This document shows, piece after piece, positions 1 to 64,000 of a stretch of DNA of 64,000 nt. Source of the DNA: Cryobacterium sp. PH31-O1 (lineage in GTDB: Bacteria; Actinomycetota; Actinomycetes; Actinomycetales; Microbacteriaceae); assembly GCF_030063455.1 (NCBI RefSeq), contig NZ_JASITB010000006.1:124001-188000 (forward strand), written 5' to 3'. A program made the position numbers and the translations under genes. The notes beneath the pieces are model-generated. The model was not told the origin of the DNA and did not search any database. It saw only the letters and a program-made list of their open reading frames with translations. Each line of letters starts with the position of its first letter. The stretch's first letter is position 1.

Positions 1-183
1 GGCATCGGCGGGCCAGGTGGACTCATATCCGTTGTTGAAGAGCGACCAGGCGTCTTTCACATAGAAGGTCTCGTCGAACACGAGGGCGTGCGGCGCACCG
101 AGGTTCCACAGACGAAGCACGGCGGCCAGCAGGACCACGGCGAGGGGGGCGCCCCAGCGAACCCATCGACTAGTTGCGAGCAC
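1..183 (-). CDS. pmt: Polyprenol-phosphate-mannose--protein mannosyltransferase, N-terminal part (cut by window edge)
   Basis: Reading the minus strand from a GTG at 183 gives about 61 residues: a short basic start, a hydrophobic first membrane segment, then LRLWNLGAPHALVFDETFYV. The acidic FDET pair after the first membrane helix is the typical first-loop Asp-Glu motif of GT39 protein O-mannosyltransferases, membrane enzymes that move mannose from a polyprenol carrier to Ser/Thr of exported proteins. A gene of this kind divergent from rsmI is a common actinobacterial arrangement. The rest lies outside the window, and the exact start (GTG 183) is my choice because the nearest ATG is out of frame. 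Confidence 0.8.
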   Translation of the reverse strand, partial: MLATSRWVRWGAPLAVVLLAAVLRLWNLGAPHALVFDETFYVKDAWSLFNNGYESTWPADA

Positions 184-245
184 CTGACCATCGTATCGAG
201 AGCCGGGCGAGCGCTCGTGCGGCCAGGGCTGCGAGAATTGCAGGC

Positions 246-1109
246 ATGATCATCCTTGCTGCCACCCCGATCGGAAACCTCGGCGACGCCTCCCGGCGCC
301 TGATCGAAACCCTGACGACCATCACCATCGTGGCCGCCGAGGACACCCGCGTCACCGTGCACCTGCTTAAAGCCCTCGGCATCGAGAACCGGCCCAAGCT
401 CATCGCCTTGCACGACCACAACGAACGCGGTAAGGCGGCCGAACTCGTCGAACTGGCCCGCGACGTGGACATCCTCGTGCTGAGCGACGCCGGCATGCCG
501 ACCGTGTCCGACCCCGGCTTTCATCTGGTGGATGCCGCGGTGGCGGCCGGCGTGCAGGTCACCGCCCTGCCGGGCCCATCTGCGGTGCTCACCGCCCTCG
601 CCGTGTCCGGGCTGCCGACCGACCGGTTCACCTTTGAAGGTTTCCTGCCGCGCAAGCACGGCGAACGGGTCAAACTGCTGCGGGGCCTCGCCGCCGAGCG
701 CCGCACCATGGTGTTCTTCGAATCGCCCAATCGCCTGGCCGATTCGCTGCTCGACCTCGCCGCCACGCTCGGCGAAAGCCGCCGGGTCGTGGTCTGCCGG
801 GAACTGACCAAATTCTTCGAAGAGGTCAAACGTGGCACGGCGGCGGAGTTGGCCGAGTGGGCGGCGGCCGGCGTGCGCGGCGAGATCTGCATCGTCGTCG
901 CTGGCGCGGAAGTGCGGGTACTGGACCTGGCCATGGGCGTGGCCGAGGTGCTCGACCTGGTGGCCGGCGGCATCCGTTTGAAGGAGGCTGCGGCCGACGT
1001 GTCGGCGGCCAGCGGCCTTAGCAAACGCGAATTGTACGAGCACGCGCTGCAGGCCAAGGCCGGCGCCTCGACGCCGAAACCCGACCGGTCTGCCTTTCCG
1101 CTCGGGTAA
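246..1109 (+). CDS. rsmI: 16S rRNA (cytidine(1402)-2'-O)-methyltransferase RsmI
   Basis: A 287-residue protein of the tetrapyrrole-methylase fold that 2'-O-methylates C1402 in the decoding centre of 16S rRNA using S-adenosylmethionine. Visible family motifs are ATPIGNLGD (residues 6-14), AEDTR near 31-35, SDAGMPTVSDPG near 84-95, LPGPSA, FEGFLPRK and the ESPNR box. I chose the ATG at 246 because the protein then begins with the canonical MIILAATPIGNLGD; the in-frame extension to 174 adds only non-conserved Arg/Ala-rich residues. It is divergent from the mannosyltransferase and is followed 62 bases later by metG. Confidence 0.95.
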   Translation: MIILAATPIGNLGDASRRLIETLTTITIVAAEDTRVTVHLLKALGIENRPKLIALHDHNERGKAAELVELARDVDILVLSDAGMPTVSDPGFHLVDAAVAAGVQVTALPGPSAVLTALAVSGLPTDRFTFEGFLPRKHGERVKLLRGLAAERRTMVFFESPNRLADSLLDLAATLGESRRVVVCRELTKFFEEVKRGTAAELAEWAAAGVRGEICIVVAGAEVRVLDLAMGVAEVLDLVAGGIRLKEAAADVSAASGLSKRELYEHALQAKAGASTPKPDRSAFPLG

Positions 1110-1171
1110 CAACAGTGCCGCTCGGCCGTAACAGGGCCAGAGTCCTCGCGCTCGCCGCATAAGATGAACGC

Positions 1172-2758
1172 ATGTCCGCAGGCTCTTTCTACATCACCAC
1201 GCCCATTTTCTACGTGAATGATGTGCCACACATCGGGCACGCCTACACCGAGGTGGCCGCCGATGTGCTCGCGCGCTGGCACCGGCAGTCCGGCGATGAC
1301 GCCTGGCTGCTCACCGGCACCGACGAACACGGTCAGAAAATTCTGCGCACCGCGATCGCCAACGGCGTCACGCCCAAGGAATGGGCCGATCGCCTGGTCG
1401 AGACCGCGTGGAAGCCGCTGCTGGAAACAGTCAACATCGCCAATGACGACTTCATTCGTACCACTGACGAACGCCACGAGGTAAACGCGCAGAAGTTTCT
1501 GCAGCACCTGCACGATGAGGGCCACATCTATACCGGCGAGTATGAGGGCTACTACTGCGTCGGCTGCGAGGAATACAAGCAGACCAGCGATCTGGTCGAC
1601 GGCACCGGCGCGTACACCGGCCAGCTCGTCTGCGCCATCCACTCCAAGCCGGTCGAGCTGCTGCACGAGAAGAACTATTTCTTCAAGATGAGCGCTTTCG
1701 CCGAGCGGCTGCTGGCACTGTACGAGGAGAACCCCAACTTCGTGCAGCCGGAAGCGGCCCGCAACGAGGTCATGTCCTTCGTCAAGCGCGGCCTCTCCGA
1801 CCTATCGATCTCCCGGTCGAGCTTCGACTGGGGCATCAAGGTGCCGTGGGACGAATCGCACGTCGTCTACGTCTGGTTCGACGCGCTGCTCAACTACATC
1901 ACCGCGGCCGGTTACGGCCAGAACGACGAAGAATTCGCCAGCCGCTGGCCGGCCACCCACATCGTCGGCAAGGATATTCTGCGTTTTCACGCGGTCATCT
2001 GGCCGGCCATGCTCATGGCCGCCGGCATCGAGGTGCCCAAACAGGTCTTCGGCCACGGCTGGCTGCTGGTCGGCGGTGAGAAGATGAGCAAGTCCAAGCT
2101 CACCGGAATCGCCCCGAGCCAGATCACCGACACCTTCGGCTCCGACGCTTTTCGTTACTACTTCATGCGCGCCATCAGCTTCGGCCAGGACGGCAGTTTC
2201 AGCTGGGAGGACCTGTCGGCCCGCTACCAGTCAGAGCTCGCCAATGGCTTCGGCAATCTCGCCTCCCGCGTGATCGCCATGGTCCTGCGGTACTGCGACG
2301 GCACGATTCCCGCGCTGTCTGAAGGCACAGCCGGCGACTTCACCGCCGACGACCTGGCCATCCGGGCCACCGAACAGCGCGTGACGGATGCCGCCACAGC
2401 GTTCATCGATACGCTCGCCATTCACGACGCCCTTGCGAGCGTGTGGCAACTCGTCGACGAACTCAACGGCTACATCACCCTGCAGGAGCCGTGGGTGCTG
2501 GCCAAGAACCCCGAAAGCCGCGAACGCCTCGGCACCGTGCTGCACACCGCGGTGCGCGGCCTCGGTACCCTCGCCGTGCTGCTGTCCCCGGTCATTCCGG
2601 TCGCCACGGGCAAATTGTGGACGGCTCTCGGCGGCGACGGTGACCTCGCCGACCAGCGCGTCGACCGGGCCTGGGAATGGACCGGCGGCGCCAAGGTCAG
2701 CGCACTCGAACCGCTGTTCCCGCGCATCGAATCGATCGTGGAGCCGGCCGATGGCTAG
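1172..2758 (+). CDS. metG: Methionyl-tRNA synthetase
   Basis: A 528-residue class I aminoacyl-tRNA synthetase charging tRNA-Met. The N-terminus FYITTPIFYVNDVPHIGH carries the HIGH signature (residues 20-23), a CVGC pair marks the metal knuckle near residue 130, and the KMSKS loop is at 304-308. The length fits the shorter form without the C-terminal EMAP/Trbp111 dimerisation domain. The stop overlaps the start of the tatD gene by 8 bases, so the two are probably translated from one transcript. Confidence 0.97.
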   Translation: MSAGSFYITTPIFYVNDVPHIGHAYTEVAADVLARWHRQSGDDAWLLTGTDEHGQKILRTAIANGVTPKEWADRLVETAWKPLLETVNIANDDFIRTTDERHEVNAQKFLQHLHDEGHIYTGEYEGYYCVGCEEYKQTSDLVDGTGAYTGQLVCAIHSKPVELLHEKNYFFKMSAFAERLLALYEENPNFVQPEAARNEVMSFVKRGLSDLSISRSSFDWGIKVPWDESHVVYVWFDALLNYITAAGYGQNDEEFASRWPATHIVGKDILRFHAVIWPAMLMAAGIEVPKQVFGHGWLLVGGEKMSKSKLTGIAPSQITDTFGSDAFRYYFMRAISFGQDGSFSWEDLSARYQSELANGFGNLASRVIAMVLRYCDGTIPALSEGTAGDFTADDLAIRATEQRVTDAATAFIDTLAIHDALASVWQLVDELNGYITLQEPWVLAKNPESRERLGTVLHTAVRGLGTLAVLLSPVIPVATGKLWTALGGDGDLADQRVDRAWEWTGGAKVSALEPLFPRIESIVEPADG

Positions 2759-3746
2759 TGATTCCCCCACCAGCCTCGACGGCGGCGTCGACGGTTACGG
2801 CAGCGCCATTCGCAAGCGTGAGAACACGGCTGGTCGCGACCTGAGCTACCCGCCGCTGCCGGAGCCGCTCACGGTTCCTGTCTACGACAACCACACCCAT
2901 CTCGAAATCAGCGACGGGGAGCATCCGCTCAGCTACCGGGAACAGCTCGACCGTGCCTCGAGCGTTGGCGTGCGCGGTGTGATCCAGGTCGGCGGCGATG
3001 TCGAAACCTCACGCTGGTCGGCCGCCGCAGCCCTGATCGAGCCGCGCATGCTCGCCGCCGTCGCGATCCACCCCAACGAGGCGCCAGCGCTCGAGACGGC
3101 CGGAACGCTCGACGAGGCCCTCGCGGTGATCGGCGAACTCGCCGGGCAGCCGCGCGTCGTCGCGGTCGGCGAGACCGGCCTTGACTTCTTTCGCACTCCC
3201 GAAGAAGGCCGCGCCGCCCAGTTTCGCTCGTTCGAAGCGCACATTCGCATCGCCAAAGAGCACAACCTCGCACTGCAGATCCACGACCGCGACGCCCACG
3301 AGGCAGTGATCGACACCCTGCTTCGGGTCGGGGCTCCCGAACGCACCGTCTTTCACTGCTTTTCCGGCGACGCCGACATGGCCAGGCTGTGCGCCGATCA
3401 TGGCTGGTATATGTCGTTCGCGGGCAACGTCACCTTCAAGAACGCCTCCATGCTGCGGGCCGCCCTGTCGGCCGCCCCGCGCAATCTGCTGCTGGTCGAA
3501 ACGGATGCCCCGTTCCTCACCCCGCTGCCCTACCGTGGCCGCCCCAACGCGCCGTACCTGCTGCCCAACACGCTGCGCGGCATGGCCGCCCACCTCGAAA
3601 CGGATGTCTCCCTGCTCTCCGCCCAAATCACCGCGAACACCGAGTTGGTCTACGGCCGCTGGGACGCCGAACCGGTCACCGCTGCCTTCGCCGGTCAGGA
3701 TGACGACTCCCGCCCCGAGCAGACCCCCCGCGGCGGGCTCGCATGA
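2751..3746 (+). CDS. tatD: TatD family metal-dependent hydrolase (DNase)
   Basis: A 331-residue TIM-barrel hydrolase of the TatD family, cytosolic metal-dependent nucleases linked to DNA repair and 3'-end trimming. The metal-site motif DNHTHLE is at about residues 46-52, followed by GETGLDFF, QIHDRDAH, FHCFSG and ETDAPF, all family landmarks. The first 40 or so residues are a non-conserved extension; ATG 2751 is chosen because it overlaps the metG stop, and a later start would cut close to the HTH motif. The stop overlaps the rsmA start by 4 bases (ATGA), indicating translational coupling. Confidence 0.92.
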   Translation: MASDSPTSLDGGVDGYGSAIRKRENTAGRDLSYPPLPEPLTVPVYDNHTHLEISDGEHPLSYREQLDRASSVGVRGVIQVGGDVETSRWSAAAALIEPRMLAAVAIHPNEAPALETAGTLDEALAVIGELAGQPRVVAVGETGLDFFRTPEEGRAAQFRSFEAHIRIAKEHNLALQIHDRDAHEAVIDTLLRVGAPERTVFHCFSGDADMARLCADHGWYMSFAGNVTFKNASMLRAALSAAPRNLLLVETDAPFLTPLPYRGRPNAPYLLPNTLRGMAAHLETDVSLLSAQITANTELVYGRWDAEPVTAAFAGQDDDSRPEQTPRGGLA

Positions 3747-4618
3747 CCGAGGAGGCGGCTGACGCGGTCAAACCTGTCAAAACCCTTCTCGGCCCGGCCG
3801 AGATTCGCGACCTCGCCGAGATGCTCGGCGTCAATCCCACTAAGAAGCTCGGCCAAAACTTCGTTATCGACGGCAATACCGTGCGGCGCATCGTCAAGGT
3901 CGCCCAGGTCATGCCGGGTGACACCGTCGTCGAGGTCGGCCCTGGCCTCGGCTCGCTTACCCTCGGCATGCTCGAGGTCGGTGCGAGCGTCGTCGCCGTC
4001 GAAATCGACGACCGCCTCGCCGAGCAGTTGCCGCTCACCGTGGAACTGATGCAGCCCGGCGCCAGCCTTTCGGTCATCCGCGCCGACGCCCTGAAAATCA
4101 CCGAGCTGCCCGGCAACCCCACTAGGCTCGTGGCCAACCTGCCCTACAACGTCTCGGTGCCGGTGCTGCTCTACCTGCTCGAACACTTCGCGTCGATTCG
4201 CGCCGGTGTCGTCATGGTGCAGGCCGAGGTCGGCGAACGCCTCGCCGCCCCGCCGGGAAACAAGATCTACGGCAGCCCGAGCGTGAAAGCCGCCTGGTAT
4301 GGCAATTTTCGTACCGCCGGCAAGGTGAGCCGCCAGGTCTTCTGGCCGGTTCCGAACGTCGACTCCATCCTGATCGCCTTCGACCGGCGGCCCCAACCTC
4401 TGGAATCCGATGAGCTGCGCCTGAAAACCTTCGCACTCATCGACGCCGCCTTTCAGCAGCGCCGCAAGATGCTGCGCCAGTCTCTGTCGGTCGTTCTGGG
4501 GGACTCGGCGTCGGCATCCGCTGTGATGACGGCGGCCGGCATCGACCCGACGACGCGAGGCGAGCAGCTGAACGTGCACGACTTTCTCGCCATTGCCCGG
4601 GTTTGGGCGCCGGCCTGA
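3743..4618 (+). CDS. rsmA: 16S rRNA (adenine(1518)-N6/adenine(1519)-N6)-dimethyltransferase
   Basis: A 291-residue KsgA/RsmA enzyme that dimethylates two adjacent adenines in helix 45 of 16S rRNA. It shows KKLGQNFVID (34-43), the SAM-binding motif I EVGPGLGS (64-71), and the catalytic motif IV NLPYN beginning at residue 132. The C-terminal part FQQRRKMLRQSL is also conserved. It is coupled to tatD through an ATGA overlap and followed 45 bases later by ispE, the usual actinobacterial order. Confidence 0.96.
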   Translation: MTEEAADAVKPVKTLLGPAEIRDLAEMLGVNPTKKLGQNFVIDGNTVRRIVKVAQVMPGDTVVEVGPGLGSLTLGMLEVGASVVAVEIDDRLAEQLPLTVELMQPGASLSVIRADALKITELPGNPTRLVANLPYNVSVPVLLYLLEHFASIRAGVVMVQAEVGERLAAPPGNKIYGSPSVKAAWYGNFRTAGKVSRQVFWPVPNVDSILIAFDRRPQPLESDELRLKTFALIDAAFQQRRKMLRQSLSVVLGDSASASAVMTAAGIDPTTRGEQLNVHDFLAIARVWAPA

Positions 4619-4663
4619 CCCGCGTTGTTTTTTTGGTCCGACGGGCTGGGCTAAGTTAAAAGC

Positions 4664-5593
4664 ATGATGACGACCGCCGCCACCACCGTCGTGCACGCGC
4701 GGGCTCCCGGCAAAATCAACGTCTTTCTCAAGGTCGGCGCCGTCATGGAAGACGGCTACCACGACCTCGCGACTGCCTACCAGGCCGTCTCCCTGGTGGA
4801 AGAGGTGCGGGCGAGCGCGGCCGGTGACTTCTCGGTCGAGTTCAGCGGCAGCATCGACACCTCCGGCCTCGCGACGGGCGGCAGCAACCTCGCGATCAAG
4901 GCGGCTCGGGCCCTCGCCCGCAAGTCCGGCTTTCGCGGCGGCGTACACCTCGAGATCGAGAAGAACGTACCGATCGCCGGTGGAATGGGCGGCGGCTCCG
5001 CCGACGCGGCAGCCACCCTGCTCGCCTGCGACGCGCTCTGGGGCACGAGTGCCACCAAAGACGAGCTGCTCGCCATCGCTGCGACCCTCGGCGCGGACGT
5101 GCCGTTCTCCTTCACCGGCGGTACCGCCATCGGTACCGGTCGCGGCGATCAGCTCAGTCCAGCCCTGGCCAAGGGCAAGTTTCAATGGGTGCTCGCCCTC
5201 GCCGACTTCGGCATGTCCACGCCCGGCGTGTATCAGGAACTCGACCGGCACCGCGATCGTCACGCCCAGGACATCTTTCCGGCCGAGCATCAGCCCTCCG
5301 TCGACGCCAACGTGCTGCAGGCGCTTCGCGCCGGCGATCCGCACATGCTCGCCGACGTGCTGCACAACGATCTGCAGGCCCCCGCCCTGCATTTGGCGCC
5401 GGGTCTGGGCAAGGTGCTGCAGCTCGGCGAACAGAACGGCGCCCTGGCCGGCATCCTCTCCGGCTCCGGACCGACCGTGGCTTTCCTGGTAGCGGATGCC
5501 GACAGCGCGCTCGAGCTGCAGGTCGCGCTCTCCGCCAGTCGCCTGAAGGTCGTGCGCGCCACCGGCCCCGTGCACGGCGCCCGTCTCATTTAG
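4664..5593 (+). CDS. ispE: 4-(cytidine 5'-diphospho)-2-C-methyl-D-erythritol kinase
   Basis: A 309-residue GHMP-family kinase that phosphorylates CDP-methylerythritol in the MEP isoprenoid pathway. The substrate motif APGKIN is at 14-19, the glycine-rich ATP loop [15 protein letters not shown] lies near 103-118, and the GHMP motif 3 [12 protein letters not shown] is near the C-terminus. ATG 4664 or 4667 are both possible starts. The stop codon sits at the beginning of a short 14-bp tandem duplication before the next gene. Confidence 0.96.
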
Positions 5594-5620
5594 CCCGTCT
5601 GAGCTGGCCCGTCTGAGCTA
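5593..5620. repeat. 14-bp tandem duplication in ispE/ABC-F spacer
   Basis: GCCCGTCTGAGCT followed by G or A occurs twice head to tail, overlapping the last base of the ispE stop codon. It is probably a replication-slippage product; no function is evident. Confidence 0.7.
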
Positions 5621-5662
5621 ACCCGGAATCCAACGCCTGGGCGTGCCGTAAACTCGGAGGCT

Positions 5663-7456
5663 ATGGCACATCTTCTCGGGGCTGAGTCCCTGCACCTCGA
5701 ATTTCCTACCCGCGTCATCTTCGACAGCGTCACCGCCGGCCTCAACGAGGGCGACCGCATCGGCGTCGTCGGCAAGAACGGTGACGGCAAGTCCACCCTC
5801 ATGCGCCTGCTGGCCGGCCGGATGGAACCCGACGAGGGCCGCGTCACCCGTCGTCGCGGTGTCACCATCGGCATGCTCGATCAGGCCGACGACCTCGCCT
5901 CCGGCCAAACCGTCGGCCACACCATCGTCGGCGGCATTGAAGAACACGTCTGGGCGGGCGACGCCAAGGTGCGCGACGTTATCGGCGGCCTCGTTCGCGA
6001 CATTCCGTGGGACGCGCTGGTCGACGACCTCTCCGGTGGCCAGCGCCGCCGGGTGGCCCTCGCCGCCGTGCTGATCGGCGACTACGACGTCATCTTTCTC
6101 GATGAGCCCACCAACCACCTCGACGTGGAAGGCATCTCCTGGCTCGCCGGGCACCTCAAGACTCGCTGGGCAGCGCAGAGCGGCGGGCTGGTAGTCGTCA
6201 CCCACGACCGGTGGTTCCTCGACGAGGTCTGCAACATCACCTGGGAGGTGCACGACCGGTTAATCGAGCCCTTCGAGGGCGGCTACGCCGCGTATATTCT
6301 GCAGCGCGTCGAGCGCGACCGCATGAGTTCCGTCGTCGAGTCCAAGCGGCAGAACCTCATGAAGAAAGAACTGGCCTGGTTGCGTCGCGGCGCCCCGGCC
6401 CGCACCGCCAAACCCAAGTTCCGTATCGACGCCGCCAACGAACTGATCGAGAACGAGCCGCCGCCCCGCGACACCGTCACCATGCAGTCGATGGCCATGC
6501 AGCGCCTCGGTAAAGACGTGGTCGACCTCATCGACATCGGCGTGAAGTTTGGCGATAAGACCGTGCTCAACGACCTCACCTGGCGCATCGCGCCGGGGGA
6601 GCGCACCGGCATCATGGGCGTCAACGGCGCCGGTAAGTCGACCCTGCTCAACCTCGTCTCCGGAGTTTTGCAGCCAACGACCGGCACGGTCAAGCGCGGC
6701 AAGACCATCAAGGTGGCCGTACTTACCCAGCAGCTCTTTGAACTTGAAGACATTGCCAACGACAAGGTCAGTGAGGTTATCGGGCGCCAGAAGACCAGCT
6801 ACATGGCCGGTGGCAAAGAGATCACTCCCGGCCAGATGCTCGAACGCATGGGCTTTATGAGCGCCCAGCTCTCTACCCGGGTCAAGGAACTCTCCGGTGG
6901 CCAAAAACGCCGGTTGCAGTTGCTGCTCATTGTGCTCAGCGAGCCGAACGTGCTCATCCTCGACGAGCCCACTAACGACCTCGACACCGACATGCTCGCC
7001 GCAATGGAAGACCTGCTCGACTCCTTTCCCGGTACCCTGCTCGTCGTCTCGCACGATCGGTACCTCATCGAGCGCGTCACCGACAACCAGTACGCGGTCA
7101 TGGACGGTGGCTTTCGCCACCTGCCCGGCGGTGTCGACCAGTACCTCGAGGTGCGTCGCAAGGCCGTGGCCGGCCCGGCAGCCGGTTCCCCGACGGATGC
7201 CGCCGGCAAGCCCAAAAAGATCCCCACCCTCGGCGGCGCCGAACTGCGCAACGCCCAGAAGGAACTCGGGTCGATCGACCGCAAGGTGGTTAAGTTGCAG
7301 GAACGCATCGCACTCAAGCACGAGAAACTCGCCGCGCACGACCAGTCGGACTTCGCCGGTCTCGGAGCGCTCGGCGTGAAGCTGACCGAACTCGAAGAGA
7401 CCATCGCAACGCTCGAAACCCGTTGGGTCGAACTTACCGAGCTGATTGAGGGCTGA
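5663..7456 (+). CDS. ABC-F family ATP-binding protein (Uup/EttA-like)
   Basis: A 597-residue soluble protein with two ABC ATPase domains in tandem and no membrane segments, the layout of ABC-F factors that act on ribosomes. First domain: Walker A GKNGDGKST (about 37-45), signature LSGGQRRR (~129), Walker B FLDEPTNHLD (~150). Second domain: GVNGAGKST (~320), LSGGQKRRLQ (~412), LILDEPTNDLD (~434). The Lys/Glu-rich C-terminus (about 525-597) looks like the coiled-coil tail of Uup. Which ABC-F subtype it is, and whether it gives antibiotic protection, cannot be decided from sequence alone. Confidence 0.92.
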   Translation: MAHLLGAESLHLEFPTRVIFDSVTAGLNEGDRIGVVGKNGDGKSTLMRLLAGRMEPDEGRVTRRRGVTIGMLDQADDLASGQTVGHTIVGGIEEHVWAGDAKVRDVIGGLVRDIPWDALVDDLSGGQRRRVALAAVLIGDYDVIFLDEPTNHLDVEGISWLAGHLKTRWAAQSGGLVVVTHDRWFLDEVCNITWEVHDRLIEPFEGGYAAYILQRVERDRMSSVVESKRQNLMKKELAWLRRGAPARTAKPKFRIDAANELIENEPPPRDTVTMQSMAMQRLGKDVVDLIDIGVKFGDKTVLNDLTWRIAPGERTGIMGVNGAGKSTLLNLVSGVLQPTTGTVKRGKTIKVAVLTQQLFELEDIANDKVSEVIGRQKTSYMAGGKEITPGQMLERMGFMSAQLSTRVKELSGGQKRRLQLLLIVLSEPNVLILDEPTNDLDTDMLAAMEDLLDSFPGTLLVVSHDRYLIERVTDNQYAVMDGGFRHLPGGVDQYLEVRRKAVAGPAAGSPTDAAGKPKKIPTLGGAELRNAQKELGSIDRKVVKLQERIALKHEKLAAHDQSDFAGLGALGVKLTELEETIATLETRWVELTELIEG

Positions 7457-7637
7457 TTCGAAAGAAGCTGTGACGTAGTGTGTCGGCACCGGCCACGCGT
7501 CGCAGCTTCGGCACGTATCGTTAAGGGGTACCTGCGCAGCCGCGGTATCAGCCCCGCATGGGCGCAGCCTTCTGGTTTGACTGGTCGTTGCTGTGTGCCC
7601 GGGGCCAACGGAACCCAGAACGCCCGAAGGAATCATC

Positions 7638-8540
7638 GTGAAGAAGAAGAACAGACTCGCTGCACTCGCCGTGCTCCCGCTCGTCGCCCTGCTGGCCGGC
7701 TGCGCCGGAGCTTCAGGATCCGCTGACGGCCCCGCCACCGGCGCCGACGGTGACGCCATCAAGATCGGCGTCGTGGGCGCCAGCGACCCGTACTGGGCCG
7801 TGTACACGCAAGCCGCCGCGGCGGAGGGTATCGAGATCGAGATCGTCGACTTCGCGCAGTACCCGCAGGTGAACCCGGCCCTGTCCGCCGGCGAGGTCGA
7901 CCTGAACCAGTTCCAGCACATCGTCTACCTGGCCGAGTACAACGAGGCGAGCAACGAAAACCTGGCCCCGATCGGTGCCACGGCCATCTACCCGATCGCC
8001 CTGTACTCCTCTGAGTACAGCGATGTCGACGACATTATCGCGGGTGACACCGTCGCCGTGCCCGACGACGACAGCAACCAGGCCCGTGCGCTTGTGCTTT
8101 TGCAGTCCGAGGGGCTCATCGAGCTGACCGACGGCGGTACCATCTACTCCAGCATCGACGACGTCGACGAGGACGCCTCAAAGGTGAAGGTCACGGCACT
8201 CGAAGCCTCGCTCACCGCGAGTTCGCTACCCGACGTCGCCGCCGCGATCATCAACAACGACTTCGCTGAGAAGGCCGGACTCAAGTTCGAAGACGCCATT
8301 GCCACCGATGATGCGGCCGACCCCAAGGCCCTGCCCTACGCAAATATCTTCACCGCACGCGACGAAGATAAGAACAACGAGACCTTCCGGAAGCTCGTCG
8401 AGATCTTCCAGACCACCAAGAACGTACAGGACGGCGTCTTCTCCGTGTCCGGCGACACCGCGGTTTTGCTGACGACCCCGGTCACCGACCTTGAAGCATC
8501 CCTGGCCAACATTCAGGGCGAGATTAAGGCCGCCGAGTAA
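7638..8540 (+). CDS. metQ: Methionine ABC transporter substrate-binding lipoprotein MetQ
   Basis: A 300-residue NlpA/MetQ-type lipoprotein. GTG 7638 is preceded by a GAAGGA ribosome site and starts a classic lipoprotein signal: lysines, a hydrophobic core, then LLAGC with the lipidated Cys at residue 22. The mature part carries family motifs such as VDLNQFQH and DDDSNQARAL. It captures methionine at the outer face of the membrane for MetN-MetI, encoded directly downstream. The 181 bases upstream show no SAM-riboswitch-like core that I can recognise. A strong hairpin follows the stop. Confidence 0.93.
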   Translation: MKKKNRLAALAVLPLVALLAGCAGASGSADGPATGADGDAIKIGVVGASDPYWAVYTQAAAAEGIEIEIVDFAQYPQVNPALSAGEVDLNQFQHIVYLAEYNEASNENLAPIGATAIYPIALYSSEYSDVDDIIAGDTVAVPDDDSNQARALVLLQSEGLIELTDGGTIYSSIDDVDEDASKVKVTALEASLTASSLPDVAAAIINNDFAEKAGLKFEDAIATDDAADPKALPYANIFTARDEDKNNETFRKLVEIFQTTKNVQDGVFSVSGDTAVLLTTPVTDLEASLANIQGEIKAAE

Positions 8541-8557
8541 GCATCTGTTTCTAATAT

Positions 8558-8596
8558 CAACGCAGTCCGGGGGCGTACACGCTCCGGACTGCGTTG
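8558..8596 (+). terminator. Perfect 13-bp hairpin between metQ and metN
   Basis: CAACGCAGTCCGG at 8558-8570 is exactly complementary to CCGGACTGCGTTG at 8584-8596, with a 13-base loop that can pair partly on itself. There is no U-run after it. It sits inside the operon, so it more likely acts as a partial terminator or as an RNA-stabilising 3' structure that raises metQ expression over metN-metI. The role is inference; the pairing is visible. Confidence 0.75.
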
Positions 8597-8638
8597 ACGT
8601 GTTCAGCGGTACCCGAACGAAATGAGCGAGGCAAACGG

Positions 8639-9667
8639 ATGGCTGTAGTCAGTCTGCGCAACGTGGGCAAGGTGTACCCGCCCACGGCCAAAGACGGCGC
8701 GAGCGTCACGGCGATCGATGCTGTGAGTCTCGACGTCGAGGCCGGCGACATTTACGGCATCATCGGCTATTCCGGTGCCGGCAAGAGCACCCTGGTGCGG
8801 CTCGTCAACGCTCTGGAACGCTCTACCTCGGGCGAGATCTGGGTGAACGGGCAGAATATCGCCGCGCTGCGGGAACGTGAGCTGCGCCGGGTACGCCTTG
8901 GCATCGGCATGATCTTTCAGCAGTTCAACCTGCTCGGCTCGCGCACGGTGGCCCGCAATGTGGCCTACCCGCTCGAAGTGGCTGGGTATCCCAAGGAGCA
9001 GCGCGCTGCCCGAGTGGCCGAACTGCTCGACTTCGTCGGCCTCAGCGATAAGGCGGGGTCCTTTCCCGACCAGCTCTCCGGCGGCCAGAAGCAGCGCGTG
9101 GGCATCGCCCGCGCCCTCGCCACCCAGCCGAGTATCCTGCTCGCTGACGAGGCCACGAGCGCGCTCGACCCCGAAACCACGCACGAGGTCCTCGCGCTGC
9201 TGAAACGGGTGAACGCGGAATTCGGGGTGACCATTATCGTGATCACCCACGAGATGGACGTCATCCAGACCATCGCCACGAAGGTCGCCGTGATGGACCA
9301 GGGCCGCGTCATCGAGCGCGGACCGGTCTTCGACGTGTTCTCGAACCCGCAGGCCGCGGCATCCGCTCGTTTTGTCTCTACGGTGGTCAAGGGCGTGCCG
9401 TCTGCGGCCGAACTCGCCGTGCTGCGCGAGCGGCACGCTGGCCGCATCGTCACGCTCACATTTCGCGACAGTGCGGTCGACCAGAAGGCCGTCTTCGGCG
9501 AATTGTCGACCGCTGGAGTGGCCTTCGAGGTCGTCTACGGCGGCATCAACGAGATTCAGGGACGCCCGTTCGGACACCTCACCCTCGCCCTCACCGGCGC
9601 CGACGCGGTAATCGACCAAGTGCTCGACCATATTCGAACCCTCACGACCGTCACAGAGGTGCGCTGA
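8639..9667 (+). CDS. metN: Methionine ABC transporter ATP-binding protein MetN
   Basis: A 342-residue ATPase of the methionine importer. Walker A GYSGAGKST lies at about 43-51, the signature LSGGQKQRVGIARALA near 147, and Walker B ILLADEATSALD just after. The C-terminal 75 residues form the NIL/ACT-like domain, which in MetN binds cytosolic methionine and inhibits transport. ATG 8639 is preceded by purine-rich GAGGCAAACGG and begins MAVVSLRNVGKVY. It follows metQ after the intergenic hairpin and is separated from metI by one base. Confidence 0.96.
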   Translation: MAVVSLRNVGKVYPPTAKDGASVTAIDAVSLDVEAGDIYGIIGYSGAGKSTLVRLVNALERSTSGEIWVNGQNIAALRERELRRVRLGIGMIFQQFNLLGSRTVARNVAYPLEVAGYPKEQRAARVAELLDFVGLSDKAGSFPDQLSGGQKQRVGIARALATQPSILLADEATSALDPETTHEVLALLKRVNAEFGVTIIVITHEMDVIQTIATKVAVMDQGRVIERGPVFDVFSNPQAAASARFVSTVVKGVPSAAELAVLRERHAGRIVTLTFRDSAVDQKAVFGELSTAGVAFEVVYGGINEIQGRPFGHLTLALTGADAVIDQVLDHIRTLTTVTEVR

Positions 9668-9668
9668 T

Positions 9669-10328
9669 ATGGATGCACTCATCGATCTGCTGCCCGAACT
9701 GTGGAAGGCCAGCATCGAGACGCTCTACATCGTCGCGCTCACCCTGTTCTTCGGCGGCCTCGGCGGACTGCTGGTGGGCCTCGGGCTCTATCTCACCCGC
9801 GCCGGCAGCATTCTCGAGAACAAGCCGTTGTTCTTCGTGCTCAACCTCTTGGTCAACTTCATCCGCCCGATTCCATTCATCATCTTTCTCGCGGCGGCGC
9901 AACCGCTCGCCAGGGCCGTCACCGGCAGCGGCATCGGCAACAACGCGATCATCTTCACCATCGCCCTCGCGGCCTCCTTCGCCATGGCTCGCATCGTCGA
10001 GCAGAACCTGCTCACCGTGACCCCCGGTGTGATCGACGCAGCGCGCAGCGTCGGCGCCGGGCCGGTTCGCATCATCTTCACGGTGTTGCTGCCCGAAGCG
10101 CTCGGACCGCTCATTCTCGGCTACACGTTCATTTTCGTTGCGCTCGTGGACATGTCAGCGGTCGCCAGCTATGTCGGCGGAGGCGGCTTGGGAAGTTTCG
10201 CCCTGACCTACGGTTATCGCCAGTTCAACCCGATCGTCACCTGGGCGGCCGTGCTGCTCATCATCGTGCTGGTGCAGTTCGTGCAGTTCTTCGGCAACTA
10301 CCTCGCCCGCAAGGCGCTGCGCCGGTAG
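9669..10328 (+). CDS. metI: Methionine ABC transporter permease MetI
   Basis: A 219-residue permease with about five hydrophobic helices and the ATPase-docking EAA loop AARSVGAGPVRIIFTVLLPE. It forms the membrane channel of the MetNIQ importer. The start follows the metN stop after a single base, so the two are translationally coupled. The stop is 4 bases from the end of a convergent MarR-family gene. Confidence 0.95.
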   Translation: MDALIDLLPELWKASIETLYIVALTLFFGGLGGLLVGLGLYLTRAGSILENKPLFFVLNLLVNFIRPIPFIIFLAAAQPLARAVTGSGIGNNAIIFTIALAASFAMARIVEQNLLTVTPGVIDAARSVGAGPVRIIFTVLLPEALGPLILGYTFIFVALVDMSAVASYVGGGGLGSFALTYGYRQFNPIVTWAAVLLIIVLVQFVQFFGNYLARKALRR

Positions 10329-10331
10329 GTT

Positions 10332-10823
10332 TTAGTCGAAGTCGAGGCTGAGCTTTCTCAGGAGCGCGGCCAGCCGCTCCTGATCGGTTGCCGAGAGGGT
10401 GTCGAGCAGGTCGGCTTCGGCGTCGACCAGCCGGGTGATGGCTGCATCCACTCGGGTGAGGCCGGCTGGCGTCATACCCACCAGGATGCCGCGGCCATCA
10501 TTGGGGGCAGAGCGGCGCTTCACCAGCCCCCGGTCGACGAGCCGGTCGATGCGATTCGTCATGGTGCCGCTCGAGACGAGGGTTTGCTGCAACAGCGCCT
10601 TCGGGCTCAGCTCGTAGGGGGTGCCGGCCCGGCGCAGAGCCGAGAGTACGTCGAACTCCCACGACGAGAGCTCGGAGCGGGAGAATGCGGTGCGGCGAGC
10701 CCGGTCGAGGTGTTTTGACAGGCGGGCGACACGGCTGAGCACCTGCAGCGGGGCAAAATCAAGATCGGGGCGTTCGCGCAGCCACGAATCGACGATTCGG
10801 TCGACTTCATCATGGCCAGGCAT
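10332..10823 (-). CDS. MarR family transcriptional regulator
   Basis: A 163-residue winged-helix regulator. The recognition helix region reads TLVSSGTMTNRIDRLVDRGLVKR and the wing contains NDGRGILVGMTPAG, both typical of MarR proteins. ATG 10823 (MPGHDEVDRIVDSWL) gives a normal family length; the longer in-frame extension runs back through the tRNA-Gln gene and is not real. It converges on metI with only 3 bases between. Its target genes and ligand are unknown; nothing here ties it to methionine. Confidence 0.9.
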   Translation of the reverse strand: MPGHDEVDRIVDSWLRERPDLDFAPLQVLSRVARLSKHLDRARRTAFSRSELSSWEFDVLSALRRAGTPYELSPKALLQQTLVSSGTMTNRIDRLVDRGLVKRRSAPNDGRGILVGMTPAGLTRVDAAITRLVDAEADLLDTLSATDQERLAALLRKLSLDFD

Positions 10824-10945
10824 TGCTCCATTATCCCGCCTACCGGGGGGTTTCTTCGCCCAGAACGTCGCGAGCGCGCCAGTCGGTGCATGCTGGCCGC
10901 CGGAATCTGGCAGACTTGACAGGTTGCTGGCCCCGGTCAGCATGG

Positions 10946-11017
10946 TCCGCCATAGTGTAACGGCAGCACGGCAACCTTTGGAGTTGTTCGGTCCAGGTTC
11001 GAATCCTGGTGGCGGAG
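10946..11017 (+). tRNA. tRNA-Gln (anticodon TTG)
   Basis: A complete cloverleaf: acceptor TCCGCCA/TGGCGGA, anticodon stem GCAAC/GTTGT around loop CTTTGGA (anticodon TTG at 10978-10980), T-arm CCAGG-TTCGAAT-CCTGG. CCA is not encoded. It lies just upstream of glmU. Confidence 0.96.
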
Positions 11018-11065
11018 CACGCATTGACATGCGCCTTTCTCTATTACGACCGTGTTAGGAATCCT

Positions 11066-12526
11066 GTGACAGACGCCCGCCTCGCCATCATTGTGTTGGC
11101 CGCCGGCCAGGGCACTCGCATGAAGTCCAGCCTGCCCAAGCTGCTGCATCCGCTGGCTGGAGTGCCGATCGTCAGCCACGTGCTGGCGACCGCGCGCGCG
11201 CTCGAGGCCGCCCACGTCGTGACCGTTGTGCGGCACGAGCGGGACCTGCTCGCTGCTGTCGTGGCCGAAGACCTGCCGGAGAGCACAATCGTCGATCAGG
11301 ACGAGATCCCCGGAACCGGCCGCGCCGTCGAACAGGCCGTCGCAGCGCTGCCCGCAGATTTTGACGGAGACGTGCTCGTCATTAATGGTGACGTGCCGTT
11401 GCTGAACGCCGCCACACTCGCCTCCTTCATCGCCTCGCACCGCAAGGGCCAAGCCGCGGGTACCGTGCTCTCCGCCTATCCGGATGATGCGACCGGCTAT
11501 GGCCGCATCATCCGCTCGGTCGAGGGCGCGTTCGACCGCATCGTCGAGCAGAAAGATGCGACGGATGACGAATTGGCCGTCACCGAGATCAACGCCGGCG
11601 TCTACCTGTTCGGTCTGGCCGCGCTGCGCGAGCAGCTCGCCCAGCTGACCACCAGCAATGCTCAAGGCGAGAAGTACCTCACCGATGTGATCGAACTGCT
11701 GCGCCGGGCCGGCTCCGAGGTGAGCGCCGTTCCCGTCGCCGACGCCTGGATTGTCGCGGGCATCAACGACCGCGCCCAGCTCGGCGACACCGCCCAGAAG
11801 CTCAATGCCCTGATCGTGCGCGGCTGGCAGTTGGCCGGTGTGACCGTGCAGGACCCGGCCACCACGTGGATCGACCTGAAGGCCGTGCTCGCGCCCGACG
11901 TTACCCTGCTGCCGGGCACCCAGATCGTCGGGGCGACCGTGGTGGCGACCGGTGCCACCATTGGCCCGGATACCACTCTGCGCGACTGCGAGATCGGCGA
12001 GAATGCGCGCGTGAATCGTACCGACGCGACCCTCGCTGTGATCGAGGCCGGCGCATCCGTTGGCCCGTTCTCCTACCTGCGGCCGAACACTGTGCTCGGC
12101 ACCGACGGCAAGATCGGCGCCTTCGTCGAGACCAAGAACGCCCAGATCGGCGCTGGAAGCAAGGTGCCGCACCTGAGCTATGTGGGCGATGCCACGGTCG
12201 GTGCCCAGTCGAACATCGGCGCCGGAACAATTTTTGCCAACTATGACGGCGTAGCCAAACACCACTCCGTGATCGGTTCGCATGTGCGTACCGGATCGCA
12301 CAACGTGTTCGTCGCGCCGATTACAATTGGAGACGGAGCGTACACGGGCGCAGGCACGGTCGTTCGCAAGAGCGTACCCGCCGGCGCGCTGGCCATCAAC
12401 GTGGCCCCGCAACGCAACATGGACGGTTGGGTTCACGCCAACCGTCCGGGCACAGCCGCGGCGACCGCCGCGACCGCCAGCCTGAGCAACACAGAACCCG
12501 TGGACAGCACGAAGACTGGAGAATAG
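11066..12526 (+). CDS. glmU: Bifunctional UDP-N-acetylglucosamine diphosphorylase/glucosamine-1-phosphate N-acetyltransferase
   Basis: A 486-residue two-domain enzyme making UDP-GlcNAc for peptidoglycan. The N-terminal nucleotidyltransferase shows LAAGQGTRMKS and LPKLLHPLAG; the C-terminal half is a left-handed beta-helix with hexapeptide repeats (IGAFVETKNAQIGAGSKVPH, VGDATVGAQSNIGAG) containing the acetyltransferase site. GTG 11066 after TAGGA is chosen over the in-frame extension that overlaps tRNA-Gln. The C-terminus ends in an Ala/Thr-rich tail. The stop codon directly abuts the GTG start of prs. Confidence 0.95.
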   Translation: MTDARLAIIVLAAGQGTRMKSSLPKLLHPLAGVPIVSHVLATARALEAAHVVTVVRHERDLLAAVVAEDLPESTIVDQDEIPGTGRAVEQAVAALPADFDGDVLVINGDVPLLNAATLASFIASHRKGQAAGTVLSAYPDDATGYGRIIRSVEGAFDRIVEQKDATDDELAVTEINAGVYLFGLAALREQLAQLTTSNAQGEKYLTDVIELLRRAGSEVSAVPVADAWIVAGINDRAQLGDTAQKLNALIVRGWQLAGVTVQDPATTWIDLKAVLAPDVTLLPGTQIVGATVVATGATIGPDTTLRDCEIGENARVNRTDATLAVIEAGASVGPFSYLRPNTVLGTDGKIGAFVETKNAQIGAGSKVPHLSYVGDATVGAQSNIGAGTIFANYDGVAKHHSVIGSHVRTGSHNVFVAPITIGDGAYTGAGTVVRKSVPAGALAINVAPQRNMDGWVHANRPGTAAATAATASLSNTEPVDSTKTGE

Positions 12527-13504
12527 GTGTCGGAAATCAAGTCAAGCGGCGATAAACGACTAGTACTGGTTTCGGGGCGAGCGCACCCGCAGCTCGCGAT
12601 CGACATCGCCACGGAGCTTGGTTCAGAGCTGCTCCACACCGACGCTCGCACCTTCGCCAACGGCGAACTGTACGCCAGGTTCGATGAGAGCGTGCGCGGC
12701 TCGGATGCCTTCGTCATTCAGTCGCACACCGCGCCGATCAACGAGTGGCTGATGGAACAGCTCATCATGGTGGACGCGCTCAAGCGGGCCTCGGCCAAGC
12801 GCATCACCGTGGTGGCGCCGTTCTACCCCTATGCCCGGCAAGACAAAAAGGGTCGTGGTCGCGAGCCGATCTCGGCACGCCTCGTCGCCGACCTGTTCAA
12901 GGTCGCCGGCGCTGATCGCATCATGTCGATCGACCTGCACGCCGCCCAGATCCAGGGCTTCTTCGACGGCCCGGTCGACCACCTGTTCGCCATGCCGGTG
13001 CTGCTCGAGCACTTCCGTGCCCGGCTCGACCCGGCCACCCTCACCGTGGTCTCGCCCGACATGGGCCGCGTGCGCGTCGCCGACATCTGGAGTGACCGCC
13101 TCGGTGTGCCGCTCGCCATCATCCACAAGCGTCGCGATCCGCTCGTGCCCAATCGGGTATCCGTGCACGAGATCGTTGGCCAGGTCAAGGGCCGTGTTTG
13201 CCTGCTCGTCGATGACATGATCGACACCGGTCGCACCATCGCCCTGGCCGCCGAGGCCCTGCGTGAGGCCGGTGCCATCGGCGTCGTCGTAGCCGCGACC
13301 CACGCCGTATTCAGCGACCCGGCAGTAGACATGCTGCAGAACCCGGCGATCAGCGCCGTTGTCGTCACCGACACGTTGCCAATCCCGCCGGAGAAGCGCT
13401 TTCCGACACTCACCGTGCTGCCGATCGCCCCGCTGCTGGCCCGCGCCATCCACGAGGTCTTCGACGAGGGTTCGGTCACCTCGATGTTCGACGGCGCTGC
13501 GTAG
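12527..13504 (+). CDS. prs: Ribose-phosphate pyrophosphokinase
   Basis: A 325-residue PRPP synthetase feeding purine, pyrimidine, His, Trp and NAD synthesis. The ATP/ribose sites are visible as FYPYARQDKKGRGREPISARL, SIDLHAAQIQGFFDGPVDHL and the PRPP loop DDMIDTGRTI. Translation starts at GTG immediately after the glmU stop, with GGAGA inside the end of glmU as ribosome site. The glmU-prs pair is standard in actinobacteria. Confidence 0.96.
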   Translation: MSEIKSSGDKRLVLVSGRAHPQLAIDIATELGSELLHTDARTFANGELYARFDESVRGSDAFVIQSHTAPINEWLMEQLIMVDALKRASAKRITVVAPFYPYARQDKKGRGREPISARLVADLFKVAGADRIMSIDLHAAQIQGFFDGPVDHLFAMPVLLEHFRARLDPATLTVVSPDMGRVRVADIWSDRLGVPLAIIHKRRDPLVPNRVSVHEIVGQVKGRVCLLVDDMIDTGRTIALAAEALREAGAIGVVVAATHAVFSDPAVDMLQNPAISAVVVTDTLPIPPEKRFPTLTVLPIAPLLARAIHEVFDEGSVTSMFDGAA

Positions 13505-13543
13505 CCGGTAGAACGCTCAGCCTCGTAAACGGCTGATTTTTGG

Positions 13544-13578
13544 AGGCGGTGGCTGCGGCTGCCGCCTTCACTTTCTTT
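13544..13578 (+). terminator. Probable terminator after prs
   Basis: AGGCGGTGGC (13544-13553) pairs with GCTGCCGCCT (13558-13567) around a four-base loop, with two G-U pairs, followed by the pyrimidine-rich TCACTTTCTTT. Position after the glmU-prs stop fits termination. Confidence 0.65.
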
Positions 13579-13650
13579 GACGCCACCGAGACCCTCGAAA
13601 TCACGGCTCGGCGAGCGAGCGGGGGCCCGCACAGTGCGCGAGCGAGGCCG

Positions 13651-14016
13651 CTAGGCCGGGGTGCCGGGGGCGGGCTGGCGCGGTGCTGACGGAATGATGC
13701 CGAGCGATTGCACGAAGGTGTCGCGCTCGTTCAGGTCGACGGCGTAGCACTGCCAGCCGAACCCGCCGGGCCCGGCGACTTCGAAGCGGGCATCGAAGTC
13801 GACCGCGGCGGGATAATACTGAGCCACCGCCGTCGCGCAGGCGTTGGCGGCGGTGTCAGAGGCGACGCGCATGGTCGTGAGTACGCCAGGCACGACCAGG
13901 GCGATCAGCCCGAGCACGACCACGATCCGCAGAATCGACGTGAAGTGTTTGCCGCGCAAGGGGCGGTAAGCGTCGTTCGGCTCGTAGCCGGAGAGTTCTG
14001 GATGATTGTCAGTCAT
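13651..14016 (-). CDS. Small membrane-anchored protein of unknown function
   Basis: A 121-residue protein with a charged cytoplasmic N-terminus, one hydrophobic helix at about residues 28-48 (ILRIVVVLGLIALVVPGVL) and an extracytoplasmic domain containing two cysteines (ACATA and WQCYAV), which could form a disulfide. I do not recognise a family. It is alone between prs (convergent) and gnd. The C-terminus is Pro-rich. Confidence 0.75.
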   Translation of the reverse strand: MTDNHPELSGYEPNDAYRPLRGKHFTSILRIVVVLGLIALVVPGVLTTMRVASDTAANACATAVAQYYPAAVDFDARFEVAGPGGFGWQCYAVDLNERDTFVQSLGIIPSAPRQPAPGTPA

Positions 14017-14087
14017 GAGTACTCACATTGTTCCAGACCCGGGTGTTAAATGACCGGTGAGAATATGCCGGCCGGCAACGCAAGTCG

Positions 14088-15545
14088 TCAGTGCGTGGAC
14101 GCCTCGGTGACGATCTCGCTGCGGTCGCCGGACCACAGGGTGTGGAAGGTGCCGGGCACGTCAACGCGGTGGTAGGTGTGCGCTCCGAAGAAGTCGCGCT
14201 GTCCCTGCACCAGGGCGGCCGGCAGGCGAACGCTTGCGAGCGAGTCGAAGTAGCTCAGGCTCGAAGCGAAGCCGGGAACCGGGATGCCCGAGAGGGCTGC
14301 GGTCGAGACCACGCGGCGCCAGGCTGCCTCGCCGGAGGCGACGGCTTCGACGAAGTAAGGGTCAACGAGCAGGCTGGGGATGGAGGGGTCGTTGTTGTAA
14401 GCGTCGACGATGCGGTTGAGGAACTGGGCGCGAATGATGCAGCCGCCGCGCCAGATGGTGGCGATGGCGCCCTTGTCGATGTTCCAGCTGTACTTCTTCG
14501 CACCGGCGATGATCGCATCGAATCCCTGGGCATAGGCGACGATCTTCGACGCGTAGAGTGCCTGGCGCACGTCTTCCTGAAAGGTGTGGCCGACGACGGC
14601 GATCTCGGGGCGCGCGGTGAGGGTGGCGCGCACCGGTCCACGCTGCTCCGGGTGCGACGAGACGGCGCGGGCGAAGACGGCCTCGGCGATGCCGCCGACG
14701 GGAACGCCGAGGTCGAGCGCGTTCTGCACGGTCCAGACACCGGTTCCCTTTGAGCCGGCCTCGTCAAGGACGACGTCGATGAAGGGCTCGCCGGTTTTCG
14801 CGTCGACCTGGCGCAGAATCTCCGCGGTGATTTCGATCAGGTAGCTGTTGAGTTCCCCGCTGTTCCAATCGGTGAAGACATCGGCGATGGCTTCGGGGGA
14901 GTGCCCGCCGACCTTGCGCAGAAGGTCGTACGCCTCGGCGATGAGCTGCATGTCGGCGTACTCAATGCCGTTGTGGATCATCTTGACGAAGTGGCCGGCG
15001 CCGTCCGTGCCGATGTGGGTGACACACGGCACACCGTCAACGACGGCGGCAATTGATTCCAGAATGGGCCCGAGGGTCTTGTAGGCCTCGACCGAACCAC
15101 CGGGCATAATGCTCGGGCCGTTGAGGGCGCCCTCTTCACCACCAGAGATTCCGGCGCCGACGAAGTTGAGGCCCTTGGCGCTCTGCTCCTTCTCGCGACG
15201 GATGGTGTCGGTAAATTCGGCGTTTCCGCCGTCAACGATGATGTCACCGGGTTCAAACAGCTCGGAGAGCTGTGAGATGACGGCGTCGGTTCCGCGGCCG
15301 GCCTGCACCATGATGATCGCGGTGCGCGGCTTGGTCAGCGAGGCGACGAAGTCGGCGATGTTCTCCGAGGCCACGAAATTGGCCTCCGGGTGCTCGGTCG
15401 TGAGCAGGCGGGTGCGTTCGGGGGAACGGTTGTAGACCGCGACGGTGTTCCCCTCGCGGCCGGCGAGGTTGCGGGCGAGATTTGAGCCCATCACCGCCAG
15501 ACCGACGACACCAATATTTGCCTGTGCTGAACCGGACTCTGACAC
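14088..15545 (-). CDS. gnd: NADP-dependent 6-phosphogluconate dehydrogenase
   Basis: A 485-residue enzyme that oxidatively decarboxylates 6-phosphogluconate to ribulose-5-phosphate. Motifs: Rossmann GLAVMGSNLARN at the N-terminus, NRSPERT for the NADP phosphate, GAGISGGEEGALNGPSIMPGG, and the catalytic KMIHNGIEYADMQL. The GTG start at 15545 has an AAAGGAG site. It lies downstream of, and in the same direction as, the GntR-type regulator, beside the sugar-acid locus that includes gluconokinase, which would supply its substrate. Confidence 0.97.
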   Translation of the reverse strand: MSESGSAQANIGVVGLAVMGSNLARNLAGREGNTVAVYNRSPERTRLLTTEHPEANFVASENIADFVASLTKPRTAIIMVQAGRGTDAVISQLSELFEPGDIIVDGGNAEFTDTIRREKEQSAKGLNFVGAGISGGEEGALNGPSIMPGGSVEAYKTLGPILESIAAVVDGVPCVTHIGTDGAGHFVKMIHNGIEYADMQLIAEAYDLLRKVGGHSPEAIADVFTDWNSGELNSYLIEITAEILRQVDAKTGEPFIDVVLDEAGSKGTGVWTVQNALDLGVPVGGIAEAVFARAVSSHPEQRGPVRATLTARPEIAVVGHTFQEDVRQALYASKIVAYAQGFDAIIAGAKKYSWNIDKGAIATIWRGGCIIRAQFLNRIVDAYNNDPSIPSLLVDPYFVEAVASGEAAWRRVVSTAALSGIPVPGFASSLSYFDSLASVRLPAALVQGQRDFFGAHTYHRVDVPGTFHTLWSGDRSEIVTEASTH

Positions 15546-15592
15546 GTTTTCTCCTTTGGGGCTGAGATCAACAGACCACTGTCAAGGGTAGT

Positions 15593-15620
15593 CCACCCGT
15601 CGGGTGGCCCCACATTGGGG
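15593..15620 (-). terminator. Two adjacent hairpins between the GntR gene and gnd
   Basis: CCACCC-GTC-GGGTGG (15593-15607) and CCCC-ACATT-GGGG (15608-15620) sit back to back just after the regulator's stop codon. They could terminate the regulator transcript before gnd. No U-run follows, so the call is tentative. Confidence 0.45.
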
Positions 15621-15628
15621 TTTAGCGT

Positions 15629-16423
15629 TCAGGCGACTGGCTTACCATCCCAGATCGAACTCATCTCGCTAAAGGCGCGTTCCATGATGCCGAGCATGGC
15701 TTCGTGAGCGGCCTCGGGGTTGCCGCGCTGAATTGCACTGGCGACATCCACGTGCAGTTGTAAGGCCTCATTGTGCGGATGCCGCGGCATCAGGCCGTAG
15801 TTCGTCCGTCCGGTCAGCACCTCGGCAACGAGGGTGTTTAGTTTGGCGAACATTTCATTGCCCGAACTGGCCAGGACGAGGCGGTGAAACTCAATGTCTA
15901 GCACGAGAAAGGCGTCTGGGTCATCGGCCTGGCCGGCGGCCCACAGCTTGCCGGCCAGTCCCATGAGCTCACTGGCATTCGCGAGCGGAGCTCGGATAGC
16001 CGCCAGCCGTGCGGCCTGCGGTTCGATGGCGGTGCGTAATTCGGTCAGTGAGCGCAGCTGGGCGATGCGTGCCGGCGATGCCAGGCGCCAGCGAATGACC
16101 TGTGGGTCGTAAAGGTTCCACTCCGATGCCGGCAGGATTTGCACGCCCACCCGGCGCCGGGAAGCGAGCATGCCCATTGAGGCGAGGACGCGGATGGCCT
16201 CGCGCACCACAGACCGGGAGACACCAAATCGTTCTTCGAGCTCCTCGATGCGAAAAACGGACTTGCTCGGGAGCTCGCCGGCACAGATGGCGAGCCCGAG
16301 CATATCGACGACGCGGGCGTGCAGGCCGGTCAGGGTTCCGCTGTCGTTCAGCGCGGAGGGCAAGTCAACCAGCGAGTTCGTGGCCGAGGGCGGCATCACA
16401 GAGTGCGTCATGCGCTTGATCAT
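15629..16423 (-). CDS. GntR/FadR-type (FCD domain) transcriptional regulator of the sugar-acid locus
   Basis: A 264-residue regulator with an N-terminal winged helix (about 30-95; FGVSRSVVREAIRVLASMGM is the recognition region) and a C-terminal all-helical FCD domain that in relatives binds organic acids through a metal. It resembles the galactonate repressor DgoR type by architecture (inference). It is divergent from the transporter-catabolic operon with 126 bases between, which contain a palindrome suited to be its operator. Start is uncertain; an ATG four codons later (16411) is equally possible. Confidence 0.9.
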   Translation of the reverse strand: MIKRMTHSVMPPSATNSLVDLPSALNDSGTLTGLHARVVDMLGLAICAGELPSKSVFRIEELEERFGVSRSVVREAIRVLASMGMLASRRRVGVQILPASEWNLYDPQVIRWRLASPARIAQLRSLTELRTAIEPQAARLAAIRAPLANASELMGLAGKLWAAGQADDPDAFLVLDIEFHRLVLASSGNEMFAKLNTLVAEVLTGRTNYGLMPRHPHNEALQLHVDVASAIQRGNPEAAHEAMLGIMERAFSEMSSIWDGKPVA

Positions 16424-16444
16424 ATCGGTCGGCGGGAAGACTTG

Positions 16445-16461
16445 AATAAGTATGCTTTATT
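16445..16461. promoter_or_regulatory. Candidate operator for the GntR/FCD regulator
   Basis: AATAA-GTATGCT-TTATT is a 17-bp palindrome with perfect 5-bp arms, in an A/T-rich patch 22 bases from the regulator start and about 90 bases before the binding-protein gene. Its position between divergent genes suits simultaneous control of both. Binding is inferred, not shown. Confidence 0.5.
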
Positions 16462-16549
16462 AGGTAGCGTTTCTTTTCGAGACAGATGTAAAGATGCATT
16501 TTGTTGGGGACCGTGCGTCAGAGTGCCGGTTCTGCGAATGGGAGACACA

Positions 16550-17845
16550 GTGAAGCGTCATTCAATTGTTCGTGTTGCGGCCATCGTCGCTGCGACTTTT
16601 ATCGCCGCGGGCACGCTGACCGCGTGCAGTGCCGGTACCGGGAACGACGACGGGGGCTCGAAAACCCTTCGAGTCACCCTGGCCAACCACGTCTGGACCG
16701 ACACCATCAAGGCCAAGCTGCCGGAATTCGAAGCGGCGACCGGTCTCAAAGTGGAGCTCAGCCAATACGGTGAAGACCAGCTCTCAGACCAGTACAACGT
16801 GAAGCTCAACGCCGGCACCGACGAGATCGACGTCATGATGTATCGCCCATTGCAGGAAGGCAAGCTGTTTGCCAAAAACGGCTACCTCGCTGACCTGAGC
16901 GACGACGTTGAGTCGAATGCAGAATGGGACTGGAGCGACTTCCAGCCAGGTCCAGTCGGCTCAACCACCTACGAAGACAACGTTGTCGGTATTCCCATCA
17001 TTACCGAGCAGGAAGTGTTGTATTACCGCAAGGACCTGCTCGCTGCCGCTGGGCTCGAAGTTCCCACCACGATGGAGGCACTGGAAGCGGCGGCCAAGGC
17101 CGTCACTGAGCAGAACCCCGGTGTTGCCGGATTCGTGGCTCGCACGGGTAAATCCGCCGCTGTCACCCAGTTCTCCAGCTTTTTGTACAGCTTCGGCGGC
17201 GACTTCATCGACAAAAACGGTGATTCCGCTATCGCCAGTCCGGAAGCCAAAGAAGCCTATGCCTTCTACGGCAAGCTCATTCGCGAGTACGGACCCGAAA
17301 ACGTGAGTACGGACATGAGCTGGCCCGAAGCCATGGCCATCTTCACGCAGGGCCAGGCCGCTTTCTACACCGAGGCGGACAGTCTCTACAAGAACGCGAC
17401 CGACCCCGAAACCTCCAAGGTGTCCGACACCGTCGGTTTTGCGCCGATTCCGGCCGGCCCCGGCGGTTCCGTCGCCTACAACGTTCCGTCGTGGGCTCTC
17501 GGTATCAACGCCGAATCGGCAAACTCGGCGGAAGCGTGGAAGTTCATTGAATGGGCAACGAGCCAGGAACTGACCTTGGCAGTGCAGCAGGATGGTGTTC
17601 CGGGTGCACGCCAGTCGGTGTGGGAAGACCCCGCTGGCACGTCAACCTATCCGGCCGACCTCGCCGCTGCAATCGCCGCGAGTACCAAGAACGGTGTCGG
17701 CCATGACCGCCCTCTCGTGATCAAAGTGCCCGAAGCGCGCGAGATCGTGGGAGACCCCATTGTTATCGCCATCACCGGCGGCGACTCCGATGCGGCAGCG
17801 GACGCCGCGAGCGACGCCTTCCAGGGCATCCTCGACGACGAATAG
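16550..17845 (+). CDS. ABC transporter substrate-binding lipoprotein (SBP_bac_1 / CUT1 type), probably for sugar acids
   Basis: A 431-residue extracellular binding protein. GTG 16550 preceded by GGGAGA starts a lipoprotein signal: KRHS, hydrophobic core, then AAGTLTAC with the lipid Cys. The mature sequence has the usual family-1 pattern (LPEFEAATGLKVELSQYGEDQL, then GIPIITEQEVLYYRKDLL). Its neighbours, all sugar-acid catabolic genes, suggest an aldonate or similar ligand; the sequence itself does not show the ligand. A hairpin separates it from the permease genes. Confidence 0.88.
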   Translation: MKRHSIVRVAAIVAATFIAAGTLTACSAGTGNDDGGSKTLRVTLANHVWTDTIKAKLPEFEAATGLKVELSQYGEDQLSDQYNVKLNAGTDEIDVMMYRPLQEGKLFAKNGYLADLSDDVESNAEWDWSDFQPGPVGSTTYEDNVVGIPIITEQEVLYYRKDLLAAAGLEVPTTMEALEAAAKAVTEQNPGVAGFVARTGKSAAVTQFSSFLYSFGGDFIDKNGDSAIASPEAKEAYAFYGKLIREYGPENVSTDMSWPEAMAIFTQGQAAFYTEADSLYKNATDPETSKVSDTVGFAPIPAGPGGSVAYNVPSWALGINAESANSAEAWKFIEWATSQELTLAVQQDGVPGARQSVWEDPAGTSTYPADLAAAIAASTKNGVGHDRPLVIKVPEAREIVGDPIVIAITGGDSDAAADAASDAFQGILDDE

Positions 17846-17852
17846 AACCATT

Positions 17853-17889
17853 GACGGGGCGCACGCTCACACCGATCGAGCGCCCCGTC
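17853..17889 (+). terminator. Perfect 10-bp GC-rich hairpin between binding-protein and permease genes
   Basis: GACGGGGCGC (17853-17862) is complementary to GCGCCCCGTC (17880-17889) across a 17-base loop, starting 7 bases after the stop codon. No U-run. Located inside the operon, it probably reduces read-through or protects the upstream mRNA, giving more binding protein than permease. Confidence 0.7.
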
Positions 17890-17926
17890 GCCTTCTGACC
17901 AAGCAACACAAAGTGTGAGGTGAACG

Positions 17927-18850
17927 ATGACCACGATGGTCAGCACCAAGCCCACAGCGTGGGAAAAATCTTCCACCTGGGCCAACCATCATCGAAAGTG
18001 GCTCTTCGCCTCTCCCGCGATGATTTTCGTCGGACTGCTCATCGCTGTCCCACTCGGCTGGACTCTCTACCTCAGCATCACGGACTCCGAGGGGTCGGTT
18101 CGCGCCGAATCTAACTTGGTCGGCCTCAGTAACTACGCCGAGGTGCTCAGCGACTTCGACCGATTCTGGCCAGCCGTGATGCGCACCTTTATCTTCACCG
18201 GGGGAGCGCTCGCTATCGAGCTGGTACTGGGCATGTGCATTGCCCTCCTGCTCTGGCGTCCGTTCCGTGGCGAGAAATGGGTGCGCGTCGCCATTCTCCT
18301 GCCGCTCGTCGCGACCCCTGTTGCCGTCGGAATGATGTGGCGCCTCATCTTCGATCCGAACATCGGGTTCGCCAATCAGGTTCTGAGCTGGATCGGTATT
18401 CCCGCCCAACCATGGCTCTCGGGTCAGTACACGGCGTTGCCCACGCTGATGTTCGTCGACATCTGGCAATGGACGCCGATGGTCGTGCTGATGCTCCTCG
18501 CGGGCCTCACCTCGCTATCGGACGAACCCGATGAAGCAGCCCGCATCGATGGTGCAAACTCGTGGCAGCGTTTTTGGTTCGTCACTCTGCCCCTGCTTCG
18601 GGCTACCGTCATTGTCACCATTGTTTTGCGCGGAATCGATGCGCTAAAAACATTCGACATTCTCTACGCCACCAAGGGCAAGGGTGGTGGCTCGTTCCAC
18701 GAGGTCGAGACACTCAATATCTATGCCTTCGGCTTGAGCTTCGACTACAACGACTATGGGATCGCCTCCACCGTACTCATCCTGTTCTTTCTGCTCATCA
18801 TCGCCATCATGTGGGCCCTCACCTATCGCAGAAAGGCGAACCGGTCATGA
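17927..18850 (+). CDS. ABC transporter permease (MalF/CUT1 type)
   Basis: A 307-residue permease with about six hydrophobic helices and the EAA docking loop EAARIDGANSWQRFWFVTLP. GAGGTGAACG precedes ATG 17927. It pairs with the next gene (ATGA overlap) to form the channel of the sugar-acid importer. No ATPase gene accompanies them. Confidence 0.92.
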   Translation: MTTMVSTKPTAWEKSSTWANHHRKWLFASPAMIFVGLLIAVPLGWTLYLSITDSEGSVRAESNLVGLSNYAEVLSDFDRFWPAVMRTFIFTGGALAIELVLGMCIALLLWRPFRGEKWVRVAILLPLVATPVAVGMMWRLIFDPNIGFANQVLSWIGIPAQPWLSGQYTALPTLMFVDIWQWTPMVVLMLLAGLTSLSDEPDEAARIDGANSWQRFWFVTLPLLRATVIVTIVLRGIDALKTFDILYATKGKGGGSFHEVETLNIYAFGLSFDYNDYGIASTVLILFFLLIIAIMWALTYRRKANRS

Positions 18851-19728
18851 CCACGACACTGCCCACTCGTCCCGTCATTCAGCCACCGCGCTCCCCGGCG
18901 AGTGCCCCGCGGCGCCGCAAGCCGCGCGCCTACAAGATCTTTCGCGTTGTCGCTCTCACTCTGACGGTGCTTTTGTTCATTGCGCCACTGGTCTGGATGT
19001 TCATCGCCTCGCTCAAAACAAACGTTGACATCTATGACGCCAGCAAGACCCTGTTCTTCACACCGACCCTCGATAACTACGACAACGTGCTCAGCCGCAA
19101 CAACTATTTCGGATTCATTTTCAATAGTTTCTGGGTCGCGTTCATGTCGACAATCTTCTCCCTACTTATCGGGGTTCCCGCCGCTTATGCCATGAGCCGG
19201 TTTGCCATGCATCGCTCGGCATTGGTCGTGCTCATGGCGCGCATCATTCCGGGTGTCAGCCTCTTGGTGCCGTGGTACTTCATCTTCGCGAACATGCGCA
19301 TGGTGGGAGGATTCGGGGTGCTCATCCTGTCGCACATGTTTGTCGCGCTGCCGCTCATCGTCTACATCATGATCAGTTACTTCGACTCGACGCCGCTCGA
19401 GTTGGAGGAGCAAGCGCAGGTCGACGGCCTCACCCACATCGGCGCCTTCCTGCGCATTACGTTGCCGCTGTCCGTCCCTGGACTCGCCACCGCCGGAATC
19501 CTCTCATTCATCTTTTCGTGGAACAACTTCATGTTTGCCCTCGTGCTGTCCGGTGCAAATACCAAGACCCTCCCGGTGGCCATTTTCAACTTTGTCTCCT
19601 ATGCGAGCATCGACTGGGGAAGCCTGATGGCAGCAGCGGTCGTGGTGACCGTCCCGATCATGGTGATTGCCCTCTTTACGCAGAAATACATCGTCTCCGG
19701 CCTCACCGCCGGGGCGACCAAGGGCTAA
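18847..19728 (+). CDS. ABC transporter permease (MalG/CUT1 type)
   Basis: A 293-residue second permease with six predicted helices; the EAA loop reads EEQAQVDGLTHIGAFLRITLP. ATG 18847 overlaps the stop of the first permease, so the two are coupled. The N-terminus is Pro/Arg-rich and cytoplasmic. The cognate ATPase is missing from the locus, as in many actinobacterial CUT1 systems that share a MsiK-like ATPase encoded elsewhere (established for Streptomyces; inference here). Confidence 0.92.
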   Translation: MTTTLPTRPVIQPPRSPASAPRRRKPRAYKIFRVVALTLTVLLFIAPLVWMFIASLKTNVDIYDASKTLFFTPTLDNYDNVLSRNNYFGFIFNSFWVAFMSTIFSLLIGVPAAYAMSRFAMHRSALVVLMARIIPGVSLLVPWYFIFANMRMVGGFGVLILSHMFVALPLIVYIMISYFDSTPLELEEQAQVDGLTHIGAFLRITLPLSVPGLATAGILSFIFSWNNFMFALVLSGANTKTLPVAIFNFVSYASIDWGSLMAAAVVVTVPIMVIALFTQKYIVSGLTAGATKG

Positions 19729-19730
19729 GG

Positions 19731-20273
19731 GTGAGATTCCCCCCGATCGTTGTCATGGGCGTGCAAGGCTCGGGTAAATCGACCATCGGAGAGCTGCTGG
19801 CCGAGCGGATCGGTGCCCGGTTTCTCGACGGCGATACGCTTCACCCCGCCGCCAACAAGGCGGTGATGGCCGCCGGACAAGCATTGCAAGACGTACATCG
19901 GTTGCCGTGGTTGCACGAGGTCGGGTTCCAGCTAGCTCTGGGACGCGAAAGCGGCATAGTCATCGCCTGCTCGGCGCTCAAACGCAGCTACCGCGACCTG
20001 TTGCGCAGTCACGCTGGCGACCTGTTTATCGTCGATCCGGAAGGACCGATTGACGTGATCGCGGGGCGACTTCGGGCCCGCACCCATGAATTCATGCCGC
20101 CAGCGCTGCTGCAGTCTCAGTACGACACGCTTCAGGCGCGCACCGATGATGAATCCGGGATCACCGTTGACATTGTCGAGCCGCCCGGCACGATCATCGA
20201 ACGGATAGTTGCGGCCTTAGCCGCCGAAACAGAAGGTGGTGAGGTCGATCGTGTCGACAATCACACGCGTTGA
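19731..20273 (+). CDS. Gluconokinase (GntK/IdnK family)
   Basis: A 180-residue P-loop kinase with GVQGSGKST near the N-terminus, followed by FLDGDTLHPAANKAVMAAGQAL and LPWLHEVG, the substrate-region pattern of gluconate kinases, and ACSALKRSYRDLLR. It would make 6-phosphogluconate for Gnd. GTG 19731 starts 2 bases after the permease stop; an internal ATG at 19755 would remove the residues before the P-loop strand. Its 3' end overlaps the dehydratase start by about 23 bases. Confidence 0.88.
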   Translation: MRFPPIVVMGVQGSGKSTIGELLAERIGARFLDGDTLHPAANKAVMAAGQALQDVHRLPWLHEVGFQLALGRESGIVIACSALKRSYRDLLRSHAGDLFIVDPEGPIDVIAGRLRARTHEFMPPALLQSQYDTLQARTDDESGITVDIVEPPGTIIERIVAALAAETEGGEVDRVDNHTR

Positions 20274-21399
20274 GACTTTTCTCGTCGCGCCCCGCTGGTT
20301 ATTTGTCCGGCTCGAGACCAGCGACGGCGTTGTCGGTTGGGGCGAGGCGAGCCTCGAAGGACACTCCGATTCCGTGCGCGCCGTGGTCGAGCAGTTTGCC
20401 GAGTACCTCGTCGGGGCGGATCCGGGCCGCATTGAAGACCACTGGCAGGTGCTAACCAAGAGTGGCTTCTACCGCGGGGGTCCGGTGTTTGGGAGTGCTG
20501 TTTCCGGCATCGACCAAGCGCTCTGGGACATTCTCGGTAAAACCCTGGGGGTGCCGGTGCACCAGCTGCTCGGCGGTGCCGTACGCGATCGCGTCAGAAT
20601 GTATGGCTGGGTCGGCGGGGATAATCCGAGCGGCATCACGGACGCCATTGCGGCGCAGTTGGACGTGGGTCTGACGGCCGTTAAAATGAACGCTTCCGGA
20701 ATTATGGGGCGTGTGGGCACGGTCGCTGAAATTGACGGTGTGCTTGAACGAGTCGCGGCGGCACGGGCCGTGCTCGGCCCGGACCGAGACGTTGCCGTGG
20801 ATTTTCACGGGCGTTTCACCCTGGCAAACGCACGGAGAATCGCGCCGCTGCTGGAGCCCCTGCGTCCGTTCTTCATCGAGGAACCCGTCGTTCCGGAAAA
20901 CTCCCACCTGATCGGCCAGCTGGCCCAGGCCACCTCCATTCCCATTGCAACGGGCGAACGACTGTATACCCGGCAGGATTTCCTACCGGTATTTGCCGCA
21001 GGCATCGCAGTCGCGCAACCCGACCTCTCCCACGCCGGGGGAATTTCCGAGGTGCGTCGCATCGCCGCCATGGCCGAGGTCTACGACGTGCAGCTTGCTC
21101 CGCACTGCCCGCTGGGGCCGATCGCGCTCGCCGCGTGCCTTCAGGTGGGCTTCGCCACACCGAACTACCTCATCCAGGAACAGAGCATTGGCATCCACTA
21201 CAACCAGGGTGCCGAGGTGCTCGACTACGTGCTCGACAAAGGACCGCTGAAATTTGTGGACGGCAATATTGAGCTCCTGACCGGCGCAGGCCTGGGTATC
21301 GACGTCGATGAGGCCGCCGTGCGGAGAGCCGATTCGCGCGGGCACACCTGGCGATCACCGATCTGGCGTCACGCCGACGGCGCGCTGGCGGAGTGGTGA
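20251..21399 (+). CDS. dgoD: D-galactonate dehydratase (enolase superfamily)
   Basis: A 382-residue protein closely resembling E. coli DgoD along its whole length: WLFVRLETSDGVVGWGE, SGFYRGGPV, IDQALWDILGK, FHGRFTLANA, FFIEEPV, ATGERLYTRQDF, QPDLSHAGGISE, LAPHCPLGPIALAACLQ and QEQSIGIHYN. It dehydrates galactonate to 2-dehydro-3-deoxygalactonate. The DFHGR/EEP/GER acids are metal ligands in the family, and LAPHCPLGP carries the conserved His. GTG 20251 with GTGAGG upstream gives exactly the usual length; GTG 20236 is an alternative. Confidence 0.93.
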   Translation: MSTITRVETFLVAPRWLFVRLETSDGVVGWGEASLEGHSDSVRAVVEQFAEYLVGADPGRIEDHWQVLTKSGFYRGGPVFGSAVSGIDQALWDILGKTLGVPVHQLLGGAVRDRVRMYGWVGGDNPSGITDAIAAQLDVGLTAVKMNASGIMGRVGTVAEIDGVLERVAAARAVLGPDRDVAVDFHGRFTLANARRIAPLLEPLRPFFIEEPVVPENSHLIGQLAQATSIPIATGERLYTRQDFLPVFAAGIAVAQPDLSHAGGISEVRRIAAMAEVYDVQLAPHCPLGPIALAACLQVGFATPNYLIQEQSIGIHYNQGAEVLDYVLDKGPLKFVDGNIELLTGAGLGIDVDEAAVRRADSRGHTWRSPIWRHADGALAEW

Positions 21400-21404
21400 A
21401 TGTC

Positions 21405-22070
21405 ATGACGACCCCACACACTCCTGTCGAGTTTCTCGCTCAACTCAAACGAGAACGCCTGTTGGCCATCGTGCGGGGTGCGAACGCGGAGGCAGCATTG
21501 GCCGCCTCGCTCACACTTTTTGCCAGCGGCATCCGCTTTCTTGAGGTATCGCTGGTCACGACGGATGCGCTCGCCGTCATTGCAGAGCTCGCCCGGCTTG
21601 CCCCGAACGACTGTCTCGTCGGCGCAGGAACCGTGCTGACCATCGATGATGTGCACCGTGCGGCTGCGGCCGGCGCGACTTTCATGGTGACACCGGCCGT
21701 CACCGATGCCATCGCAGAATCGGCCCGGCTGGGCCTGCCGGTCTGTGCGGGTGCTCTGACGCCCACAGAGGTCGTGGCGGCCCGCCGTGCCGGCGCCACT
21801 GCGGTCAAGCTTTTTCCGGGATCGTTTGGTGGTGTGGGCTATTTGAAGGCACTTCGCGATCCACTTCCCGATGTACCTTTCGTTCCCGTCGGCGGTGTCG
21901 ATGCCGCTCGTGCCGCGGAATACTTCGCAGCGGGCGCGATCGGTGTTGGAATTGGAGGTCCCCTTCTCGGTGACGCTGGGCGCGGTGGAAACCTCGACGA
22001 CCTCCGGGCCCGGGCGGCGAGCTTCCTCACCGTGCGCGACGAGGCCAACCGCATGGGCGAGCGGGCATGA
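21405..22070 (+). CDS. 2-dehydro-3-deoxy-6-phosphogalactonate/6-phosphogluconate aldolase (KDPG aldolase family)
   Basis: A 221-residue class I aldolase. The pattern RERLLAIVRG, FLEVSLVTTDAL, VGAGTVLTIDDV, FMVTPAV and the Schiff-base lysine segment ATAVKLFPGSFGGVGYLKAL fits DgoA/Eda enzymes, which split the 6-phosphate into pyruvate and glyceraldehyde-3-phosphate. The context beside dgoD favours the galactonate version. GTG 21393 or 21396 are alternative starts overlapping the dgoD stop; I prefer ATG 21405. The stop overlaps the kinase start by 4 bases. Confidence 0.88.
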   Translation: MTTPHTPVEFLAQLKRERLLAIVRGANAEAALAASLTLFASGIRFLEVSLVTTDALAVIAELARLAPNDCLVGAGTVLTIDDVHRAAAAGATFMVTPAVTDAIAESARLGLPVCAGALTPTEVVAARRAGATAVKLFPGSFGGVGYLKALRDPLPDVPFVPVGGVDAARAAEYFAAGAIGVGIGGPLLGDAGRGGNLDDLRARAASFLTVRDEANRMGERA

Positions 22071-23026
22071 CCGGCCTGGATGTTGTCACCCTCGGTGAAA
22101 CGATGGTGAGTTTGCGCACGAGCACGCCATTGCGTCTGGGGGGATCCCTGCAGATGACCATGGCGGGCGCCGAGTCCAATGTGGCCATCGGCCTGGCCAG
22201 GCTGGGGCACACGGTGCGCTGGGGCGGTCGCGTGGGATCAGACGAGACGGGCGAATACCTACTGCGTACCCTGCGCGCCGAGTCGGTTCTCGTCGACACC
22301 GTCGCGATCGACCCCGAACGAGCCACCGGCCTTATGCTCGCCGAGCGCCGCATCAACGACGTCTCCCGCGTGAGCTACTATCGCAGCGATTCTGCCGGTT
22401 CGGCACTGAGCCCAGCGGATGCTGCCGCCTGCCTCGCCGACCGGCCGCGGCTCCTGCACGTCACGGGAATCACCCCGGCGCTCTCGCACTCGGCTGCGGA
22501 AGCCGTGGCTGAGGCCGTGCGGCTCGCTCGCGCCAGCGGAGCTCTCGTGAGCCTGGACGTGAACTATCGTTCGAAGCTGTGGAGCATCGCCCAAGCGAGG
22601 TCGAGCCTGTCGGTATTAGCGCGAAGCGCAGACATCGTCATCGCTTCCGATGACGAACTCGCACTGATCATGAATGACGCGCCAGGGCCAACGGACGAGA
22701 TGCTGGCAGCGGATGACCTCGCGAAATCTGGCGTCCGCATGCTGGTCGTCAAGCGCGGTGCACGGGGTGCGAGCGTCTACAGCGAGGGCATCGTTGTGCA
22801 TGCTGCCGCCATCTCCGTGCCTGTGCAGGACACTATTGGCGCGGGCGACGCGTTCAGCGCCGGCTTTTTGTCTGGCGTGCTCGATGGAGCGACCATTTCT
22901 GAGTCATTGCAGCGCGGCGTCACCACGGGCGCCTTCGCCGTCGCTGCCGTTGGCGATTGGGAGGGCGCGCCGAACCGTTCTGAACTCGCCCTGCTCGCGG
23001 CTTCGTCCGGGCTCACCCTGCGCTGA
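22067..23026 (+). CDS. PfkB-family 2-dehydro-3-deoxygluconate/galactonate kinase
   Basis: A 319-residue ribokinase-fold sugar kinase. N-terminal VVTLGETMVSLRT and GGSLQMTMAGAESNVAIGLARLG, plus the C-terminal catalytic motif DTIGAGDAFSAGFLSG, are characteristic; SLDVNYRSKLW matches the substrate region of KDG kinases. It would phosphorylate the product of either dehydratase for the aldolase encoded just before. It is coupled to the aldolase by a 4-base overlap. There is no DgoK-family kinase here, so this enzyme probably takes that role. Confidence 0.88.
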   Translation: MTGLDVVTLGETMVSLRTSTPLRLGGSLQMTMAGAESNVAIGLARLGHTVRWGGRVGSDETGEYLLRTLRAESVLVDTVAIDPERATGLMLAERRINDVSRVSYYRSDSAGSALSPADAAACLADRPRLLHVTGITPALSHSAAEAVAEAVRLARASGALVSLDVNYRSKLWSIAQARSSLSVLARSADIVIASDDELALIMNDAPGPTDEMLAADDLAKSGVRMLVVKRGARGASVYSEGIVVHAAAISVPVQDTIGAGDAFSAGFLSGVLDGATISESLQRGVTTGAFAVAAVGDWEGAPNRSELALLAASSGLTLR

Positions 23027-23072
23027 CTCGAATCCGCACGCACCATCACCACCTGTATGACCAAGGAGAACC

Positions 23073-24302
23073 ATGAAGATCGATAAAGCAGAAGTCATTG
23101 TCACCAGCCCGGACCGCAACTTTGTGACCCTGCGCCTCACTACCGACGATGGTCTCGTCGGCCTCGGCGACGCCACCTTGAACGGACGCGAGCTCGCGGT
23201 AGTGGCCTACCTGCAGGAGCATGTTGTTCCGCTGTTGCTCGGTGTCGACGCGCACCGCATCGAAGACACCTGGCAATTTCTATACCGCAGCGCCTACTGG
23301 CGTCGTGGACCCGTTACCATGGCAGCGATCGCCGCTGTCGACGTTGCACTCTGGGACTTAAAAGCGCAAGCGGCCGGAATGCCCCTGTACCAGTTGCTGG
23401 GTGGCGCCAGTCGGGACAAAGTTTTGGCCTACGGCCACGCCTCGGGACGGGACCTGCCGGAACTATTCGACTCCATCCGTAAGCACCAAGCGCTTGGCTA
23501 TCAGGCCATCCGGGTGCAGACGGCTGTGCCCGGCCTCACCGCTGTCTACGGCGTCGCCGCCCAAACGCAGACCAGCGGCAAGCGTTACGACTATGAGCCG
23601 GCCCAGCGCGCGGCTCGACCGGCCGAGGAAGACTGGGACACCCGCGCCTACCTCAAGCACCTGCCGACCGTGTTCGAGGGCGTGCGCGCGGAGTTCGGCA
23701 GCGATCTGCCCCTGCTGCACGACGGGCATCACCGAATGACGCCGATCCAAGCCGCGAAGCTCGGCAAGTCACTCGAACCGTATGACCTGTTCTGGTTGGA
23801 AGACTGCACCCCCGCCGAAAACCAGGACGCCCTGCGGTTAGTTCGGGCGCACACTACGACACCGTTGGCGATTGGCGAAGTCTTTAACACCGTCTGGGAC
23901 TACCAAACCCTCATCAAGGACCAGCTGATCGACTATGTACGGTCGGCCGTGACCCACACCGGTGGCATCTCACCCATGAAGAAGATTCTGGACTATGCAG
24001 CGCAATATCAAATCAAATCCGGAATCCACGGACCAACGGACATTTCCCCGGTCGGTATGGCCGCCGCACTGCACCTCGACCTGGCCATTCACAATTTCGG
24101 GATTCAGGAGTACATGCAGCACGGTGAGGCCACCAACCGGGTTTTCGAGCAGTCCTTTAGCTTTACCGACGGCTACCTGCACCCGGGCAACAAGCCCGGA
24201 CTGGGCGTGAGCCTCGACGTCGATGAGGCCGGTCAGTACCCGTACCAGACCGCCTATTTGCCGTTCAACCGCCTCGCGGACGGCACCGTGCACGACTGGT
24301 AG
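23073..24302 (+). CDS. D-mannonate/D-gluconate dehydratase (ManD type, enolase superfamily)
   Basis: A 409-residue enolase-superfamily dehydratase, a different subgroup from the DgoD gene 1.7 kb upstream. ManD-like marks are [91 protein letters not shown] and [22 protein letters not shown] precedes ATG 23073. It would form KDG from mannonate or gluconate. Family members differ widely in activity, so the substrate is uncertain. Confidence 0.87.
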
Positions 24303-24517
24303 CTCGGCGCGCGCGACACGCCCGGGCTGCAGCCGTGGCCCGAACTGTGTAAGATTGGCAACGAACTTCGGCGAGGGATGACGCCGGGCCAGATTAGGGG
24401 GCCGGCGGCATCCGTTATCGACGCGGCGGACGAGGCCTTGGGCTTTTCCTCACGCTGACATGCGTTCGAGTTGAATCAGTACCCCTCATTCCCGGGCTTC
24501 GGTCCGCGATCCACGAC

Positions 24518-24534
24518 CGGGGCACTACGCCCCG
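24518..24534 (+). promoter_or_regulatory. GC hairpin just before the rplY ribosome site
   Basis: CGGGGC-ACTAC-GCCCCG forms a 6-bp stem ending 2 bases before the AGGAG site of rplY. It could influence initiation. The 246-base gap between the ManD gene and rplY is otherwise without recognisable genes; a TAAGAT hexamer at 24350-24355 might be a -10 box, with no convincing -35. Confidence 0.4.
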
Positions 24535-24548
24535 CTAGGAGAAATACC

Positions 24549-25160
24549 ATGGCTAAAGAAGTAAACGCCGTCGCCGCTGAACTGCGCGAAAGTTTCGGCA
24601 AGGGCGCGGCCCGCAAGCTGCGCGTGCTCGGCATGATCCCGGCCGTCATCTACGGCCACGGCACCGAGCCGGTGCACGTGTCGCTTCCCGCACACCGCAT
24701 CGGACTGCTGCTGCGCCGCACCAACATGATCCTCGAACTGGACATCGCCGGCAAGAAGCAGCTCGTGCTGGTTAAGGACGTTCAGAAGGACCCGGTCAAG
24801 TACATCATCGAGCACATCGACCTCATCGTCGTGCGTAAGGGTGAAAAGGTTCAGGTTGACGTTCCCGTCCACCTGACCGGTGAGACCTTCGCCGGTACGA
24901 TCGCCGACCTCGAGAACAAGTCCCTCCTCCTTGAGGTTGAAGCCACCGACATTCCGGAGCGGATCGTCGTTTCTGTCGAGGGCCTCGAAGACGGCGCCCA
25001 GATCCACGCGTCCGAGATTGAACTCCCCGCCGGAGCCGCGCTCATCTCCGACCCGGAGATCCTCGTCATTTACGTGTACACCCCGCGTGGCGAAGACGAA
25101 GAAGAAGCCGAGACCGAGGTCATCACGGCCGGCACCCCGGCTGCCACGCCCGCCGCGTAA
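24549..25160 (+). CDS. rplY: 50S ribosomal protein L25/general stress protein Ctc
   Basis: A 203-residue two-domain L25 of the Ctc type: N-terminal 5S-rRNA-binding domain (FGKGAARKLRVLGMIPAVIYG) and a C-terminal beta domain, ending in an acidic then Ala-rich tail. AGGAG precedes ATG 24549; the in-frame upstream extension has no ribosome site. It is followed 56 bases later by pth, the usual pairing. Confidence 0.95.
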   Translation: MAKEVNAVAAELRESFGKGAARKLRVLGMIPAVIYGHGTEPVHVSLPAHRIGLLLRRTNMILELDIAGKKQLVLVKDVQKDPVKYIIEHIDLIVVRKGEKVQVDVPVHLTGETFAGTIADLENKSLLLEVEATDIPERIVVSVEGLEDGAQIHASEIELPAGAALISDPEILVIYVYTPRGEDEEEAETEVITAGTPAATPAA

Positions 25161-25216
25161 CACCGATCATCAACTGGTTCCGTCTGGGCTTTCGCCCGCT
25201 GACACGGAGGAATCTC

Positions 25217-25801
25217 CTGGATACGAACCTGTGGCTCGTAGTCGGGCTCGGCAACCCCGGGCCCGACTACGCCGGCAACCGGCACAACGTCGGACAGATG
25301 GTGGCGGCGCAGCTCGCTGACCGTCTCACGTCTAACTTCAAGCGTCACAAAACGGCTGCCCTGGTCGCTGAGGGGCGGCTCACACCCGGCGGGCCCAAGC
25401 TGGTGCTGGCCAAACCCACCACGTTTATGAACGTCTCTGGCAGCCCGGTCGCCGCGCTGCTGCGCTTCTACTCGCTGCCGGTCTCCCGGCTCATCGTGGT
25501 GCACGACGACCTCGATCTGCCCTTCGACACGCTCAAGATCAAGGTTGGCGGCGGTCACGGCGGCCATAACGGCCTGCGCGACATCATCGCGGCCACCGGC
25601 ACCAACGAGTTCATCCGTCTTCGCATGGGCATCGGGCGCCCGCCCGGTCGCCAGAATCCGGCCGATTTCGTGTTGCACGACTTCGCCTCCGCTGAGCGCA
25701 GCATTCTGCCCAATCTCATAGCGGATGCCGCCGACGCGATCGAACTGATCGCCTCCGACGGCGTCGTGGCCGCGCAGCAAAAGTTCCACTCGCCCTCGTA
25801 G
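25217..25801 (+). CDS. pth: Peptidyl-tRNA hydrolase
   Basis: A 194-residue Pth that frees tRNA from stalled peptidyl-tRNA. Conserved: WLVVGLGNPGPDY, the catalytic His in NRHNVGQM, FMNVSG, the Asp in VVHDDLDL and HGGHNGLRD. The conserved N-terminus needs a start upstream of the first ATG (25298), which would delete the LGNPG and RHNVG motifs. The only good candidate is CTG 25217, placed 6 bases after a strong GGAGG (25206-25210). I therefore call a rare CTG start. Confidence 0.88.
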   Translation: MDTNLWLVVGLGNPGPDYAGNRHNVGQMVAAQLADRLTSNFKRHKTAALVAEGRLTPGGPKLVLAKPTTFMNVSGSPVAALLRFYSLPVSRLIVVHDDLDLPFDTLKIKVGGGHGGHNGLRDIIAATGTNEFIRLRMGIGRPPGRQNPADFVLHDFASAERSILPNLIADAADAIELIASDGVVAAQQKFHSPS

Positions 25802-25814
25802 GTAGACTCGTTCA

Positions 25815-29444
<3,630 letters not shown>

Positions 29445-29462
29445 CCGTCGCTGCGCCGTGGG

Positions 29463-30827
29463 CTAAAGCGCCTTCGGCTCGGGCTCGAACACGTCGGGCA
29501 CGCCATCGTTGTCGGCGTCTAATGCTTCGCGTTCGGCGACGAGGCGGTAGTGGCGGTTTCGTCCGCGCAGAATCGCAGTGGCCAGCAGCGCAGCGAGCAA
29601 CGAACCGACCAGGATGGCAACCTTCGCGTGGTCATCGTGCGGGCTGCCCTGCCCAAAGCCGAGTTCACTGATTAGCAGTGACACGGTGAAGCCGACACCG
29701 GCCAGTGTTGCCACACCGATTACGTCGATCCAGGCCAGGTCAGGGTCGAGTGTCGCCCTGGTGGTCTTGGTGACGATCCACGTAGCCAACAACACTCCGA
29801 TCGGTTTGCCGATCACGAGTGCGACGACGATTCCGACGGCGACCGGGTCGGTGATCGCACGGAACAGGCCGTCGACACCACCGATTGTGACACCGGCTGA
29901 GAAGAACGCGAACACCGGAATGGCGATGCCGCTCGACAGCGGGCGAATGCGGTGCTCCAGCGTCTCGGCCAGCCCCGGCCCGGCATTGGGGCCGCCGCCG
30001 CGCTTGCTCCGCAGCACCGGAACGGCAAAGCCGAGCAGCACACCGGCGACGGTTGCGTGTACACCCGAGCCGTGCACGAGAGCCCACACGATGAAACCGA
30101 GCGGCAGCAAAATGAGCCAAGCGCTCCAGCCTCGGGTGCCGAAGAAGTACGAGAATTTGTGGGTCAAGATCCAGAACAGGGCGAGTGGAACGAACGCGAC
30201 GATCAACAGAATGAACGAAATATCGGTGGTGTAGAAGAACGCGATGATCGCAATCGCCAACAGGTCATCGACCACCGCGAGGGTGAGCAAGAAGATCCGC
30301 AGGGCTGCGGGCAACTTTGAACCGATGACGGCGAGCACGGCGACGGCGAAGGCGATGTCGGTGGCGGTGGGAATCGCCCAGCCGCGCAGGGCATCCGACC
30401 CCGAATTAAGGTTTATCAGAGTGAAGATGATGGCGGGAACGATAACCCCGCCGACCGCGGCCGCGACCGGGACGATGGCCCGGTTGACGCTTCGCAGGTC
30501 GCCAGCGACGAATTCACGTTTGAGTTCGAGCCCGGCCAGAAAGAAAAATATGGCGAGCAGCCCGTCGGCGGCCCACGTGCCGAGGCTGAGATTCAGGTGC
30601 AGCGGCTCAAATCCGATTTTGAAGTCGCGGGCAGCGTAGTACGCGTCGGCGAGTGGCGTGTTGGCCATGATGAGCGCGCCGACCGTAGCCACGAGCAGAA
30701 TGGCTCCGCCAACGGTCTCCTTGCGCAGGATCGCCGAGATACGAACGAATTCGAGGTAGCGGCCCCGGCGAAAGACGGGCTCGGTCGGCGTGCGCGGGGT
30801 CGTGGGCAAGCGTGCAGGTTGGGTCAC
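29463..30827 (-). CDS. nhaA: Na+/H+ antiporter NhaA
   Basis: A 454-residue membrane antiporter exchanging sodium for protons. It has about 11-12 hydrophobic helices; [17 protein letters not shown] holds the two adjacent aspartates of the ion site, and [12 protein letters not shown] is a conserved cytoplasmic loop. A hydrophilic tail ending [18 protein letters not shown] looks like a calcium-binding-type DxDxDG segment, unusual for NhaA. It is convergent with mfd (18 bases apart) and divergent from mazG. Confidence 0.94.
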
Positions 30828-30995
30828 AAGGGTCCTCTGGTTCTGGAGCGCGACTTTTGAAGGCGCAGCGAAATTGTGCCGACCAGACTTCCCGGCTCAC
30901 CAATACCCAGAATACACGACCCGTCTGAATGGGTACCGGTGCGGGGCCGCAGCCTACGATTGTGGGTGACCAGTCGTTTGTGATTGAGGAGCACT

Positions 30996-31751
30996 GTGAC
31001 AAACCCCCTATTCTCGAATCAGCCTTCCGCCGAGTCTCGTGTTGCTGTACCGACGGCATCCGCTACCTCGCTTGACACCCTCATCGCGACGGTTGCCAGG
31101 CTGCGTGCGCCCGGCGGATGCCCGTGGGACGCCGACCAGACGCACGAGTCACTGGTGCGGCACCTGGTCGAGGAGACGCACGAATTGATCGAGGCGATCG
31201 AAGAAGGCAGCCGCGATGATCTGCTCGAAGAGCTCGGCGACGTGCTGTACCAGGTGTTGTTCCACGCGGATCTGGCCGCGCACACGCCCGGGGAGAACTT
31301 CGACATTCAGGATGTCGCCGCTCGCCTCACCGAGAAGATGGTCGGACGGCACCCGCACGTGTTCGGTGATGCCACCCTCGACACCGCGGCGGACGTTTCG
31401 GCCGCCTGGGACGGTTTCAAAGCGCAGGAGAAACCGGGGCGCACGAGCGTACTCGACGGCATCCCGGCGGGCATGCCTGCCCTCGCGCTCGCCGACAAGG
31501 TGTTGGGGCGGGCCGAGAAGATCGGCCTGCTCGAAGCCGATGCCGGCTTCCCGCTTCCGATCGAATCCGAAGTCGACCTCGGGCCGCTGCTACTGGCAAT
31601 CGTGGCGTCGGCCAGAGCGCAGGGCCTCGACGCGGAACGTGCACTTCGGTCCGCCGTGCGCGACCTGCAGGGGGAGATCCGCGCAGCGGAAGCCCCCGCG
31701 GCACCCGATGACGACGACTTCGACGCCGGGGTGATCGCCTTCCCCGCCTAG
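30996..31751 (+). CDS. mazG: MazG family nucleoside triphosphate pyrophosphohydrolase
   Basis: A 251-residue NTP-PPase. GGCPWDADQTHESL, the metal-binding EETHELIEAIEEG helix and DLLEELGDVLYQVLFHADLA are the family pattern; a further GDATLDTAADVSAAWDGFK matches the linker of MazG proteins. The C-terminal repeat of the two-domain form looks shortened and partly divergent. GTG 30996 follows a GAGGAG site. It hydrolyses non-canonical or surplus NTPs; it sits between nhaA and eno-region genes, a common actinobacterial neighbourhood. Confidence 0.92.
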   Translation: MTNPLFSNQPSAESRVAVPTASATSLDTLIATVARLRAPGGCPWDADQTHESLVRHLVEETHELIEAIEEGSRDDLLEELGDVLYQVLFHADLAAHTPGENFDIQDVAARLTEKMVGRHPHVFGDATLDTAADVSAAWDGFKAQEKPGRTSVLDGIPAGMPALALADKVLGRAEKIGLLEADAGFPLPIESEVDLGPLLLAIVASARAQGLDAERALRSAVRDLQGEIRAAEAPAAPDDDDFDAGVIAFPA

Positions 31752-31763
31752 CGGGAGACAGCC

Positions 31764-32852
31764 TTACGCGATGCGGCTTCCGGCGGGGAGGTGTAGCGCG
31801 GGGGTTCGGGTGCGACGCCAGGCCCAAGTTAGAGTGCCGGCGCCAAGCAGCAGGTGCATGGTCAGGCCAATGAACCAGCTCGGCACGGCGCCGTCGTAGG
31901 TCTCCTGCGGCGTCGGTCCCAGCCCGTAAGCCTGGCCGGAATATCCCTCGGCGGCCTCGTCGCACCAGTTGTTTTCCTCGTACAGCTTTGGCGGGGCCTG
32001 CGCGCTGCGCACTCCCACAGCGATCTGTCCGAACAGGTCGGTCGGGTGGCCGCCGTCGTCGAAGCTGCCGGGCGCGGCATCCGCTACCACCACGTAGGGG
32101 TTGGCGGCGAGAATCCACCAGAAGTAGTCGAAGCGCGGCACGTTGTGGGTCGAGGTCTGCGCCGTGGAGCAGACAATGTTCGACTGTTTGCCGGTCTGTT
32201 CGTCGTAGGTCGACGACACGACTTGATAGTTCACGCTGGTCGCCTGCTGTTGGGTCGCCGTGCCGAGCAGTGCGAAGGCGATGAGCGTGCCGAGACTGAG
32301 CGCCGCGACCACGAGATAGGTCAGCACGATCGAGAACAGTGGTCGGGTCAGGATGCCCGACAGGCCCACTCCGACCGCCGCGATGACGCCGAGCTCGGCG
32401 GCGAGCACGAGCACCGACACCGCGATCGTGGCGAGCGAGACCTCGCCGAGCACGACCGCGAATATGAGGAATGGCAGGGCCGCAGCGAGGAAAGCGAGCG
32501 CTGTGATCCACGCGGCCAGAAATTTGCCGAGTACGATCTGGCCGGTGCTGATCAGCGTGACCTGGGTGGTGGCGAGGGTGCCAGCATCCCGGTCGCCGTT
32601 GACGGAATTGCCCGACAGCGCCGGCGAGACCAGGGTGCCGAGCAGCAGCACGAAGAAGATGATCGTCGAGAACACGCCGCCGCCGCCAGACAGCCATGCC
32701 GAAGTGGCCAGCCAGAGCAGAAACGTGACGATGCCCACGAGCAGCATGAAGACGCCGAGCAGCACGTACCACGAGACGCCGCGTACCCGCTGGCGCAGTT
32801 CGAGGGTGACGATCAGCCAGAGTCCGGCGAGGAACACCCGTGAATCGGTCAT
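31764..32852 (-). CDS. ABC-2 type transporter permease
   Basis: A 362-residue membrane protein with about six hydrophobic helices and a long extracytoplasmic loop between the first and last groups. LSGNSVNGDRDAGTLATTQVTLISTGQIVLGKFLAAW is the typical ABC-2 'GERE-like' cytoplasmic pattern. ATG 32852 overlaps the ATPase stop by 4 bases, so the pair forms one exporter. Substrate unknown. Confidence 0.88.
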   Translation of the reverse strand: MTDSRVFLAGLWLIVTLELRQRVRGVSWYVLLGVFMLLVGIVTFLLWLATSAWLSGGGGVFSTIIFFVLLLGTLVSPALSGNSVNGDRDAGTLATTQVTLISTGQIVLGKFLAAWITALAFLAAALPFLIFAVVLGEVSLATIAVSVLVLAAELGVIAAVGVGLSGILTRPLFSIVLTYLVVAALSLGTLIAFALLGTATQQQATSVNYQVVSSTYDEQTGKQSNIVCSTAQTSTHNVPRFDYFWWILAANPYVVVADAAPGSFDDGGHPTDLFGQIAVGVRSAQAPPKLYEENNWCDEAAEGYSGQAYGLGPTPQETYDGAVPSWFIGLTMHLLLGAGTLTWAWRRTRTPALHLPAGSRIA

Positions 32853-33847
32853 TTCATCTCCTCCGCGTCGGGGCCGGTCGACCGTGTGAGATCGAGAAAG
32901 GTGTGTTCGAGGTTGCCGACGGCCGGACCGAAGTCGCACACCGGCACCCCGCTGAGCACGAGATTGTGCAGCAGGGCGGCGGCGGAAGCTTCGTTCTCGA
33001 CCTGCACCAGGGTGCCGAGCTGGTCCACTCCAAGAATTTGCACGAGTGCGCCGACCACTCCGGGGGTCGCTAGCGCGCGTTCCAGTGCTGGCGCATCCAG
33101 GGAGCGGATGCGCCAGGCCCTGGCGCTCGCGCCTGCCGCGGCCACCTGCTCCGGGCTGGCGGTGCGGCCGTCTGCGAGGTACACCGCGGCATCCGCCATT
33201 TCGTCTAGCTCGGCGAGCACGTGGCTGGACACCAAAATGGCGCTACCCTCGCCGGCCAGTCGACGCAGGAGGTGACGCAGCGAGGTTCGGGCGGCGGGGT
33301 CGAGGCCGGAGGCCGGTTCGTCGAGCAGGAGCACGCCGGGGGAGTGAACCAGCGCCCGGGCCAGGCTCAGACGCTGTTTCTGGCCGCGCGACAGCACCCG
33401 AGACGGCCGGTCGGCGAAGTCGCCAAGATCGGTCAGCGCGATCAATTCGTCGGCGCGAACGGCGGCCTGCTCGCGGGTCATGCGGTACAGGCGCCCGGTG
33501 GTCTGCAGCGCCGCGCGGGCGCTCAGGCTCGGCCAGGAACCGAGGGTGTCGGGCATCCAACCCATGATCGCGCGCACCCGTTCCGGCTCGGTGACCGGGT
33601 CGTGACCGTTGATGCGGATGGTGCCAGTGTCGGGGGTGAGTAGCGTGGCGAGCATGAGCAGCAGCGTCGTTTTGCCGGAGCCGTTCGGTCCGATCAGGGC
33701 CGTGACCGATCCGGCCGGAACGGTCAAGGTGGCGTTCAGCAACGCCGAGACAGCGCCGAACGACCGGCTGACCCCGGTCACCGCGATGCCGCTTGGTACG
33801 ATCGCGTGGCCCGCGCCCGCCGCGTCGAAAACTGTCGTCACCGACAT
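32849..33847 (-). CDS. ABC transporter ATP-binding protein (ABC-2 exporter)
   Basis: A 332-residue ATPase: Walker A GPNGSGKTT, signature LSRGQKQRLSLARAL (Arg in place of the usual Gly after Ser), Walker B VLLLDEPASGLD and the H-loop VSSHVLAELDEM. A C-terminal ~85-residue extension follows the ATPase core, as in CcmA/DrrA-like proteins. ATG 33847 (MSVTTVFD) is preceded by GGGGGTG. Coupled to the permease gene. Export substrate cannot be inferred. Confidence 0.9.
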   Translation of the reverse strand: MSVTTVFDAAGAGHAIVPSGIAVTGVSRSFGAVSALLNATLTVPAGSVTALIGPNGSGKTTLLLMLATLLTPDTGTIRINGHDPVTEPERVRAIMGWMPDTLGSWPSLSARAALQTTGRLYRMTREQAAVRADELIALTDLGDFADRPSRVLSRGQKQRLSLARALVHSPGVLLLDEPASGLDPAARTSLRHLLRRLAGEGSAILVSSHVLAELDEMADAAVYLADGRTASPEQVAAAGASARAWRIRSLDAPALERALATPGVVGALVQILGVDQLGTLVQVENEASAAALLHNLVLSGVPVCDFGPAVGNLEHTFLDLTRSTGPDAEEMK

Positions 33848-33916
33848 AGAAACACCCCCGTTTGTTTTCTCGAGTCTACGGCGCTCTCCCGTTCGGGGCA
33901 GAGCGGTGAATCTCAC

Positions 33917-33956
33917 CCACCGCCCCTGAGAGACCACCGCCCCTGAGAGACCACCA
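33917..33956. repeat. 17-bp tandem repeat (2.3 copies) upstream of hisS
   Basis: CCACCGCCCCTGAGAGA occurs at 33917-33933 and 33934-33950, then CCACCA begins a third. It lies 20 bases before the hisS start in the divergent spacer. Likely slippage; it could influence hisS translation. Confidence 0.75.
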
Positions 33957-33975
33957 CACCTGCAAGACTGGCCCC

Positions 33976-35244
33976 ATGGCTATTGCAGTGACCCCGCCGC
34001 GCGGAATGCGCGATTTTCTTCCCGCCGACAAGGCCGTGCGGGAGCGTTCCCTCGGCATCATCCGCGAGAGTTTTCGGGCGCACGGCTTCGACGAGATCGA
34101 AACCCCGGTCATGGAAGACTCCATTCGCCTGCACTCCGGCCTCGGCGGCGACAATGAGAAGCTTGCTTTTGCGGTACTCAAGCGCGGCCTCAGCGCAGCG
34201 GATGTCGCGGCGGCGGCCGCGCAGGACGACCTGCTGTCCCTCGCCGACCTCGGCCTGCGGTTCGATCTGACGGTTCCGCTGGCACGGTTTTATGCCACCC
34301 ACCGCGCCGCGCTGCCGAGCGTCTTCCGGTCGATTCAGATCGCACCGGTCTGGCGGGCCGAACGTCCGCAGAAGGGACGCTTCCGCCAGTTCATGCAGTG
34401 CGACATCGACATCATCGGCGAGGCCGGCCCGCTCGCCGAGATCGAGCTGATCACCGCTACGGCCGCGGCGCTCGACAAGCTCGGCCTGACGGGCTGTTCC
34501 ATTCGCATTAACGACCGGCGCATCCTGACCACCCTGCTCGCCCACTGGGGTGTCGCCGCTGAACTGACGGAGCGGGCGCTGATCGTGATCGACAAACTTG
34601 ACAAGATCGGTGTCGACGGCGTCGCGACCGAACTCGGCACGCTCGGCATCGACGCCCCCGACCTGGCCACGCTGCTCACCGAGCTCGGTACCGGCGGCTG
34701 GGCGCTTGGCGCTGATGCTCCGGGCGGCAGCGTGCCGGACTGGCTCGATCCGGTGGCCTTCGGCGACCTCGAAGCCCTGCGCGCCGCCCTGCCCGGCGTG
34801 GAACTCTGGTTCGACCCTACGCTGGTGCGCGGCATGGGTTACTACACCGGCACCATCTTCGAGATCTCCCATCCAGATCTGGCCTATTCCCTCGGCGGTG
34901 GCGGTCGGTATGACGGCATGATCGGCCGGTTCCTCGGCACTGACGTGCCCGCCTGCGGATTCTCGATCGGTTTTGAACGCATTGTCGACCTGCTGCAAGC
35001 GGACGCCGCATCCGCTCTTAACGCCGTCGTGTTGGTACACGAGAAGGACGCCGATCCAGCTCGCCTGGTTGCCCTCAAGCGCGACCTCGTCGAGGAAGGC
35101 CTGCGCGTGCGCCTGGAACGACGTACCAAGAACCTCAAGGCCCTGCTCGACCGAGCCGGCGAGGCCGGCTATGGCCGCTTTGCGTTCGTGACGAACGACA
35201 CGAACACGGCCGCCGATCTCGACTTCAAACCGCTCGGCGCCTGA
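33976..35244 (+). CDS. hisS: Histidyl-tRNA synthetase
   Basis: A 422-residue class II synthetase. Motif 1 region PPRGMRDFLP and HGFDEIETPVMED, motif 2 RSIQIAPVWRAERPQKGRFR, histidine-A motifs MGYYTGTIFEI and GGGGRYDGM, and motif 3 GFSIGFERI are all present, followed by the anticodon-binding domain. It is divergent from the ABC exporter, with tandem repeats in the spacer. Confidence 0.96.
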   Translation: MAIAVTPPRGMRDFLPADKAVRERSLGIIRESFRAHGFDEIETPVMEDSIRLHSGLGGDNEKLAFAVLKRGLSAADVAAAAAQDDLLSLADLGLRFDLTVPLARFYATHRAALPSVFRSIQIAPVWRAERPQKGRFRQFMQCDIDIIGEAGPLAEIELITATAAALDKLGLTGCSIRINDRRILTTLLAHWGVAAELTERALIVIDKLDKIGVDGVATELGTLGIDAPDLATLLTELGTGGWALGADAPGGSVPDWLDPVAFGDLEALRAALPGVELWFDPTLVRGMGYYTGTIFEISHPDLAYSLGGGGRYDGMIGRFLGTDVPACGFSIGFERIVDLLQADAASALNAVVLVHEKDADPARLVALKRDLVEEGLRVRLERRTKNLKALLDRAGEAGYGRFAFVTNDTNTAADLDFKPLGA

Positions 35245-36663
<1,419 letters not shown>

Positions 36664-36683
36664 CCGCGCCGTACCAGCTCCAG

Positions 36684-36720
36684 GGCTCCCGACCACCGAA
36701 ATTTAGGCTGGTCGGGAGCC
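36684..36720 (+). terminator. Strong hairpin after eno
   Basis: GGCTCCCGACCA (36684-36695) is perfectly complementary to TGGTCGGGAGCC (36709-36720) around a 13-base loop. No U-run follows, as is frequent in high-GC actinobacteria. Most likely the eno terminator. Confidence 0.75.
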
Positions 36721-36778
36721 TCCAGCTACACTCGGTAGCATTTTTTAAAGTACGTCCACCACACGGAAGGGAGTTGCC

Positions 36779-37282
36779 ATGAACCAAAAACGACCAGTTC
36801 AGCGGCAACCCGCGCTCTCGCAAACCGAGACGCCAGCTGGTGGCTGGCTGCGCAGCATCCGCTTCTCGGGATTTTCCCTCGTGATGATGGTCGTGCTGGT
36901 GCTCGCGGTCGTGGTGCTCGCGCCGAGCCTGCGCACGTATGCCGAGCAGCGGCAGCAGATCAGCCAACTCAGCGCCACCGTCGCCGACCAAAAAGCGGAG
37001 GTTGACCGGCTCACCAGCCAGAGGGAACGCTGGAACGATCGTACCTACGTCACGACGCAGGCACGCGAACGACTCTCCTACGTGCTGCCGGGTGATATCA
37101 GCTTTCTCGTCATCAACGATCTGCCCGTCGTCGCCCCGCTTGAAGCGGAGGCGAGCCCGGTCAGCACCAATATTCAAAGCACCACAATTGATTGGCTGGG
37201 TTCCTTGTTCGCCTCCACCATGACCGCCGGCCTGGCTCCGCAGGCGGCTGCGCCCGCCAACCCGGAAACCGTGGTTCCGTGA
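36779..37282 (+). CDS. FtsB/DivIC-like septum formation initiator family protein
   Basis: A 167-residue bitopic membrane protein: Gln/Pro-rich cytoplasmic N-terminus, one transmembrane helix at about 35-56, then a heptad-rich coiled coil (RQQISQLSATVADQKAEVDRL) and the conserved YVTTQARERLSYVLPGDISF. This is the layout of FtsB/DivIC divisome proteins that bind FtsL and FtsQ. The place after eno and before a DUF501 gene (GTGA overlap) is a well conserved actinobacterial arrangement. Confidence 0.88.
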   Translation: MNQKRPVQRQPALSQTETPAGGWLRSIRFSGFSLVMMVVLVLAVVVLAPSLRTYAEQRQQISQLSATVADQKAEVDRLTSQRERWNDRTYVTTQARERLSYVLPGDISFLVINDLPVVAPLEAEASPVSTNIQSTTIDWLGSLFASTMTAGLAPQAAAPANPETVVP

Positions 37283-37827
37283 CCCGGCCGCCGTTCGACC
37301 CGTTCACTCCGGCCGATATCGACCTCGTCTCGGCCCAGCTCGGGCGCCCGGCCCGCAACGTCGTCGGCATCGCTGCCCGGTGCGTCTGCGGTGCACCGAC
37401 CGTGGTCGCGACCGCGCCGCGCCTCGCCGACGGCACCCCGTTTCCCACCCTGTACTACCTCTGCCACCCGGCCGCGACAGCAGCGATCTCCTCGCTCGAG
37501 GCCACCCAGGTCATGAACGAGTACAACGACCTGCTTGCCGCCGATGACAACGTGCGCTCCGCCTACGAGCGCGCGCACGCGAGTTTTCTATTCGATCGGG
37601 ACCAGCTCGGTAGTGTGCCGGAGATCGCCGGAATCTCCTCCGGCGGCATGCCGAGCCGGGTCAAATGTTTGCACGCCCTTGCCGCCCACTCCCTGGCTGC
37701 CGGTCCCGGCGTGAACCCGATCGGCGATCTCGCGCTCGAGCGCGCGACCTGGTCGCCCACGGTCTGCGTTTGCCTGGACTATTTTGCCGAGGCCTCTGCC
37801 GGTGAATCCAGGTCGGCCCCGGCGTGA
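37279..37827 (+). CDS. DUF501 family protein
   Basis: A 182-residue soluble protein of the DUF501 family, conserved after ftsB in actinobacteria. It contains VVGIAARCVCGAPTVV, PFPTLYYLCHPAA, GGMPSRVKCLHAL and NPIGD; the repeated Cys and His residues (CVC, CH, CLH, CVC) suggest metal binding (inference). GTG 37279 overlaps the upstream stop, and its own stop overlaps the next start, so ftsB-DUF501-S8 are translationally linked. Function unknown. Confidence 0.9.
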   Translation: MTRPPFDPFTPADIDLVSAQLGRPARNVVGIAARCVCGAPTVVATAPRLADGTPFPTLYYLCHPAATAAISSLEATQVMNEYNDLLAADDNVRSAYERAHASFLFDRDQLGSVPEIAGISSGGMPSRVKCLHALAAHSLAAGPGVNPIGDLALERATWSPTVCVCLDYFAEASAGESRSAPA

Positions 37828-39140
37828 CTGTGACCACCCGTCGGCTGGGCACGATCGTCGGTCTCGTGCTCGCCAGCGCCCTGTTTGGCGGCACCGTGGC
37901 CGGTTCCGTCGTGTTCGACGCACCGGCCGCGCACGCCGACCAGATTCGTGACCTGCAATACTGGCTCACCGACTACGGGTTCACTGAAGCCTGGAATACG
38001 ACCAGGGGCGCTGGCGTCACGGTCGCCGTGATCGATTCGGGGGTCGACGGCAGCGTTGCCGAGCTGAACGGGGCGGTGACCGGGGGAACGGATGTTTCCG
38101 GCCTCGGCTCTCCCAACGGCCAGACTCCGGTCGCCGGCGATGACGATGAGGGCGAACACGGAACCCTCGTGGCCTCACTGCTAGCGGGTCGTGGAACCGG
38201 TGATGGCACCGGTCTCGTCGGAGTGGCCCCTGAGGCGTCCATCCTGGCCGTCTCGGTCGGGTTTGGCAGCACCCGATCCACCGTGAGCAACGATGACCAG
38301 ATCGCGCAGGGCATCCGCTGGGCTGTCGACAATGGTGCCGACGTCATCAACATGTCTCTGACCCGCAATACGTTGTACTGGCCGGAGAGCTGGGACGACG
38401 CTTTTCTCTACGCCTTCGAAAACGATGTCGTCGTTGTGGCCGCGGCCGGCAACCGGGGGAGCGGCACCACCGAGGTCGGCGCTCCCGCGACGATCCCCGG
38501 GGTGCTGGCGGTCGGTGGGGTGGATCGCAATAAGACAGCGAGCTTTGACGCCTCATCACAGGGCATCACGATTGCCGTGTCGGCACCGAGCGAGAAACTG
38601 GTCGGCGTCATGCCCGATTCGACCTATGTGCAGTGGGACGGTACCAGCGCGGCTGCACCGATTGTGTCGGGGCTGGTGGCTTTGGTGCGGGCGGCCTACC
38701 CCGACCTGGATGCGGCTGGCGTCATGAATCGGGTTATCTCAACCGCGAACGCGAACGGGCAGTCGGTGCCCAGCCCGATCTACGGCAACGGCCTGATCGA
38801 TGCCGCCGCCGCCGTGACCCGTTATGTCGCGCCGGCCACGGGCGCCACCCCCACCGAGCTGTTGACGGAGTGGATCACGCTGCATCGTCGCGCCGAGATC
38901 GAGGTCGTACCCACCGAGGTGCCCGTCGCCGAAGCGCCGGCTGCCGCCGACAAAGACCCGGTTTTGCCAGCCCAGAACCCGCTCACCGCGTGGCTCCCGA
39001 ACCAACTGACCTTAACCTATATCAGCCTTCCGCTCGCTGTACTCGTTGGGTTTGGTATCCTAGTAATGCTGTTCGGCATTGGGGCCACTCGGCATATCAA
39101 GCGAATTCGGCGCAACCCCAAAGATTTCGCACAATCATAA
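37824..39140 (+). CDS. Membrane-anchored S8 subtilisin-like serine peptidase (mycosin-like)
   Basis: A 438-residue exported subtilase. Signal peptide at about 8-38 ending in AHA-DQ, catalytic triad Asp71 (AVIDSGVDG), His112 (EHGTLVASLLAG) and Ser275 (DGTSAAAPIVSG), oxyanion Asn in AAGNRG, and a C-terminal membrane helix (~400-422) with a basic KRIRRNPKDF cytoplasmic tail. This topology matches mycosins of type VII secretion, but no ESX genes are nearby. Starts at 37824 or 37830 (both GTG) are possible. Confidence 0.92.
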   Translation: MTVTTRRLGTIVGLVLASALFGGTVAGSVVFDAPAAHADQIRDLQYWLTDYGFTEAWNTTRGAGVTVAVIDSGVDGSVAELNGAVTGGTDVSGLGSPNGQTPVAGDDDEGEHGTLVASLLAGRGTGDGTGLVGVAPEASILAVSVGFGSTRSTVSNDDQIAQGIRWAVDNGADVINMSLTRNTLYWPESWDDAFLYAFENDVVVVAAAGNRGSGTTEVGAPATIPGVLAVGGVDRNKTASFDASSQGITIAVSAPSEKLVGVMPDSTYVQWDGTSAAAPIVSGLVALVRAAYPDLDAAGVMNRVISTANANGQSVPSPIYGNGLIDAAAAVTRYVAPATGATPTELLTEWITLHRRAEIEVVPTEVPVAEAPAAADKDPVLPAQNPLTAWLPNQLTLTYISLPLAVLVGFGILVMLFGIGATRHIKRIRRNPKDFAQS

Positions 39141-39162
39141 TCATGTAGGAGGCTTTCTCATC

Positions 39163-40677
39163 GTGCCCAAAATTCTCATTGTTGGTGGCGGCTACGCCGG
39201 TTTTTACACGGCGTGGAAGCTCGAGAAGTGGCTGCGATCCGGCGAAGCCGAGGTCACCATTGTTGACCCGCTGCCATATATGACGTACCAGCCGTTCCTG
39301 CCGGAGGTCGCGGCCGGGTCCATCGAACCGCGCCACGCGGTCGTGTCGCACCGGCGTCACCTCAAGAAGACCAACGTCGTCTCGGCCAAGGTCACGCACG
39401 TGAACCATGCCGAGAAGACCGCCACGATCGCGCCGCCGACCGGCGAGCCGTACGAGTTCAAGTACGACATCGTCGTGGTCACCGCCGGTGCCGTGTCGCG
39501 CACGTTCCCCATCCCGGGCGTCGCCGACCAGGCCATCGGCCTCAAGACCATCGAAGAGGCCGTCGCCATCCGCGACCGCGTGCTCACCAACTTCGACAAG
39601 GCCGCCGCCCTGCCGGCCGGCCCCGAGCGCGAACGTCTGCTGACCTTCGTCGTGGTCGGTGGCGGGTTCGCCGGCATCGAGGTCTTCGCCGAGCTGCGCT
39701 CCTTCGCGACCTCGCTGCTCACCCTGTACCCGGAGATCAGCTTCGAAGAGACCAACTTTCACCTCATTGAAGCCATGGGCCGCATCATGCCAGAGGTGTC
39801 GCTCAAGACGAGCCTGTGGGTCATTGACAATCTGGCCGGTCGCGGTGCCCAGATTCATCTCGACACCCAGCTGACCAGCGCTGTCGACGGCAAGATCGAA
39901 CTCTCCTCCGGCGAGACTTTCGAAACCGACCTCATCGTCTGGACGGCCGGCGTCATGGCCAACCCGACGATCGTGCGCCACACCGACCTTCCCATCGAAG
40001 AGCGTGGTCGTCTGCAGGTTCGCGCCGACCTTCGCGTCGGAACCGAAGACGACATCATCGCCGACGCCTGGGGCGCCGGCGACGTGAGCTGCGTTCCCGA
40101 CCTGAGCGGCGGCGGCGTTGGCGGCAACTGCGTGCCCAACGCGCAGCACGCTGTGCGCCAGGGCAAGCTGCTCGCCAAGAACCTCGTCGCCGTACTGCGC
40201 GGCGAAGAGCCGGTGCAGTACCTGCACAAGAACTTGGGCGCTGTCGCCGGCCTCGGCATTGGAGTCGGCGTGTTCCAGAGCGGCAACCTGGCCATCACCG
40301 GCATGCCGGCGTGGTTCGCCCACCGCGGCTACCACGGCCTGGCCATGCCGAGCTGGGAGCGCAAGCTTCGCGTCGTCTGGGGCTGGGTCAATAACGTGGT
40401 CCTCGGCCGCGATGTCGTCTCGCTCAGCGCCACCGAGAACCCGCGCGCCGTGTTCGAAGAGTTCGCGTCGCGTCCGAAGCCGCCGGCACCGGCCGCAGCA
40501 GCTCCCGCAGCCAAGGCGCCGACGGCCCCGCGTGCGCCCCGTGCGCCGCGCAAACCCACCGTCAAGGCTGCCGCAGCGGATGTCGCTGCTGGCGCCACGA
40601 AGGCTCCCGCGTCAAAGCCCGCCGCCAAGGCACCGGTCGCCGAGAGGGCTGCCGCCGAGGCATCCGCTTCCAAGTAG
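39163..40677 (+). CDS. ndh: Type II NADH dehydrogenase (NAD(P)/FAD-dependent oxidoreductase)
   Basis: A 504-residue flavoprotein passing electrons from NADH to the quinone pool without proton pumping. Two dinucleotide-binding motifs are visible, ILIVGGGYAGFYTA (FAD) and FVVVGGGFAGIEVFAEL (NADH), with YQPFLPEVAAG and AWGAGDVSCVPD. GTG 39163 follows the strong site TAGGAGG. After the catalytic part, about 70 residues form a low-complexity Ala/Pro/Lys/Arg tail, an addition I do not associate with the core family. Confidence 0.93.
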   Translation: MPKILIVGGGYAGFYTAWKLEKWLRSGEAEVTIVDPLPYMTYQPFLPEVAAGSIEPRHAVVSHRRHLKKTNVVSAKVTHVNHAEKTATIAPPTGEPYEFKYDIVVVTAGAVSRTFPIPGVADQAIGLKTIEEAVAIRDRVLTNFDKAAALPAGPERERLLTFVVVGGGFAGIEVFAELRSFATSLLTLYPEISFEETNFHLIEAMGRIMPEVSLKTSLWVIDNLAGRGAQIHLDTQLTSAVDGKIELSSGETFETDLIVWTAGVMANPTIVRHTDLPIEERGRLQVRADLRVGTEDDIIADAWGAGDVSCVPDLSGGGVGGNCVPNAQHAVRQGKLLAKNLVAVLRGEEPVQYLHKNLGAVAGLGIGVGVFQSGNLAITGMPAWFAHRGYHGLAMPSWERKLRVVWGWVNNVVLGRDVVSLSATENPRAVFEEFASRPKPPAPAAAAPAAKAPTAPRAPRAPRKPTVKAAAADVAAGATKAPASKPAAKAPVAERAAAEASASK

Positions 40678-40685
40678 GTTCCTGG

Positions 40686-40724
40686 TAGGTGTTGCCGGGC
40701 AATCTCGTCGCCCGGCAGCACCTA
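40686..40724 (+). terminator. 15-bp hairpin after ndh
   Basis: TAGGTGTTGCCGGGC (40686-40700) pairs with GCCCGGCAGCACCTA (40710-40724), one G-U pair, 9-base loop. It lies between ndh and the tRNA gene and fits termination of ndh. Confidence 0.7.
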
Positions 40725-40750
40725 CGCTGTAATTGCCCGTCTTCGGGTAC

Positions 40751-40827
40751 GCCCCCATAGCCCAATTGGCAGAGGCAGACGACTTAAAATCGTCACAGTC
40801 TGGGTTCAAGTCCCAGTGGGGGCACCA
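40751..40827 (+). tRNA. tRNA with UAA anticodon (Leu by anticodon), short variable region
   Basis: A 77-base gene with encoded CCA: acceptor GCCCCCA/TGGGGGC, anticodon stem GACGA/TCGTC around loop CTTAAAA (anticodon TAA at 40785-40787), T-arm CTGGG-TTCAAGT-CCCAG. The variable region is only ACAGT (5 bases), whereas bacterial tRNA-Leu normally has a long variable arm. The D-stem GCCC/AGGC has one mismatch. All other stems are intact, so it looks functional. Confidence 0.85.
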
Positions 40828-40836
40828 CGAATATTT

Positions 40837-41040
40837 CTATTTTGATCTGGGCTTTAACTTGGTAATAGGTGCCTCAGGCGCCCCGAATGCCCACATTTTG
40901 CCCACATTTGAAATCATTCGGGCCTGATCGAGGGCCACTGCAACGCTGTTCAGGTCGTCGTCGAAGAGGTTGGCGTACACGTCGAGGGTCATGGCGGCCG
41001 AGGCGTGGCCGAGCATCCGCTGCAGCGCCATTCTGGTCAA
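40837..41040 (-). pseudogene. C-terminal remnant of a tyrosine recombinase (phage/island integrase)
   Basis: The minus strand encodes LQRMLGHASAAMTLDVYANLFDDDL followed by SVAVALDQARMISNVGKMWA, the C-terminal catalytic segment of integrases: LGHAS carries the conserved His and the Tyr of DVYANLF is the nucleophile position. Only about 65 residues remain; upstream the reading frame runs into unrelated sequence (ATSSRTACSPSPRAFN). It ends 9 bases from the 3' end of the tRNA gene, the usual place for an integrase of a tRNA-inserted element. The element itself appears lost or eroded. Confidence 0.8.
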
Positions 41041-41453
41041 TGAGGGGTTGAAGGCCCGCGGCGAAGGCGAACACGCCGTTCTGCTTGAAGTGGCCATCGC
41101 TCAACTCGAACCACCACGTCAGGTTGAAATTCGTTGCGCGATCCGTTCGCTGGTATCGGCAAACCCGAGGCCTGTGCTCCTTCGGGGCCTAGGCCGTGAC
41201 CGCGCACCGCGGGGTCGACGAAGACATCATAAAGCCAGGCAAACGCGACACTGTCGGTGATGACGCGCGCGTAGGCGACCTGCCAGCTGAACACGCTGTC
41301 ATAGACGCCGAAATGGCGCGAGCCCTCCATCGCTGCGTCCAGCCGTGAGCGTGATCGCCCGGGCGCCCAGTAGGTCTGCTCGCTGATCCAACGGTGCACC
41401 TGGTCACGGTTGATCTCGGCAACGTCGGATGAGAACCGATAATTTGCATTCAT
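41037..41453 (-). pseudogene. GNAT acetyltransferase with replaced C-terminal half
   Basis: From ATG 41453 (GGAG upstream) the first 89 residues match the start of a GNAT acetyltransferase: INRDQVHRWISEQTYWAPGRSR, VAYARVITDSVAFAWLYDVFVDPAVRGHGLG. The acetyl-CoA loop RGHGLG is present but what follows is unrelated Arg-rich sequence up to the stop, overlapping the integrase remnant. In another frame downstream, GLGFADTSERIAQ looks like a stray GNAT C-terminal piece. It is probably an inactive deletion derivative. Confidence 0.65.
41046..41112. repeat. 67-bp diverged direct repeat, copy A
   Basis: This segment aligns without gaps to 42519-42585 in the same orientation, roughly three quarters identical by eye, starting GGTTGAAGG and ending with the identical ATCGCTCAACTCGAACC. 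The two copies flank the truncated GNAT gene and an orphan gene. Confidence 0.7.
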
Positions 41454-41592
41454 CGTCTCCTCTAATCGTGTTGACACGGTTGGTGCTGAGTTCGGTGGCC
41501 TTGACCGATGCCTACCCCGAGTGAGCGAGGCTTTTGCGTTTGTCGGCTGCAGTCAGTGAGTTCGGTGCTTTCTGCTGGCTGGAAACTTCAGC

Positions 41593-42330
41593 TCACGATT
41601 TTTGAATCCAGCTCGTCAGTTTGATTGCGTTGGGATTCACGGTTGAGAGGCTTGACGTCATTTCTGGCGTGATAATGCGCACCAGCGCGTATGCAGAGAA
41701 TTGGCCAGCCGGGTGCATGAACTTCCCGAAGGAGAGAAGACCATCTGCGAAATCATATTCTTCAAAGAACTCATCAATGAGTCTGAGATCGTGCGGTGTC
41801 CAATCGACTTCCACAACAGCTAGCGCATGACCCAGAATTGGCTTCAGCGCGTGCTCGACTGGCGCGGAATCTGTTGCGCAGGCTATGCCAATCCATCCAT
41901 CTGTCATGTTGTACGCGCAGTAGAAGAGTAATGAGTCGTCGCTCAGCTCTTGGGTGATGCCCAGAACGGTGGAGGCGAGAACTTCGTTTCTGGCAAGCCG
42001 GCCCGCGGGCACAATATCCGGATCAATCCCATCACCGAGCCGGTCGGGCATGGAGATCGGAGCGACGAGATCCACGACGCGGGCATTCCGGATCGACTCT
42101 CCCGCCCAAAACCCTTGAACGGTAACCACACCCTCCATGGCCGAGTCCGATGGGAGATCAGTAGCTACGCTGATGCCTCCAGCGCCCCGGATGACCTGGT
42201 CGTAGAGCCCGTAGGCAACCGCATCAAGTCGCGTGATTCCACCATCGCTGACCAGCCGCCCAGTGGCAAACACCCCATCGTCGACGGAAACCGTTTGATT
42301 CTTCTTTGTGGTCGTTGGCTCATTTTTCAT
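41593..42330 (-). CDS. Orphan protein of unknown function
   Basis: A 245-residue protein starting at ATG 42330 behind a GGGGGG purine run. It has no signal peptide or membrane helix; an acidic central part (DEFFEEYDFADGLLSFG) and scattered aromatic residues suggest a soluble fold. I do not recognise a family. It is alone on the minus strand inside the relic island, between the two 67-bp repeats, and its DNA is visibly richer in A/T than the flanking core genes, which suggests acquisition. Confidence 0.75.
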   Translation of the reverse strand: MKNEPTTTKKNQTVSVDDGVFATGRLVSDGGITRLDAVAYGLYDQVIRGAGGISVATDLPSDSAMEGVVTVQGFWAGESIRNARVVDLVAPISMPDRLGDGIDPDIVPAGRLARNEVLASTVLGITQELSDDSLLFYCAYNMTDGWIGIACATDSAPVEHALKPILGHALAVVEVDWTPHDLRLIDEFFEEYDFADGLLSFGKFMHPAGQFSAYALVRIITPEMTSSLSTVNPNAIKLTSWIQKS

Positions 42331-42518
42331 CTTGTCCCCCCAGAATCGAATTCGTAATGCTTGACTGCGCTGTGGCCAACTGGTGACGCTTATTCTGCAC
42401 GCGAGCCGGGCCAACCGCAAGAAGTCGACGCTTAAGCCGCCGCCGTTTTGGTCGCGAAGCCGCCAAGCACTGCTGCAAACCTCGCCCGCCCAGAGTCGCA
42501 GTTGCTCGCGGCCATTCT

Positions 42519-42585
42519 GGTTGAAGGTCCGCGGCGAGGGTGCGCATGCCTTAGGGCTCGAGGTTGCGATCGCTCAACTCGAACC
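42519..42585. repeat. 67-bp diverged direct repeat, copy B
   Basis: Counterpart of 41046-41112 (same orientation, no gaps). On the minus strand one frame of both copies reads ATSS-x2-AC-x-PSPR-x-FN, a peptide match that suggests a once-coding origin. It lies directly upstream of the lipoprotein gene start. Confidence 0.7.
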
Positions 42586-42608
42586 TCCTCCTCGGTGTGA
42601 TCTAGGCT

Positions 42609-43433
42609 ATGCCTATGATCGGGCAACGTAGAGGATCAGGCATATTTCTCCTTGTGCTGACCGTGCTGCTTGCGGGTTGCTTAGCTGAGGGCTCAAGCGC
42701 GCAGAGTTCCCGTGCTCGGCACCTTCTTGGTGAGGTAGTCAAGTCGGTGGCGGGGGACCGGCCCGATGACATCAACGGTTTTGCGCGGTCCGTTGTATCG
42801 TCTATCGACGGCGACAGGTCTGCGCGCGGTCTGGTGCACCTGGTCGGAATCGAAGAGAAGGAGCCCGCGTCGCTGAGCGAGCCGTTCGGCGTCCTGACGT
42901 TTCGAGTTCAGCTGGCAGGTGGCGAAACTGGAGTGCAGGGTGAGGGGCCGTTCGACGCCTGCTTTGCGGTCGAATTCGACTACTACGGGGTAAGTGACCA
43001 GCGAATATGGGAGAGCTCCGACTATCTTCGCGAAGAGTCGTGTTCCGCGAGTGTCTCTCCTGTCACCCCGCCGATTGACACGAGCATCCACTTTGTTGTG
43101 GCCGACAACGCAGAGGCTGCGGCCACAGAGGTTCTTTCCGACGAGACCTCGCGCTTCAAACCGGACGGCAGTGATATCACGGCGCGAATCTTGGGCCTTC
43201 TCGACGCACCTGTTGGCGAATTTCAGCAGGTTGCCCCGCCGACCGTGATCGTCGACAAGGGAAACGTCGGCGTGGCGATGGGGTCCACGCCGGATGATTG
43301 CGTGCTCGTCTCCCGGATCGACGGCATTGTTTCACGAGTGATGCCGGCCCCCATCTTGCTGGAGCGGGGAGAACTCGGCTGCCAGCCCGGTACAGCGCTC
43401 CAGGACCCCGCGCAGCTTCGATCGCCACATTGA
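42609..43433 (+). CDS. Predicted lipoprotein of unknown function
   Basis: A 274-residue protein whose N-terminus has arginines, a hydrophobic stretch FLLVLTVLLAGC and then the lipid Cys at about residue 24. The exported part contains further cysteines (ACFAVEF, ESCSAS, DDCVLV, LGCQ) that may pair. I recognise no family. It stands alone on the plus strand in the accessory region, directly after repeat copy B. ATG 42615 is an alternative start. Confidence 0.75.
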   Translation: MPMIGQRRGSGIFLLVLTVLLAGCLAEGSSAQSSRARHLLGEVVKSVAGDRPDDINGFARSVVSSIDGDRSARGLVHLVGIEEKEPASLSEPFGVLTFRVQLAGGETGVQGEGPFDACFAVEFDYYGVSDQRIWESSDYLREESCSASVSPVTPPIDTSIHFVVADNAEAAATEVLSDETSRFKPDGSDITARILGLLDAPVGEFQQVAPPTVIVDKGNVGVAMGSTPDDCVLVSRIDGIVSRVMPAPILLERGELGCQPGTALQDPAQLRSPH

Positions 43434-43473
43434 TCCCGGCCCACACCTTGGGGACACGTTGCTGGTGGCCGTG

Positions 43474-43548
43474 TCAGCCGATTCGCGCGGCCAAAGCCAG
43501 GTCCTGAACGGTGACACCGACGTGGTCAAACCGAAGGATTCGAGGCAT
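43474..43548 (-). pseudogene. N-terminal stub of a VOC/glyoxalase-fold protein
   Basis: From ATG 43548 the minus strand reads MPRILRFDHVGVTVQDLALA, the conserved first strand and metal-ligand His of VOC (glyoxalase/bleomycin resistance) proteins, then stops after 25 residues. The remaining domain is absent. A remnant, judged from a short match only. Confidence 0.5.
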
Positions 43549-43713
43549 GGGCAGAGCCTCCAAGAATTGGTTCGACACGGCTACGACGGAGCCTACGACG
43601 AATCCAACACGATTAGCACTGTCGCGACCGGTGCGCCATGATCGAGGTAGGGGCATTGTCGTGAGCGTGCCCGTTTCTGCGGGTATCTCTTCGCCGTGAT
43701 CTTTGGGGATGAC

Positions 43714-44256
43714 ATGGAAGTTTCACAAGCCCAGGCCGACGTGCGCCGCATCTACCGCGCGGGATTTCCTGGACCGTTGGTTTCCGCTATCGTATGGGCC
43801 GCGGCCAGCGCAGTGTTCACGTGGGGGTCGGTGCCTGCGGGCATGGCTACGCTGTTCTTCGGCGGCATGTTGATCTTCCCGCTGAGCACCCTTCTCATGA
43901 AGCTCCTGGGCGGCCCGACCGCCTTGCCGAAGGGGCATCCGTCAGCTGCTCTGGCCCTGCAGTGCGCGTTTACCGTGCCCCTCGGGCTGCTCCCCGCCAT
44001 CGCGCTCGGCAGCTACGAGCCCGTTCTCTTCTTTCCCGCGGCGCTCATAGTCGTTGGAGCGCATTACCTCGTCTTCATCTCGCTCTACGGCATGCGCATA
44101 TTCGCCGTTCTGGCCGGGACGCTGATGCTGATCGGAGTGAGTGCACTCTTTTTTGCGCCAGAACTCGGAGGCATCAGCGGCTGGCTGGGCGCCGGAGTTT
44201 TTCTGCTCTTCGCGGTGCTCTTGTTTCGTGCGCAGGACGAGACCCAGTCGGTTTGA
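43714..44256 (+). CDS. Small integral membrane protein (DUF7010-like)
   Basis: A 180-residue protein with about six hydrophobic segments after a short charged N-terminus (MEVSQAQADVRRIYRAGFPGPLVS). The arrangement 'small amphipathic start, GPLVS..W, LFFGGMLIFPLSTLLMKLLG' reminds me of DUF7010-type membrane proteins; that assignment is weak. ATG 43714 follows GGGGATGAC; a GTG six codons upstream is possible. Function unknown. Confidence 0.75.
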   Translation: MEVSQAQADVRRIYRAGFPGPLVSAIVWAAASAVFTWGSVPAGMATLFFGGMLIFPLSTLLMKLLGGPTALPKGHPSAALALQCAFTVPLGLLPAIALGSYEPVLFFPAALIVVGAHYLVFISLYGMRIFAVLAGTLMLIGVSALFFAPELGGISGWLGAGVFLLFAVLLFRAQDETQSV

Positions 44257-44436
44257 CCTCATACTCGAGGCCGGTTCCTCTTCGGTAAGCACGTCATCCT
44301 GACCTCGACGGACCGGCGCCGAGAGTCGACGATGACGATCAGGCCGTGCCCGCGGCGCGAGCGACTGTCTTGTCTGCATTGCTACTCATCGAACGGATGC
44401 CTGTGTGCTGTGAGTGTCGTCAGGTAGATTCGGCCC

Positions 44437-44985
44437 ATGACGAAACCACACGGCGTCGGCCCCTACGTGAAAGTGACGCAACGCAGTTGGCCCGAGTGGG
44501 TTGCCCTGATCGACGCGATGGGCGGAAGGCAACTTGCCCATCCCGACATCGTGCCACTGGTGCAGGATGCAATCGCGCATCTGGAGCTGAAGAATCACGG
44601 CTGGTGGGCGCAGGGCATCACGATCGCCTACGAGCAGCACATCGGGCGCCGCATCCCGGGGCAGCAGGGGGACGGCACCTTTGCCGCCAGTGCCAGTAAG
44701 TCAGTATCAGGCTCGATGGACGCGGCAATTGCCGCGTGGATAGCCGTGGTCGACGGGCGCACCTCGTTCAACGGGCTAAAGGTGACAGACAAGCCCAGCA
44801 CTTCCGCCACCGCGAAGTGGCGTTATTGGCGTTGCCAATTGGAGGACGACTCACGGGTCAATGTCACGGTCAACGAAACGGCAGCCGGCAAGTGTCGCGT
44901 CGCAGTGCAACACAACCAACTAGTCTCGCCCGAGGCGGCGGTTGAGTGCAAGGCATATTGGAAGACTCAACTCGCACGACTGTGA
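44437..44985 (+). CDS. SRPBCC-like protein with N-terminal DUF4287-type module
   Basis: A 182-residue soluble protein. The N-terminal part (WPEWVALIDAMGG, HPDIVPLVQD, HGWWAQGITIAYEQHIGRR) matches the module seen in actinobacterial proteins that combine a DUF4287-type segment with an AHSA1/SRPBCC-like domain; the rest (FAASASKSVSGSMDAAIAAW, then RVAVQHNQLVSPEA and KAYWKTQLARL) fits a compact SRPBCC fold. The role is unknown. The family placement is from memory of the pattern and moderately sure. The 180 bases upstream show no gene. Confidence 0.75.
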   Translation: MTKPHGVGPYVKVTQRSWPEWVALIDAMGGRQLAHPDIVPLVQDAIAHLELKNHGWWAQGITIAYEQHIGRRIPGQQGDGTFAASASKSVSGSMDAAIAAWIAVVDGRTSFNGLKVTDKPSTSATAKWRYWRCQLEDDSRVNVTVNETAAGKCRVAVQHNQLVSPEAAVECKAYWKTQLARL

Positions 44986-45156
44986 TCAAGGCAGCGCGGC
45001 CGGGTAAGGGCCTGGCGGCACGGATCGGCCTTTAAAGCATCCTGATCGCGTGCCCCCTCGTCTGCCCCGAACATCCCAAGCATCAGCTCAGGGCGTGGCT
45101 TGGAAAAGGCCGGCGGAGAAGCTGGCGGGGGCCAGCGGGCGGGGCCATCCGCGCTC

Positions 45157-47043
45157 CTAGAATGGTGCGGGATTGGGGTCGTCGGCAGTGGGGATATCGG
45201 CCTTGGGGGCGTCCAAGTTCGGCAATGTGGTGTCTGTGGTGTCTGTGGTGTCTGTGGTGGTGGGGTCGTTGTCGCTGGTGGCATTCCAGTCGGAGGTCCA
45301 GGGGTCGTTCAGGGGTGGTGGTGGGGCTGGTTTTGCTGGTGGTGGGTCGGTGTGTTGTCGTGGTGGGCTGATGCGGGTGGCGGGGTCGGTGGCGTAGTGT
45401 TTGCCGGTGGGGCTGGTCCAGTGCAGGGTGCCGTCGGGGGTGGCGATGGCTTTCCAGTCGCTGAAGTGCTTCAGGTTGTGGTGGGCGGGGGAGAGGAAGT
45501 GCAGGTTGGTGGCGGTGGTGGGGCCGCCGAATTGTTTGTCGATGGTGTGGTCGAGGTCGCTGTGGCCGGCGGAGCGGTTGCAGCCGGGGAACCGGCAGGT
45601 TCCATCGCGCAGCCGCAGGTACTTCTTCAGGCTGGCCGGTACCCGGAAGGGTTCTTGGCTGACGTCGAGCACGATGCCGGTGTGGGGGTGGGTGAGGATG
45701 CGCAGGAAACTCGTTGCGGTGCCGGCGAGGCGGCGGGCGGTTTTCGGGTCGATCGGGCCGTAGCCTTCGAGGTCGCCGGGTTGTTCGCTTCGTCCCATCA
45801 GCGTGAGCACCGGCACGGTGATATTGACGTTGGCGGTCAGGCCGGCGCCGAGGCCGCTGCCGGTGACGCCCTGCTGGAGGAGGTCGACGGCGACATCGGC
45901 GCGCAGCTGGCTGAGGGTGCGCTCTTCGTCGGGGCCTTGCAGGCTGAGGGCGGCGTCGGTGACGCGGGTGTAGACCGCCTGAAGGTCCTCACCGGCGGCG
46001 CGCAGCCAGAGGGTGGCCATGCCGTCCTTGTCGGGGAAGAACTGCACTCGGCGATCAGCCAGGCACCGGGCGCGACGCAGGGTGATGCTGTCGGGGTGGA
46101 AGCGTTCGCGTAGTTTGCGGGCCTTACCGTCGAACTGGGTGGGGGTGAGCCTGCGGGCGTGCGGGAGGAGCACCGCTTCCAGTTCGGCGCGAGCGGGCTG
46201 CGGCACGGAGCCGAGCTGGTCGAGCAGCCGGCGGGCATGGCGGAGGGAGATCTCGCCGCTGCGGAGCGCGGTGAGAGTATCGGGCCGCTCGACCACCAGT
46301 TGCCGGCTCTCCTGGAGCAGGCCGGAGGCGGTGCCGGAGGGGATGCGCAGCGCGCACGCCATCTCCGCGACCAGGCCCTGCTGCGCGGCGAAGGTCGCAT
46401 CCCAGTCATGTTCGTGGCCCGGCCCGGACAGGGGCCGGCCGGTTTCGGCGGTGTTGGTGGTGTAGTCCCACGCCTCGGTAAGGACGTCGGCTTTGCCGGC
46501 TTGGGCCCAGGCGATGATCTTCTCGAGGTAGAGCACCCGGTCCACGAACTGCGCCTGATGCCGCTGGAACGGACTCAGCGACTCGGCCGGGCCGCCGTCG
46601 GCCGGGTCGGGGTGCTCGGCCGGGTCGGGGTGCTCGTCCGGGCGAAAATCGGCCGAGAGAAAATCGGCCGGGCGGAAATCGTCCGGGCGGAAATCGTCCG
46701 GAAGGAAATTGGCCGCGAGGTACTCGGTGTAGAGGAACTCCTCGCGGAGGTCCTGGTCGAACAGGTGCTCGGGCGGCACCGCGGCGAACACCTCGGTCAG
46801 GTCCAGGCCAGCCGGGATGGGCGGGCCGTCAGCGAGCCGGGGGTTCTGCGCCGCCGCCGCTTTGGCAGCAGCGGCATCGGAAGCTTCTTCGGCCTCCCAG
46901 ACCACCCGGCATTCCTCCCGGAACGCAGCCTTCCAGGCTCGGTCTTCATCGGACGACCAGTACGCATAGTCGCTGTCGGGCAGCCCCGCCAAGAAGCGCT
47001 CAATCACGCCCTGCTCGTGGGGGGTGTCGCCGCTCTGGCTCAT
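45157..47043 (-). CDS. DUF222 and HNH endonuclease domain protein (13E12 repeat family)
   Basis: A 628-residue protein. A long central helical DUF222 region (about 145-440) is followed by the HNH nuclease fold: CRFPGCNRSAGHSDLDH, then NLHFLSPAHHNLKHF and the WTSPTGKHY end (about 475-560). Two low-complexity inserts are unusual: near residues 110-150 the pentapeptide-like run DDFRPDDFRPADFLSADFRP plus HPDPAEHPDPA, and a C-terminal DTTDTTDTT run. Such genes are multi-copy in actinobacteria; their job is not established. Frequently they behave as mobile, HNH-type selfish genes (inference). Confidence 0.9.
   Translation of the reverse strand: MSQSGDTPHEQGVIERFLAGLPDSDYAYWSSDEDRAWKAAFREECRVVWEAEEASDAAAAKAAAAQNPRLADGPPIPAGLDLTEVFAAVPPEHLFDQDLREEFLYTEYLAANFLPDDFRPDDFRPADFLSADFRPDEHPDPAEHPDPADGGPAESLSPFQRHQAQFVDRVLYLEKIIAWAQAGKADVLTEAWDYTTNTAETGRPLSGPGHEHDWDATFAAQQGLVAEMACALRIPSGTASGLLQESRQLVVERPDTLTALRSGEISLRHARRLLDQLGSVPQPARAELEAVLLPHARRLTPTQFDGKARKLRERFHPDSITLRRARCLADRRVQFFPDKDGMATLWLRAAGEDLQAVYTRVTDAALSLQGPDEERTLSQLRADVAVDLLQQGVTGSGLGAGLTANVNITVPVLTLMGRSEQPGDLEGYGPIDPKTARRLAGTATSFLRILTHPHTGIVLDVSQEPFRVPASLKKYLRLRDGTCRFPGCNRSAGHSDLDHTIDKQFGGPTTATNLHFLSPAHHNLKHFSDWKAIATPDGTLHWTSPTGKHYATDPATRISPPRQHTDPPPAKPAPPPPLNDPWTSDWNATSDNDPTTTDTTDTTDTTLPNLDAPKADIPTADDPNPAPF
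46601..46711. repeat. In-frame tandem repeats inside the DUF222 gene
   Basis: Two identical 18-bp units (GCCGGGTCGGGGTGCTCG, 46601-46636) adjoin five 15-bp units (46637-46711; consensus near TCCGGGCGGAAATCG). Both lengths are multiples of three, so copy number can change without breaking the gene. Confidence 0.8.
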
Positions 47044-47165
47044 AGAACAAGTGTACCAAGCTCAACCCGCAAAGTCGAGGGATTCTCACATGTGCTGGGA
47101 TTTCTGACCGAAGCTGCATTCGCACTGGAGGTCGGGTTTTCGAGACCGGTCCGTGCGACCCCGAA

Positions 47166-47561
47166 CTAATAGCGATCGGGGATAGCGGCCACCGCGTCGA
47201 TCTCGACCAGCGCGCCTGCCCGCGCCGGTGTGACGGCGAGCACCGTGACGGTGGTTCGGCGATCTCCCCAAACTGCAGCGGTCGCGGCATAGGCCTCGCC
47301 GGGGTCGATGCCAATCGCGAGGTAGATCGTCAGTTTCACCACGTACTCGGGGCCGGTCCCAGCTTCGGCGAGGACGGCGAGCACATTGCGCAGTGCCTGC
47401 TCGGTCTGCGCGCCGAGCCCCTCAAGAAGCGCGCCCGTGCTGTCGGAACCGTTTTGCCCGCCAACGTACAGCGTCGGCCCCGCCGGAGCGATCATGCCCT
47501 GCGCGAAGGCGTGGCTGCGAAAAAGCTCGGGCGGGTCGATCGGTGTGGGAAGCGAGGTCAT
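47166..47561 (-). CDS. RidA family protein (YjgF/YER057c/UK114)
   Basis: A 131-residue protein with the RidA fold pattern: HAFAQGMIAPAGPTLYVGGQNG, LLEGLGAQTEQALRNVLAVLAEAGT, VVKLTIYL and the C-terminal RTTVTVLAVTPARAGALVEIDAVA. The Arg of PARAG... occupies the usual catalytic-arginine neighbourhood, but RidA subfamilies differ. It overlaps the upstream DHFR-like gene by 4 bases, suggesting one transcript. It may deaminate reactive enamines/imines. Confidence 0.85.
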   Translation of the reverse strand: MTSLPTPIDPPELFRSHAFAQGMIAPAGPTLYVGGQNGSDSTGALLEGLGAQTEQALRNVLAVLAEAGTGPEYVVKLTIYLAIGIDPGEAYAATAAVWGDRRTTVTVLAVTPARAGALVEIDAVAAIPDRY

Positions 47562-48109
47562 GGTGCGCGCAGGCCGTAGGTGAGCAGCGCGTTGCCCTTG
47601 CTCGTCATCAAGGAATTCTGCAACGCCAGCCGGGTCATCGGGTCGGTCGGTTCGAACAGGTGACGGCCTTCGCCCGCGATGACGGGGTGCGTCATCACGG
47701 TGAGGGAGTCGAGCAGGCCGGCGAAGAGAAGTTGACGCACCAGCGAAATGCCGCCAACCAGCGAGATTTCGCCGCCCTCGGTGTTCTTCAGGTCGGTCAC
47801 GAATTCGTTCAGGTCGCCGGTGATCAGCGTGGAATTCCGCCAGGCCAGGTCGCCGGTGAGCGTGCGCGAGGCGACGAACTTCGGCACTGGATTGATGAAG
47901 GAGCCGAACGGATCGTCATTCTCGGCGCTGGGCCAATAGCCAGCCCACTGCTCGTAGCCGACCCTACCGAGCAGCACCGTGTCGACCCGGTTCATCATGG
48001 CGGTCATCTCGACGCCCAGCTCCTCGTCGAAGCTGTCGAATTGCCAGAGGTTCGGCGACTCCACCACGCCATCGAGGGACATGAACAGGCCGGCGGTCAG
48101 TTTTCGCAT
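47558..48109 (-). CDS. Dihydrofolate reductase family protein (RibD C-terminal-like)
   Basis: A 183-residue protein starting MRKLTAGLFMSLDGVVESP, with DTVLLGRVGYEQWAGYWP, FVASRTLTG, LVGGISLVRQLLFAGLLDSLTVMTHPVIAGEGRHLF, the pattern of RibD-C/DHFR-like reductases common in actinobacteria. These bind NADPH; substrates of this branch are generally unknown. ATGA overlap with the RidA gene. Confidence 0.88.
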   Translation of the reverse strand: MRKLTAGLFMSLDGVVESPNLWQFDSFDEELGVEMTAMMNRVDTVLLGRVGYEQWAGYWPSAENDDPFGSFINPVPKFVASRTLTGDLAWRNSTLITGDLNEFVTDLKNTEGGEISLVGGISLVRQLLFAGLLDSLTVMTHPVIAGEGRHLFEPTDPMTRLALQNSLMTSKGNALLTYGLRAP

Positions 48110-48146
48110 CAGAGTTCTCCCAAGTTCGGTGAAATGCTAGTACCGA

Positions 48147-49073
48147 TCAGCGCAGTCGGTCGAGATAGCGCAGAATGACGCCCTCGCGCAGCGCCCACGG
48201 TGAGACCTCGAGTTCCGCAGCCCCGAACGCAGCCATAGCCGCTCCGAGCACAATACCTCCGGCGACGATCTGAAAGGTGCGGTCGGCGGTGATGCCCGGT
48301 AGGGCTGGGCGGGCTTCAGCGGGAATGCGGGCGAGACGGGGCACCCAGTCGTCGAGTTCGGTTCGGCCCAGCCGCAGTCGATCCGCGGCTCCGACGCCGT
48401 CTGACGTCGTGCCGGCCAGTCGCGCCAGGGAACGAATCGCCTTCGACGATCCGACAATGTGCTGCGGTGCCGGCAACTGGGCGAACGCGCCCACCGCATC
48501 GCGCAGAACGGATGCCGCATGCCCCCGCAGCGCAGACACCTCCTCCGGCAGCGGAGGATCGTGGTGCAGGAACCCGATCGTGCTGCGCCCAGCGCCGAGC
48601 GGCAGCGACAGAGCGACGTCGGGAAACTCACTGCCACCGGCCGCGATCTCCAAGGACCCGCCGCCGATGTCGAACAGCAGAATATTGCCGGCCGACCAGC
48701 CGTACCAACGTCGCACGGCCAGAAAAGTCAGCCGGGCTTCGTCTTCACCCGACAATACCTGCAGGGCGACACCGGTTTCTCGTTCGACACGGTCCAGCAA
48801 CTCCGGGCCGTTGGTTGCGTCGCGCAGGGCTGAGGTGGCGAATGGCAGCAGTTCGTCGATATTGTGCCGCGTCGCGACATCCGCTGCGTGCTGCACGGCA
48901 GAGAGAACCTCCGCGACGCCCTCGTCATTGATGGCGCCCTCTGGCGTGATGTAGCGCATGAGACGCAGCACACTCTTGTCGGCGGCCATCGGCACGGGCG
49001 GAGCGCCTTCGTGCGCGTCGACGACCAACAGATGGACGGTATTGGAACCGACGTCGAGAACTCCTAGGCGCAC
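48147..49073 (-). CDS. Ppx/GppA family phosphatase
   Basis: A 308-residue ASKHA-fold phosphatase related to exopolyphosphatase and pppGpp phosphatase. The phosphate-1 motif VLDVGSNTVHLLVVD at the N-terminus and the phosphate-2 motif LLFDIGGGSLEI are intact, with FATSALRDATNG between. GTG 49073 gives the family start; the long in-frame extension upstream reads through the next gene's 3' end and is rejected. This shorter form, lacking the HD-like C-terminal domains of E. coli GppA, is the usual actinobacterial form. It is directly downstream of the Ig-like membrane protein gene. Confidence 0.9.
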   Translation of the reverse strand: MRLGVLDVGSNTVHLLVVDAHEGAPPVPMAADKSVLRLMRYITPEGAINDEGVAEVLSAVQHAADVATRHNIDELLPFATSALRDATNGPELLDRVERETGVALQVLSGEDEARLTFLAVRRWYGWSAGNILLFDIGGGSLEIAAGGSEFPDVALSLPLGAGRSTIGFLHHDPPLPEEVSALRGHAASVLRDAVGAFAQLPAPQHIVGSSKAIRSLARLAGTTSDGVGAADRLRLGRTELDDWVPRLARIPAEARPALPGITADRTFQIVAGGIVLGAAMAAFGAAELEVSPWALREGVILRYLDRLR

Positions 49074-49099
49074 ATTGGTACGATACAGCCTGCGGCGGC

Positions 49100-51331
49100 C
49101 TAGCGTTGGCTCGGTGTTACGAACCGCTGCCACACCCACGCGCTGGCGCACAGCGCGGCGAAGGTTGCGGCGGCGATCCAGAGTGCCATCCCGGCACCCT
49201 CGCTCTGCCACTGTTCGACCACGGGGGCGAGCGCTGCGAACAGGATGCCGTAGGTGACGACGGTTAGACCGGTCCACAGCGTCGGCGACCAGGCCAGAAT
49301 GCGTCGCCCACTGGTATGGCCGACGGGCACCAGAATCAGCACCGCCGAGCCGATCGCGGCGAGCACGATGGTGTTGCCCGTTTCCGCAGCGAGCGACGTG
49401 GCAAAATTGCTCGCACCGGGCAGCAGCGATCCGAGCGACCAGGCGAGCACGGCGATCGTGGCGAGAGCGCCCACCCGCACGGCGGCGAGTTGGCCGCGCT
49501 GCGCGGCCGTGGGCTGCTTGGGCTGGGCGCCGGCCTGGCCAGCGGCATCCGTTGTGGTGCTGAAAGTGACGCTGCCGAGCAGTCCGAACAGCAGGGCTGG
49601 GTGCACGTCGAACAACCGTGACGCGATCGCGGCGGCAGCAATGAGAAGCAGGTAGCGCGGCAGAAAAGTGACCGTTCCGCGCAGTCTCAGCACGCGCGAA
49701 CTCCACCACAGCGGAACCAGAATGGCCACCGCGTTCACCAGAGCCAGCCCGATGATCACGGCGACGAGCAAGCGCAGGTAGGCGGGCTGATCCACGACCG
49801 GCCCGGAGAGCATGACGAACGTCGCCGCGGCCAGTAGCGCTGCGCCACCGCGCAACCAGCGATTGAGGCGCACCGTCGGGGCGACTTCGAACTCCTCGCG
49901 AACGCGATTCCGTCCGGCCAGGGACGGCATCTGGCGCAGAAGCCGGCCGCCGCGCGTGCGCGAAATGGTGCCAGCGAGCAGGCGCAGTGGTACCGCGATC
50001 AACAACAGGGCGCCGAGAGCGAGCAAACCGGCCTGCAACCAGGGAAACGGCGATCCGGTGCCGGTTGGGCCGATGGCCGCGGCGAACCGGGTCGGGTCAT
50101 TCCACTGGCCGGGAAAAGCGGATGCCCCCGCCGCGTCGGGCTCCGCCGCTTCCGGATCCGGAGGGGCGGCACCCGGTCCCGGCGTCGGCGAAGGAGCGGC
50201 CGTCGGGCCGGGAACGGCCGCCGAACCATCCGGTGACGGCGAGGCCGCCGGGCTCGGGGTCGGCGTGACCGGTGGCGTTGTCGATGCGGACTCAGTAGGC
50301 GTCGGCGTCGTTTCGGCGACGTAGCTGATCGACCGGGGAGTGCTGCCCTGGCCGACGTTGCCGGCGACATCCTTTTGCACGGCGACGACCGAGTACGACC
50401 CGGCGGCCACTCCGCCGGCCGAGCAACTCCAGCTGCCGCCGGTCACCGGGGCGGAGCAGACCGAGTACGCACCCGCGAACACCGTCACCGTGGCGCCCGT
50501 TTCGCCGGTGCCGGTGTATTGAGTGCCGGCGACCGGCACTTGCGCACCGGCATTGGGAGCCGTCACGACCGGGGCATCCGGTGCGGTGAGGTCGAAAGCG
50601 ATCGTGAGAGGCTCGCTCGCGTTCGACGACGACGGTTCACTGAACGACGACGTCTGGCTCGCCGATACGTCGCGGCTGCCATCGCTCAGGCCAGAGAACA
50701 GGCACGCCCAGGCGCCGGAAGCGTCGACGGTGCTGGTGCAGGTGTCATTGCTGGGCAACGTCGCGGTCACGATGGCCTGGGGGTGCCCGGTTCCGCGTAC
50801 CCAGCCGTTGGATTCCGGCCCGGTCAGGCCGCCGAGTACAGTCGGGGCGCCGAGCACGGCCACGGCAATTTCGTCGCTCAAGCTCGGATCACCGGTCACG
50901 ACCACGCGAAGGTTGATATTGGGCCCGTTTTGCAGGAAGACGTTGTCGCAACTCCACGACGTCGACGAATCGCCGACTATGCACAAAGGGTCTCCACCGC
51001 GCGGCGACAGCAACTGAATTTCCTGGTCGACAGCCTTCGAACCGGAGACGGTCGTGCGATTGCTGCCAATGAATTGTCCGTCGCGTGGGGTTTCGACCTG
51101 CGGGCTCGACGCGGGCGCGAGGGTGGTGTTCGGCACCGGATTCTCGGTCACCGACGTCGTCGACTCGGCCGTGGCCGGTGCCGGTGCGTCGTCGGCCTGG
51201 GCCGTCGGCACGACGGGCGCAGCGAGAGCCAGGGCGCAACCGAGCAGCAGGGCCGCGACCACCGCCACGCTGCGCGAACGTCGCGCGCGCGCCAAAATGT
51301 TCGATCCCTCGATTCGAGCCAAATCTGACAC
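49100..51331 (-). CDS. Large exported Ig-like, multi-membrane protein of unknown function
   Basis: A 743-residue protein. Signal peptide at about 15-47 (RSRSVAVVAALLLGCAL... then TAQA-DD), a region of repeated beta-sandwich-like modules to about residue 340 with paired cysteines (LCIVG..WSCDN, TCTS..WACLF, VCSA..WSCSA), a Pro/Ser/Thr/Glu-rich spacer (~340-430), and then about eight hydrophobic helices to the end. The modules resemble bacterial Ig-like domains such as those with 'TDAAGNVG' ends (VQKDVAGNVGQG). I know no function; a cell-wall-crossing sensor or transporter-like role is possible. Start GTG 51331. Confidence 0.8.
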   Translation of the reverse strand: MSDLARIEGSNILARARRSRSVAVVAALLLGCALALAAPVVPTAQADDAPAPATAESTTSVTENPVPNTTLAPASSPQVETPRDGQFIGSNRTTVSGSKAVDQEIQLLSPRGGDPLCIVGDSSTSWSCDNVFLQNGPNINLRVVVTGDPSLSDEIAVAVLGAPTVLGGLTGPESNGWVRGTGHPQAIVTATLPSNDTCTSTVDASGAWACLFSGLSDGSRDVSASQTSSFSEPSSSNASEPLTIAFDLTAPDAPVVTAPNAGAQVPVAGTQYTGTGETGATVTVFAGAYSVCSAPVTGGSWSCSAGGVAAGSYSVVAVQKDVAGNVGQGSTPRSISYVAETTPTPTESASTTPPVTPTPSPAASPSPDGSAAVPGPTAAPSPTPGPGAAPPDPEAAEPDAAGASAFPGQWNDPTRFAAAIGPTGTGSPFPWLQAGLLALGALLLIAVPLRLLAGTISRTRGGRLLRQMPSLAGRNRVREEFEVAPTVRLNRWLRGGAALLAAATFVMLSGPVVDQPAYLRLLVAVIIGLALVNAVAILVPLWWSSRVLRLRGTVTFLPRYLLLIAAAAIASRLFDVHPALLFGLLGSVTFSTTTDAAGQAGAQPKQPTAAQRGQLAAVRVGALATIAVLAWSLGSLLPGASNFATSLAAETGNTIVLAAIGSAVLILVPVGHTSGRRILAWSPTLWTGLTVVTYGILFAALAPVVEQWQSEGAGMALWIAAATFAALCASAWVWQRFVTPSQR

Positions 51332-51469
51332 ACGGCACCCCCTGCCCCAATTTGAGGGGCAGACAGCGCGAAAGTCAACCTTCCACGCCCGGAATCACGT
51401 AACAAACTATGGGAATTCTTCGAGGCGCCTCCACCCGCCCCCAAACGTGACACCCTTAACACGAAGCGG

Positions 51470-52963
51470 ATGCCCCGCGTCGCCGCCGAAAAGAGTCGCA
51501 CCCCGATGAATCCCACGCCCAGACCGTCCTCGACGCGCGCCGTCGCCGCCCGCGACTGGGAACACCGCGCCGGTGAGCTCGGTGATCGCCTGCCGACCGG
51601 GTTCGAGGTGGCCGTGGCCACCTCCGCTTTCCAAATCGAGGGGGCCGCCCGGGACGGCGGCCGCGGCGACAGCGTCTGGGACGCCTTCAGCCAGCAGTCC
51701 GGGCGCATCCGCGACGGCTCCAACGCCTCCGTCTCAGCCGACCATGTCAAGAACTACGCAGAGGACGCCGCGCTCCTGCACGACCTCGGTGTCGATTCCT
51801 ATCGGTTCTCCTTCGGCTGGACCCGGCTGCAGCCGGACGGTCGTGGGGCCCTGCACCGTAACGGACTCGCGTTCTACGATCGTTTGCTCGACGCGCTGCT
51901 GGCCGACGGCATCCGTTCGACCGCCACGCTCTCGCACTGGGATACGCCGGTGGCCCTGCGCGGTGGCTGGCTGAACCGCGACACTGCCGGCCGCTTCGCC
52001 GACTATGCCCACGCGGTGGGGGAGGCCTTCGGCGACCGCATCGACGCCTGGATCACCCTGAACGAGCCGGCCACGGTCACCATGAATGGCTATGCCCTCG
52101 GCAGCCACGCGCCCGGCCGAACCCTGCTGTTTGACGCATTACCGAGCGCGCACCATCAGTTGCTCGGGCACGGACTCGCGGTGCAGGCGCTGCGCGCCGC
52201 CGACGTGCGGGGGCGTATCGGCCTCGTCAATTGCCACACCCCCGTGCAACCCGCGACCGATCGCGACCAGGACCGCTCCTATGCTGCGCTCTACGACCTG
52301 CTGGCGAACCGGCTGTTCGCCGACCCGGTGCTGCTCGGCCACTACCCCGACCCGCTCGAATCGTTCGCCGTGGAGCTCCGCAGCGTGCTCGAGACCGACC
52401 CCTCCGACCTGCGCACGATTCAGCAGCCGCTCGATTTCTACGGCCTGAGCTACACCCCGCCCGCCCGCATTGCTGCCGGTGCGACGCTGCGAAAAAACCC
52501 AGAGGGCCAGCCCATCCCCACTCCGTCGTGGCCGTTCCACTTCGAGCCGTTTCGCGAACATCCCACCACGTCCGCCGGCGCCGTCAACGCACCAGAATAT
52601 GTGGCCGTGGCGCTGGCCGAACTGGCCGTGCGCTACCCCGATTTGCCCCCCGTCTACCTCTCATTGGCCGGCGGTGCCTTCGCCGACCATGCGGATGCCC
52701 GCCACGCCGTGCACGATCCCGCCCGCATCGACTACCTCGCCGAACATCTCATCGCAGCCTTCGACGCGACGGCGCCTGAGGCCCCTGCCGCCGCCATCGA
52801 CCTCGCCGGCGTCGCTTTCTGGTCCCTGCTCGACGCCTTTGAGTGGGACGCCGGCTACACCCAGCCCACCGGCCTCGTGCACGTTGACTTCGCCGATGAC
52901 CGCCGCACCCGCACCCCCAAGCAGAGCTACCGCTGGCTGCAGCACGCTCTCGCCAACCGCTAA
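51470..52963 (+). CDS. Glycoside hydrolase family 1 (beta-glucosidase-fold) protein lacking the nucleophile
   Basis: A 497-residue (485 from ATG 51506) GH1 TIM barrel: TSAFQIEGAARDGGRGDSVWD, DSYRFSFGWTRLQPDG, LSHWDTP, the acid/base motif TLNEP (Glu199 from ATG 51470), GSHAPGRT, and the C-terminal GVAFWSLLDAFEWDAGY. The nucleophile box, normally YITENG, reads YLSLAGGAF, so the catalytic Glu is Leu399 and the Asn is Ala; NYY of the barrel is SYT. Retaining hydrolysis by the usual mechanism should be impossible. It may be a binding or regulatory pseudoenzyme. Neighbours give no substrate hint. Confidence 0.88.
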   Translation: MPRVAAEKSRTPMNPTPRPSSTRAVAARDWEHRAGELGDRLPTGFEVAVATSAFQIEGAARDGGRGDSVWDAFSQQSGRIRDGSNASVSADHVKNYAEDAALLHDLGVDSYRFSFGWTRLQPDGRGALHRNGLAFYDRLLDALLADGIRSTATLSHWDTPVALRGGWLNRDTAGRFADYAHAVGEAFGDRIDAWITLNEPATVTMNGYALGSHAPGRTLLFDALPSAHHQLLGHGLAVQALRAADVRGRIGLVNCHTPVQPATDRDQDRSYAALYDLLANRLFADPVLLGHYPDPLESFAVELRSVLETDPSDLRTIQQPLDFYGLSYTPPARIAAGATLRKNPEGQPIPTPSWPFHFEPFREHPTTSAGAVNAPEYVAVALAELAVRYPDLPPVYLSLAGGAFADHADARHAVHDPARIDYLAEHLIAAFDATAPEAPAAAIDLAGVAFWSLLDAFEWDAGYTQPTGLVHVDFADDRRTRTPKQSYRWLQHALANR

Positions 52964-53009
52964 AGGTCCAAAAACCGCACCGGCGTTCGTGTTTATCCCT
53001 GAGCATTCG

Positions 53010-53744
53010 CTACGGCGTGCGCCGCCGCAGCGTCACCGACCCCAGCACGACCGCCCCGACGATCCACGCGCCGATGATGAGAAGCTCCCCGCCGATATAG
53101 GCGGCGTCTTGGGTATCGGTCGCGACGGCCTGCAGGGCATCGATCGCGTGTGACAGCGGTAACCAGTCGCTGATCGCGCGCAGCGCGTCGGGCAGCTGGT
53201 CGCGCGGCAGAAAAATGCCTCCGAGCAGAATCTGCGGAAAGACCAGCGCCGGCATGAACTGCACGACCTGGAACTCCGTGCGGGCGAACGCGCTCGCGAG
53301 CAGGCCGAGCGTCGTGCCGAGTACCGCGTCCGCCACGGCGACGGCAAGCAGCAGCCAGATCGATCCACTGATCTGGAGCCCACAGACCCACACCGCGAAC
53401 CCCACCGCCACCGCGGACTGCGCTACCGCGAGCAGCCCGAACGCGAGCGTGTACCCGAGAATGAGGTCGCCCTTGCCGAGCGGCATTGACAGCAGCCGCT
53501 CGAGCGTGCCGGTGCGGCGTTCCCGCAAGGTCGTGATGCTCGTCACGAGAAACATCACGATGAATGGGAACAACGCGATCATGCCCGGCCCGATCGTGGC
53601 GAACACGGGCGTGTCAGAGAAAATCCAGGCGAGCAGCCCGATCAGCAGGCTCGGCACCACGAGCAGCAGCACAATCGTGCGGGGGTCGTGTCGCACCTGG
53701 CTCAGCACCCGGCCGGCGGTCGCGAGGGTGCGTTGCGGGGTCAT
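53010..53744 (-). CDS. ABC-2 type exporter permease (DrrB/YhgE-like)
   Basis: A 244-residue membrane protein with about six helices; RERRTGTLERLLSMPLGKGDLILGYTLAF is the typical cytoplasmic loop of drug/lipid ABC-2 permeases, and QILLGGIFLPRDQLPDALRAISDWLPLSHAIDAL the conserved later loop. It overlaps the ATPase gene by 4 bases. Efflux of a drug or lipid is the general expectation. Confidence 0.9.
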   Translation of the reverse strand: MTPQRTLATAGRVLSQVRHDPRTIVLLLVVPSLLIGLLAWIFSDTPVFATIGPGMIALFPFIVMFLVTSITTLRERRTGTLERLLSMPLGKGDLILGYTLAFGLLAVAQSAVAVGFAVWVCGLQISGSIWLLLAVAVADAVLGTTLGLLASAFARTEFQVVQFMPALVFPQILLGGIFLPRDQLPDALRAISDWLPLSHAIDALQAVATDTQDAAYIGGELLIIGAWIVGAVVLGSVTLRRRTP

Positions 53745-54508
53745 GAGGGGTTCCCGTCGCTCGAATCACGCAGTGAACCATCAGGGTGCGGATGCCGTCG
53801 GATCAGCGCCAGAAATGCCCCCTCGGTGTCCTCGGCGCCGGTCGCGGCCAGCAACCCCGCCGGGGTGTCATCGGCCAGGATCTCGCCGTCCCGCATGAGA
53901 AGTAGTCGGTCGCAGCGGCTGGCCTCGTCCATCACATGACTGGAGACAAGAAGACTCGTTCCAACGGCGGCAAGCTGATGGAACAGGGTCCACAGCTCGA
54001 CCCGCAGCAGCGGGTCGAGGCCCACGGTCGGCTCGTCGAGAACGAGCAGGTCGGGAGAGCCGAGCAGGGCACCGGCCAGCGACACCCGGCTGCGCTGCCC
54101 GCCGCTGAGCGAGCCGACGAGTTGCCCCGCCTGGCTCGTGAGATCGGTGAGGGCCAGAACCCGGTCGACGTCCCGGCGCGGAGCACCCAGAACGGCCCGA
54201 AAATACTGCAGGTTTTGCCGCACGGTGAGGTCGTCGTAGACGCTCGCGTCCTGCGTCACGTAGCCCACCCTGTGCCGGAGTGACGCCGACCCGGCCTCGT
54301 GGCCGAGCACCGTCACCGTACCGGACTGCACCACCTGCACGCCGACAATTGTTCGCATCAGCGTCGTTTTACCGCATCCGCTCGGGCCGAGCAGCCCCAC
54401 CACGACGCCGCGGGGAACACTGACCGACAGCCCATGCAGCACCGGATGTTTCCCCCGTCGTACGTGCAGATCGGTCACGTTGACCGCTGGGCTGGAACTG
54501 TTCACCAT
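53741..54508 (-). CDS. ABC transporter ATP-binding protein (DrrA-like exporter)
   Basis: A 255-residue ATPase: Walker A GPSGCGKTT, Q-loop GYVTQDASVYDD, signature LSGGQRSRVSLAGALL, Walker B LLVLDEPTVGLDP, and VSSHVMDEASRCDRLLLM. ATG 54508 gives normal length; the extension upstream crosses the divergent spacer. Coupled with the permease gene. Confidence 0.92.
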   Translation of the reverse strand: MVNSSSPAVNVTDLHVRRGKHPVLHGLSVSVPRGVVVGLLGPSGCGKTTLMRTIVGVQVVQSGTVTVLGHEAGSASLRHRVGYVTQDASVYDDLTVRQNLQYFRAVLGAPRRDVDRVLALTDLTSQAGQLVGSLSGGQRSRVSLAGALLGSPDLLVLDEPTVGLDPLLRVELWTLFHQLAAVGTSLLVSSHVMDEASRCDRLLLMRDGEILADDTPAGLLAATGAEDTEGAFLALIRRHPHPDGSLRDSSDGNPS

Positions 54509-54669
54509 GTCCGAACTCTCCGCCGCTGCAGACTTCCTGTCAAGCCCACAATGGGCGACGTGGTACCGCTCGTGTCGCGGTCGGCACTCGGTCCCTCGTT
54601 GCCTATTCAACTCTGATGCGGATCCGAGATGCAGAGCGGGCACCCAGCCACCTGCAGTAGCTTCGGTGC

Positions 54670-55254
54670 GTGACCGAGCAACAGCCGTACCACGTCGTGA
54701 AAAGTTACGACGCTTTTGAATTGCGCCGATACCCCGCGCATCTGGTGGCCGAAGTCACCACCGATGGTCCATTCGAGGACGCTGGTAATCGCGCCTTCCG
54801 ATATTTGTTTGCCTACATCACCGGAGCCAACCAGTCACTGCAGAAAGTTGCCATGACGGCGCCGGTGGTGCAAGCGGATGCCGCAGAAAAGATCGCGATG
54901 ACCGCGCCAGTGCTGCAGGAGAGAGCGGAAGACGCGGCTGGCGCCGCAGCCGGTGAACGATTCCGGGTGGCTTTCGTGCTGCCCGAGGGTCTGACGGCCG
55001 AAACGGCGCCGCAACCCACCGACCCCGCCGTGCACGTGCGCACGGTACCCGAAAGTCTGGCCGGTGCACTCCGCTTCCGTGGACGCTGGAGCCAAACCAG
55101 CTACGAACAGCATCTCGATGAATTACGCGGGGCGCTCACCGCCGCCGGACTCACCGCCCTAGGATCGCCGAGGTTCGCGCGATTCGATCCGCCGTTCAAG
55201 CCGTGGTTCTTGCGCCGCAACGAGGTCCTGCTCGACGTCGAAGATCCCGGCTGA
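54670..55254 (+). CDS. SOUL family heme-binding protein
   Basis: A 194-residue SOUL/HBP protein: YHVVKSYDAFELRRYPAHLVAEV, AFRYLFAYITGANQ, then the paired KVAMTAPVV and KIAMTAPVL segments that define the family, and a C-terminal WFLRRNEVLLDV. Homologues bind heme or tetrapyrroles; the bacterial function is unclear. GTG 54670 begins the conserved region closely. Confidence 0.9.
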   Translation: MTEQQPYHVVKSYDAFELRRYPAHLVAEVTTDGPFEDAGNRAFRYLFAYITGANQSLQKVAMTAPVVQADAAEKIAMTAPVLQERAEDAAGAAAGERFRVAFVLPEGLTAETAPQPTDPAVHVRTVPESLAGALRFRGRWSQTSYEQHLDELRGALTAAGLTALGSPRFARFDPPFKPWFLRRNEVLLDVEDPG

Positions 55255-55436
55255 CCAGCGCTCGCCCTGCCTTCGCCGGGCTCCCCGCCCAGAGGTTGCT
55301 TGGAGTGTCATGGGAAGCGGGTGGGAGCCTCCGGGGTCGCGGTTAGTATTGGCAGGTACGCACGGGGGGTCGTTTTGGCCAGTTCATGTCTCCGTGCCAA
55401 CCTACACATCGTGCCAATTTGCAAGGAGACGCTGCC

Positions 55437-56003
55437 ATGGAATGGCTCATCCCGGTTTTGATCGTTGTCGCACTCGTCGCCATCGTGGGTATCTACCTGT
55501 GGTCGACGTACAACTCACTCGTGACGCTCAACGTGCGCGTGGACGAAGCGTGGAGCGACATCACGGTGATGCTCAAGCGTCGTGCCGATCTGCTGCCCAA
55601 CCTGATCGAAACGGTTAAGGGCTACGCAGCACACGAGAAGAGCGTGTTTGAGAACGTGACCAAGGCCCGGGCCGAGACGCTGTCTGCACAAGGCCCGGCC
55701 GACGCATCCGCTGCTGAGAACCACATGCAGACCGCGCTGAAGAGCATCTTCGCCGTGGCAGAGGCGTACCCGCAGCTGCAGGCCAGCCAGAACTACCTGC
55801 AGTTGCAAGGCGCAATCGTCGACACCGAAGACAAAATCCAGGCCGCACGTCGGTTCTACAACGGTGGCGTGCGCGAAATGAATACCAAGATCAAGGTGTT
55901 CCCGAACCACCTGTTCGCCGTCAACCTCGGCTTCACCGAACGCGAATTCTTCGAGGTGGCCGACTCCGCAGCGATCGCGGAGCCGCCCCGCGTGCAGTTC
56001 TAA
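55437..56003 (+). CDS. LemA family protein
   Basis: A 188-residue membrane-anchored coiled-coil protein. One N-terminal helix (about 4-22) is followed by LWSTYNSLVTLNVRVDEAWSDI, LKRRADLLPNLIETVKGYAAHE and ARRFYNGGVREMNTKIKVFPNHLFA, all LemA signatures. AAGGAG precedes ATG 55437. It lies 11 bases before htpX; lemA-htpX pairing is common. The 182 bases upstream have a TAGTAT that may be a -10 box. Confidence 0.93.
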   Translation: MEWLIPVLIVVALVAIVGIYLWSTYNSLVTLNVRVDEAWSDITVMLKRRADLLPNLIETVKGYAAHEKSVFENVTKARAETLSAQGPADASAAENHMQTALKSIFAVAEAYPQLQASQNYLQLQGAIVDTEDKIQAARRFYNGGVREMNTKIKVFPNHLFAVNLGFTEREFFEVADSAAIAEPPRVQF

Positions 56004-56014
56004 CGGAGCACTAG

Positions 56015-56899
56015 ATGTACAGCGCAATCGCTAAGAACAAACGCAACACCGTCTTCATCATCTTTTTCTTTGTCGCCTTGATCACCGGCCTCGGCTGGCT
56101 CGCCGGCGTGGCCTACGGCATCAACGGTTACACGGCGCTCATCATGACCGTCGTGATCGCCTCGGCGTACGTACTCATCCAGTACTTCGCGGCGGGTCGC
56201 CAGGCCATCTCGATGAGCGGCGGCATCCGGGTCAACAGCCAGTCTGATCACCCTCGGCTGTGGCGAACGGTCGAGAACCTGTCGATCACGACCGGCACGC
56301 CGATGCCAGAGGTCTACATCATCAACGACCCCGCGCCGAACGCGTTCGCCACCGGCCGCGACCCCAAGCATGCGATTGTCGCCGCCACCACCGGCCTGCT
56401 CGACATCATGGATGACGCCGAACTCGAGGGCGTCATGGCCCACGAGATGGGCCACGTGCGCAACTACGATATCCGGCTGTCGATGATCGTGTTCGGCTTG
56501 GTCGTCGCGATCGGATTCGTGTCTGACATCTTTCTTCGCATGGCCTTCTTTGGCCGCAGTAACAACAGCAACGGCAACCCGGTGGTGATGGTTTTCGGGC
56601 TCGTCGCCATGATCGTGGCTCCGCTGATCGCGACCGTCGTGCAGCTCGCGGTCTCCCGGCAGCGTGAATACCTGGCGGATGCGACGGGCGCGTTGACCAC
56701 GCGCCACCCAGACGCTCTCGCTTCCGCGCTGGCCAAGCTCGGCGAGTATGGCCGCCCGATGAAGAAGCAGAACACCTCAATGGCGCACCTGTGGATTGCC
56801 GACCCGCTCAAGAAGGGCGCCATGGCGAAGCTGTTCGCCACTCACCCTCCCCTCGAAGACCGCATCGAGCGCCTCACTGCCATGGGTAGTAAGTTCTGA
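56015..56899 (+). CDS. htpX: Membrane zinc metalloprotease HtpX (M48)
   Basis: A 294-residue membrane protease with two N-terminal helices, the zinc-binding HEMGH at 143-147 (AHEMGHVRNYDIR), two further helices and the third ligand Glu218 in SRQREYLADATGA. HtpX degrades misfolded membrane proteins. Co-transcribed with lemA by spacing. Length is normal. Confidence 0.95.
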   Translation: MYSAIAKNKRNTVFIIFFFVALITGLGWLAGVAYGINGYTALIMTVVIASAYVLIQYFAAGRQAISMSGGIRVNSQSDHPRLWRTVENLSITTGTPMPEVYIINDPAPNAFATGRDPKHAIVAATTGLLDIMDDAELEGVMAHEMGHVRNYDIRLSMIVFGLVVAIGFVSDIFLRMAFFGRSNNSNGNPVVMVFGLVAMIVAPLIATVVQLAVSRQREYLADATGALTTRHPDALASALAKLGEYGRPMKKQNTSMAHLWIADPLKKGAMAKLFATHPPLEDRIERLTAMGSKF

Positions 56900-56915
56900 C
56901 CAGGGGATGTCCCGC

Positions 56916-58130
56916 CTAAGCCAGTTCCGCAGCTAACCCGTCGGCCAGGTTGCCGCGGGCAACGACAACGATTTCATCGAGTCCCTGCCACCCAGCAGCC
57001 TCCCGCAGCACCTGCGCGAGCCGACCCGCCGCATCCGCTGGAGCAGCCGGTTCGGACCAGGCCGCCTGCACCCGCAGCACGCCGGCCTGGCGGTCGTTCT
57101 TCAGATCAACCCGGCCGACGACCATGTCGCCGAGCAGGATCGGCAGCGAGTAGTACCCGTACACCCGTTTCGGTTCGGGCGTGTAAATCTCGATGCGGTA
57201 GTGAAAGTTGAACAAACGCAGGGCACGGGCACGTTCCCAGACCACCGGGTCGAACGGTGACAGCACCGCCTGCACGTCCATCGCCCGGGGCAGCCGTGCC
57301 TCCCGATGCAGCCAGGCCGCACCGGCCGCGCCGAGCGGCCCCCAGCCCGGTACGGCCACAGGTACGAGCTCGCCGGCCTCGGCCAACTCGCGAATTGCCA
57401 GCAGGGTCGGCGCCGACTTCAACCGAAAGTAGTCCGCGAAATCTTTCGCCGTACCGATGCCGTGTGCGCGGGCCGCGCGGCGCACCAGCTCGCGGTGAGC
57501 ATCTGCTGTTGAGATTGTTTGCCCGAGCAACTCGGCAGAAAAGACCTGCTCCGGCAGGGCATACACCCGTTCGAAGCGACGGCGCCCAGCGCTCACCACA
57601 TCGCCCCAGCGGAACAGCACCTCGAGTCCGGTCTTGACGTCGGACCAGCCCCACCACGATCCGCTGCGTTTGTTCGCGTCGTGCTCGATCTCGCTCGCCC
57701 GCATTGGCCCGTTGGCGGCTAATTCGGCCAGGAGCCAGTCGAGCATCGGCCGGTTGGAGTTCGACCAGTTGTCGGGCGTGCGGGCCGAACGATCACGATT
57801 CTCCTGCATGCGCCAGCGGAACAGCGGCCACACGTCGATCGGCAGAAAGGATGCCTCGTGCGCCCAGTATTCGGTGAAGCGGGCCTCGCGCCCGGTCGTG
57901 AGGCGGTCGAGTTGGGCTTTGTCGTACGGGCCGAGCCGGCTGAAGGCCGGCATATAGTGGCTGCGTTCGAATACATTGACCGAGTCGATCTGCAGCAGTT
58001 CGAGCCGGTTCACCAGGGCGGTCAGCTGGCGGATGCCCACGGGAGCGGCCGGGCGCGCGCCGAAACCCTGCGCGGCCAGCGCAATACGCCGTGCCAATGC
58101 TGCAGACACTGTATCGACCATTCGACACAC
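56916..58130 (-). CDS. YcaQ-like winged-helix DNA glycosylase family protein
   Basis: A 404-residue protein of the HTH_42/YcaQ (AlkX/AlkZ-related) family. The N-terminal helix-turn region has LELLQIDSVNVFERSHYMPAFSRLGPYD, where E. coli YcaQ has its catalytic glutamine-containing motif (QID), followed by YWAHEASFLPIDVWPLFRWRM, LEVLFRWGDV and SPFDPVVWERARALRLFNFHYRIEIY. Members unhook interstrand DNA crosslinks. Whether this one is active is not shown. ATG 58121 is an alternative start. Confidence 0.88.
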   Translation of the reverse strand: MCRMVDTVSAALARRIALAAQGFGARPAAPVGIRQLTALVNRLELLQIDSVNVFERSHYMPAFSRLGPYDKAQLDRLTTGREARFTEYWAHEASFLPIDVWPLFRWRMQENRDRSARTPDNWSNSNRPMLDWLLAELAANGPMRASEIEHDANKRSGSWWGWSDVKTGLEVLFRWGDVVSAGRRRFERVYALPEQVFSAELLGQTISTADAHRELVRRAARAHGIGTAKDFADYFRLKSAPTLLAIRELAEAGELVPVAVPGWGPLGAAGAAWLHREARLPRAMDVQAVLSPFDPVVWERARALRLFNFHYRIEIYTPEPKRVYGYYSLPILLGDMVVGRVDLKNDRQAGVLRVQAAWSEPAAPADAAGRLAQVLREAAGWQGLDEIVVVARGNLADGLAAELA

Positions 58131-58282
58131 TCTAGTTGCGCGTGCTGCTTGACGATCAGGCCCGCCCGGTTTGGCGTCTTTGTCGCCCGTGTCCTGTCAG
58201 GCGACCGGCAAGCTCCGCCCATGGGATGCGGCCATTCAGTGTGGTGCCGCACCAGTCCTCATAGCAGTCCTAGACTGATCCG

Positions 58283-59698
58283 GTGAGCGAATCAACCGGT
58301 AATCCTGGCGCGCGCGCGCGGCTACGGCTGCAGCGTCGACGTTCCGCCGAGCAAAAGCGTGACGGAGTTATCGGGAGTGCCGATCAGCTCGGTGCCGAGC
58401 TCGTCGTGACGCCGGTCGATGTGCCGGCACCGCCGCTCAATGGCGTCGACGAGAACCTGCCCTCGGGCATCCGTTTGGCCGGTGCGTGGTCCTGGCGGTT
58501 AATCGTTATTGCTGCGGCCATTGCCGTCCTGATCTTTCTGGTCATTCAGCTGCGACTCATCGTCATTCCGCTGCTCGTCGCGGTGCTCGTGTCGGCCCTG
58601 CTGGTACCCCTCGTGGCTTTTCTGGTTCGACACCACTGGCCCAAAGGGCTGGCCGTTGCCGTGGCCATGGTGGGCACGCTCGTACTCGTTGCCGGGCTCG
58701 TCACCCTGGCATCCACGCAGATCGCCGAAGGAACGGTTGGGCTCAGCGATCGGCTCTCAAAATCGTTCGCTGCTTTCAAGACGTTCCTGGCCGGCTCGCC
58801 GCTGCAACTGTCCGAAACCGAGATCAACACCTACGTGCAGCAGGCCTGGGAGGCCATCCAGAACGATAGTGCTGTGTTCATCAGCGGAGCCTTGTCGGTG
58901 GGCACCACGCTCGGGCATCTGCTCACCGGGCTGTTGCTCGCCCTGTTCAGCCTGCTGTTCATTCTCATTGACGGCAAAGCTATCTGGGGCTGGATTGTGC
59001 GGTTCTTTCCCCTGCGTTCACGTGCCGCCGTCGACGGCGCCGGTATTGCCGGTTGGACCACCCTTGGCAACTTCGCTCGGGTGCAGATTCTGGTCGCATC
59101 GATTGACGCGGTCGGTATCGGAGTCGGCGCCGCCCTGCTCGGGGTCCCCATGGCCATCCCGATCGGCATACTGGTCTTCCTCGGCTCGTTTGTTCCCATC
59201 ATCGGCGCGGTAGCCACTGGTTCTGTGGCCATTGTCATCGCCCTGATTTTCAACAACTGGGCCGTCGCCCTCGCCATGCTCGGGGTCGTGCTGCTCGTGC
59301 AGCAGGTCGAGGGGCACGTTCTGCAGCCGTTGATCATGGGAACCGCCGTCAAGGTGCATCCGCTGGCCGTCGTGCTCGTGGTCGCCGCGGGGGCATTGCT
59401 CGCCGGAATTCCCGGGGCACTGTTCGCCGTGCCGATCGCGGCAGTGTTGAACGCGATGACGAGCTACATCGCTGGCGGCACCTGGCGCTCGAGTCCGCCG
59501 GCGGCGGTGGCGACGACGGGGTCGGTGCTGTGGCAGACCGTGCCGCAGAGTCGACCGGGTTACCGACCGACGGGGGCACCGGCCCGCGCCGCACGGATGC
59601 GGCCGCGGAGTATCCGCACGACCCGCGACGGGTCCGCTCGCAGCACGCCTTCAGATTTGAGCGCACCTCGCGCCGCGCACGACAGTTCGGAGAACTAA
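58283..59698 (+). CDS. AI-2E family (PerM/TqsA-like) transporter
   Basis: A 471-residue membrane protein. After a hydrophilic basic N-terminus (~65 residues) come about eight helices with the family landmarks NFARVQILVASIDAVGIGVGAALLGVPMAIPIGILVFLGSFVPIIGA and LVQQVEGHVLQPLIMGTAVKVHPLAVVL, then a Pro/Arg-rich tail. The substrate is uncertain; family members have been linked to AI-2 export or Na+/H+ antiport. GTG 58283; followed 3 bases later by ilvA. Confidence 0.9.
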   Translation: MSESTGNPGARARLRLQRRRSAEQKRDGVIGSADQLGAELVVTPVDVPAPPLNGVDENLPSGIRLAGAWSWRLIVIAAAIAVLIFLVIQLRLIVIPLLVAVLVSALLVPLVAFLVRHHWPKGLAVAVAMVGTLVLVAGLVTLASTQIAEGTVGLSDRLSKSFAAFKTFLAGSPLQLSETEINTYVQQAWEAIQNDSAVFISGALSVGTTLGHLLTGLLLALFSLLFILIDGKAIWGWIVRFFPLRSRAAVDGAGIAGWTTLGNFARVQILVASIDAVGIGVGAALLGVPMAIPIGILVFLGSFVPIIGAVATGSVAIVIALIFNNWAVALAMLGVVLLVQQVEGHVLQPLIMGTAVKVHPLAVVLVVAAGALLAGIPGALFAVPIAAVLNAMTSYIAGGTWRSSPPAAVATTGSVLWQTVPQSRPGYRPTGAPARAARMRPRSIRTTRDGSARSTPSDLSAPRAAHDSSEN

Positions 59699-59701
59699 GC
59701 C

Positions 59702-60937
59702 ATGCCAGAGACTACCCTCGCCGCACCCACCCTCGCCGAATTCGAGGCCGCGCGCGCAGTTGTCGCTCAGGTCGTCGATATCACCCCGATGGAGAGCTCG
59801 CGCTACCTCGCCGACGTACTGGGCGCGCCGGTCTACCTCAAGTGCGAGAACCTGCAGCGCACCGGTTCGTACAAGATTCGCGGCGCCTACAACCGACTGT
59901 CTAAACTCACCGATGCGGAGAAAGCACGCGGCGTCGTTGCGGCCTCGGCTGGCAACCACGCCCAGGGCGTAGCCTTCGCCGCGCGCGAGCTGGGCATCAA
60001 GGCCACCATCTTCATGCCGGTCGGCGTCGCCCTGCCCAAGCTGTCGGCCACCCGTGACTACGGTGCCGAGGTAATTCTGCGCGGCACGACCGTCACCGAA
60101 CCGCTTCTCGCCGCGGCCGAATACGCCCGCGAGACCGGCGCGATCCTCATCCCGCCGTTTGACCACGTGGATGTCGTCACCGGGCAGGGCACGCTGGGCC
60201 TCGAAATTCTCGACCAGATTCCCGACCTCGACACGGTCATCGTGCCCATCGGGGGTGGCGGACTAATCTCCGGTGTCGCCAGTGCGATCAAGCAGCGTGC
60301 CGCTCGGGACGGGCGCCGCATCCGGGTGATCGGGGTGCAGGCCGAGAATGCAGCCGCATACCCTCCATCCCTCGAGGCGGGTGAGGCCGTGATGATCAAT
60401 ATCCTGCCAACCATCGCAGACGGCATCGCCGTCGCCAAGCCCGGGCTGCTCAACTTCGAAATCGTGCGCGACACCGTCGACGAAATCGTCACCGTCAGCG
60501 AAGACGATACGGCTCGTGCGCTGCTCGTTCTGCTCGAACGCGCCAAGCTCGTCGTCGAACCGGCCGGAGCTGTGGCGGTCGCCGCCATTCTGGCCGGCAA
60601 GGTCACCCCGACCGGGCCGACGGTCGCCATCCTCTCCGGCGGCAACATCGACCCACTGCTGATGCAGCGCGTGATCAGTCACGGTCTGGCCGCGTCAGGG
60701 CGTTACCTCACGCTGCGCATCATGCTGCCGGACCGCCCCGGCCAGTTGGCGCGTATCTCCGAGCTGCTCGCCGAGGCGACCGCGAACGTCATCGAGGTGT
60801 TGCACACCCGGCACGGGGTCGGGCTGCGGATCAGCGAGGTCGAACTCGATGTCAGCGTTGAGACACGGGGGCCAGAGCACCGCCAGCACGTCGTCGACAC
60901 CCTGCGCGCGGCCGGCTACGACCCGCAGATCGACTAG
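59702..60937 (+). CDS. ilvA: Threonine ammonia-lyase (threonine dehydratase)
   Basis: A 411-residue PLP enzyme deaminating threonine to 2-oxobutyrate. The PLP lysine is Lys58 in GSYKIRGAY; ASAGNHAQGVA, PIGGGGLISGVAS and the serine/glycine-rich ILSGGN phosphate loop are present. A single C-terminal ACT-like domain (about 325-411; LRIMLPDRPGQLARISELL, VIEVLHTRHG) matches the catabolic/short type rather than the long IlvA with two domains. It can serve isoleucine synthesis. Confidence 0.94.
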   Translation: MPETTLAAPTLAEFEAARAVVAQVVDITPMESSRYLADVLGAPVYLKCENLQRTGSYKIRGAYNRLSKLTDAEKARGVVAASAGNHAQGVAFAARELGIKATIFMPVGVALPKLSATRDYGAEVILRGTTVTEPLLAAAEYARETGAILIPPFDHVDVVTGQGTLGLEILDQIPDLDTVIVPIGGGGLISGVASAIKQRAARDGRRIRVIGVQAENAAAYPPSLEAGEAVMINILPTIADGIAVAKPGLLNFEIVRDTVDEIVTVSEDDTARALLVLLERAKLVVEPAGAVAVAAILAGKVTPTGPTVAILSGGNIDPLLMQRVISHGLAASGRYLTLRIMLPDRPGQLARISELLAEATANVIEVLHTRHGVGLRISEVELDVSVETRGPEHRQHVVDTLRAAGYDPQID

Positions 60938-60995
60938 TCGCTGCCACTGCACCCCCTCGGAGACCTTTCGGAGACCTGCCGGAGTGCGCCGTGTG

Positions 60996-61089
60996 CGCAT
61001 AACTCCTGCAATTCGTTCCGGCCGACAAACACTTCCCCGGAATCTCGGGCAACTCTATTGCCGAGGCCGTAAATTGCAGGAGTTATGCG
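60996..61089. repeat. 94-nt cloverleaf-like inverted-repeat element between ilvA and greA
   Basis: An 18-bp perfect inverted repeat, CGCATAACTCCTGCAATT at 60996-61013 and AATTGCAGGAGTTATGCG at 61072-61089, encloses two smaller hairpins: TTCCGG/CCGGAA (61016-61042) and CTCGGGCAA/TTGCCGAG with one bulged G (61044-61065). The genes on both sides converge on it, so it might terminate in both directions, but its shape exceeds a simple terminator. It could be a REP/MITE-type element or a structured RNA. Confidence 0.8.
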
Positions 61090-61151
61090 TGATCGCGTGA
61101 TGCGCGGCGAGGCGCGGCGCGGCCGTTCGGGCCGGAACGCGACAGCAGAGG

Positions 61152-61643
61152 TCAGGCGCCGGTGAACGTCTCCACGTTGGAGATGTGCACGGTTATCTCC
61201 TTGCCGTTCGGCGTGGTGTAGCTCGTCTTTGCGCCAACCTTGAGGCCGATAATGGCTGCGCCGAGCGGGCTCTGCTCGCTGAACACGTCGAGGTCGCTGT
61301 TCGCGCCGATCTCGCGGCTACCGATCAGAAAGCGGCTCTCGTCACCGGCGATGGTGGCGGTGATGACGGTGCCGGGAACGACGATGCCGTTGCTCTCTGG
61401 AGCGTGACCGACCTCGGCGGTGCGCAGCAGCACGGTGAGGGTGCGAATGCGCGCCTCCATCTTGCCCTGCTCTTCTTTCGCCGCGTGGTAGCCGGCGTTC
61501 TCCTTGAGATCGCCCTCCTCCCGGGCGGATTCGATCTTCTTCGCGATGTCGCCCCGGCCGAAGTTGCTCAGTGTCGCCAGTTCCGCTGCGAGGCGGTCGT
61601 GGGCCTCCTGAGTTAGCCAGGTGACCGTTGTGTCGGTTGTCAC
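61152..61643 (-). CDS. greA: Transcription elongation factor GreA
   Basis: A 163-residue GreA. The N-terminal antiparallel coiled coil (about 10-80; RLAAELATLSNFGRGDIAKKIESAREEGDLKENAGYHAAKE) carries the acidic tip residues that reach the polymerase active site (EEGDLKENAGY), and the C-terminal FKBP-like domain has GAAIIGLKVGAKTSYTTPNGKEI. It rescues backtracked RNA polymerase. Start ATG/GTG at 61643 after GGGAG. Confidence 0.96.
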   Translation of the reverse strand: MTTDTTVTWLTQEAHDRLAAELATLSNFGRGDIAKKIESAREEGDLKENAGYHAAKEEQGKMEARIRTLTVLLRTAEVGHAPESNGIVVPGTVITATIAGDESRFLIGSREIGANSDLDVFSEQSPLGAAIIGLKVGAKTSYTTPNGKEITVHISNVETFTGA

Positions 61644-61739
61644 GAGTGATCTCCCTTAGTACGCTCGAGCGCGAAAAAGGCCCTGAGGCCGCTCAGATAT
61701 GGTTGACGCCCCGGGGATTGCCGAGGCGAATACGTCAGT

Positions 61740-62228
61740 TTAGGTCAGCCAGCACTGGTAAATCAAACCCGTGTTGCTCAGGTCGGTGGTGCGCAGAATC
61801 TCGGTGAAAGAGCGGTTGTACAGCGTCGACGGCGGCAGGTCGATGATCTTCCAGCCGACCACAGAATAACTCTCGTTGAGGGCCTGAACCGCGCAACTCG
61901 CCGTGCGGTTCACCGGAAGCGATACCTCAAAGGTGACGCTCACCGTGTGCTCATCGATGATGGTGTGGCCGATATCGCGCGCCTCGATTTGAGTGGATGC
62001 TCCGTCGAGCCCGGTCCACAGCACCCACGCTCCGAGCACCAACACAAAAATGCCGCCCAAGCCCCAGAGGATTCGACGGTCGCGGCGGTGGCGGGAGGGC
62101 GTGCGCCCGTACCGCGATTGGATCGCCCCGCTCTCGATCGGCGCCGGGGCGGACGAGGCCTCCGATTCGTCGAGACGGTAGGGCTCGGGGCTCGGTTGAA
62201 TTCCGGCAGGCGTGCTGTTGAGGGGCAC
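61740..62228 (-). CDS. DUF4307 family membrane protein
   Basis: A 162-residue protein: Pro/Ser-rich N-terminus, basic SRHRRDRR segment, a single membrane helix (about 54-74) and a C-terminal extracytoplasmic domain with SVTFEVSLPVNRTASCAVQALN and GWKIIDLP. This matches the actinobacterial DUF4307 family, commonly encoded between greA and mca. Function unknown. Confidence 0.88.
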   Translation of the reverse strand: MPLNSTPAGIQPSPEPYRLDESEASSAPAPIESGAIQSRYGRTPSRHRRDRRILWGLGGIFVLVLGAWVLWTGLDGASTQIEARDIGHTIIDEHTVSVTFEVSLPVNRTASCAVQALNESYSVVGWKIIDLPPSTLYNRSFTEILRTTDLSNTGLIYQCWLT

Positions 62229-62309
62229 TGGTGATTCACACTTTCACGGGAGCGATTAGGCTGGTAACTAGGTTATCTGGCCTAAGGTTATCCGGCATTC
62301 CTGAGGAGT

Positions 62310-63176
62310 ATGGTGACGCTGCGATTGATGGCTGTGCATGCCCATCCCGACGACGAGTCGAGCAAGGGCGCTGCGACGTACGCGTACTACCGCAGCCGCG
62401 GCGCTGAGGTGCTCATCGTGAGCTGCACCGGCGGCGAACGCGGCAGCGTCCTGAACCCCGCCCTCAACGGCCATGCCATGGCGGAACGGGATATCTCGGG
62501 ACTGCGGCGCATCGAAATGCAGAGCGCGCAGCGGGCCCTCGGGGTACTGCACCGCTGGCTGGGCTTTGAAGATTCCGGCATGAACGAAGATAAATCTGTG
62601 CCGCCGAACTCGTTCGCCGCCATCCCGTTGGAATATTCGGCCGAACCGCTTGTCGCCCTCGTGCGTGAGTTCCGGCCGCAGGTGCTCATCACCTACGACG
62701 AAAACGGCGGCTACCCGCACCCCGATCACATCCGCTGTCACGAGGTCTCCCTCGAAGCATTTCGCGCGGCTGCCGACCCTGACCGGTATCCGAACGCGGG
62801 TGCGCCGTGGCAGATCGACAAGTTGTACTACGACCGCATCTTCAACCTGGAGCGCGTTGACGCGATGTACCTCGCACTCAGTGTGACCGAGCCCGATTCT
62901 CCGCTTCTGGAACCCCTCGGGGCCGCGCGGGAACGCATGGGAGAGTACCCGCAGCTGGCCACCACGCACGTGCCGGCCGGTGAATTTCTCGAGGTGCGCG
63001 ACGAGGCACTGCGCGCCCACGCGAGCCAGGTCGCACCCGACCACACCTTCTTCTTCTGGCCCAATGATCTGGTGCGCGAGGCCTGGCCGTACGAAGACTT
63101 CCAACTCGTCGAATCGAAAGTAGACACCATAATGCCCGAATATGATCTCTTCGCCGGAATTCAGGACGACGAATGA
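62310..63176 (+). CDS. mca: Mycothiol conjugate amidase Mca
   Basis: A 288-residue zinc deacetylase-fold amidase that cleaves mycothiol S-conjugates to release mercapturic acids for export. The metal motif AHPDDESSKG lies at about 11-20, GGERGSVLNP follows, and the second zinc motif is YPHPDH within YDENGGYPHPDH. The Mca-type length and C-terminus (FFFWPNDLVREAWPYEDF) separate it from MshB. ATG 62310 or GTG 62313. It overlaps the next gene by 4 bases. Confidence 0.94.
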   Translation: MVTLRLMAVHAHPDDESSKGAATYAYYRSRGAEVLIVSCTGGERGSVLNPALNGHAMAERDISGLRRIEMQSAQRALGVLHRWLGFEDSGMNEDKSVPPNSFAAIPLEYSAEPLVALVREFRPQVLITYDENGGYPHPDHIRCHEVSLEAFRAAADPDRYPNAGAPWQIDKLYYDRIFNLERVDAMYLALSVTEPDSPLLEPLGAARERMGEYPQLATTHVPAGEFLEVRDEALRAHASQVAPDHTFFFWPNDLVREAWPYEDFQLVESKVDTIMPEYDLFAGIQDDE

Positions 63177-63430
63177 TCTCATTGATCACCGTCGTACTCG
63201 CCGTCACCCCCACCCCTGACCCCGACTTCGACCCGAACACGGTCACCCCCGGTGTCATCGGGTTCGTGGCCTTCTTCTTCATCGCCGTGGCGACCCTGCT
63301 GCTCTGTCTCGACGTGGTCCGTCGCATCCGTCGCACCACCTATCGCGCACAGATCAAGGAACGCCTCGACGCCGAACTCGCGGTACGCGCCGCCGACCCT
63401 GACTCTCCGCGCGACGACAAGATCGAGTAG
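63173..63430 (+). CDS. Small membrane protein downstream of mca
   Basis: An 85-residue protein with one hydrophobic N-terminal stretch, a Pro/Asp linker (TPTPDPDFDPN), one clear helix (about 30-50), and a charged cytoplasmic tail (RRIRRTTYRAQIKERLDAEL). It is translationally coupled to mca (ATGA). No function known; small genes of this kind often follow mca in actinobacteria. Confidence 0.8.
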   Translation: MISLITVVLAVTPTPDPDFDPNTVTPGVIGFVAFFFIAVATLLLCLDVVRRIRRTTYRAQIKERLDAELAVRAADPDSPRDDKIE

Positions 63431-63444
63431 TCGCGCTCAGCCCG

Positions 63445-64000
63445 TTACGGGTAGAGCGGATGCGTGGCGATCAGCAGGATCGCCGCGAAGTGACACAGGA
63501 ACGCCACGACCGTGAGGGTGTGGAAGATCTCGTGGAAGCCGAATACCCCTGGGACCGGGTTGGGCTTCTTGAGCCCGTAGACGACTGCACCAATCGTGTA
63601 GCAGAGCCCGCCGACCAGAATCAGCGTCATCATGGTGGCGTTGGCCTGAAAAAAGTCCACGATGAACAGCAGCGCGCCGTAGCCGAGTACCAGGTAAAGC
63701 GGCACGTAGAGCCAGCGTGGGGCGTGGATCCAAAACACCCGAAAGAGGATGCCCAGCCCGGCGCCGCCCCACACCAGCCACAGCAGCAGCGTCGATTTCG
63801 CCGGCGGCAGCGCGAGCACGGTGATCGGGGTGTACGAGCCGGCGATCAGCAGAAAGATGTTGGCGTGGTCGATGCGCTTGAGAATGATGCGGGTGCGTGG
63901 CTGCCAGTTGAAGCGGTGGTACAGCGCAGAATTGCCGAACAGCAGCATCGAACTGAGCACGAAAACGGCTGAACTGATCTTCGCTGCCGAGCCTTCGGCG
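63445..64000 (-). CDS. trhA: TrhA/hemolysin III (PAQR) family protein, 5' end outside window
   Basis: At least 185 residues of a seven-helix PAQR-type membrane protein: SALYHRFNWQP, RIDHANIFLLIAGSYTPI, the later GVFGFHEIFHTLTVVAFLCHF and C-terminal HPLYP. The His/Asp residues in ALYH, DHAN and HEIFH form the family metal site. The frame remains open to the window end, so it is truncated there. Bacterial TrhA proteins affect membrane-energy homeostasis; haemolytic activity should not be assumed. Confidence 0.92.
   Translation of the reverse strand, partial: AEGSAAKISSAVFVLSSMLLFGNSALYHRFNWQPRTRIILKRIDHANIFLLIAGSYTPITVLALPPAKSTLLLWLVWGGAGLGILFRVFWIHAPRWLYVPLYLVLGYGALLFIVDFFQANATMMTLILVGGLCYTIGAVVYGLKKPNPVPGVFGFHEIFHTLTVVAFLCHFAAILLIATHPLYP

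Follow-up and report, generated by a model that had tools for sequence, protein, structure and literature searches.

In the 64,000-nucleotide stretch of Cryobacterium sp. PH31-O1 analysed here (the window), the spacer between an ilvA-like gene and greA contains a palindromic element that probably belongs to a nuclease-palindrome system as one of its dispersed, non-autonomous targets (Table 1). These bacteria appear to hold a partnership of nuclease and repeat, in which the likely partner is a single gene for an AbiEi-like/Vsr-like nuclease. Judged from sequence, this reading is favoured by the copies themselves and their spacing in helical classes of length, by arm types that pair with nuclease clades and differ where the clade differs, and by copies that are on average fewer and poorer in genomes without a close nuclease. 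The ilvA-greA copy itself is probably a passive resident of its 3'-3' spacer. No description of such a nuclease-palindrome pairing was found in the open-access literature, which was the scope of the search (subscription papers and preprints lay outside it).

Table 1. Parts of the palindromic element, its neighbours in the window, and the nuclease-like gene
Feature	Position	Strand	Remarks
Palindromic element	60996..61089		86-bp class; TAAC to GTTA, 61000-61085
Left arm, CGCATAACTCCTGCAATT	60996..61013	+	conserved half-site GCATAACTCCTGCAAWT; element profile
Left spacer	61016..61031		length kept, sequence free
Central core, CCCGGAATCTCGGG	61036..61049		86-class consensus CSCGNRA/TYNCGSG; putative nuclease site
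Right spacer	61054..61069		length kept, sequence free; mirrors left spacer in symmetrised profile
Right arm	61072..61089	-	inverted half-site; element profile
ilvA-like gene	59702..60937	+	left neighbour, points at element; PALP and ACT match, as in threonine dehydratase
greA	61152..61643	-	right neighbour, points at element; GreA match
Nuclease-like gene	G000:C11:86675-87568		298-residue product; on another contig than the window (G000, genome of the window)

Copies of the element and their genomic settings

The preliminary description had read a perfect 18-bp closing stem in a 214-base convergent ilvA/greA spacer (60938-61151, 3'-3'), and this holds: the arms are complementary at 18/18 positions with 58 nt between them, and the domain matches of both neighbours agree with the gene names. 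A greA match is present in 57/57 genomes of the genus. The core of the element is also given as CSCGNRATYNCGSG and its ends as GCATAACTCCTGCAA. A search with the gapped arm pattern gave one match in the window and none in 100 shuffles, and model R1, which has the window copy among its training copies, matches positions 60994-61091 with 81.8 bits.

How widely is the element dispersed? A query with the 94-bp sequence hit nine other places in this genome. Exact copies of the word TAACTCCTGCA in the genome number 39 (20 forward, 19 reverse), of which 38 form 19 pairs at 75-76 bp start to start; the partner arm of the last has one mismatch. In total, the genome holds 20 elements, distributed among seven contigs, and every exact arm belongs to one of them. 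Exact arm pairs are found in 44/57 Cryobacterium genomes. The preliminary description had proposed a dispersed element and had set beforehand, as the test that could refute it, a search of the genome and its relatives for further copies; with these counts the outcome "no second copy" clearly failed and the proposal stands.

Among 398 Microbacteriaceae genomes exact pairs are found in 13, namely 10/10 drawn from Cryobacterium and three of genus g92. The matches listed in a wider contig scan are mostly from Cryobacterium, with others from Lacisediminihabitans, Microbacterium and a few actinobacterial MAGs; one listed match from a Bacteroidetes MAG is probably unrelated. In viral contigs the arm pattern had 0 matches.

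The elements favour convergent spacers, are fewest in divergent (promoter) spacers and are rarely intragenic. Among 128 elements, 52 are in convergent, 55 in tandem and 15 in divergent settings, four lie inside genes and two are unclassified; among background spacers 120 bp or longer, 78/298 are convergent and 77/298 divergent. These counts come from a simple purpose-made gene caller, with elements less than 700 bases from a locus end dropped and element-bearing spacers included in the background.

Could the element be a bidirectional transcription terminator between convergent genes? The 3'-3' location and the over-representation of convergent spacers would suit one, and several element-free relatives have, by eye, a short GC-rich hairpin in the spacer. 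However, the bases directly after the stem (TGATCGCG on the + strand, CACACGGC on the - strand) form no U-tract, the tandem and divergent copies do not fit, and the strict arm sequence, the length classes and the pairing with the nuclease would all be left unexplained. A terminator is an unlikely explanation, although the element could stop transcription as a side effect.

The nuclease-like gene and its palindromes

Two copies of the palindrome, 1.1 kb apart in the genome of the window, enclose the nuclease-like gene alone; the neighbours of this gene encode a HAD hydrolase and glycerol kinase (glpK, an FGGY kinase). The genome has one closely matching homologue and two others about 30% identical. 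The product matches PF04480 (DUF559) over the cut-off, with PF18741 (MTES_1575) and PF13338 (AbiEi_4) below theirs, and PADLOC and NCBIfam gave weak partial matches only, to Hhe and AbiEi models. An AlphaFold model built on a 48-row alignment (mean pLDDT 92.1, pTM 0.87) resembles AbiEi 6y8q over 199 columns (E 1.9e-4, TM 0.55 of target) and the catalytic domain of I-Bth0305I, 3r3p (TM 0.67 of target, weak by its E-value of 0.044). The predicted fold thus suggests an N-terminal AbiEi-like DNA-binding part joined to a C-terminal Vsr/I-Bth0305I-like nuclease domain. Residues E195, D222, E232, D234, H239 and D248, invariant in 48/48 aligned homologues, are candidate catalytic residues. Homologues were found neither in plasmids (1e-20) nor in phages (1e-10).

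A half-site-like word, TGTGCATAACTC, lies between the nuclease gene and the nearest palindrome upstream (L154, L264, L265, L266) and is a possible operator. It is exact upstream of the gene in 4/8 aligned species, with near variants in the rest. Might the elements as a whole be operator sites of an AbiEi-like regulator, serving autoregulation and a small regulon, with neither cleavage nor mobility? The AbiEi-like part of the predicted fold and the TGTGCATAACTC word would both agree with this, and AbiEi and Rv2827c autoregulate via inverted repeats according to the available text of PMC7319586. Against it, elements are scarcest in divergent spacers (15/128 vs 77/298 in the background), palindromes are present 3' of the gene as well, and the candidate nuclease residues are invariant throughout the aligned homologues. 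A role as operators is likewise improbable.

Within the genus, arm type goes with nuclease type. The 57 Cryobacterium genomes divide into 22 with a clade-A nuclease (E <= 1e-100), 14 with a clade-B nuclease (47-56% identical) and 21 with neither. Palindromes lie beside the gene in 22/22 clade-A loci, and in 20 of these the arm contains AACTCCTGC; in the other two, G006 and G001, the arms read AACTCCTTC or AACTCCTCC (AACTCCTTC/CTCC), and among clade-A genomes only these two are without a canonical pair (0 each). All eight clade-B loci fetched from the 14 clade-B genomes have AAYTCAGGA arms. Judged by eye, the arm labels track the protein tree. HAD and glpK stand on both sides in 18/22 clade-A and 4/8 clade-B loci; because they flank both clades, one chromosomal slot is home to more than one arm type. 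The HAD-x-glpK slot (for example L281-L284 and L153-L160) holds nucleases about 50% identical, with different arms, in different Cryobacterium species.

Palindromes on both sides of the gene that share an 8-mer were found in 28/30 Cryobacterium nuclease loci, as opposed to 0/200 window controls and 10/200 swapped flanks. In other genera they are present in 30/59 loci, which by falling similarity are 11/22 (two with a truncated flank), 11/17 and 8/20; the 29/59 other-genus loci that do not have them include L161, L164, L178 and L180. Other genera have arms of their own, which solo copies elsewhere in the genome carry in several cases: AACTCATGC in 6/6 solo copies in G130, AACTCAGCC in 4/5 in G153 and AACTCCTGA in 3/3 in G264. 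Solo arms that differ from the local nuclease flank were seen in G259 and G076 (no exact match in either) and in one of the five copies in G153.

Distant paralogues in the genome of the window have both-sided palindromes in one of three cases. One nuclease paralogue, 33% identical (L285, G000:C12:36922-39029), has flanking palindromes with arms around GTGCATAACTGCGGAGA; since this gene is flanked by palindromes of its own, the genome may hold a second system.

Are elements kept where the nuclease is kept? A covariance model, with at most 10 matches scored per genome, found elements in 103/398 Microbacteriaceae genomes from 36/85 genera. Model matches are present in 35/38 genomes with a close nuclease (E <= 1e-50) vs 68/360 without one (p 9e-20; because the genomes are related, neither this p value nor those below refer to independent events). 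The training elements of model R1 came from 14 of these 38 genomes; minus those 14, matches are present in 21/24 close-nuclease genomes (p 7e-12), and minus Cryobacterium as well the counts are 15/18 vs 66/358 (p 2e-8). Three genomes (G081, G314, G399) have a close homologue and no model match, although the gene of G314 nonetheless has flanking palindromes.

Genomes without a close nuclease have, on average, fewer and more decayed copies, with exceptions. Among genomes with at least five arms, the median intact-arm fraction is 0.88 in clade A (20 genomes), 0.74 in clade B (8) and 0.40 without a close nuclease (18), the difference between the first and the last having p 9e-5. Median numbers of intact pairs are 14, 2 and 1, respectively. 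The exceptions that keep intact pairs without a close nuclease are G441 (15), G437 (8), G005 and G445 (7 each) and G017 (6). The orthologous ilvA-greA spacer, viewed in the best 30 of the 57 genomes (G440, on a short contig, is uninformative), has an element with at most one arm mismatch in six, namely five clade-A genomes and G017. Apparent decayed copies are present in G448 (truncated nuclease), G180 (no close nuclease) and G452 (clade B). In G013 and G452, both clade B, the same spacer has a palindrome of clade-B type, AATTCAGGAA (L228, L229).

Evidence for movement comes from copies that resemble each other. Seven pairs were hand-picked as the most alike; in five of the seven the likeness covers the element and ends near its ends (L086, L057, L019/L028, L039/L079, L058/L114), and in L163, and on one side in L094, it extends into the flanks, as in tandem duplication. 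Unrelated flanks are direct, if limited, evidence for the copying of whole elements. Neither a clean empty site nor a target duplication was found among the fetched loci. In the histogram of insert lengths zero does not stand out, with 15 comparisons between -10 and 9 and 131 between 90 and 99, and many element-free alleles also lack neighbouring bases. Interiors at different loci have a mean identity of 0.340 vs 0.318 in shuffles (3420 and 746 comparisons), and those of copies with common flanks reach 0.89. Since the interiors of non-orthologous copies are nearly random, recent copying must be rare.

Might the element be a plain MITE moved by a conventional transposase (DDE or other), and the nuclease gene a passenger? 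A MITE would share the size, the inverted ends, the mostly extragenic location and the few whole-element paralogous copies with unrelated flanks. It would not account for the position of the nuclease gene between copies, repeated from genus to genus, or for arms that track its clade; the interiors are unlike those of a recent master copy, and neither a target duplication nor a precise empty site was seen among the fetched loci. We consider a MITE quite unlikely.

Layout and helical spacing

The layout of the element is three-part: arm, spacer, core, spacer, arm. A profile of the 86/87 class (about 120 copies) and the 75 class (20 copies) places nearly all of the information in the arms and almost none in the next 16 bases; the invariance of the arms is partly due to selection, since the contig scan asked for exact arms. 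Less selected evidence on the arms comes from the word count in the genome of the window and from the genus-wide counts of arms and pairs. Information in the arm is near 2 bits at offset 10 and down to about 0.5 by offset 15; at spacer offsets 16-31 of the 86 and 87 classes no position exceeds 0.36 bit. The core follows the spacer in the 86/87 class, and the 75 class has a different centre. In the 75-bp class (for example L061 5090 and L086 7624) the same arms surround GGYC-like motifs that replace the CSCGNRATY core. Many of the other-genus elements of A1, though not all, show a core of similar type.

In the consensus the core is symmetric, yet its two halves vary independently, with no covariation, a pattern that suits protein half-sites and not a stem. 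In the 86-bp class the two halves avoid complementarity at offsets 15 and 41 from TAAC (z -3.3 and -4.3), which hints at a hidden polarity; when the asymmetry at offset 15 was examined in the element profile, no consistent polarity was found.

The length from TAAC to GTTA is 74-77, 84-88 or 96-98 bp in 253/259 distinct elements with YAAYTC arms from the fetched loci, and a control on reversed sequence gave 0 elements. Most of these loci were collected with patterns that admit a total of 71-101 bp or with a model spanning about 98 positions; lengths far outside 71-101 bp are poorly sampled, but the sampling did cover the gaps between the classes. Classes about one helical turn apart suit protein sites on duplex DNA rather than RNA, and steps of about 11 bp imply that both arms must occupy a fixed face of the duplex.

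Is there a structured RNA in the element? The preliminary description had seen a cloverleaf and suggested a conserved small RNA as one possibility. The predicted fold of the single copy is very stable (z -8.0 and -8.4 vs shuffles), and the arms covary across genera, with 65 double-changed cells vs 23.7 in shuffles; such covariation is, however, equally expected of two inverted protein sites. The inner hairpins of that description correspond to one predicted fold, but the other strand is predicted to fold otherwise, and the arm-free interiors of 130 sampled copies exceed shuffles in folding stability by a small margin (mean z -0.81). No covariation was found within the interior or the core. Covariation in the outer flanks (z up to 4) mostly disappeared when partners were shuffled within genomes, leaving offsets -1 and -2 (z 2.3-2.8).

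The element has no Rfam match at the gathering score; the sole gathering-score matches in the window are two tRNA genes (10946-11017 and 40751-40824). A structured small RNA or cis-regulatory RNA is thus very improbable, and the cloverleaf was rejected as not conserved, given interiors that are free and nearly unrelated across loci, lengths that step by about 11 bp, a three-part consensus with no paired changes inside, and copies in all gene orientations.

Proposed mechanism and comparison with known systems

How might a nuclease and its dispersed palindromes work together? In the nuclease-palindrome system, two protein monomers would bind the inverted arms, and bending of the intervening DNA would let both nuclease domains meet at the central core. 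Cutting at the core might then drive the spread and upkeep of elements, as proposed for RAYTs and REPINs. The available text of PMC7319586 reports that two AbiEi monomers bind a pair of inverted repeats and that the DNA is bent, and the mechanism proposed for REPINs in the available text of PMC3116915 has a RAYT dimer recognising a REP doublet. A span of 86 bp is long for two monomers of 298 residues unless the DNA is strongly bent, and this counts against the explanation.

A wider claim, for and against which we lean equally, is that there is a widespread AbiEi-DUF559 class, each member binding and cutting, in duplex DNA, its own family of phased palindromes of about 75-98 bp, which would both spread and be maintained in trans. 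Such systems would be REP-like and PD-(D/E)XK-driven, with recognition sequences that switch with the enzyme. DUF559-type proteins are common and their function is mostly unknown. If many of them pair with a readable palindrome, their DNA specificity could be read from the genome and then tested. Natural differences in arm and enzyme at one locus would make protein-DNA coevolution directly testable.

Several known systems share features with this one. The integron attC site was considered for the AAC/GTT ends and rejected on layout, with 20 copies over seven contigs and an outer box of GCATAAC; attC sites belong to cassette arrays with an integrase, and their boxes read RYYYAAC/GTTRRRY. The DUF559/REase_MTES_1575 proteins belong to the same domain family, with PF04480 over and PF18741 below the cut-off in our protein. 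They include VsrA of Caulobacter, a Vsr-like protein with a DUF559 domain that is linked to cytosine methylation (PMC12907096). That link sets VsrA apart, and the available text of its description mentions no palindromes.

The EDxHD/Vsr-like homing endonuclease I-Bth0305I resembles the nuclease in the modelled fold of its catalytic domain (3r3p), from which sequence-specific cutting may be expected. Unlike homing endonuclease genes, the nuclease gene here lies between two whole sites, with the recognition site uninterrupted, and there are about 20 sites per genome. The AbiE type IV toxin-antitoxin system shares the two-domain antitoxin fold of AbiEi (6y8q match). It differs in that the gene in the genome of the window stands between the HAD hydrolase and FGGY kinase genes with no adjacent DUF1814 toxin gene, a C-terminal nuclease is fused to the protein, and the sites are dispersed through the genome.

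The closest parallel in organisation is REPIN-RAYT, in which, according to the available text of PMC3116915, dispersed extragenic palindromic doublets with conserved ends accompany a single-copy gene beside cognate copies, and the type of repeat follows the enzyme. Likewise, the system described here has one single-copy gene with cognate palindromes on either side, and further copies of these palindromes are scattered outside genes. By Pfam and predicted fold, however, its enzyme is an AbiEi/Vsr-like nuclease and not an HUH Y1 tyrosine transposase. Its element, 75-98 bp long, is built around a central core, falls into helical classes of length and has about 20 copies, whereas REPINs can reach hundreds. 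Because the enzymes are unrelated, the element is not a member of the REPIN-RAYT family. To our knowledge, the coexistence of a single-copy enzyme with a dispersed palindrome family has so far been known from REPIN-RAYT; if the present reading is true, the nuclease and its palindromes would be a second, independent answer to it.
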